Source of the DNA: a virus | Length of the DNA: 26,100 nt | Virus record (IMG/VR): IMGVR_UViG_3300035698_020401 | Coordinates: 1-26,100 of that record | Direction: 5' to 3' (one strand) | Part shown: one piece after another, positions 1 through 26,100 of the stretch | Layout: every line of letters begins with the position of its first letter | How positions within the stretch are numbered: the first letter of the stretch is position 1 | Notes under the pieces: generated by a model | Seen by the model: only the letters and a program-made list of their open reading frames with translations | Told to the model about the DNA's origin: nothing | Database searches by the model: none | Made by a program: the position numbers and the translations under genes

Positions 1-1
1 A

Positions 2-214
2 AATCCAAATGCTTTTATCTTTAAAGAAAATGGTAAAGAAATTTGTAAGGTGTCAGCAACATATGATGTAAAAGATTTACCGCCAGAAAACGTAGAAATG
101 TTTATTAGAATGATAAATAAAACCACTCAGGTTTTTCTTTGCGATACTGAAATTATTAAGCAGATAAAAAAAGAAGCTGTTAAAGAAAAAAAGAAGTGGT
201 GGAGAAAAAAATGA
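2..214 (+). CDS. C-terminal end of an unknown protein (cut by window start)
   Basis: An open frame runs in from the left edge and ends at TGA 212-214, giving about 70 residues of C-terminus. The visible part is charged. It ends in a very basic tail (a run of Lys followed by WWRKK). I do not recognise a family. The stop overlaps the ATG of the next gene as ATGA, so the two are probably translated as a coupled pair on the same plus-strand transcript. The start and most of the protein lie outside the window, so no function is proposed. Confidence 0.6.
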   Translation, partial: NPNAFIFKENGKEICKVSATYDVKDLPPENVEMFIRMINKTTQVFLCDTEIIKQIKKEAVKEKKKWWRKK

Positions 215-447
215 AGAAAATATTTGTGATATTAGTTTTTGCTCTAATGCTAAGTGGATGTATTGAAGTTGCATTAGTAGAAAATGATATGGTTATAAGT
301 AAAATTGAATTAAGAGATATCAGTGCTACGACAAAGTATAAAGTTTATATTTCTGATGATTCGAATTTAATAGATTCAGCTATATATTACACAGATCAAA
401 AATTTATTCCTGGTGATAGACTTCAGATAATAACAATAGAAGATTAA
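211..447 (+). CDS. Small predicted lipoprotein
   Basis: A 78-aa protein. The ATG at 211 is preferred over an in-frame GTG at 196 because GGTGGAG lies just upstream at normal spacing and the ATG gives a clean signal peptide. MKK is followed by a hydrophobic stretch (IFVILVFALM) and a lipobox, LSGC, with the Cys near residue 17. This is the pattern of a signal-peptidase-II lipoprotein, predicted to be lipid-anchored outside the inner membrane. The mature part is about 60 residues and I do not recognise it. Known roles of small phage lipoproteins include superinfection exclusion and lysis (spanin-like), but nothing here distinguishes them. The start overlaps the stop of the upstream gene (ATGA). 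A new promoter follows it, so it probably ends its transcript unit. Confidence 0.7.
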   Translation: MKKIFVILVFALMLSGCIEVALVENDMVISKIELRDISATTKYKVYISDDSNLIDSAIYYTDQKFIPGDRLQIITIED

Positions 448-452
448 TAAAA

Positions 453-481
453 TTGCGAAAAATCAGTGAAAATGTTATAAT
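453..481 (+). promoter_or_regulatory. Sigma70-type promoter with extended -10
   Basis: TTGCGA at 453-458, a 17-bp spacer, then TATAAT at 476-481 preceded by TG one base upstream (TGTTATAAT). The downstream leader (TATAGAGAAAAAAGGGAGAG) nearly matches the one after the 6076-6104 promoter. It lies 31 bp before the ATG at 513 and would drive the operon starting there. Confidence 0.7.
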
Positions 482-512
482 ATAATATAGAGAAAAAAGG
501 GAGAGTTTTATT

Positions 513-833
513 ATGGAAATAACAAAAGAAATTGATTTGAATCTGTCTTTAAATGAGCTTCTTGCAATCAAAGAAAGGGTAATGGAAGTAATTAAAGAAA
601 AACGCAATGAAGATAAGAATAAAAAATTAGCAAATAAAATTGAACGAGAAAATTTTGCTAAAACAAATCTTGCTCCTGGAAAAGTTGTAATGTTTAATTA
701 CAAGGGAGAGGATTGTGAAGGCGAAGTTTTAAAGATTAACGATAAAACTTTTACAGTTGCTTTCACTTACGAAGGTACTGATAAAGTTTTACCTAGACTT
801 TATAGCTTGTTTATAAGCATAACAGAGGAGTAA
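513..833 (+). CDS. Unknown protein with basic helix and SH3-like beta segment
   Basis: A 106-aa protein. The ATG at 513 follows a GGGAGAG ribosome-binding site and lies directly downstream of a strong promoter. Residues 1-50 look like a charged helix rich in Lys and Glu. Residues about 54-100 (starting APGKVVMFNYKGEDCEGEV) alternate hydrophobic and polar residues, as in a small SH3/KOW-type barrel; this is a fold impression, not a recognised family. It ends two bases before the ATG of the next gene, and its terminal GAGGAG serves as that gene's ribosome-binding site. It is the first gene of the operon that carries the zinc-cluster paralogs. No catalytic motif is seen. Confidence 0.55.
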   Translation: MEITKEIDLNLSLNELLAIKERVMEVIKEKRNEDKNKKLANKIERENFAKTNLAPGKVVMFNYKGEDCEGEVLKINDKTFTVAFTYEGTDKVLPRLYSLFISITEE

Positions 834-835
834 AA

Positions 836-2074
836 ATGTCTGGGCCTATGAATTATCCGGAAGAGCAAATAGCTCTTCCAGAATTATATAAAGAATGTCC
901 TTGGCTAAAAAGGAAGAAATTTGTGAGAGTTTATAACGAAGAAAAAAGAAAATGGGAAGATGTCTTTGTAAGTGAAACAAAAGATGGAATCATGAAAAAA
1001 GAAAAAAATGGAAGTATATACGCAATGACTAATAAGACTGAAAAAGTAATAAAAGAAATGAATGAGAATAAAGAAACTAAAGCTCTAACTCCTATTACAA
1101 AACCAAACCATAAACCCTATAAATCTATAGTTAAAAAATTTCCACTTGCATATGCAGGAGAGAAGTTATTTAATGTAGAAGAGCTTAATCAATACATGAA
1201 AAAAGATTATGAGGGATATCCAGTAATTGTTACTGACAATTATGGTGGAAAGAAATTTACAATAAATTGGGATGGAACTTCAATTATATTAAAAGATGAT
1301 AATGGAATAAAAATACCTTATAAAGATCCAAAATTTTATAATCTATCAACTTTGTTCTTTAATAATTTTGTAGAAGATTTTACATTAGTGTCAGAGCGAC
1401 TTTCTGGAGTACATTTTACACTTCAATGTGAGCTATTGAAAAATGAATTTGTAAGAGATTATATCTTCTTTGAAAATAAAAAAAGTTTTGGTATTGTTGT
1501 AACTGATTTACACGTCAATACTAATTGGTTTGATTTCAAAGATATTCAAGAGATAGTAAAAGGAACAAAGTTCTTTGCTTCTCATGTAGTTTTTGAAGGA
1601 ACTTTTAAATTATCTGATATGTTAGAGATAGCAGAAAAAAGTTCAAAAATGGGAGTTGTAGTTAGGTTAAAATATGAACTTAATGATTCTACAAAAAGAA
1701 AAGTATCTTTAATATCAAAGAATAAATTTAAAAAGAATTTAATTATTGATGAAATAACTATGAAAACTAAGATTAAAAATTTCTTAATTCAAGAGTTTAA
1801 ATACAAAAGTATTTTATGGATAGATTTAATATATAAAAATAATATAATTATAAAACCATCTAATATGAAAAGTATAATGCCATTATTTGCTAAAGAAGCA
1901 ACAGATGATATAAAATTTTATTTAGCGAGTGAGTTTTATTACGTTAATAAAAAAGATGATAAATTTTCAATGAAATGGATAGAAAAAACAATGAAAAAGA
2001 TTTTGCCATTAGCAGCTTGGACTTTAATAAAAGAAGCTGATAATAAAAGAAAAAGCATCACAAAAGAGGGTTGA
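836..2074 (+). CDS. Unknown 412-aa protein
   Basis: A 412-aa protein with ATG at 836 just after GAGGAGTAAAA. It is Lys-rich, with no signal peptide, no clear membrane segment and no catalytic motif that I can see. The first 100 residues are polar and probably partly disordered. Residues about 115-410 look like a mixed alpha/beta globular region. It overlaps the start region of the first W-S-C/zinc paralog (stop TGA 2072-2074, next start GTG 2077), so the two are likely translationally coupled. I do not recognise a family. The close coupling suggests, but does not show, that it works with the downstream paralog. Confidence 0.6.
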   Translation: MSGPMNYPEEQIALPELYKECPWLKRKKFVRVYNEEKRKWEDVFVSETKDGIMKKEKNGSIYAMTNKTEKVIKEMNENKETKALTPITKPNHKPYKSIVKKFPLAYAGEKLFNVEELNQYMKKDYEGYPVIVTDNYGGKKFTINWDGTSIILKDDNGIKIPYKDPKFYNLSTLFFNNFVEDFTLVSERLSGVHFTLQCELLKNEFVRDYIFFENKKSFGIVVTDLHVNTNWFDFKDIQEIVKGTKFFASHVVFEGTFKLSDMLEIAEKSSKMGVVVRLKYELNDSTKRKVSLISKNKFKKNLIIDEITMKTKIKNFLIQEFKYKSILWIDLIYKNNIIIKPSNMKSIMPLFAKEATDDIKFYLASEFYYVNKKDDKFSMKWIEKTMKKILPLAAWTLIKEADNKRKSITKEG

Positions 2075-2076
2075 TT

Positions 2077-4248
2077 GTGTACGAAAAAACATTTGAATTA
2101 ATTAAGAAACATTTTTCTCTAACAGAAGATAGCTTAGAATATCTTAAGGATCGTCTTGACAATCCTTTTGTAGATGAAGTTTATGAAAAAGCTGGAGTAA
2201 ATGTTGATAATGAATATCGTTTGATTATACCATTAAGTAGGGAAGATCTGTCTGGAAAAGATATTGGGTTTCAAATGTTTAATAAATTCTTTAAAGATTT
2301 TGCTAACGTTAGCGAAATTACATATGATGCTTTTGTATCTAATATGTTTTTTGATGGAAAGAATAATATCAAAATACAAAAAGCAATGAAGAATTATTAC
2401 CTCAACAATATTTCAAAGATAGAAACATTTATGGATTCTGATTTTGCTGATAGGTATCAATATACATTAAAAAAGATCAGAATATTAAAAAGAAAAATCG
2501 AAAAAGAAAGCGAAACAGAAAAAACTAAAAAAACTAAAGAAGTTAAAAAAACTAAAGAAGCTAAAGAAGCTAAAGAAGTTAAAGAAGTTGATAAGCTTGT
2601 TGAAGATGCAGTTAAAATTGGTGGAGTTAGAGATGCTTTTATAAGAGCAGGAGCTACTATACCTCCTACTAATATATATAGCGGTGTTTCCATATCTAAT
2701 TTGAGAAATTGTTTCTATAGTAATAATAATGATGATGATGATGATAATTTAATTACTATTTCTACATTAGGAGAAGAAGAAAGTAAAAATTCTAATAATG
2801 ATTATTTACATAAATTACTTTTGTTAGAGCATGAAATTAAATCTTATGTTAATACAATGAATTCATATTTATTAGATACATATAATGAATGTTGTAATAA
2901 GAAATTTAATTCAGATTTTTTAAAGAATCCAAATTTAGTAATTTCATTAAATTGTGATGATTTTATGATGTCAGCAACAGGTGAATCTTGGAGTTCTTGT
3001 ATCAATTTAAACACTGAATATAGTGGATGTTTTTGGAGTGGCTTGCCAGGATTATTGATGGATAAGAATAGAGCATTGATATATTTATCCGACATGAGAG
3101 AAAAAAAATTACATGGAATGAAATCTTATAGAATGTTCTCTAGATCTTGGGCATTGATTGATAATGAAGATGAATTTAATGTATTAAGATTCTTTCCAGA
3201 AGAACAAGATGCTAACATTGTTAAAGATAATTTTCCTTCTCCTGTTAATATAGTTTTTAATCCATATAATAACAGAAGAAGTATAAAAAATAAAAATTTT
3301 AACCTAAAGATAAATGAACATTTAGTATCAAAACATTTAGTAAAATTGTTATACTTTACTAACGATAAGAGTTGTTTTATCTACCAAGATCACACACTCT
3401 TTGATTCAGAAAGAAAAATAAGGTATAAAGATTCAAACAGAATTAGTAAAATAGGAATAAGAGGAGCAGTAAATAACGGTTGTTATGCTTATTTTAAAAA
3501 TGGAGAATATATTCAAAATACAATATTTGATTATACTTATGGACTTACTGGTTTAGTAAAAAATAATAAAAGTCTTGATCTTTATTATAGAGAAAGACAA
3601 CAAAGATGTGATGAAGAAGAAGAACAATATTGTTATCATTGTGAAGAAGAGATAGATGAAGATGATAAAATATATTGTAATATTACTGGTGAATATTATT
3701 GTGAAAATTGTTATAATGAACTTTTCTTTAACTGCGAGCTTTGTGGAGAAACTCATAATAGAAGAGATAGAAACTTTAAATATTTTGTTGAATATTACGG
3801 AGGATCAAAAAGAACTTTTCTTTGTAACGACTGTGTAGAAAATGACAATAGAATAACTAAATGTAATGATTGCGGAATAATTATAGATTATAACGTAGAT
3901 AAAAATGATAAAAGTTTATCCAGAATGACTATGAGTAGATTTCATGGAGGAAAAGCGTTATTAACATATTTAAAAAGAAAAAATGTGGAGCATACTGAAG
4001 CAGAAATAGAAGAAGGTAAAGCATTGAATCTTTGTTTTTCTTGTTTAACAAAACATAAAGAGAATAATGAAAAAGTAGAAGAAAAAGTAGAAGAAAAAGT
4101 AGAAGAAAAAGTAGAAGAAAAAGTAGAAGAAGTAGAAGAAGTCAAGATTACACTTGACAATTTAGACATAGTTAATGAAGTAATCAATTATGAAGCCAGA
4201 AGAAGACTTAATGAAAATTTGAGCAATCTTGGCTATTATAGTGAATAA
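2077..4248 (+). CDS. W-S-S-C core / zinc-cluster protein, paralog 1 (largest)
   Basis: A 723-aa protein. GTG at 2077 is chosen over TTG at 2071 because GAGGG (2066-2070) then sits 6 nt upstream. The N-terminal domain (to about residue 110) resembles those of the 6136 and 7707 genes (K-K-x-F-x-L-x-x-x-S-L pattern). Next comes a low-complexity linker (about 145-260) with K/E/T repeats and a run of five Asp. The core carries ESWSSCINL with W305 and C308, followed by WSGLPGL and DKNRALIY, all shared with the paralogs. Residues 519-656 hold six CxxC pairs (CYHC, CENC, CELC, CNDC, CNDC, CFSC), probably structural zinc sites. A KVEE repeat follows near the C-terminus. I do not recognise the core family. 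The conserved W-x-S-C could be structural or a Cys nucleophile; the sequence alone does not decide. Confidence 0.7.
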   Translation: MYEKTFELIKKHFSLTEDSLEYLKDRLDNPFVDEVYEKAGVNVDNEYRLIIPLSREDLSGKDIGFQMFNKFFKDFANVSEITYDAFVSNMFFDGKNNIKIQKAMKNYYLNNISKIETFMDSDFADRYQYTLKKIRILKRKIEKESETEKTKKTKEVKKTKEAKEAKEVKEVDKLVEDAVKIGGVRDAFIRAGATIPPTNIYSGVSISNLRNCFYSNNNDDDDDNLITISTLGEEESKNSNNDYLHKLLLLEHEIKSYVNTMNSYLLDTYNECCNKKFNSDFLKNPNLVISLNCDDFMMSATGESWSSCINLNTEYSGCFWSGLPGLLMDKNRALIYLSDMREKKLHGMKSYRMFSRSWALIDNEDEFNVLRFFPEEQDANIVKDNFPSPVNIVFNPYNNRRSIKNKNFNLKINEHLVSKHLVKLLYFTNDKSCFIYQDHTLFDSERKIRYKDSNRISKIGIRGAVNNGCYAYFKNGEYIQNTIFDYTYGLTGLVKNNKSLDLYYRERQQRCDEEEEQYCYHCEEEIDEDDKIYCNITGEYYCENCYNELFFNCELCGETHNRRDRNFKYFVEYYGGSKRTFLCNDCVENDNRITKCNDCGIIIDYNVDKNDKSLSRMTMSRFHGGKALLTYLKRKNVEHTEAEIEEGKALNLCFSCLTKHKENNEKVEEKVEEKVEEKVEEKVEEVEEVKITLDNLDIVNEVINYEARRRLNENLSNLGYYSE
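4072..4140 (+). repeat. 12-bp in-gene tandem repeat (KVEE units)
   Basis: Five perfect copies of AAAGTAGAAGAA (4072-4131) encode Lys-Val-Glu-Glu, followed by a partial GTAGAAGAA. The repeat is in frame in the C-terminal part of the zinc-cluster protein and is likely to vary in copy number by slippage. Confidence 0.9.
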
Positions 4249-4261
4249 AAGGGATATAAAA

Positions 4262-5332
4262 ATGAACAAAGAAATGAACGAAAAATTGATGCTAGAAATT
4301 TTTAGAATACCTTCTTTAAGTTATAAAGAAGACGCAATGCGTAAGTATATTGAAAATTTTTTAGTAGATAATAAAATTGAATATTTAAAAGATTTTACAG
4401 GAAATCTTTACAATGTTTCTTATAAAGATGAACCTATGTTATGTGCGCATATGGATACAGTTCAAGATGATGACGATGCTTCTCTAGCACATTTCATAGA
4501 TATTAAGGGATATTATATAAGTGGATACGGAATTATTGGAGGAGATGATAAATGTGGTATCTATATAATACTAAAAGCTCTACTCGAAAAGAAAAATCTT
4601 AACTTCTTATTTACTGTAGAAGAAGAAGTTGGAGATGGAGGATCATCTGATTTTGTTAGAGTTAAAGAAAATCAAGATAGACTTAGAGACGTTCTGTATT
4701 GTTTAGTATTAGATAGAAAAGGAAATGGTGACATCTTATGCCAACAAAATAACTATGGAACTAGCGAGTTTGAAGTTTACTTAGAAGAAGTTGGAAAACT
4801 ATATGGATATAGTCCAGCAATGGGAACTTTTTGTGATGCTGATAAGATTAGAGATTATACAAGTTGTGCAAATTTAAGTGTTGGATATTATAATCCTCAT
4901 ACAAAAAAAGAATATGTAGACGTAAGAGATCTTGAGATATCCTACAAATTTGTAATGGCTTGCTTAACAAAAATTATAGTAAAGTTTAAACCATCACAAG
5001 CTAAACATTATGACGCATATGGAAGTTATAGAAATTATGGTGGTTATGGTGGTTACGATGATGATTATGAAGATGAGTATTCTGAATATGATAGCTACTA
5101 TAAAGACAAGAAATATTGTCCAGTATGTGGAGCTACTTGTTCTACAAAATATTTTTCAAAAAAGTTGAATAAATATTTCTGTAAGGATTGTTTATCAGTA
5201 CTTTTAGAAGAGCTTCTTGAACTAGAAGCAGAAGTATTAAGATCTGATTCTTTAAATCTTAAACACGAAGAAGATGATATTGATGTAGATTTTGAAATAG
5301 ATGCACTAGAATTAGAGTTGAAAAGTAAATGA
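4262..5332 (+). CDS. M20/M42-type zinc metallopeptidase with C-terminal zinc ribbon
   Basis: A 356-aa protein. ATG 4262 is preferred over an upstream in-frame TTG because AAAAGGGATA precedes it. The pattern of dinuclear zinc peptidases of the M20/M42 clan is visible: AHMDT (H63, D65), GGDDKCG (D95), the VEEEVGDGG segment (E120-E122), LDRKG (D151) and NPHTKKEY (H213). Such enzymes act as aminopeptidases or di/tripeptidases on short peptides. The domain ends near residue 245 without an obvious long lid insertion. A Tyr/Gly/Asp-rich linker (250-281) and a zinc ribbon (C286-x2-C289, C307-x2-C310) follow, then an acidic tail. The ribbon is unusual for the family and echoes the zinc clusters of its neighbours. 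The stop overlaps the next small gene (ATGATGG). Peptidase assignment is firm at clan level; the substrate is unknown. Confidence 0.82.
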   Translation: MNKEMNEKLMLEIFRIPSLSYKEDAMRKYIENFLVDNKIEYLKDFTGNLYNVSYKDEPMLCAHMDTVQDDDDASLAHFIDIKGYYISGYGIIGGDDKCGIYIILKALLEKKNLNFLFTVEEEVGDGGSSDFVRVKENQDRLRDVLYCLVLDRKGNGDILCQQNNYGTSEFEVYLEEVGKLYGYSPAMGTFCDADKIRDYTSCANLSVGYYNPHTKKEYVDVRDLEISYKFVMACLTKIIVKFKPSQAKHYDAYGSYRNYGGYGGYDDDYEDEYSEYDSYYKDKKYCPVCGATCSTKYFSKKLNKYFCKDCLSVLLEELLELEAEVLRSDSLNLKHEEDDIDVDFEIDALELELKSK

Positions 5333-5469
5333 TGGCTCTTAAAATATTAAGTATAACAGCCATTGTGACTGTAGCTCTGATAATATCAGGGTTATATCCA
5401 CCTGTAGCTGTTATGCTTACAGCATTAGGTATTACATTTTTATTTTTATTATTTAAAGATGTTAGTTAA
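5329..5469 (+). CDS. Two-helix membrane mini-protein
   Basis: A 46-aa ORF starting ATG-ATG at 5329 and overlapping the peptidase stop (TGA 5330-5332), ending at TAA 5467-5469. It has two hydrophobic stretches, roughly residues 5-22 and 25-42, separated by a YPP turn, with LFKDVS at the C-terminus. This predicts a hairpin membrane protein. Overlap with the peptidase suggests coupled translation. Small phage two-helix proteins include holins and accessory membrane proteins, but no lysin gene is nearby, so I do not assign a role. Confidence 0.6.
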   Translation: MMALKILSITAIVTVALIISGLYPPVAVMLTALGITFLFLLFKDVS

Positions 5470-5510
5470 AATATATCATATATATTGTAAAAAGAAATAG
5501 GAGAATAAAA

Positions 5511-5804
5511 ATGTATGTAGAAAAATTAATTGAAGAAACAGAAAAATTACTTGATAACATTTCATTTATGAAACTTGTGAAGCTTTGGAATAGTACTTTC
5601 CCTGAAGAATTTGTTAATGAGGATGTTGCAAAGAAACCTTATGCTACAGAAGTTTTAGAAGAATTAAGAAGTATACTTATTGATAATATTCAAGATATAG
5701 ATCTTGAAAAATTAATATTTATTCATAATGAAATATCAGAAGATGAAGTATTAGAAGAGAATATACAGGAAGATCTTGATATAGATGAGGATTTATTAGA
5801 TTAA
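5511..5804 (+). CDS. Small acidic unknown protein
   Basis: A 97-aa protein with ATG 5511 after AATAGGAGAATAAAA. It is predicted largely helical and very acidic at the C-terminus (from about residue 75, dominated by Glu and Asp). It contains LVKLWNSTFPEEF and a run of Leu/Ile-Asp-Glu heptad-like segments. No family is recognised and there are no catalytic motifs. The upstream spacer (5470-5510) contains an AT-rich stretch (CATATATATTGTAAAA) resembling one before the HNH gene, possibly a weak promoter. Small acidic phage proteins often mimic DNA or bind host polymerase, but there is no specific support here. Confidence 0.6.
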   Translation: MYVEKLIEETEKLLDNISFMKLVKLWNSTFPEEFVNEDVAKKPYATEVLEELRSILIDNIQDIDLEKLIFIHNEISEDEVLEENIQEDLDIDEDLLD

Positions 5805-5812
5805 CAAGTAAA

Positions 5813-5846
5813 GTTAATTACAAATAAGAATTAAGGAGTAATTAAC
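5813..5846 (+). promoter_or_regulatory. Inverted repeat framing a ribosome-binding site
   Basis: GTTAATTAC (5813-5821) and its perfect complement GTAATTAAC (5838-5846) are separated by 16 nt. The AGGAG ribosome-binding site (5834-5838) lies at the loop/right-arm border, and the right arm ends immediately before the ATG at 5847. The RNA hairpin could limit ribosome access or be a protein operator. The all-AT core makes it marginally stable, so temperature or protein binding could matter. Confidence 0.5.
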
Positions 5847-6062
5847 ATGTCTGTTGAAATAGATGTTTCTCAAACTAACATAAAAAAAGAAGGTAGTGAT
5901 TTAATAATTAAAGGAGAAAAGGCAGTTAAGTCTGGCAATACAATTTCTTTTGATGTATTAAAAAATCCTAAAAGTGAGTCTGGCATAGGACTTGATGCTA
6001 TTGATGAAGTTAAAAGTGGAAAAACAATTACCACATTAGTAATTGAAAGTGGCAAAGAGTAA
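5847..6062 (+). CDS. Small beta-rich unknown protein
   Basis: A 71-aa protein with ATG 5847 and AAGGAG upstream inside a hairpin. The sequence alternates polar and aliphatic residues with several Gly turns (for example DLIIKGEKAV, GKTITTLVIE) and looks like a small all-beta domain. There is no Cys, signal peptide or membrane segment. No family is recognised. It is the last gene before the promoter at 6076-6104. The hairpin over its start suggests translational control separate from its upstream neighbour. Confidence 0.55.
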   Translation: MSVEIDVSQTNIKKEGSDLIIKGEKAVKSGNTISFDVLKNPKSESGIGLDAIDEVKSGKTITTLVIESGKE

Positions 6063-6075
6063 TAATAAAAAATAA

Positions 6076-6104
6076 TTGAAAAAAAAATAAAAAAATGTTA
6101 TAAT
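6076..6104 (+). promoter_or_regulatory. Sigma70-type promoter with extended -10
   Basis: TTGAAA at 6076-6081, a 17-bp spacer, TATAAT at 6099-6104 with TG upstream (TGTTATAAT). The leader TATAGAGAAAAAGGGGAGAC closely matches the one after the 453-481 promoter. It drives the two tandem paralogs at 6136 and 7707. Confidence 0.75.
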
Positions 6105-6135
6105 AGAATATAGAGAAAAAGGGGAGACAATAAAA

Positions 6136-7677
6136 ATGAATTCTATTAAAGCTCAAGATTTAAAAAACAAATTTCTTATATACGATATGGTTAAAAAGTA
6201 TTATAACTTCAATAAAAAGAGTTTAAGATTATTTAAGTATAGACTCTTTTATGAACCGCACTTTAATGATATGTATAAATCTCTCGGTGAATTTGATGAA
6301 ACTGGAAGACTTAGGCTATCTGTTGATGGTAAAAATGGAGAATTTATCGATAAAGGTTGGAAATACATTAAAGAGAATTTTAATAATACCATTATAGATC
6401 TTGGTATTACTTATGCTGATTTTATTGATAATAAAGTTACTGTTAACAAGCAAAGAGTAAAATTACAAAAAGCTATTATAAATCATATTCTTAAAAAAAC
6501 ACTTACTAGTGAATATAATTACGTATCAAAAGGAACAAGCAGTGGACGCATAGAAAATTATGTTAGAAGGCATTTTGAAAAAGCGGCTACATTAGTTATC
6601 AGTAAGAAAATTAAAGAAGTAGTAATCTCTTTAAACTTTGCTGATTGGTTTTTATGCTCTACAAAAGAAAATTGGACTTCTTGTTTGAGCTTAGAATCTG
6701 ATTATGAAATTGGTCATTGGTCTGGTCTTCCTGGCTTAATTGGTGACAAAAATAGAGCAATGATTTATACTACCAATGGAGATAATAAAAACTATAAAGG
6801 AATCATAACAGATAAATTTATAGTAAGAAGTTGGATGCTTACTTGCAGGTCAAAAGATGATCAAGTAATAAGAGATAATTATTATAGTGGTAATTATGAA
6901 TATGGATCTAAACCAGAAGTAAAAGTAATAAAGAATGAACCATTTCTTAAAATTGTTAACGAATATCCTACTGAAATAGGAATTAGCGATATGTTAAACA
7001 AACTATTGCCAGAAAGTAAGCATAAAATTTTTGGAACGAGATCAAATGTTTCTTTTAAATCTAGATACTATGGAGAAAATTTATTTCATAATATCCAAGG
7101 AAGAGAAATTACAAGTGGAATCTATCAAGATAGATACTATGCAGCACTAGCTAAAAAGAATAAAGGTCAAATGTTTCCTGGTGAATATTACTATCTTAAG
7201 AGTGGAGGATGCGGAACAAGTTTTTTCACAAAGGAAGGAAGAAGTGACAGTGGGTATGATTTCTATTTTGGTGATAGCGAAGGGCTAACAACAATTATTG
7301 ATGAACATAAAACTTTAGAAAGTTTCTTAGAAGATAATCGAGATGATTATACAACATGTTACAATTGTGGAGATCATTGTGATGAAGATGATATGATCCA
7401 ATCAAGTACAGATGGTGAATATTATTGTGACTATTGCTATAACGAAAAATTTTATAGCTGTGACAAATGTGGCGAAACTGTTGAAAAAGAAGATACGATA
7501 TGTATATATGATATTAATGAATATGTATGCACGAACTGTTCAGATAAATATTACTATGAATGTGAAGAGTGTCATAAACATTTTTCAGAAGTAAATATTG
7601 ATGATGATGGAGATTATCTTTGTGAAGATTGTAAAAAGAAAATTGTAATAGAAGAAGATGATAAAAAGTTAGCTTAA
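6136..7677 (+). CDS. W-T-S-C core / zinc-cluster protein, paralog 2
   Basis: A 513-aa protein with ATG 6136 after GGGGAGAC. The N-terminal domain (about 1-115) shares KPH/EPHFNDMYKSLGEFDETG with paralog 3. The core around residues 160-235 reads VISLNFADWFLCST, then ENWTSCLSL with W180 and C183, WSGLPGLIGDKNRAMIY and a SWML segment. Residues 408 to about 503 hold six CxxC pairs (CYNC, CDYC, CDKC, CTNC, CEEC, CEDC), spaced like tandem treble-clef or LIM-type zinc modules. It is co-transcribed with paralog 3, 29 bp downstream, and both derive from a recent duplication: 49 of 50 bases match between 6256-6305 and 7821-7870. The activity of the core is unknown. The C-terminal zinc array suggests binding to nucleic acid or protein. 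Confidence 0.72.
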   Translation: MNSIKAQDLKNKFLIYDMVKKYYNFNKKSLRLFKYRLFYEPHFNDMYKSLGEFDETGRLRLSVDGKNGEFIDKGWKYIKENFNNTIIDLGITYADFIDNKVTVNKQRVKLQKAIINHILKKTLTSEYNYVSKGTSSGRIENYVRRHFEKAATLVISKKIKEVVISLNFADWFLCSTKENWTSCLSLESDYEIGHWSGLPGLIGDKNRAMIYTTNGDNKNYKGIITDKFIVRSWMLTCRSKDDQVIRDNYYSGNYEYGSKPEVKVIKNEPFLKIVNEYPTEIGISDMLNKLLPESKHKIFGTRSNVSFKSRYYGENLFHNIQGREITSGIYQDRYYAALAKKNKGQMFPGEYYYLKSGGCGTSFFTKEGRSDSGYDFYFGDSEGLTTIIDEHKTLESFLEDNRDDYTTCYNCGDHCDEDDMIQSSTDGEYYCDYCYNEKFYSCDKCGETVEKEDTICIYDINEYVCTNCSDKYYYECEECHKHFSEVNIDDDGDYLCEDCKKKIVIEEDDKKLA

Positions 7678-7706
7678 TTGATAATAAAATTATAAGGTGT
7701 AGGTGA

Positions 7707-9215
7707 ATGGTGAATATTCAAGAAACTAAAAATAAGCTTTTAATTCGTAGTATGGTTAAAAAATATTTTAATTTAAGTAAAGACAGTTTTAAGTTGTTTG
7801 AAGATAGATTGCTCTTCAAACCGCACTTTAATGATATGTATAAATCTCTTGGTGAATTTGATGAAACTGGGAGAATGTATATTCCGATTAATGAAGAATA
7901 TTATGAAATGTTTGACAGTGGATATTTAGGAATAAAAAATAATTTAAAATTTGCTGTTACAGAGTTAGGAGTAAATTATCAAAACTACATTAATAACTCA
8001 ATAATTATTGATAAACAAAAAGTAAAGTTGCAAAAAGCAATCTATAATTATATTGTCAAAGAATCTAATAATAGAAATAGTCATTATTACGGATATGCAG
8101 ATACAACTCGAGATAAATTTGATGCAAAGCAAAAAATTAAGAATATTTTTGAAAAAGCTGCAGAAAGTTCTTTAAGTAAAAATAAAAAACTCTTTATAGT
8201 AATCTCTTTAAATTTTGCTGATTGGTTTCTATGTTCTACAAGAGAAAGTTGGACTTCTTGTTTGAGCCTTGAAAGTTCTTATTCAGATTTATATTGGTCT
8301 GGACTTCCTGGTTTAATTGGTGACAAGAATAGAACAATGGTATATATAACAGATAAAACAAAAAAGAATTATAAAGGGATCATAACAGATAAATTTATAG
8401 CAAGAAGTTGGATGCTAAGTATGCGTTCTGAAAAGAATTATGCTAATAATAATAACAAAATAAAAACTGCTATTGTGAAGAATGAAAAAATTTTTGCTGT
8501 AATTAAATCTTATCCATTAAGAATTGATTTTCCAAAAATACTCAATACACTAATAGATACAAAGTTTCAATTCGTTCAATCTAATGATATATCTGGTTCA
8601 ACATCAAGATTTAACGATAATGAACCATTTATAATTTCAGCTTATAAATCAGAAATGTTATTTCATCATCTTTCTGATGATATTACTGCTTATGTTTATC
8701 AAGATGGATATTCATTAAATCCATTAGAAGAAAATTGTGATTTTTATAGAGAAAAGATAGAAGATTATTACTATGTAAATAGAATAATTAAAAAAAATTA
8801 TAATAAGTATAAAGAAGATGATAGAGATTTATTCAATTTACATGATGATAGAAATAGTCATAAAAATCTTAATGGATTATCCAAAATGATGGATATTAAT
8901 TATACATTAGCTCATGCTTATCGATATCGCTATAGAACTTGTTCTAGATGTAGTAATAAAATTGATACAATGAATGAAGAAGTTAATATATTAAATATAG
9001 GTCTTGGAAATAGTTGTTATTGTAAAGAATGTTATGAAATAGTATTAAATTTAGAAGCAAAAAAGATCGTAGAAAAAGAATTATTAGCTAAAAAGGAAAT
9101 ACCGACATTCAATTATAGCACTGCTAATGCTTTTGTTAATGCTAATTGGACGATATCATCTACTATAATGACTGTTAATGATGCGATAATTAGTGGTAAT
9201 TCAGCAGTTAGTTAA
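7707..9215 (+). CDS. W-T-S-C core protein with reduced zinc cluster, paralog 3
   Basis: A 502-aa protein with ATG 7707 (or GTG 7710) after AAGGTGTAGGTGA. It shares the N-terminal domain and core of paralog 2: FADWFLCSTRESWTSCLSL with W182 and C185, then WSGLPGLIGDKNRTMVY and the ITDKFIARSWML segment. The C-terminal region differs. Only two CxxC pairs remain (CSRC at 412-415 and CKEC at 439-442), enough for one zinc site. After a helical stretch the protein ends in an uncharged Asn/Ser/Thr-rich tail (about 465-502). The core is thus kept while the zinc array is lost or replaced, which suggests the core is the essential unit. The gene ends just before a bidirectional terminator. Confidence 0.72.
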   Translation: MVNIQETKNKLLIRSMVKKYFNLSKDSFKLFEDRLLFKPHFNDMYKSLGEFDETGRMYIPINEEYYEMFDSGYLGIKNNLKFAVTELGVNYQNYINNSIIIDKQKVKLQKAIYNYIVKESNNRNSHYYGYADTTRDKFDAKQKIKNIFEKAAESSLSKNKKLFIVISLNFADWFLCSTRESWTSCLSLESSYSDLYWSGLPGLIGDKNRTMVYITDKTKKNYKGIITDKFIARSWMLSMRSEKNYANNNNKIKTAIVKNEKIFAVIKSYPLRIDFPKILNTLIDTKFQFVQSNDISGSTSRFNDNEPFIISAYKSEMLFHHLSDDITAYVYQDGYSLNPLEENCDFYREKIEDYYYVNRIIKKNYNKYKEDDRDLFNLHDDRNSHKNLNGLSKMMDINYTLAHAYRYRYRTCSRCSNKIDTMNEEVNILNIGLGNSCYCKECYEIVLNLEAKKIVEKELLAKKEIPTFNYSTANAFVNANWTISSTIMTVNDAIISGNSAVS

Positions 9216-9220
9216 ATAAA

Positions 9221-9243
9221 AAACCTCCCAATCTGGGAGGTTT
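9221..9243. terminator. Bidirectional intrinsic terminator
   Basis: A perfect 10-bp stem, AAACCTCCCA (9221-9230) and TGGGAGGTTT (9234-9243), with a 3-nt loop. It has A-rich and T-rich flanks on both sides and sits between the convergent ends of paralog 3 and the tail sheath gene. It can serve both strands. Confidence 0.9.
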
Positions 9244-9261
9244 TCTTTATAGAAATTTATG

Positions 9262-10893
9262 TTACTCTATTGTTGTTCCAGCTGCCTGAATCTGTATAGA
9301 AAGTTCTATGATTTCAATTGTTCCTACAGGAACTAATTGAATTACACCAGACATGATGCTTTGTTGTATAAGACTAGCTGTGTTAGTAGTGTCATCGATA
9401 GTTACTTTATAATCAGCAAGACCATTTCTTTGTCTAATAGGTTCAAGAATTGCATTAATTAAGTTCGTTGCTTTTGCCCAACTATCAGCATTATGTGGTT
9501 CGAAAACCATACTATCCATAGCAACTTTAATTAATTTCTTAGCATAGATAACCATTCTTCTTACATTTACTCTGTTAAGAGCACTTGTTTCTCTAAGAAG
9601 AGTTTTTTGACCGAAAATTTCTAATCCTTTAGTTGCAAAATTTACGATAGGATTAAGTGCGTTTAGATCTCCATACATTACGTCTCTTTCTGCAAGGGAA
9701 GGTGATGCTTCATAATCAAATGCCGCAATTTTTCCTCTTACATCACCAGCTGCTGCATACCAAGGTCCGTAAGTTCTATCTACTTGAAGATATTTTTCTG
9801 CTACGAAAACAGAAGGTGGGCACCAAACATATTCGCCATTTACTGAATCATAATCTTTCAACCAAGGCCAGTAAGCTGCTGCATAAGAAGAATTAAGGGC
9901 AGTTGATCTACCAGAATCTCCATTGTGCCATGCTGTTGCTCCAGCGTATGTTTTACCATAAGGCGGATCTGCAATAAATATTGCATCTTTTCTAAAATCA
10001 CAAAGCGCTACACCTGCGTTTGCTGTTACTTCTGCACTTGAGTCAGGAGCTATAAGGATATGAAAATCCCAAAGTTCCATATTTGCTAAAGCACCATTTG
10101 TTGCTAAGGCAGTAGAAAATAATGTATCTCCACCTGAAGCTGCAATTCCATCAGTACCTGGTTTATAATCGAACCAAGTATCAGTTCCATAAAGTGCTGT
10201 AATTGTATCACCTGTTTCCCAATATGTATCTCCAGTATCACCTGAATCTGCTCCAATGTAATATGTTCCATCTTTTACAAAAGCAGTTGTTCCTGTACCT
10301 TGTTGTGATACAGTTACTGAGAACCAAGCAGATCCACCATTATCTGATGCTGAATTGATTGTTGTTACAAAGTAATTTGTATCTCCACTATCAAATGAAA
10401 CATCTAAATATGTTTCTTTAATGCCTGCGTTGTAATAAAATTTAAGATCATAGATAGAATCTCCACCAACGGGATTATACCTTGTCTCTTTGATAATATA
10501 AGCTCCAGCTGTCGCTGAGCCATTAAGTGCTGAACCTTTTTCATCCATAATAAATGATATTGTTGATGTATCACCTTCGGTAGTATCTCCATTTACATTT
10601 CTACTTGCCTGTAATGCTTCATATGTATCTCCATCTGTTTCATTAGCTACTCTATAGAATAGTACTTGATTTGAATGATTAAAAGCTCTATAAGCAGCGA
10701 GACTTGCATATGGTGAACTTGATGATGGTGGTCCAAATTTTTCTACGAAATCGTTTCTTGATGTGCATTGAATAACTGATCCTATTGTTCCTTTTGTTGC
10801 GTAACCAACAATAGCAAGTATAGAGTCAGAAGTCGTAACAGCATAAGAAGAGGCGTCTCTTTCTATTAGTGTTATTGATGGGCTCTTGGCCAT
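9262..10893 (-). CDS. Contractile tail sheath protein
   Basis: A 543-aa protein with ATG at 10893 after GGAGGAATAAAAC. The N-terminus (SPSITLIERDASSYAV, then AIVGYATKG and a F-V-E-K-F-G-P-P segment) and the C-terminal half (RRMVIYAKKLIKVAM, FEPHNADSWAKATNLINAIL, VPVGTIEIIELSIQIQ) follow the pattern of phage tail sheath proteins. The sheath polymerises around the tail tube and contracts to drive it through the cell envelope. The central part (about 90-300) is a Gly/Asp/Thr-rich insertion with many GDT triplets, probably surface-exposed. The tube gene normally found next to the sheath is not present here; the adjacent region switches to plus-strand genes. It has its own upstream late-type element. 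Confidence 0.88.
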   Translation of the reverse strand: MAKSPSITLIERDASSYAVTTSDSILAIVGYATKGTIGSVIQCTSRNDFVEKFGPPSSSSPYASLAAYRAFNHSNQVLFYRVANETDGDTYEALQASRNVNGDTTEGDTSTISFIMDEKGSALNGSATAGAYIIKETRYNPVGGDSIYDLKFYYNAGIKETYLDVSFDSGDTNYFVTTINSASDNGGSAWFSVTVSQQGTGTTAFVKDGTYYIGADSGDTGDTYWETGDTITALYGTDTWFDYKPGTDGIAASGGDTLFSTALATNGALANMELWDFHILIAPDSSAEVTANAGVALCDFRKDAIFIADPPYGKTYAGATAWHNGDSGRSTALNSSYAAAYWPWLKDYDSVNGEYVWCPPSVFVAEKYLQVDRTYGPWYAAAGDVRGKIAAFDYEASPSLAERDVMYGDLNALNPIVNFATKGLEIFGQKTLLRETSALNRVNVRRMVIYAKKLIKVAMDSMVFEPHNADSWAKATNLINAILEPIRQRNGLADYKVTIDDTTNTASLIQQSIMSGVIQLVPVGTIEIIELSIQIQAAGTTIE

Positions 10894-10924
10894 GTTTTAT
10901 TCCTCCAATTATTGTCTTTCGTTT

Positions 10925-10934
10925 TTATCTTTAC
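10925..10934 (-). promoter_or_regulatory. Candidate late-promoter element (GTAAAGATAA) before tail sheath
   Basis: On the minus strand the sequence reads GTAAAGATAA, 31 nt before the sheath ATG. Identical or near-identical copies precede other minus-strand units in the window. Calling it a promoter is inference. Confidence 0.45.
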
Positions 10935-10956
10935 AGATTGACACATACGGCAATGA

Positions 10957-11121
10957 CTATTTAACTTGTTTGATCTTAACAAATCCTTTTTTTTCCATTG
11001 CAATTAACTCTAGTGAAATACTTTTTAAAAATGTATTCTTTCTTGGAGTCAATCTTATGTCAACTCCGTCTATTAAAAGTCTTAGTGTTGAAAAAGTTAA
11101 ATTTTTTATTCTATATTGCAT
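10957..11121 (-). CDS. Small unknown virion-region protein (54 aa)
   Basis: A 54-aa ORF, ATG at 11119-11121 and stop TAG at 10957-10959, in the same direction as its neighbours. The sequence begins MQYRIKNLTF, has a beta-like middle (LRLLIDGVDIRLTPRK) and ends in a basic segment (KGFVKIKQVK). The start lies 5 nt after the upstream gene's stop, with GGATGA serving as a modest ribosome-binding site. Position between a tail-completion-type gene and the sheath suggests a small tail or connector component, but no family is recognised. It occupies most of a gap that otherwise looks empty. Confidence 0.55.
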   Translation of the reverse strand: MQYRIKNLTFSTLRLLIDGVDIRLTPRKNTFLKSISLELIAMEKKGFVKIKQVK

Positions 11122-11126
11122 TTTAA

Positions 11127-11756
11127 TCATCCATTAATATAATCTTCTAGTTCATATTCAAGCTGCCAACTTTGAATAGTACCAGTATCTTCATTGTATT
11201 CTCTTGGCAAGTAAGCTCTTGGAACAGATAAATCTATTCCATATCTTATCATTCTATCTTGAACATCTCCAGGCTCTAATGTTATTTCATTAGAAGGTGA
11301 ACCATTAAAACCAAGCTCCATCCATTGACCGTCTACAGCCGTAGCATATTTTTTATTCATACTTGTATTTATTAATGTCTGATATAATAATATATCCATA
11401 TCAGACATTAGAGTAGTTCTTATAGTTAATCTATAATCTAATTTATAAATCAATAAAGGTGGAACTGCTCTAGTTTGTCCAGTAATTGAATTATAAGTCA
11501 TTTCATCGTTAAATCCAAGTAAATTTTCTCCTTGAACATAAGTGATGTTAGCTAATGTAAAACTAACTAATGGTCTTACTTGACTACCATTTAACATAGG
11601 AAAGAAATATTTAGAAAAAGCTCTCGCCGGTGTTCCATAAATAGCAAGAACGTTTTCATCTTTTGGGTATCTTGATATATTTAGTTTTTCTTCTATAAAG
11701 GTTTTTACTGCTTTTGAGTAATCTCTAAATAAAAAATGTTCGCTAGGCAATGCCAT
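11127..11756 (-). CDS. Tail-completion / terminator-like virion protein
   Basis: A 209-aa protein with ATG 11756 and GGGAG upstream; it overlaps the previous gene by 14 bp. It contains IYGTPARAFSKYFFPMLNG, a V-R-P-L-V-S-F-T segment, PPLLIYKLDYRLTIRT, MDILLYQTLIN, KKYATAVDGQWMEL and a E-P-G-D-V-Q-D-R-M-I-R-Y-G segment. This resembles proteins found next to the sheath gene in myoviruses that cap or stabilise the tail, comparable in position to T4 gp15. The assignment rests on remembered sequence character and on the location directly upstream of the sheath. An alternative is another neck or head-tail joining protein. No enzymatic motif is seen. Confidence 0.5.
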   Translation of the reverse strand: MALPSEHFLFRDYSKAVKTFIEEKLNISRYPKDENVLAIYGTPARAFSKYFFPMLNGSQVRPLVSFTLANITYVQGENLLGFNDEMTYNSITGQTRAVPPLLIYKLDYRLTIRTTLMSDMDILLYQTLINTSMNKKYATAVDGQWMELGFNGSPSNEITLEPGDVQDRMIRYGIDLSVPRAYLPREYNEDTGTIQSWQLEYELEDYING

Positions 11757-12054
11757 TTGCTATAGTTCTCCCTATGCAATAATTTGGTTCTATTTCGTAT
11801 TTTTTACCTTTTTTATCAAAGATAATACCACCATACTCAAATACTAATACGATATCCTGTTCTTTGTCTCTTGGTTCAAAAGTAGTAGTTAATTTTATAT
11901 TTACTTCTTCGCCATCTATTTCTACTATCGCTTCTTTTATATAAGGGTTTTCTAAATATCTTTCTTTTAAAGTATTTGCCCTATCTTGTATGGTAATTCT
12001 CAAATATTCTTCGGCGGAAGAGAAGATTGAGTCTAACATACCTTTGTTAAACAC
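11743..12054 (-). CDS. Unknown neck/tail-region protein (103 aa)
   Basis: A 103-aa protein. The start is GTG at 12054, with GAAGGA 5 nt upstream; an internal ATG at residue 6 is possible. The GTG overlaps the stop of the upstream gene by one base (TAGTG). The N-terminal half is helical (SSAEEYLRITIQDRANTLKE), followed by beta-like segments (AIVEIDGEEVNIKLTTTFEP, DIVLVFEYGG). It overlaps the downstream tail-completion-like gene by 14 bp, so it belongs to a tightly coupled virion cluster. I do not recognise a family. Size and place are compatible with a small neck or baseplate-hub-associated subunit. Confidence 0.6.
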   Translation of the reverse strand: MFNKGMLDSIFSSAEEYLRITIQDRANTLKERYLENPYIKEAIVEIDGEEVNIKLTTTFEPRDKEQDIVLVFEYGGIIFDKKGKKYEIEPNYCIGRTIANGIA

Positions 12055-12368
12055 TATCCTTCGCTTATTTTGCCAGAATTAATATTAAATAAGTAAGTCT
12101 TTCCGCCTGTGTCAGGGGTTATCTTGTAAAATCTTTTATTAAAAGGAACGATATCAAGATTTGATGTATCATCATTATTAAAGTTCTTAATCATTCCAGT
12201 TCTAGTTAGTTCTGCTTTTATTGCAGATATTAACCTTAATGATTCAGATCCTTTTAATTGTTCTAGTGGCACTACTTGTCCTTTAGAGTTAAAAACTTTG
12301 TTTGCAGGAATTTTCCCCTGTACTATTTCTGCACTTACTTCATCTAAAATTTTATCTATGTTATTCAT
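12054..12368 (-). CDS. Unknown neck/tail-region protein (104 aa)
   Basis: A 104-aa protein with ATG 12368 after AGAGGTAAACAA; the stop TAG overlaps the GTG of the next gene. The N-terminus is helical (NIDKILDEVSAEIVQG). The middle, from about residue 40, contains SESLRLISAIKAELTRTGM and the C-terminus is beta-like (KRFYKITPDTGGKTYLFNIN). No family is recognised. Its start is overlapped (ATGA) by an odd in-frame extension of the upstream gene described separately. Confidence 0.6.
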   Translation of the reverse strand: MNNIDKILDEVSAEIVQGKIPANKVFNSKGQVVPLEQLKGSESLRLISAIKAELTRTGMIKNFNNDDTSNLDIVPFNKRFYKITPDTGGKTYLFNINSGKISEG

Positions 12369-12472
12369 TTGTTTACCTCTAGCTTTAACTTGTTTTTTCT
12401 CTTAATTGTTTCACTAATTTTTCTTTTAGTTTCTTTACTTCTTAGTGTTCCTTTTCCTTTACAAATGTCGCG
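12365..12472 (-). pseudogene. Possible homing-endonuclease remnant (NUMOD3-like) after a stop codon
   Basis: Directly after the TAA (12473-12475) of the 265-aa virion gene the same frame stays open for 35 codons and ends at TGA 12365-12367, overlapping the next ATG. It encodes CKGKGTLRSKETKRKISETI and further Lys-rich sequence. The segment SKETKRKISETIK resembles the NUMOD3 DNA-binding motif of GIY-YIG and HNH homing endonucleases (pattern S-E-E-T-K-K-K-I-S). There is no usual start codon. Either it is a degraded fragment of a mobile endonuclease, or a read-through tail, or chance in Lys-rich DNA. Confidence 0.35.
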
Positions 12473-13270
12473 TTACTCTAACGATATCTTATCTTTAATT
12501 CCATATTGATGTTCTTCTATTTCATCCTGATAGTTAGCAGGTAAATCCATTTGATCTAATTTTGCTAACGTTCCATCTAATCGCCACATAGTATAATCCC
12601 ATCCAAAATCTCCAAATGGCATTGCATTTGCAACTTCATATAATCTCCATTTATTGGTTAGTATTGCATCACCATTTTCTATAACATCAGTTATATTGGC
12701 ATAAGTTGCATCTAATGTAAAAACTTCTAATGTCTGTGTCTTAAATGAAGTTTCTGCAAAATTCTCAAGCGCGATGCTTACATCATTCTTTCCATAAATC
12801 GTCACAGTAAAATCCTCAATTAAGTTAATATTTGTTCCAAGTTTTAAAGTTGTATTATAAACATGATTAGTTAAATCAAAAGATTTTATTATCGAACCAT
12901 TTACCTTAATAATGAAATCAGTACCATCATTAGATGCTGATGGTGTTCCTGTTCCTGCATATGTAATATACATATCTGTTATGTGACTATTTTTTAAATC
13001 CCTAATTCTTTGAACCATATCTTCAAAATTAGTACCAAATTGCATAGTTTCTTCTTTTTCTTCTGTTGCATAAATTCCTAATGTTTGTTGCCAAGCATTG
13101 TCAAGATGAAACGCTCTCATTTCAAAAGGAGGAAGATATATTCTAGAAGATTTTTCTTCATTATATAAAGTATCAGTTTTTGTAGCAGTTTTATCTAATT
13201 TAAACACCTTTATTAAAGGAGCTGTTAAATTAATATATGCCTTATTAATATGGTTGACCCACTCAATCAT
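12473..13270 (-). CDS. Virion neck/connector-region protein (265 aa)
   Basis: A 265-aa protein. ATG 13270 is chosen over an upstream TTG because GGAGGAAGG lies just before it and because it overlaps the preceding small gene's stop (TAATG). It contains YLPPFEMRAFHLDNAWQQTL near the N-terminus, a beta-rich middle with a Gly/Thr/Ser turn (TGTPSASNDGTDF) and a C-terminal segment AMPFGDFGWDYTMWRLDG followed by LDQMDLPANYQDEI. It has the look of a structural protein and sits in the neck/tail cluster. I cannot name a family with confidence. The frame continues open past its TAA, described separately. Confidence 0.6.
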   Translation of the reverse strand: MIEWVNHINKAYINLTAPLIKVFKLDKTATKTDTLYNEEKSSRIYLPPFEMRAFHLDNAWQQTLGIYATEEKEETMQFGTNFEDMVQRIRDLKNSHITDMYITYAGTGTPSASNDGTDFIIKVNGSIIKSFDLTNHVYNTTLKLGTNINLIEDFTVTIYGKNDVSIALENFAETSFKTQTLEVFTLDATYANITDVIENGDAILTNKWRLYEVANAMPFGDFGWDYTMWRLDGTLAKLDQMDLPANYQDEIEEHQYGIKDKISLE

Positions 13271-13407
13271 TAAGTCCTTCCTCCGTTCCAATGTTGATCA
13301 TAGCTAAACCTGCTCTCCCAAAATTTACTATAATTTTTTACTTCCGTTATCTCTAACAGCCCAGCTATTACTTGCATTGGAGCGGAGCTTGTTCCACTAA
13401 TTTCCAT
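13270..13407 (-). CDS. Small unknown protein (45 aa)
   Basis: A 45-aa ORF, ATG 13405-13407, with a strong AGGAGATAACAA ribosome-binding site. Its stop TAA (13270-13272) shares one base with the ATG of the next gene, the same overlap style used elsewhere in this cluster, which supports it as a real gene. The sequence starts MEISGTSSAPMQVIAGLLE and ends with an aromatic, polar segment (FWESRFSYDQHWNGG). No family is recognised. Confidence 0.6.
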   Translation of the reverse strand: MEISGTSSAPMQVIAGLLEITEVKNYSKFWESRFSYDQHWNGGRT

Positions 13408-13427
13408 TTGTTATCTCCTATATATTA

Positions 13428-13622
13428 TTATTTTTTAAAAAAATCTCTGTTGTAATTAAATTTACCATCGGGTCTTGAAGTAGCACTTTTTATTTTAGCT
13501 CTACTGTCAAATTCATCACCACCTAATTTTGGATCACTAAAGCTAAAACTTTTAATCTTACTTCTTGACTCAAATAAATTTTCTTGTATTGAATCTCCTT
13601 CGGTAATTGTTATGCTACTCAT
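13428..13622 (-). CDS. Small protein with internal repeat (64 aa)
   Basis: A 64-aa protein with ATG 13622, overlapping the upstream gene by 8 bp. Two copies of a nine-residue unit, FESRSKIKS and FDSRAKIKS, sit about 20 residues apart and end in a basic tail (FNYNRDFFKK). It is probably an extended peptide that binds a larger virion protein. No family is recognised. Its ribosome-binding site is weak (GAAGG), consistent with coupling to its neighbour. Confidence 0.55.
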   Translation of the reverse strand: MSSITITEGDSIQENLFESRSKIKSFSFSDPKLGGDEFDSRAKIKSATSRPDGKFNYNRDFFKK

Positions 13623-14217
13623 CGTCAGCCTTCTCTATTGAAGATACTCCTTTAAGCGCCATTTCCGTAGCAGCTGCTGCTGCTCTTGCAGTCCTAATGT
13701 CTAATATCTTTTTAATAGCTTGGTAAGTATTGTTACCAGGGCTTTGAATATAGATAGGTGGTGCTTGTAATATCTTAACTATTTCTGCGACAATAGATTT
13801 TCTTGCATCTAAATTATTTCTCAATGTAGAGGGAAGTTCATCAAACTTCTCACTTGCTTGAGGAAAGTCTTTATTACCAATAGCTATGTAAACATATTTT
13901 AAATCTTCTTTAAATTTATCTCTACTGCTTGCTACTTGTTTCTTTACTTTAGTCACAACAGCATCTGTCTTAATTTCTCTAATGACTTTTTCTGGTTTAA
14001 AGATTTCTTTTGAGTTCTTAAATATCCTTCTCCAAAGTCCTGCTAATCCTTTAATGGCTTTCACTCCACCAAGAGCTAATAATGTTCCACCAAACGCAGC
14101 TACAAGGCCCGCTGTTCCGTATCCCAATGCTGTTCCTATAATTGTTACAGCATCTTCATTTAATTCTTCGTCTATTTTTTTTATCTCTTGTTCTTCTAAA
14201 TAATCTTTTAAGCTCAT
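13615..14217 (-). CDS. Unknown virion-region protein with Gly/Ala-rich hydrophobic segment
   Basis: A 200-aa protein. ATG 14217 is preferred over an in-frame ATG at 14256 because CAGGAGATAAAA lies just upstream. The N-terminus is an acidic helix (SLKDYLEEQEIKKIDEELNE). Residues about 22-58 form a long Gly/Ala/Leu-rich hydrophobic stretch (VTIIGTALGYGTAGLVAAFG and onwards) that could be one or two membrane helices. The rest is a basic, helical region with Ala-rich C-terminus. It heads the minus-strand operon that runs toward the sheath gene. A membrane-active or ejected internal virion protein is possible but unproven. Confidence 0.55.
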   Translation of the reverse strand: MSLKDYLEEQEIKKIDEELNEDAVTIIGTALGYGTAGLVAAFGGTLLALGGVKAIKGLAGLWRRIFKNSKEIFKPEKVIREIKTDAVVTKVKKQVASSRDKFKEDLKYVYIAIGNKDFPQASEKFDELPSTLRNNLDARKSIVAEIVKILQAPPIYIQSPGNNTYQAIKKILDIRTARAAAAATEMALKGVSSIEKADDE

Positions 14218-14237
14218 TTTTATCTCCTGTAATATTA

Positions 14238-14247
14238 TTATCTTTAC
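14238..14247 (-). promoter_or_regulatory. Candidate late-promoter element (GTAAAGATAA)
   Basis: An exact minus-strand copy of GTAAAGATAA, 20 nt before the ATG at 14217 that heads the neck/tail operon. It is shared with the elements at 10925 and 17256. Promoter role inferred. Confidence 0.45.
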
Positions 14248-14292
14248 CATTTTCAACTCATATATATTATTAAAAGAACTTAAAGAATAAAA

Positions 14293-14964
14293 ATGAAAAA
14301 ATGTAGAAGATGCGGAATAGAAAAAGAATTAACAGAATTTTATAAACATAAGCAGATGGCCGATGGGTACTTGAATATATGTAAAGAGTGTAAGAAAAAA
14401 GATGCTGATAAGCACTATGAAAATAATAAAGAAAATAAATTAATATATCAAAAAGATTATAGAGATAAAAATCCAGGAAAAGTAAAATTATCTCAAAAGA
14501 AATGTTATGAACAAAATAAAGAACATTATTTAGAGTGGGGGAAACAAAATTATCTAAATAATACAGAAAAAAGAAAACAACAATCTCATGATTATTATCA
14601 CTCTCATAAAGAACAATATGCTGATAGAATTAAAGAGAGAAGAGAAAATGGTGAATTTAAATCTATTGATGCTAACCATAGGCATAAAAGAAGGGCGAAG
14701 TGTAAAGAAACTGATATCACTAATGAATGGCTTAATGAATTAAGGGAAAGTAGTAGTATTTGTCCTTTGTGTGGAGTTGAAATGATAGATATAAATCTTC
14801 CATATCATCCACAGCAAAAACAATTAGATCACATAACTCCATTAAATGTAGGTGGAAAACATTTAATGGAGAATGTTAGATTTGTATGTGGTTTATGTAA
14901 TATATCAAGACCTAAAGATGGAAGTGATAATATCTCTAATAACTCCAATACATCAAAAAAATGA
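14293..14964 (+). CDS. HNH homing-type endonuclease
   Basis: A 223-aa protein with ATG 14293. The N-terminus carries a zinc module common in phage HNH proteins (CRRC at 4-7, CKEC at 30-33, with ELTEFYKHK between). A Lys/Tyr-rich helical middle follows. The C-terminal HNH domain shows ICPLCGVEM (C157, C160), LDHITPLNVGGKH (D179, H180), N194 and VCGLCN (C199, C202). Such enzymes nick or cut DNA at specific sites and spread their own gene. It is the only plus-strand gene inside a minus-strand virion block, and its 3' end overlaps the convergent 704-aa gene by 12 bp, which fits an insertion by homing. Confidence 0.88.
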   Translation: MKKCRRCGIEKELTEFYKHKQMADGYLNICKECKKKDADKHYENNKENKLIYQKDYRDKNPGKVKLSQKKCYEQNKEHYLEWGKQNYLNNTEKRKQQSHDYYHSHKEQYADRIKERRENGEFKSIDANHRHKRRAKCKETDITNEWLNELRESSSICPLCGVEMIDINLPYHPQQKQLDHITPLNVGGKHLMENVRFVCGLCNISRPKDGSDNISNNSNTSKK

Positions 14965-17067
14965 AAGAAAAAGTGGTTCTTGATTCTTTACTAATTCAGC
15001 TAGTATTTCTTGTCTTTCTGTTGTACCTTCTTGTTTAAGGTCTTCTCCATTCAACTGCATCATCTCTGTACCTCCAGGAATACCTGACTTAAAAGTAGAA
15101 CGTATATTTCCTAATACTATTTTTGATTCTGCTAATACTAATTTTCTAATCCAATAGTTACTTACTATTTCTTCTGCGCTTAAAGTTCCTCTATATTTAA
15201 TAGCAATATTCATATTAGTTGGAGCAGGCCATATCTTTAATTTTCCACCAATGATTTCCCATTTAACTTGAGTTCCTAATATTACATTGATATCTTCTTC
15301 TGTTGTTATTGTAACATAGTAATCTGTAAGCATACTGCTAAATCCAGAACCATATTTTTTAAACAATGATTGAACATAAAGATTACTAATTAGGTCAGTT
15401 CGTCCTGCGTAATAAGAGAATGGATATCTTGGAGACATTATTATCTCTATAATATTATCACTACCACCAATTATAGCTGGTATTGTATATCCATCATGAG
15501 CATCGCCATCTAATGTTGTATATAAAACTTCTTCTTCAAAGTTTTTTCTTCTATTATATTGATAAATAGCATCTGATAGACAATCTTCTAGCTGTTCATC
15601 GGTAATTTCAGCAGGAATTTGTGGCTCTCCAAGCTTCCCTCTAATGTATCTAAACAGCTCTGTATAATCTACTGTCGTCCCTGTAGCGGCTTCGCCCGTA
15701 TCATCTGCTTCATACCCCCATACTAAAGAAAGAGCATCACTAGTGGTTCCGTTGTCAATTTCTATTGTAGCAGTTGTTCCTGTAGATGCTGATTGAAGAA
15801 CTAAATGTCCGCTTCCATCATCACTTGCTTCTGCTAATCCTGGAACTTCTGCTGCATCTATCGCAGCTTTAATTTCTGCTAATGTAACAGCACTGGTATC
15901 ACCAGCTCCTGCCGCTAAATTAACTTCGCCACTTCCTGAATTTGTAGTTATTACTACATTATACAATGAAGTTAAATCAAGTGTAGTTATTGCAATAGAT
16001 CCTGTTATAGCTGCTGTTGAAGCTGCGCCTGTTTCTACTACTATCTCTATTTCATCTAGCCATATTAGTTCTTGTCCATCTGAATGAAAATATACTCTTA
16101 TGATTAATTCTGCCTCTTCATTGAATGTTAAATCAGCAAATTTAGTTTCCATAATAGATGGTGTATTACTTTGTGAATAACTACCATCAGATGTTCTCCA
16201 GCTACCAGCTAAATAGTAATACCAAGAGGCACCAATTTTAACTACATAATGAGTTTCTGCATGAGAAGTTATGTTCATGTCTGTTACTTCAGCTTCAGTA
16301 AATCCTGTTCCAAAGTTTATATCAATATAAGGATCTGTATCATCATATTTTTGTAGTGCATCTGATGATACTGTATAAGCTGAATTATTTTGATATGTAT
16401 TGTATACTTGTAGTTCATCAAAACCATAAGTATCGCTACTATCTCCGCTACCTTGAACAAATAAATAGCAACTATCTCCTCTTGTAAATCCAGTTACTGT
16501 TAATCCAATTTGAACGCCATCAATAAATAACTGTGCTAAAGATTCATTCCAGCTAAACTCAAAAGCATGCCAATCATTATCATATCCAGTAAAAGCTCCT
16601 AGTGTAGCATTTACTTGAGTATCGCCAGCATCATCGTACATATTAAGAATAATATTGGAACTAGTATCATGAATTAATGATATTCTATTTACACTATCAC
16701 TTCCATTATAAAAACTAATTAGTTCTGTATCCATTGCTGGTACTGATGAAAAGTTTGGCTTTAATCTAAATTTAACAGAACCAATTGAAGTTAGTCCCTC
16801 AAAGTTAGTCATATCATATCTGACATAACCACTATTTTTTGTTAATAGATGTTGTCCAAATACTCCAAAATTTTCTATTAGTACTGTATCACCTGATGTT
16901 GCTGTTGTAGTTCCATAAGCATAATCAGCATTAATTGTGCTATCAAATGATGTTAGTAGTTTTAAATCATCTTGATACCCTTTTAATTCAATTCTACCTG
17001 TTGTATCTCCATAAAATGAATCTGCATCACTGTATGTTATTTGATTAAATCTTTCTGTAAATGACAT
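14953..17067 (-). CDS. Large virion protein: LamG-like domain fused to connector-like domain
   Basis: A 704-aa protein with ATG 17067 after GAGGTTAAATA. Residues about 40-230 resemble a LamG/concanavalin-like jelly roll (GSVKFRLKPNF, DNDWHAFEFSWNESLAQLFI, DGVQIG, FDELQVYNT). A second beta region follows (about 240-340). Residues about 345-450 are a Gly/Ala/Thr-rich segment with AEIKAAIDAAEVPGLAEA. The C-terminal part from about 460 (LFRYIRGKLGEPQIPAEITD, LEDCLSDAIYQYNRR, LYVQSLFKKYG, IKYRGTLS) resembles small head-tail connector/neck proteins. A carbohydrate-binding-like module is thus apparently attached to a neck subunit. Domain calls are by eye; the virion role is well supported by context, the exact role is not. 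Confidence 0.6.
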   Translation of the reverse strand: MSFTERFNQITYSDADSFYGDTTGRIELKGYQDDLKLLTSFDSTINADYAYGTTTATSGDTVLIENFGVFGQHLLTKNSGYVRYDMTNFEGLTSIGSVKFRLKPNFSSVPAMDTELISFYNGSDSVNRISLIHDTSSNIILNMYDDAGDTQVNATLGAFTGYDNDWHAFEFSWNESLAQLFIDGVQIGLTVTGFTRGDSCYLFVQGSGDSSDTYGFDELQVYNTYQNNSAYTVSSDALQKYDDTDPYIDINFGTGFTEAEVTDMNITSHAETHYVVKIGASWYYYLAGSWRTSDGSYSQSNTPSIMETKFADLTFNEEAELIIRVYFHSDGQELIWLDEIEIVVETGAASTAAITGSIAITTLDLTSLYNVVITTNSGSGEVNLAAGAGDTSAVTLAEIKAAIDAAEVPGLAEASDDGSGHLVLQSASTGTTATIEIDNGTTSDALSLVWGYEADDTGEAATGTTVDYTELFRYIRGKLGEPQIPAEITDEQLEDCLSDAIYQYNRRKNFEEEVLYTTLDGDAHDGYTIPAIIGGSDNIIEIIMSPRYPFSYYAGRTDLISNLYVQSLFKKYGSGFSSMLTDYYVTITTEEDINVILGTQVKWEIIGGKLKIWPAPTNMNIAIKYRGTLSAEEIVSNYWIRKLVLAESKIVLGNIRSTFKSGIPGGTEMMQLNGEDLKQEGTTERQEILAELVKNQEPLFLSFF

Positions 17068-17246
17068 TATTTAACCTCAATTTGTTTTGTTAATAAGATT
17101 TCGTATTTTCCACTAGAAGATATAGAGGTAATTCTTCCTTCAAATATGCCTTCATATTTTATTTCTACCTCACAAGTCATATCTTCTTTTTTTTCTATTA
17201 TCTTCTTTGTTTTGTCTGATTGATGGATCGTTATTGTTCTATTCAT
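17067..17246 (-). CDS. Small unknown protein (59 aa) heading the neck operon
   Basis: A 59-aa ORF with ATG 17246; the stop TAA (17067-17069) shares one base with the ATG of the 704-aa gene, the coupling style of this region. It encodes MNRTITIHQSDKTKKIIEKK followed by a beta-like C-terminal half (CEVEIKYEGIFEGRITSIS, KYEILLTKQIEV) that could be a small SH3-like or OB-like barrel. There is no good ribosome-binding site at 17246. An internal ATG at residue 23 (17180) is a possible alternative start. No family is recognised. Confidence 0.55.
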   Translation of the reverse strand: MNRTITIHQSDKTKKIIEKKEDMTCEVEIKYEGIFEGRITSISSSGKYEILLTKQIEVK

Positions 17247-17255
17247 ATCTATTAT

Positions 17256-17265
17256 TTATCTTTAC
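17256..17265 (-). promoter_or_regulatory. Candidate late-promoter element (GTAAAGATAA)
   Basis: An exact minus-strand copy of GTAAAGATAA, only 9 nt before the ATG at 17246. If it is a promoter core, the transcript would be nearly leaderless or the gene would start at the internal ATG. Confidence 0.42.
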
Positions 17266-17306
17266 TGAATACCTTGAGGAAAATTAGAGAAAAATGTATA
17301 GTAAAT

Positions 17307-17335
17307 TTAATTAAAAAATAAAAAAATGTTATAAT
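17307..17335 (+). promoter_or_regulatory. Extended -10 promoter for the AAA+/VWA operon
   Basis: TATAAT at 17330-17335 preceded by TG (TGTTATAAT), in the same context AAAAAATGTTATAAT as at 6099 and 20470. The -35 position 17 bp upstream (17307-17312, TTAATT) is weak. It lies 25 bp before the ATG at 17361. Confidence 0.65.
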
Positions 17336-17360
17336 ATTATAAATAGAAAAAGGAAAAAAT

Positions 17361-18863
17361 ATGAAAAACAGTGCTACTTTAAAGATTCAAAAGAAGATAG
17401 ATGAAAGTTTTAGAAACTTTACAATAGATAAAGAAAAGAAAATAAAGTTAAAAAATGCAGAAGTAAACTATAAAGAATTAGAAACAGAACTTGAAAGATT
17501 GATTAACCTAACAGAACAGGGATTAACTTTTGAGAACTTTCATTCTTTATTTATTTATGGACCAACAGGTGTTGGAAAATCGGAATTAGTAAAAGAAATA
17601 GCAGAAAGAAATAACTGTGTGTATCACAAACTTGAAATTCAAAAAATTCCAATAGAAGAATTTGAAGGATTTCCATATCTTGAAGACGATGAGACTTATA
17701 ATAAAGTAGTTAGGTTGGCACATCCTACGGTTCTTCCTCCATCTAATGATGATAAAACTTGGGTTTTACATCTTGATGAGTTCAACAAAGCTGACAGTGA
17801 TAAAATGGCGGCGGTAATGAATTTGGTATTAACTGGAGAAATTGGAGGAGCTGCTGATTATAACAAAGAAACAGGTAAATCAGAAAGATACCGTCTTCCA
17901 AAGAAAACTGTTATAGTAGGTTCAGGAAACTTTAAGACACAAGAGAATACAGAGAACTTAAATCTTGTAAATCAAATGGATATTGCCACATCAGAACGTT
18001 TTCATAGAGCAGTGCTACTTGATTATAATGCAATTAGTTGGCTTGAGAATTTTGCTAATAAACCAATTAAGTTTAATAAAGGAAACATGAATATAGAACT
18101 ATCTTCTAGGATAGCTCCAATTATTATGTATTACATAATGGATAAGATGTCAAATGATGGGAATAAGTCACCCTTTCTTATTCCAATATCATTTCGTCCA
18201 GACGAGGGAGGTGGAGAAAGAACTGCCTCTCCTCGTTCTTGGACATTAATTTCTGATAATATGCTTTTAGATGCAATTTATGAGTACAATACAACTGATC
18301 ATTCATTCTATGATAATTTATCGGAAGCTACTACTGAAAATAAAAATAGTTCATTTGAACTGTTCTTTAATGATCCAAACAATCAAATTAAATTTTTTGG
18401 TAATCAAGTTCTTGAATTTGGATTAGATGGCAATAGAATTGTAGAAGAAGTAATCTCAAGATACAAATATTTTGCAGAGAATAGATTAACTGCTGATGAT
18501 ATTTTATATAAATATAGAGAACCTGAAATAAGAGAGCGAGCTAGAGCACTTCAAGATAGACTTGGAATAGCATTATATTTATTAATAAGCTGTGGATATG
18601 CAATTAATGCAATGAATGATACAGAAGATATTAAGTTAAAATCTGTATGCGTAAGTTCTTTTATCGAAGATGCAGGTATATCAGGAGAAGATCTATCAGT
18701 ATTCGCTTATATTATAAAGAATTCAAAAAATAAAGTATCAAAAGAATATGATACTATGTTTACTTCTATATCAAAAAAGTATAGAGATATCTCTGGTGAT
18801 ATGTATTTTACTGCGAAAGAAGAGCTAATTGATATTAAAAAAAAAGGAAAAAAGGTTAGCTAA
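17361..18863 (+). CDS. MoxR-type AAA+ ATPase
   Basis: A 500-aa protein with ATG 17361 after AAAAAGGAAAAA. Walker A is GPTGVGKS (residues 67-74). Walker B is VLHLDEFNKAD with D139 and E140. A sensor-1-like Asn lies in GSGNFKT (N190), followed by ATSERFHRAVLLDY, which contains likely arginine-finger residues. The order matches AAA+ ATPases of the MoxR/dynein-related class, which remodel protein complexes together with a VWA-domain partner. The C-terminal 280 residues are helical without another motif. The next gene begins one base after its stop and encodes a VWA-like protein, which strongly supports the MoxR-VWA reading. Substrate in the infected cell is unknown. Confidence 0.82.
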   Translation: MKNSATLKIQKKIDESFRNFTIDKEKKIKLKNAEVNYKELETELERLINLTEQGLTFENFHSLFIYGPTGVGKSELVKEIAERNNCVYHKLEIQKIPIEEFEGFPYLEDDETYNKVVRLAHPTVLPPSNDDKTWVLHLDEFNKADSDKMAAVMNLVLTGEIGGAADYNKETGKSERYRLPKKTVIVGSGNFKTQENTENLNLVNQMDIATSERFHRAVLLDYNAISWLENFANKPIKFNKGNMNIELSSRIAPIIMYYIMDKMSNDGNKSPFLIPISFRPDEGGGERTASPRSWTLISDNMLLDAIYEYNTTDHSFYDNLSEATTENKNSSFELFFNDPNNQIKFFGNQVLEFGLDGNRIVEEVISRYKYFAENRLTADDILYKYREPEIRERARALQDRLGIALYLLISCGYAINAMNDTEDIKLKSVCVSSFIEDAGISGEDLSVFAYIIKNSKNKVSKEYDTMFTSISKKYRDISGDMYFTAKEELIDIKKKGKKVS

Positions 18864-20444
18864 GTGACAACTGATAGACCAGAAATAATAGGCAAGCTAG
18901 CATTATTTTTACAAAATAAAGAACCTCTAATTTATTTATTTATTGTTAATTCAGATTTTATATATGATGAAGAAGAGAAATTTTTGCCAAAGTTAAGTCC
19001 TGCTGGAGTTATGGTTAAGGATGGTAGGATAAAATTTTATTATAATGATGAGTTAGTTAAATTATCTATTGAAGAAATGTACTTTATTATAATACATGAA
19101 TCTTATCATATATTTAAGAAGCATCTTCAAAGATATAGAGATTTGTTTCAAGAAAATCCATACAGGCTTAATGTAGCAGAAGATTGTGTAATTAACTACG
19201 AGATAAGTGAATCTTTTAAAAGCTCACGAAATAATAGTACTAAAATATATCCAAAAGCACCTCCATATGGTGCTTATCTTCCTGAAGAATTTATAGAAGA
19301 GTATAAGCATACTAACATAAAAGATAAAGCAACTACAAGAATAGTTTATAATTGGTTAAAGGATAATGAAAAGAGTGAAATAGATAAGAATGATCTAATC
19401 AAAGTAGGTAGAATAATAATAGATAAAGACGGAAATACCGGAATGGTCGTTCGTAATGGAATAAAATCTGCTGATATTAATTACTCTAAAAAAGAAGAGG
19501 GTAGTACAAAAACAAATGATAGTATATCTATTTCTAAAGACGACATAATTACCGTACAAATTACAGAGAAAGATGCTGCTGACTTGGGTATTCCTGTTGA
19601 TAAAGATTTTATAGAATTAAAAACTACAGACACTCATTTAGATTATGATGAAGAAGCTTCTATAGAGCAAGAAACTCTTGTTAAGAAACTATACGAACAA
19701 GCAAAGGAGATAGCACAAAATAATTCTGATAGTTCAGCAGGAAATACTTGTGGAAATTTTTTTAAAATGATTAAAGAAATCTATAAGTCAAAGACCGACT
19801 GGAGAAAAGAAATTCATAAAAATTTGAATATATTCTATTCTAATGATGGAAGCTTAAAAACAAGAAGGCCAAGTTTTATGACATATCCTTGGAATCCCAA
19901 GAGTAGATATGGCATACTTTGTAAGCATACTATAGAAGAAATTTCAAATAAACAAAAATATATCATCATTGCTATAGATACTAGTGGAAGTATATTTTAT
20001 GATAAGAGAGAAAATGCTAGATTTTTTGGAGAGATAGAAACAATTTCTAAATGGTTAGACTTTAAAAAAGAAGGTCAAGTTCTATCGTTACAATGGGATA
20101 CAGAAATAAATGAAGGAATAAAAAAATATAACAAAGGTGATTGGAAAACATTCGAACAAAAAGGTGGAGGCGGAACTAGCCCTCATTGTATATTTGATTA
20201 TTTCACTGATGTATTTAAAGAAAAAAATAATAGATATTTTATAAATGAAAATGGAGTTAAGTTCACAACAAACAATAAAAAAGATTTACCATTTGTTATT
20301 GTATTAACTGATGGATATTTTTATAGAGATTTAAGAAAATCACAACTTGGTATTTACAAAGATAGCATGGAAAATATTTTGTTTTTTACAAGAAAGTCAG
20401 ACAGTATTCCTAAAGATATGAAAAGTATTATATACAAACAATAA
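18864..20444 (+). CDS. HExxH metallopeptidase-like plus VWA-like protein
   Basis: A 526-aa protein starting with GTG 18864, AAGG 8 nt upstream, immediately after the ATPase stop. The N-terminal domain has HESYH (H78, E79, H82) followed by NVAEDCVINYEI at 103-114, as in the putative metallopeptidase domain of the DUF2201 class, where an acidic residue after the helix is a further ligand. A charged linker (about 150-290) follows. The C-terminal VWA-like domain has a MIDAS pattern: AIDTSGS (D372, S374, S376), GGGTSP (T438) and VLTDGYF (D483). With the upstream AAA+ protein it forms a MoxR-VWA pair, in which the ATPase uses the VWA protein as substrate adaptor. The HExxH is intact, so proteolysis is possible. 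Confidence 0.82.
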   Translation: MTTDRPEIIGKLALFLQNKEPLIYLFIVNSDFIYDEEEKFLPKLSPAGVMVKDGRIKFYYNDELVKLSIEEMYFIIIHESYHIFKKHLQRYRDLFQENPYRLNVAEDCVINYEISESFKSSRNNSTKIYPKAPPYGAYLPEEFIEEYKHTNIKDKATTRIVYNWLKDNEKSEIDKNDLIKVGRIIIDKDGNTGMVVRNGIKSADINYSKKEEGSTKTNDSISISKDDIITVQITEKDAADLGIPVDKDFIELKTTDTHLDYDEEASIEQETLVKKLYEQAKEIAQNNSDSSAGNTCGNFFKMIKEIYKSKTDWRKEIHKNLNIFYSNDGSLKTRRPSFMTYPWNPKSRYGILCKHTIEEISNKQKYIIIAIDTSGSIFYDKRENARFFGEIETISKWLDFKKEGQVLSLQWDTEINEGIKKYNKGDWKTFEQKGGGGTSPHCIFDYFTDVFKEKNNRYFINENGVKFTTNNKKDLPFVIVLTDGYFYRDLRKSQLGIYKDSMENILFFTRKSDSIPKDMKSIIYKQ

Positions 20445-20446
20445 AC

Positions 20447-20475
20447 TTGATTAAAAATATAAAAAATGTTATAAT
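20447..20475 (+). promoter_or_regulatory. Sigma70-type promoter with extended -10
   Basis: TTGATT at 20447-20452, a 17-bp spacer, TATAAT at 20470-20475 in TGTTATAAT. A short leader with AGGAG follows before the ATG at 20494. Confidence 0.7.
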
Positions 20476-20493
20476 TGCATAGGAGAAAAAATA

Positions 20494-20691
20494 ATGACTG
20501 TTAAAAATCTTAAAAATAGATTGCAGTATCTTACAGACAATAATATTCTTAATGATGATGATGCGGTATTCTTGTGTCCAGTAGGCACGAGAGGTTTAAT
20601 ATTATATGACTTAATACATATCGATGAAGTAAAGTTCAAAGGAACAAGACAAAAAATAGGAAAAATATTTATGTTATTTGAGGATAAATAA
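20494..20691 (+). CDS. Small unknown protein (65 aa)
   Basis: A 65-aa protein with ATG 20494 after ATAGGAGAAAAAATA, directly downstream of a promoter. The N-terminus is VKNLKNRLQYLTDNNILNDD and the C-terminal half looks beta-rich (AVFLCPVGTRGLILYDLIHI, then FKGTRQKIGKIFMLF). No signal peptide, membrane segment or catalytic motif is seen, and I do not recognise a family. It is followed 2 nt later by another small gene on the same transcript. Confidence 0.55.
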   Translation: MTVKNLKNRLQYLTDNNILNDDDAVFLCPVGTRGLILYDLIHIDEVKFKGTRQKIGKIFMLFEDK

Positions 20692-20693
20692 TA

Positions 20694-21086
20694 ATGGGCA
20701 AAAAAGAAATATTGTTATCAAAAAGAAATAAGGAACATCTTATTAAACTTCCTCACTATAACTATAAACAGTTTGATATACTTGTGGATTTCATAAAGAA
20801 TAACTATGAAGATTTTGAAGGGTGTATCATTCCTGATGGTTATAAAATTTTACCTGTTTGTATTGTAGATAATCCTGATGATTCTTCTAAAGATAATTGG
20901 GATCTTGTTATATTCGATACAATTAAAAAAATAAATGAAGGCATTGAAACAATTACATTAGACAATATGGATGCATTAGATAATTTAGATGAAATAGAAG
21001 AAGAATTAGTTATAATTAAAATTATACACAATCTTGATTATAAAGGTGTGATTAAATACACATTAGACATAATTAAAGATCAATGA
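20694..21086 (+). CDS. Unknown acidic protein (130 aa)
   Basis: A 130-aa protein with ATG 20694, two bases after the previous stop; GAGGA lies about 10 nt upstream. The N-terminus is basic (MGKKEILLSKRNKEHLIKL) and the rest acidic, with PDDSSKDNWDLVIFDTIKKI, an Asp/Glu-rich segment (DALDNLDEIEEELV) and a C-terminal helical region. No family is recognised. It belongs with the 65-aa gene upstream; a separate promoter follows it. Confidence 0.55.
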   Translation: MGKKEILLSKRNKEHLIKLPHYNYKQFDILVDFIKNNYEDFEGCIIPDGYKILPVCIVDNPDDSSKDNWDLVIFDTIKKINEGIETITLDNMDALDNLDEIEEELVIIKIIHNLDYKGVIKYTLDIIKDQ

Positions 21087-21100
21087 AAAGAAAAGAATGT

Positions 21101-21136
21101 TTGACATAGTAAAGATAATTGACATAGTAAAGATAA
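21101..21136 (+). repeat. 18-bp perfect tandem repeat containing TTGACA
   Basis: TTGACATAGTAAAGATAA occurs twice head to tail (21101-21118 and 21119-21136). Each copy joins a consensus -35 hexamer to the GTAAAGATAA element seen at minus-strand operon heads. The place directly before a gene suggests an operator or promoter duplication. Confidence 0.85.
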
Positions 21137-21148
21137 TTGTAATATAAT
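21119..21148 (+). promoter_or_regulatory. Promoter overlapping the start of the 21150 gene
   Basis: TTGACA at 21119-21124, an 18-bp spacer and TATAAT at 21143-21148. The -10 box ends one base before the ATG at 21150, so a usual transcription start would fall inside the ORF. Confidence 0.5.
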
Positions 21149-21149
21149 T

Positions 21150-21401
21150 ATGAAATATTTAAAAAAGTGCCTAAGCAATAATTGCTTCGATTGTCCAGAT
21201 TATACCTCTGTTTGTGATATAAGTAGGGAGGACCAACCTAGGTTTATTCATGACGAAATATTAAAAATAAAAGAATTTATGGTTAAAGAAATAGGTGACT
21301 CTATTACCAATGATACAGAAATTAGTAATAGAATTATTAATAAATGGATAGATAACAATGCTTGTCTATTCAGAACTGAATGGATTAAAAAAAACAAATA
21401 A
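21150..21401 (+). CDS. Small Cys-rich unknown protein (83 aa)
   Basis: An 83-aa ORF. The N-terminal part has four closely spaced Cys (CLSNNCFDCPDYTSVC), able to bind one metal, and a further Cys near residue 72. The rest is helical and charged. No ribosome-binding site precedes ATG 21150, and a -10 box touches the start codon, so the gene is either read from an upstream promoter, leaderless, or starts elsewhere; the next in-frame ATG is near residue 44. It ends just before a strong bidirectional terminator that closes the plus-strand island. No family is recognised. Confidence 0.5.
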   Translation: MKYLKKCLSNNCFDCPDYTSVCDISREDQPRFIHDEILKIKEFMVKEIGDSITNDTEISNRIINKWIDNNACLFRTEWIKKNK

Positions 21402-21402
21402 A

Positions 21403-21425
21403 AAACCCACCAAATTGGTGGGTTT
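21403..21425. terminator. Bidirectional intrinsic terminator
   Basis: Stem AAACCCACC (21403-21411) and GGTGGGTTT (21417-21425) with a 5-nt loop, with A-rich and T-rich flanks. It sits between the plus-strand island and the convergent major capsid gene. Confidence 0.88.
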
Positions 21426-21450
21426 CATTATTATTAAGTTAAACTTAATT

Positions 21451-22980
21451 TTAGATTCCGTAGTTAAGCAAGTTAACTTTTCCGTAGTGCCATTGTCCTC
21501 TTACGACTTTATGAAGAGCGTACCTTGAGAAAAATCCTCTAACACTATTGAAGTTGTCAGGATCTGTTACCATACCTGATACCCAGTTTACGTATGGTGC
21601 ATATACAACGCCAGCTCCGTAAGTAGTATTGTTTGATTTGTAACCAAGAAGCATTTCGTTTGCGAGAGCGCCAGATCTATTAGGATCTACGAATACTTTT
21701 AAGCCACTTCCAAGTTTTCCAGCTTCAAATACGTTGAATGTTCCACCAGAGATTTCGCCTTTAAAGTCAGGAAGCATAGTAAGAATAGCTGCAACTTGAG
21801 GTGATACAACAACCCATGATGCAGGTCCCTGTCTGTTATAAGAAGCAATTTTAGCAGAAACTTGATAAATTTTCTGAGCCAAAGCTCTGTGTCTATCAAG
21901 AAAGTTTCCTGATGCATTGTTTCCAGTGTTAGGAGAGTCAGCTGTCCAGTCATGAATGAATGAAAGACTAGATTGTACTTGATCACCGATAAAAGTGATA
22001 ACCTCTCTGTCTATTTCATAATTCATTTCCATAGAAGCGATTTTAACTAATTCGCCTTCTACATCGATCTTGTGATAAGATCTCATGTCTTGTTCGGCTT
22101 CTTTTGTCCATCTTACTTTCAACTTTCTTTCAGTTGTTTCAACAGTTTCACTACCGATTGAGAATTCCATTTCAGGAATATCGTTAGATCCTTCTTGATT
22201 ATAAACAACGAAGATTGTTACTTCTGCGGCAGCAGCCCAAGGTGCAATAGAATCACCAACATCTCTAAGATAAACTGATCCATTAGTACAGTTATAGTAG
22301 GTGTTATAAGTGTCAGTCCATGTAGGAGTACTATCTCCTTTTGTTTGCATTGAAGTTGTATATTTTGCACCAGTGGCATTGTTATAAACTTCGATGTCTT
22401 TAATTGTAAAATCAGCACTAGTAGTTCCTAAGAAAGTAGTAATTTTTGTTCCAGCAGCATAAATAGTATCCGCTCCATTTGCTTCAATTGTGTCTGTGAA
22501 AGGACCGATTTTTTCACTGGTATACATAGAAGCAAACGCAGGAGATCCTTGCTGAATTGCACCAGTGTATTCGTCACCAGATGTGATTCCACCTTTTGTA
22601 TTAGTAAAATCGTATTTAACGTAATAGATTACGCCAGTTCTTGCTTGAATAGGTTGTACGGATACAAGCTGATTAGCAATAAGTGTAGGATATACACGTC
22701 TAATTATTGGGAAAAGAACTCTAGGTATCAAGTTCGATCCAGTATCAGTAGATACTGTAGGTGCTTCGTTCAATTCTTCGTCATTTTCATTAAGAATATT
22801 TGACTCTAGCCATCCTTCAGATACCTGACCATTTGCTAACATTGTATCATATGAGCTTTCAAGAACTAATGATGTGTTAAATTTTTCATCATAGTCTTCA
22901 ATACTTTCTGTTAACCAATTCCATCTTTCGATAAGATTGCTTTCTTCTTGTCGAATTTTATCTTTATTTGCATAAGGCAT
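21451..22980 (-). CDS. Major capsid protein (T4 gp23-like)
   Basis: A 509-aa protein with ATG 22980 after TGGAGGAATAAAAA, close to the length of T4 gp23 (521 aa). After a charged N-terminal region of about 72 residues comes the segment SNLIPRVLFPIIRRVYPTLI, typical of gp23-class capsid proteins. C-terminal segments PASWVVVSPQVAAIL and KVFVDPNRSGA, then LLGYKSNN and VYAPYV, also fit. It forms the HK97-fold shell. The sequence LNE-A at residues 70-73 fits the T4 prohead cleavage rule (Leu/Ile-x-Glu), predicting removal of the first 72 residues. The gene is bounded by terminators and has its own late-type element, in line with very high single-gene expression. Confidence 0.88.
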   Translation of the reverse strand: MPYANKDKIRQEESNLIERWNWLTESIEDYDEKFNTSLVLESSYDTMLANGQVSEGWLESNILNENDEELNEAPTVSTDTGSNLIPRVLFPIIRRVYPTLIANQLVSVQPIQARTGVIYYVKYDFTNTKGGITSGDEYTGAIQQGSPAFASMYTSEKIGPFTDTIEANGADTIYAAGTKITTFLGTTSADFTIKDIEVYNNATGAKYTTSMQTKGDSTPTWTDTYNTYYNCTNGSVYLRDVGDSIAPWAAAAEVTIFVVYNQEGSNDIPEMEFSIGSETVETTERKLKVRWTKEAEQDMRSYHKIDVEGELVKIASMEMNYEIDREVITFIGDQVQSSLSFIHDWTADSPNTGNNASGNFLDRHRALAQKIYQVSAKIASYNRQGPASWVVVSPQVAAILTMLPDFKGEISGGTFNVFEAGKLGSGLKVFVDPNRSGALANEMLLGYKSNNTTYGAGVVYAPYVNWVSGMVTDPDNFNSVRGFFSRYALHKVVRGQWHYGKVNLLNYGI

Positions 22981-23015
22981 TTTTTATTCCTCCATTGGAT
23001 ATTTTTGGTTCAATC

Positions 23016-23025
23016 TTACCTTTAC
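23016..23025 (-). promoter_or_regulatory. Candidate late-promoter element (GTAAAGGTAA) before capsid gene
   Basis: Minus-strand GTAAAGGTAA, 35 nt before the capsid ATG and downstream of the scaffold terminator, so this short space must hold the capsid promoter if the terminator is efficient. Confidence 0.5.
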
Positions 23026-23062
23026 ATATACCACTTTTTTGTAGCTTTATGTATAATCAAAA

Positions 23063-23099
23063 AAAATAACAACTCTTATGTGTTAAGGGTTGTTATTTT
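23063..23099 (-). terminator. Terminator after scaffold gene
   Basis: A 16-bp stem (23063-23078 with 23084-23099) containing one G-U pair in RNA, with a 5-nt loop. It is followed on the minus strand by a run of T. It lies between the scaffold stop and the capsid gene. Confidence 0.82.
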
Positions 23100-23132
23100 C
23101 ATATATATTATAGAATTTTCTTAAATGCTATC

Positions 23133-23960
23133 TTAAAATTGTGACATTTTTCTAATAGCTTCTCTAAGAGAATTAGGTTTAGGTGTTTCTGTTTCTTCGT
23201 CTAATTCTTCTCCTTCAGTTCCTTCATTGATATAAGTTTCAAAACCTTCTTCAGTTGATTCATCTTCTTCTTCATCTTCATCTTCTTCATCTTCATCTTC
23301 TTCATCATCGTCTTCGGTTTCGTCTTCATCAGTTTCATCTTCTTCTTCATCATCTTCTTCTTCTTCATCATCATCGTCTTCTTCCATTTCTTCATCATCA
23401 CTTCCTTCAAGACTTTCAATGATTTTATAGAATTGTTCTGTAACTTCGTCTGGTCCGCCTTCATTAACTAATTGAATAATTATATTCTGTGTTTTTTCAG
23501 AATAAGGTGCGATCAATTCAGCGAGTCTTTGTGCGCCTTCATTAAGACTTGCTTCTTCTTCTAATTCCTCAACTCTTTCTTGAAGAGTTTGAATTTCATT
23601 TGCGTAAGTATTTCCAAGATAAGATTCGTCAAGAGTTGGTGCGATCAATTCTTTAATACTTTCAAGTGTCTGAAGTTCTGGATTAGTTTCATAAACTTCT
23701 GCAAGTACTTCTGCTCTAATAATGTCTTTAGCTTCTTTCAAAGCGTCAAGCATCTTGCCAGCAAATTCTTCCTTAAGCTGTTCCCTGTATTCGATATTAC
23801 TTTCTTCAAGTTCTTGAGTAATCCTTTCTTTATCTTCTTCTACTTCTTCCATTAAACTAGCAGTTACTTCTTCTTTCCAAGATTCTAATCTTTCTCTAAG
23901 AAAAGTTTCTGATTCTGGACTAAGATCCATTTCTAGAATATTTTCTGTATTTTCAGCCAT
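23133..23960 (-). CDS. Prohead scaffold protein (T4 gp22-like)
   Basis: A 275-aa protein with ATG 23960 after TTGGAGGAACCGTA. Residues 1-140 are charged and helical with coiled-coil character (LESWKEEVTASLMEEVEEDK, AKDIIRAEVLAEVYE, QTLQERVEELEEEASL). Residues about 193-240 are almost purely Asp and Glu. The C-terminus ends in SLREAIRKMSQF. Acidic helical composition and a place between protease and capsid genes match T4 gp22, which forms the prohead core and is digested during maturation. Several L-x-E sites suit the phage protease. The long acidic run is an extreme version of what scaffold proteins show. It has its own transcription unit between two terminators. Confidence 0.82.
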   Translation of the reverse strand: MAENTENILEMDLSPESETFLRERLESWKEEVTASLMEEVEEDKERITQELEESNIEYREQLKEEFAGKMLDALKEAKDIIRAEVLAEVYETNPELQTLESIKELIAPTLDESYLGNTYANEIQTLQERVEELEEEASLNEGAQRLAELIAPYSEKTQNIIIQLVNEGGPDEVTEQFYKIIESLEGSDDEEMEEDDDDEEEEDDEEEDETDEDETEDDDEEDEDEEDEDEEEDESTEEGFETYINEGTEGEELDEETETPKPNSLREAIRKMSQF

Positions 23961-24048
23961 TACGGTTCCTCCAATTAATAATTTTTCTGATTGTATTTAA
24001 TATATGACATTAGGTGGGGTCCTTTTGTTAAAGGATTGTCTTATAATA

Positions 24049-24058
24049 ATACCTTTGC
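24049..24058 (-). promoter_or_regulatory. Weak copy of late element before scaffold gene
   Basis: Minus-strand GCAAAGGTAT, 88 nt before the scaffold ATG and just after the upstream terminator. It matches GTAAAGRTAA at eight of ten positions. Uncertain, listed because a promoter is expected here. Confidence 0.25.
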
Positions 24059-24068
24059 AACAACAAAA

Positions 24069-24091
24069 AAACGGGGCTTTTTGCCCCGTTT
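24069..24091 (-). terminator. Terminator after the zinc-finger head gene
   Basis: A 9-bp stem, AAACGGGGC (24069-24077) and GCCCCGTTT (24083-24091), with a 5-nt loop. On the minus strand it is followed by seven T. It is 5 nt past the stop of the 268-aa gene and is GC-rich in an AT-rich genome. Confidence 0.92.
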
Positions 24092-24095
24092 GTCT

Positions 24096-24902
24096 TTAAT
24101 TATAAACTATTTCGTCTTTATCTAAAGCTTTTTTAGCTTTGCCAAAAGTTTTACTTTTACCTCTAATTAACTTCATTCCATTGGTTATGGATGTTAATGA
24201 TCCTGTAAGAGCAGCGGCAAATCCACTTCTAGCCAATAATTTATTAGCTTCTATAACTCCCTTTAATACTTCAGCTCTATCACCAGAAACATTTCTTATA
24301 GCAGTTTGATATTGTTGCATTTGTGGTCCAAGCTTTTGTAGTGTAGAATATGCTAAAGCAAGTCCAGAAGCTCCTAATACAACACCTAAACTTGATAATG
24401 CTCGTTTAGTAGTTCTTCCATCTATCAGAGTTTTTAATGAGCTATAATTTTTCATATAATTATTATAAGCTACTTTAAGTTCTTTAGCTCTTTTAATATC
24501 TTTATTTTTAACTGCATCACTAAAAGCTTCTTCTACTGCTACTGCAAATTCTTTTACTTTTTCTAATCTAGCAACAACTTTTAATACTTCAGGACCATAA
24601 TTAGAACTTTCTTTTGTTCTTGCTCCTTTTATATCTGTAATTAATTTATCAATTCTCTTACTGTTTTTCAATATCATAACACCTTCTTCAAGAGCTTCTC
24701 TTTCTTCTTCGGTGTTTTCTGTCATTCCTTTGCAGTAAAATTTCTTACCTTTATTCTTTCTATCTAAGTGATCGTTATACTTTTTTTTATCTTTAAAAGT
24801 TTTGCCACAAAGATTACAATTATATAATTCTGAACTTTCATTGATTACTTCTTCTCTAGTTTTATTTCCAGATATATATAATATATCATTTTTTATATTC
24901 AT
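24096..24902 (-). CDS. Head-region protein with N-terminal zinc finger and hydrophobic segments
   Basis: A 268-aa protein with ATG 24902 after GGGAGATAAAAC. Near the N-terminus is a single C2H2/C2HC-type finger: YNCNLCGKTFKDKKKYNDHL with C29, C32, H45 and either C57 or a nearby His as the fourth ligand. A basic helical middle follows. Residues about 168-190 (LGVVLGASGLALAYSTL) and about 222-240 (RSGFAAALTGSLTSI) are hydrophobic and may be membrane-associated. It is located between protease and scaffold genes, where T4 has none, so a head-internal or ejected protein is a reasonable guess. No family is recognised for the full protein. Confidence 0.55.
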   Translation of the reverse strand: MNIKNDILYISGNKTREEVINESSELYNCNLCGKTFKDKKKYNDHLDRKNKGKKFYCKGMTENTEEEREALEEGVMILKNSKRIDKLITDIKGARTKESSNYGPEVLKVVARLEKVKEFAVAVEEAFSDAVKNKDIKRAKELKVAYNNYMKNYSSLKTLIDGRTTKRALSSLGVVLGASGLALAYSTLQKLGPQMQQYQTAIRNVSGDRAEVLKGVIEANKLLARSGFAAALTGSLTSITNGMKLIRGKSKTFGKAKKALDKDEIVYN

Positions 24903-24913
24903 GTTTTATCTCC

Positions 24914-25549
24914 CTATATTCCAAAAGCGTCGTTCCAAACTTTTCTAAAATTAATGGTAGAACCAAGAGTTACTTTTTCAATTTCAGTATCTTCTCTTAC
25001 ATATTCTGGAAAAGCATCTTGTGATGGATCAAAAACAATATCAATAGCTTTCATTTTATATCCAGGCTTAACAGAAACATAATTTGCCCCTGAACCTTCT
25101 CTAACCAATGGGCCACTATAAGGTACAACTCCGCCCAATCCTCTAGTAGAAACTCCTAGTCTTACTTTAGCTTCCATTAATTCTCTTAATGTTCTTCCTG
25201 CCTCAGTATTTAAAGCTTCTGCTTCACCTAAAACTGCACCATCTGGTGCTATTGATAATTTTGTTATTACATGTGAAATACCCTTTACATTAATTTTTGG
25301 AGAAGGTGGATGATCTAACTCACCTACCAAACCTCTATTAGTAATTGTATTAGAAATTTCATTTAAACATTCTTCCATTACTGATCTGGAATAAATTCTT
25401 TTATTTTTATTTGGATGATCTACCCTTGAAAAAACTCCCCTTAGAATATATTTCTTTTCACCGTTGTCCTCACTTTCAAAGAGATCATAGTTTTCAATAT
25501 AATTGAAATCTTCTAAAAACATTGTGTCTTCGTTCATTATATTTTCCAT
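24914..25549 (-). CDS. Prohead maturation protease (T4 gp21-like)
   Basis: A 211-aa protein with ATG 25549 after GAGGTTAATC. It matches the pattern of herpesvirus-assemblin-like prohead proteases: an early LRGVFSRVDHPNKNKRIYSR segment, GELDHP with H80, and LGVSTRGLGG with catalytic S134, about the same spacing as in T4 gp21. The enzyme sits in the prohead core and cleaves scaffold and capsid proteins after L/I-x-E sites before DNA packaging. Length is close to T4 gp21 (212 aa). The gene order protease, (zinc-finger gene), scaffold, capsid follows T4 21-22-23. The first 30 residues are acidic and may be self-cleaved. Strong assignment. Confidence 0.87.
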   Translation of the reverse strand: MENIMNEDTMFLEDFNYIENYDLFESEDNGEKKYILRGVFSRVDHPNKNKRIYSRSVMEECLNEISNTITNRGLVGELDHPPSPKINVKGISHVITKLSIAPDGAVLGEAEALNTEAGRTLRELMEAKVRLGVSTRGLGGVVPYSGPLVREGSGANYVSVKPGYKMKAIDIVFDPSQDAFPEYVREDTEIEKVTLGSTINFRKVWNDAFGI

Positions 25550-25551
25550 GA

Positions 25552-26100
25552 TTAACCTCTAAAGTTAGCTAGCCTAGCTTTTGTAGCTGCCTTAAATTTT
25601 CTTTTCTTTTCAGTTGCTTTGTCTAATTTTTCTGCTGATTTAGCATCTTTTTCTACTTCTTGCTCTTTAGTAACTTTTCTTACAACTTCATCTTTTTTAG
25701 CTGAAGATGATCTACCTGCTGCTTTAGCAATGCTTCTATCAATTTGTCGTCTTAATGCTTTTAATGAAGTAAGTTTAGAAGCAAGTTCTCTTAAAGCTGT
25801 TTTAGCTTTATCAGAATCAGACATTCCCTCTAAAGCTCTTTTGCCTGTTCCAAGCAATTTTCTTCTAATAGCAGTTGCTTCACCTGCTAATGTGTCATGT
25901 TTTTCTCTCCACTGTTTTAAATCAGGGTAGTCACTTTCACCTTTTAACCCTAGCAGCTTTTTATAAGCAATACCATCCATAGCAACACCTTTTTCTGCCT
26001 TACCAACTACTTTTTTCAAAGTAGTTGTAGACATTTCTTCGGAGAGAATTTCTTCAAGTAGTGACTGTTCGTCAATTATTTCTAATGTTTCTCTAATAGT
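25552..26100 (-). CDS. Lysine-rich unknown protein, N-terminus beyond the window
   Basis: The frame ends at TAA 25552-25554 and stays open through the right edge of the window. An ATG at 26034 could start a 160-aa protein, but no ribosome-binding site precedes it and the 22 codons upstream (encoding acidic EIIDEQSLLEEILSEE) look protein-like, so the gene probably starts outside. The visible protein is helical and basic, with a C-terminal Lys/Ala/Glu-rich coiled stretch (KEQEVEKDAKSAEKLDKATE). Directly upstream of the prohead protease, where T4 has the small head-core genes 67 and 68, it is a candidate prohead-core protein by position only. Confidence 0.6.
   Translation of the reverse strand, partial: TIRETLEIIDEQSLLEEILSEEMSTTTLKKVVGKAEKGVAMDGIAYKKLLGLKGESDYPDLKQWREKHDTLAGEATAIRRKLLGTGKRALEGMSDSDKAKTALRELASKLTSLKALRRQIDRSIAKAAGRSSSAKKDEVVRKVTKEQEVEKDAKSAEKLDKATEKKRKFKAATKARLANFRG

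Follow-up and report, generated by a model that had tools for sequence, protein, structure and literature searches.

Background

Rac, the Gp28 protein of phages phiKMV and LUZ19, can be recognised as a GNAT, its acetyl-CoA pocket has been identified, and its expression triggers proteolysis of the alpha subunit of the host RNA polymerase, a cleavage ascribed to host proteases that still await identification (PMC7552054). No peptidase partner gene has been described for Rac, and the proteins reported here are likened to it by description, not by sequence. They belong to a family, here called SC-core, of which no description was found in the literature. PHROG families 18912, 29713, 17056, 36649, 6980 and 13313, all of unknown function, are SC-core proteins of Enterococcus, jumbo, Brevibacillus and phiKMV-like phages, and to our knowledge no one has previously united them in a single superfamily or assigned them a function. 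None of them directly matches the proteins of the window, the whole stretch of 26,100 nucleotides that was analysed. PHROG 18912, 6980 and 36649 adjoin or lie near the same type of peptidase that accompanies the SC-core genes in the window. This peptidase resembles the M20/M28/M42 metallopeptidases (phrog_4191, phrog_34186); the substrates of M20/M28 enzymes are small molecules or protein ends, not folded targets handed over to them. The SC-core proteins are best explained, tentatively, as modifying enzymes or targeting proteins that would affect host proteins together with the peptidase.

Three SC-core genes in one operon

The window, from a T4-like phage genome, contains three SC-core paralogs within 7 kb, in an operon ordered RNA-ligase-like gene, SC-core copy 1, M20-type dizinc peptidase, SC-core copy 2 and SC-core copy 3. 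The following features were annotated:

836..2074, + strand, degenerate relative of RNA ligase (PF09414); aligns with the upstream genes of related phages L100, L101, L102 and L103
2071..4248, + strand, SC-core copy 1; 725 aa, TTG start, long low-complexity linker, 6 CxxC
2989..3000, + strand, W-S-S-C of copy 1, residue 307
3187..3198, + strand, R-F-F-P of copy 1, at the position of the family RxY[PGST] motif
3382..3390, + strand, Y-Q-D of copy 1, counterpart of PYxD
3631..4044, + strand, zinc array of copy 1, 6 CxxC
4229..5332, + strand, M20/M28-type dizinc peptidase; 367 aa, C-terminal CxxC pairs
5511..5804, + strand, small acidic ORF between peptidase and copy 2; no family match
6136..7677, + strand, SC-core copy 2; 513 aa, 6 CxxC
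6673..6684, + strand, W-T-S-C of copy 2, residue 180
6958..6969, + strand, N-E-Y-P of copy 2, degenerate RxYP position; P278 invariant
7123..7131, + strand, Y-Q-D motif of copy 2
7357..7632, + strand, zinc array of copy 2; by Foldseek resembles PHD/LIM/RING zinc domains only
7707..9215, + strand, SC-core copy 3; 502 aa, 2 CxxC
8250..8261, + strand, W-T-S-C of copy 3, residue 182
8505..8516, + strand, K-S-Y-P of copy 3, RxYP position
8697..8705, + strand, Y-Q-D motif of copy 3
8940..9032, + strand, the two remaining CxxC pairs of copy 3

Copy 2 shares 43% identity with copy 3 (E 2.7e-83) and 29% with copy 1 (E 1.4e-24). These E-values, together with the repeated operon, rule out chance or low-complexity similarity. 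Invariant in all three copies are VISLN..D, T.E.W.SC, WSGLPGL..DKNR, K...G and RSW. A preliminary description of this DNA had recognised three copies with a common N-terminal domain and a W-[ST]-S-C core, carrying 6, 6 and 2 CxxC pairs, and the open reading frames, alignment, E-values and pair count bear this out. The repeat-rich linker that it saw in copy 1 is present as a low-complexity KKTKEVKKTKEAKEAKEV linker, accompanied by an EEKV-repeat tail. The start that it gave for this copy, 2077, is an in-frame GTG, and the open reading frame begins at 2071 with TTG. It had assigned the core to no named family, and profile searches likewise place it in none; the window SC-core proteins matched nothing in Pfam, NCBIfam, PHROG or the PDB. 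Missed altogether was the complete peptidase gene between copies 1 and 2, part of the same conserved operon.

The order SC-core, peptidase, SC-core is repeated in L098, L100, L101, L102 and L103, with a third SC-core gene in four of the five; L101 carries a second peptidase/SC-core pair. The few CxxC pairs of copy 3, first taken for a loss of zinc modules, find no support as simple decay, as the second-position copies of four related phages also have 0-1 CxxC, and copy 3 groups in a tree with those of three of these four phages.

The SC-core family and its conserved residues

The window proteins are members of a large, unnamed family found only in phages. Relatives occur in Enterococcus phages, jumbo phages, phiKMV-like podoviruses, and crAss-like and huge phages, the last showing a lineage-specific expansion with 7-15 places matching SC-core. 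Two scans of 84,980 bacterial and archaeal species genomes gave no relative, and a cellular origin was rejected.

Profiles of the Enterococcus proteins matched the W-S-C profiles with a probability of 97.9 (E 5.6e-13). SCM profiles aligned with them in register at E 2.5e-4, where unrelated pairs with no zinc tails in common gave 0.59-0.83; with model-derived secondary structure hhalign gave E 0.03 for this pair and without it 0.0018, so nothing was gained by the addition. For the phiKMV-type proteins the E-values of 0.035-0.042 are not significant alone, and what links them to the W-S-C proteins is a Foldseek match together with motifs and synteny.

Constant across the family are S-C, a later [RK]x[YF][PGST] and often PYxD. 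The invariance first proposed for W-x-S-C thus stands for S-C and not for the tryptophan, which is replaced in a close relative (FTSC) and in wider relatives (GSCM/NSCM). Between C+45 and C+125, [RK]x[YF][PGST] was present in 18/19 window-type (6.3 expected), 5/5 phiKMV-like (0.6 expected), 77/92 SCM (33 expected) and 51/93 jumbo proteins (24 expected), mostly at C+53 to C+82 among the examples listed.

The preliminary description suggested W-x-S-C as an active site, as it would be in a Cys-nucleophile enzyme such as a protease, transglutaminase or thioester effector. The cysteine is near-invariant across the relatives, and within the W-S-C families both it and Asp170 are invariant, so that the expected constancy of a Cys with a nearby His or Asp holds for these two residues. 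No His is conserved, however (jumbo SRHP corresponds to SLNF in the window), which leaves no Cys-His dyad and argues against a Cys-His hydrolase, and Foldseek gave no such enzyme among the matches listed; we consider this explanation very improbable.

The zinc arrays vary across the family from 0 to 9 CxxC. A tblastn search of phages with the zinc tail alone found nothing. A tblastn match in a Serratia phage was rejected, as it overlapped recombination endonuclease genes in the wrong orientation; a Cronobacter phage match was obtained alongside it. Amidoligase, with shared zinc tails, was seen among the structural matches.

Predicted fold

The AlphaFold model of copy 2 (mean pLDDT 85, pTM 0.81) was compared with the PDB by Foldseek, and no GNAT was present among the matches listed, the best having an E-value of 0.35. 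For the model of a distant SCM relative (pLDDT 92), 50/50 matches listed were GNATs, RimI, GCN5/PCAF and AAC(3) among them, with E about 2e-3 and TM about 0.4 by target. This model has the GNAT order beta-alpha-alpha-beta-beta-beta-alpha, and its RxYG motif, of the RxY[GST] type, appears to lie at the position of the GNAT cofactor loop. A GNAT fold is moderately supported for the modelled SCM relative; for the window proteins we only infer it. In contrast to known GNATs, SC-core proteins lack a sequence match (no Pfam acetyltransferase model matched any member tested), reach a TM of only about 0.4, and mostly have a degenerate form of the RxxGxG/A motif, which marks the cofactor loop between strand 4 and helix 3. 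Most members carry [RK]x[YF][PGST] at the expected place, and the motif is canonical only in a few such as KpV48 (RAYGNA) and L191 (RIYGNG). They also add an N-terminal domain, the S-C between the first two helices, and zinc tails.

By eye, the same order of strand, helix, HCV/SCM, helix, strands and Q/R-x-G/Y around the cysteine is seen in the PcfJ family (PF14284) of conjugative elements. A relationship to PcfJ is nevertheless extremely unlikely: hhalign found no similarity to any SC-core branch (E 0.28-0.9), the PcfJ model had no match in the window, and a Pfam scan of 67 core members did not bring up PcfJ.

The peptidase partner

The peptidase shares the metal-ligand pattern of the M20/M28/M42 enzymes intact (H74xD76, D106, E132E133, D162, H224), and the positions of its metal and catalytic residues are invariant in 14 relatives. 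It matches Pfam Peptidase_M20 with 34 bits (gathering cut-off 24.6) and phrog_4191 'peptidase' at E 1.4e-42. Unlike those enzymes it is a short form, with the Pfam match covering residues 70-160 only and CxxC pairs of its own at the C-terminus. A score between the W-S-C and peptidase profiles (E 0.017) comes from the zinc tails common to both.

A search that starts from SC-core meets the peptidase as the neighbouring gene in Enterococcus phages, phiKMV-like phages and the crAss-like Cellulophaga phi40:1; from the peptidase side, an SC-core gene adjoins it in LR756502 and MT840031 and lies 1.7 kb off in SecTim467. Direct adjacency, in both gene orders, was found in 27/80 SCM-type IMG/VR loci. 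Most SC-core branches keep this neighbour, but the jumbo GWTSCM branch mostly does not, the peptidase missing in 29/32 records and the zinc tail present in 0/97. No SC-core neighbour was found for the peptidases of Thermus P74-26 and Bacillus FADO, nor for four that a single huge phage encodes.

This adjacency, together with the degenerate cofactor motif, the variable zinc arrays and the expansion in huge phages, would also suit a pseudo-enzyme adaptor, in which a non-catalytic scaffold, GNAT-like or other, binds a host protein through the zinc array and hands it to the peptidase or blocks it. We judge this somewhat unlikely, given that S-C, R, D/R-Y and PYxD are near-invariant in very divergent proteins and so resemble an active or ligand site more than a binding surface free to evolve, and that the substrate range of M20/M28 enzymes does not fit handed-over folded targets.

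The gene at the head of the operon bears on a further possibility. In L100 and L102 it is a ligase gene, the L102 product matching RNA_ligase above the cut-off (E 3.5e-14) and that of L100 at 4e-5, both with the EKxxG/FGE/EGIIxRP motifs. An RtcB ligase lies 2.4 kb downstream in Cellulophaga phi40:1, a DUF2828/DUF7788 protein is encoded upstream in L098, and transferases that use aminoacyl-tRNA occur among GNAT folds. SC-core proteins might accordingly act on tRNA or other RNA, by binding or by modification, and together with the RNA ligase counter host defences that cleave RNA. Such a role appears distinctly unlikely: the window gene 836-2074 has no Pfam RNA_ligase (PF09414) match, these motifs are absent from it and the catalytic-lysine motif EKxxG is not recognisable; no RNA ligase was recognised in L101 or L103, and in phiKMV-like phages none is annotated next to the pair; and the constant partner is the peptidase, not a ligase.

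Proposed function

Tentatively, and with chances that we place a little below even, we propose that SC-core is a divergent GNAT-fold domain working with the M20/M28-type peptidase as an infection-time module on host proteins. The basis for this is homology, operon conservation, repeated peptidase adjacency, the intact peptidase metal site and the GNAT-like model of a distant relative. The domain would run strand, helix, S-C, helix, three strands, [RK]x[YF][PGST] turn and helix. An SC-core protein would bind its target, presumably a host protein, and probably acylate or otherwise mark it, for which the window proteins would have to bind an acyl donor; the peptidase, acting on the same substrate, may trim or de-acylate the product. 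The zinc array would provide specificity for target or partner, so different paralogs could serve different targets. By analogy, Rac offers a precedent for a phage GNAT tied to host protein cleavage. An early or host-directed role is plausible because the phiKMV-like SC-core gene belongs to the cluster that immediately precedes the primase gene. The copies may, as the preliminary description proposed, have diversified against host targets.

A more elaborate version, which we regard as a long shot, is a reversible tagging system, in which the zinc array of the GNAT-like protein would select host proteins, the protein would attach to them an acyl group or an amino acid, with aminoacyl-tRNA as a possible donor, and the peptidase would remove or mature the tag. 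It would operate in T4-like, Enterococcus, phiKMV-like, crAss-like and huge phages, amplified into paralog sets.

SC-core proteins are carried by many tailed phages, from podoviruses of ~43 kb to huge phages of >600 kb, and have hitherto been catalogued under several separate families with no function assigned. With these families joined, a recurrent enzyme partner and a testable fold, they pose one question: what a dizinc peptidase and a protein resembling an acyltransferase together do to the host cell. As the pair occurs in small, tractable phages (phiKMV-like, Cellulophaga), this question is open to experiment. The presence of the same kind of peptidase beside SC-core in unrelated phages suggests an overlooked two-gene module for phage takeover of the host.

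Three paralogs and a peptidase in the window

The window, a linear virus record of 26.1 kb with a G+C content of 29.6%, encodes three paralogous proteins, here named SC-core, and a peptidase gene located between the first two:

2071-4248, SC-core copy 1 (ORF, paralog)
4229-5332, M20/M28-type peptidase (Pfam M20 above cut-off; phrog_4191, E 1.4e-42)
6136-7677, SC-core copy 2 (ORF, paralog)
7707-9215, SC-core copy 3 (ORF, paralog)

Identity is 43% between copies 2 and 3 (E 2.7e-83) and 29% between copies 1 and 2 (E 1.4e-24). The core motif of the preliminary description, VISLN..D...(T)xExW[ST]SC[LI][SN]L...WSGLPGL..DKNR...RSW, is common to all three copies, and its counts of 6, 6 and 2 CxxC pairs (copies 1, 2 and 3) are correct. 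No convincing match for the copies was found in Pfam, PHROGs or NCBIfam and none among PDB sequences, and a tblastn search with copy 2 against 50,697 phage records gave no match. The core of copy 1 matched weakly in Enterococcus phages (E 0.2); this match was judged real because the Enterococcus proteins and the core family match at profile level (probability 97.9, E 5.6e-13). All metal and catalytic positions of the peptidase are invariant in 14 relatives, and the protein carries its own CxxC tail.

Several other genes were observed. Window positions 17361-20444 (+) carry the gene of an AAA+ (MoxR-like) ATPase and then that of a DUF2201 metallopeptidase/VWA protein, a chaperone pair described for group 2.2 jumbo phages (PMC7824862). 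Thermus phage P74-26 (L116) has a similar chaperone/VWA pair, with an M20-type peptidase roughly 1 kb upstream of it. An HNH-like ORF with zinc motifs (14293-14964, +), inserted on the opposite strand amid structural genes, is by its sequence likely a free-standing homing endonuclease. In pCF10 (L019:17874-19984), the PcfJ gene adjoins an AcrIIA9-family (Cas9 inhibitor) gene.

Related operons and paralog history

IMG/VR scans revealed close relatives of the window proteins in five further contigs. In contigs L100, L101, L102 and L103 an upstream gene and SC copy 1 precede the peptidase, and SC copies 2 and 3 come after a gap with small ORFs; the order in L098 is SC, peptidase, SC. In L102 the product of the upstream gene is an RNA ligase (PF09414, E 3.5e-14), as it probably is in L100 (E 4e-5); RNA-ligase motifs are gone from the window copy. 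In the window, L101, L102 and L103 the module is followed by a large opposite-strand gene; judged by its sequence in the window and in L098, it encodes a tail sheath protein. L098 also encodes, about 4.5 kb upstream of its module (306-1775), a DUF2828/DUF7788 protein, which we take to be TROVE-like with VWA. The contig of L101 carries a second peptidase and SC-core pair (L200:3691-7003), the core of which has FTSC in place of WTSC and a clear CTPYLD motif.

In the tree, window copies 2 and 3 form a cluster (support 99/99) with the copies at the second position in L100, L102 and L103 and therefore look like a local duplication, with copy 1 outside this cluster on a long branch. The second-position copies of L100, L101, L102 and L103 hold only 0, 0, 0 and 1 CxxC pairs, against 8 in most other copies, so that a zinc-poor paralog is a recurrent feature and not a random loss.

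The wider SC-core family

A Foldseek search of viral models with the AlphaFold model of copy 2 (pLDDT 85) gave 23 matches at E <1e-3, including phiKMV-like podovirus proteins and a 623-residue protein (E 1.2e-11), from this length presumably the phrog_29713 protein of Enterococcus phages. S-C is nearly constant across the branches and W is variable (FTSC in one relative). The motif [RK]x[YF][PGST] occurs at C+45 to C+125 in all branches, above shuffled expectation, and is followed by PYxD/YQD in the window-type, SCM (huge/crAss-like) and phiKMV-type branches. SCM and W-S-C profiles aligned in register (E 2.5e-4, against 0.59-0.83 for unrelated profile pairs); the phiKMV-type proteins are joined to the family via structure match, motifs and synteny, not via profile score.

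Among the phiKMV-like phages, the peptidase gene directly follows the SC-type gene in KpV48, FE11, PhiM1 and Hope, and in C171 one small reverse-strand ORF precedes a peptidase annotated in two pieces. Searching from the peptidase side, an SC-like gene was found nearby in three of five further phage lineages. In Cellulophaga phi40:1, reached via the SCM protein encoded by a 642 kb phage, an annotated peptidase gene adjoins the SCM gene. Among 80 SCM-type IMG/VR loci, reached by the same route, a peptidase lies within 6 kb in 30 and directly adjacent in 27. The figure of 27 does not count independent events, since the query was derived from members with an adjacent peptidase, and a single orthologous locus probably accounts for L120-L138. 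Independent lines for the pairing are the window-type operon, Enterococcus, phiKMV-like, huge-phage type, crAss-like and a gut phage, with Brevibacillus as a looser addition. The GWTSCM branch of jumbo phages (more than 100 loci) is without zinc tails, and the peptidase is absent in 29 of 32 of its records; some peptidases stand alone, with no SC neighbour found.

SCM-type proteins have 7-15 matching places per genome in the uncultured 636-735 kb phages LR756501-LR756504, a large paralog expansion. In phi40:1, the SCM gene is followed 2.4 kb downstream by that of gp030 (L119:8102-9505), an RtcB RNA ligase annotated as a hedgehog/intein domain protein.

Fold and proposed function

For the AlphaFold model of an SCM relative (pLDDT 92), all 50 PDB matches listed were GNAT acyltransferases (best E 1.7e-3, TM by target about 0.4). 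Its elements follow the GNAT order, and its RxY motif occupies the segment linking strand 4 to helix 3, the site that binds the acetyl-CoA pyrophosphate in GNATs. The model of copy 2 itself retrieved no GNAT among the PDB matches listed, so that a putative GNAT fold of the window proteins is one we infer through the family.

The SC-core protein could act as a GNAT-like marker whose zinc array would pick the target, with the partner enzyme acting as peptidase or deacylase. This reading fits the anatomy, phage restriction and paralog expansion, and as a whole we hold it tentatively, giving it slightly less than an even chance. The finding is real, and its interest exceeds that of the first description because the unit turns out to be an SC-core/peptidase pair that recurs across distant phage groups. 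Should the GNAT fold be confirmed, the family would not be categorically new, but a very divergent new branch with a new partnership.
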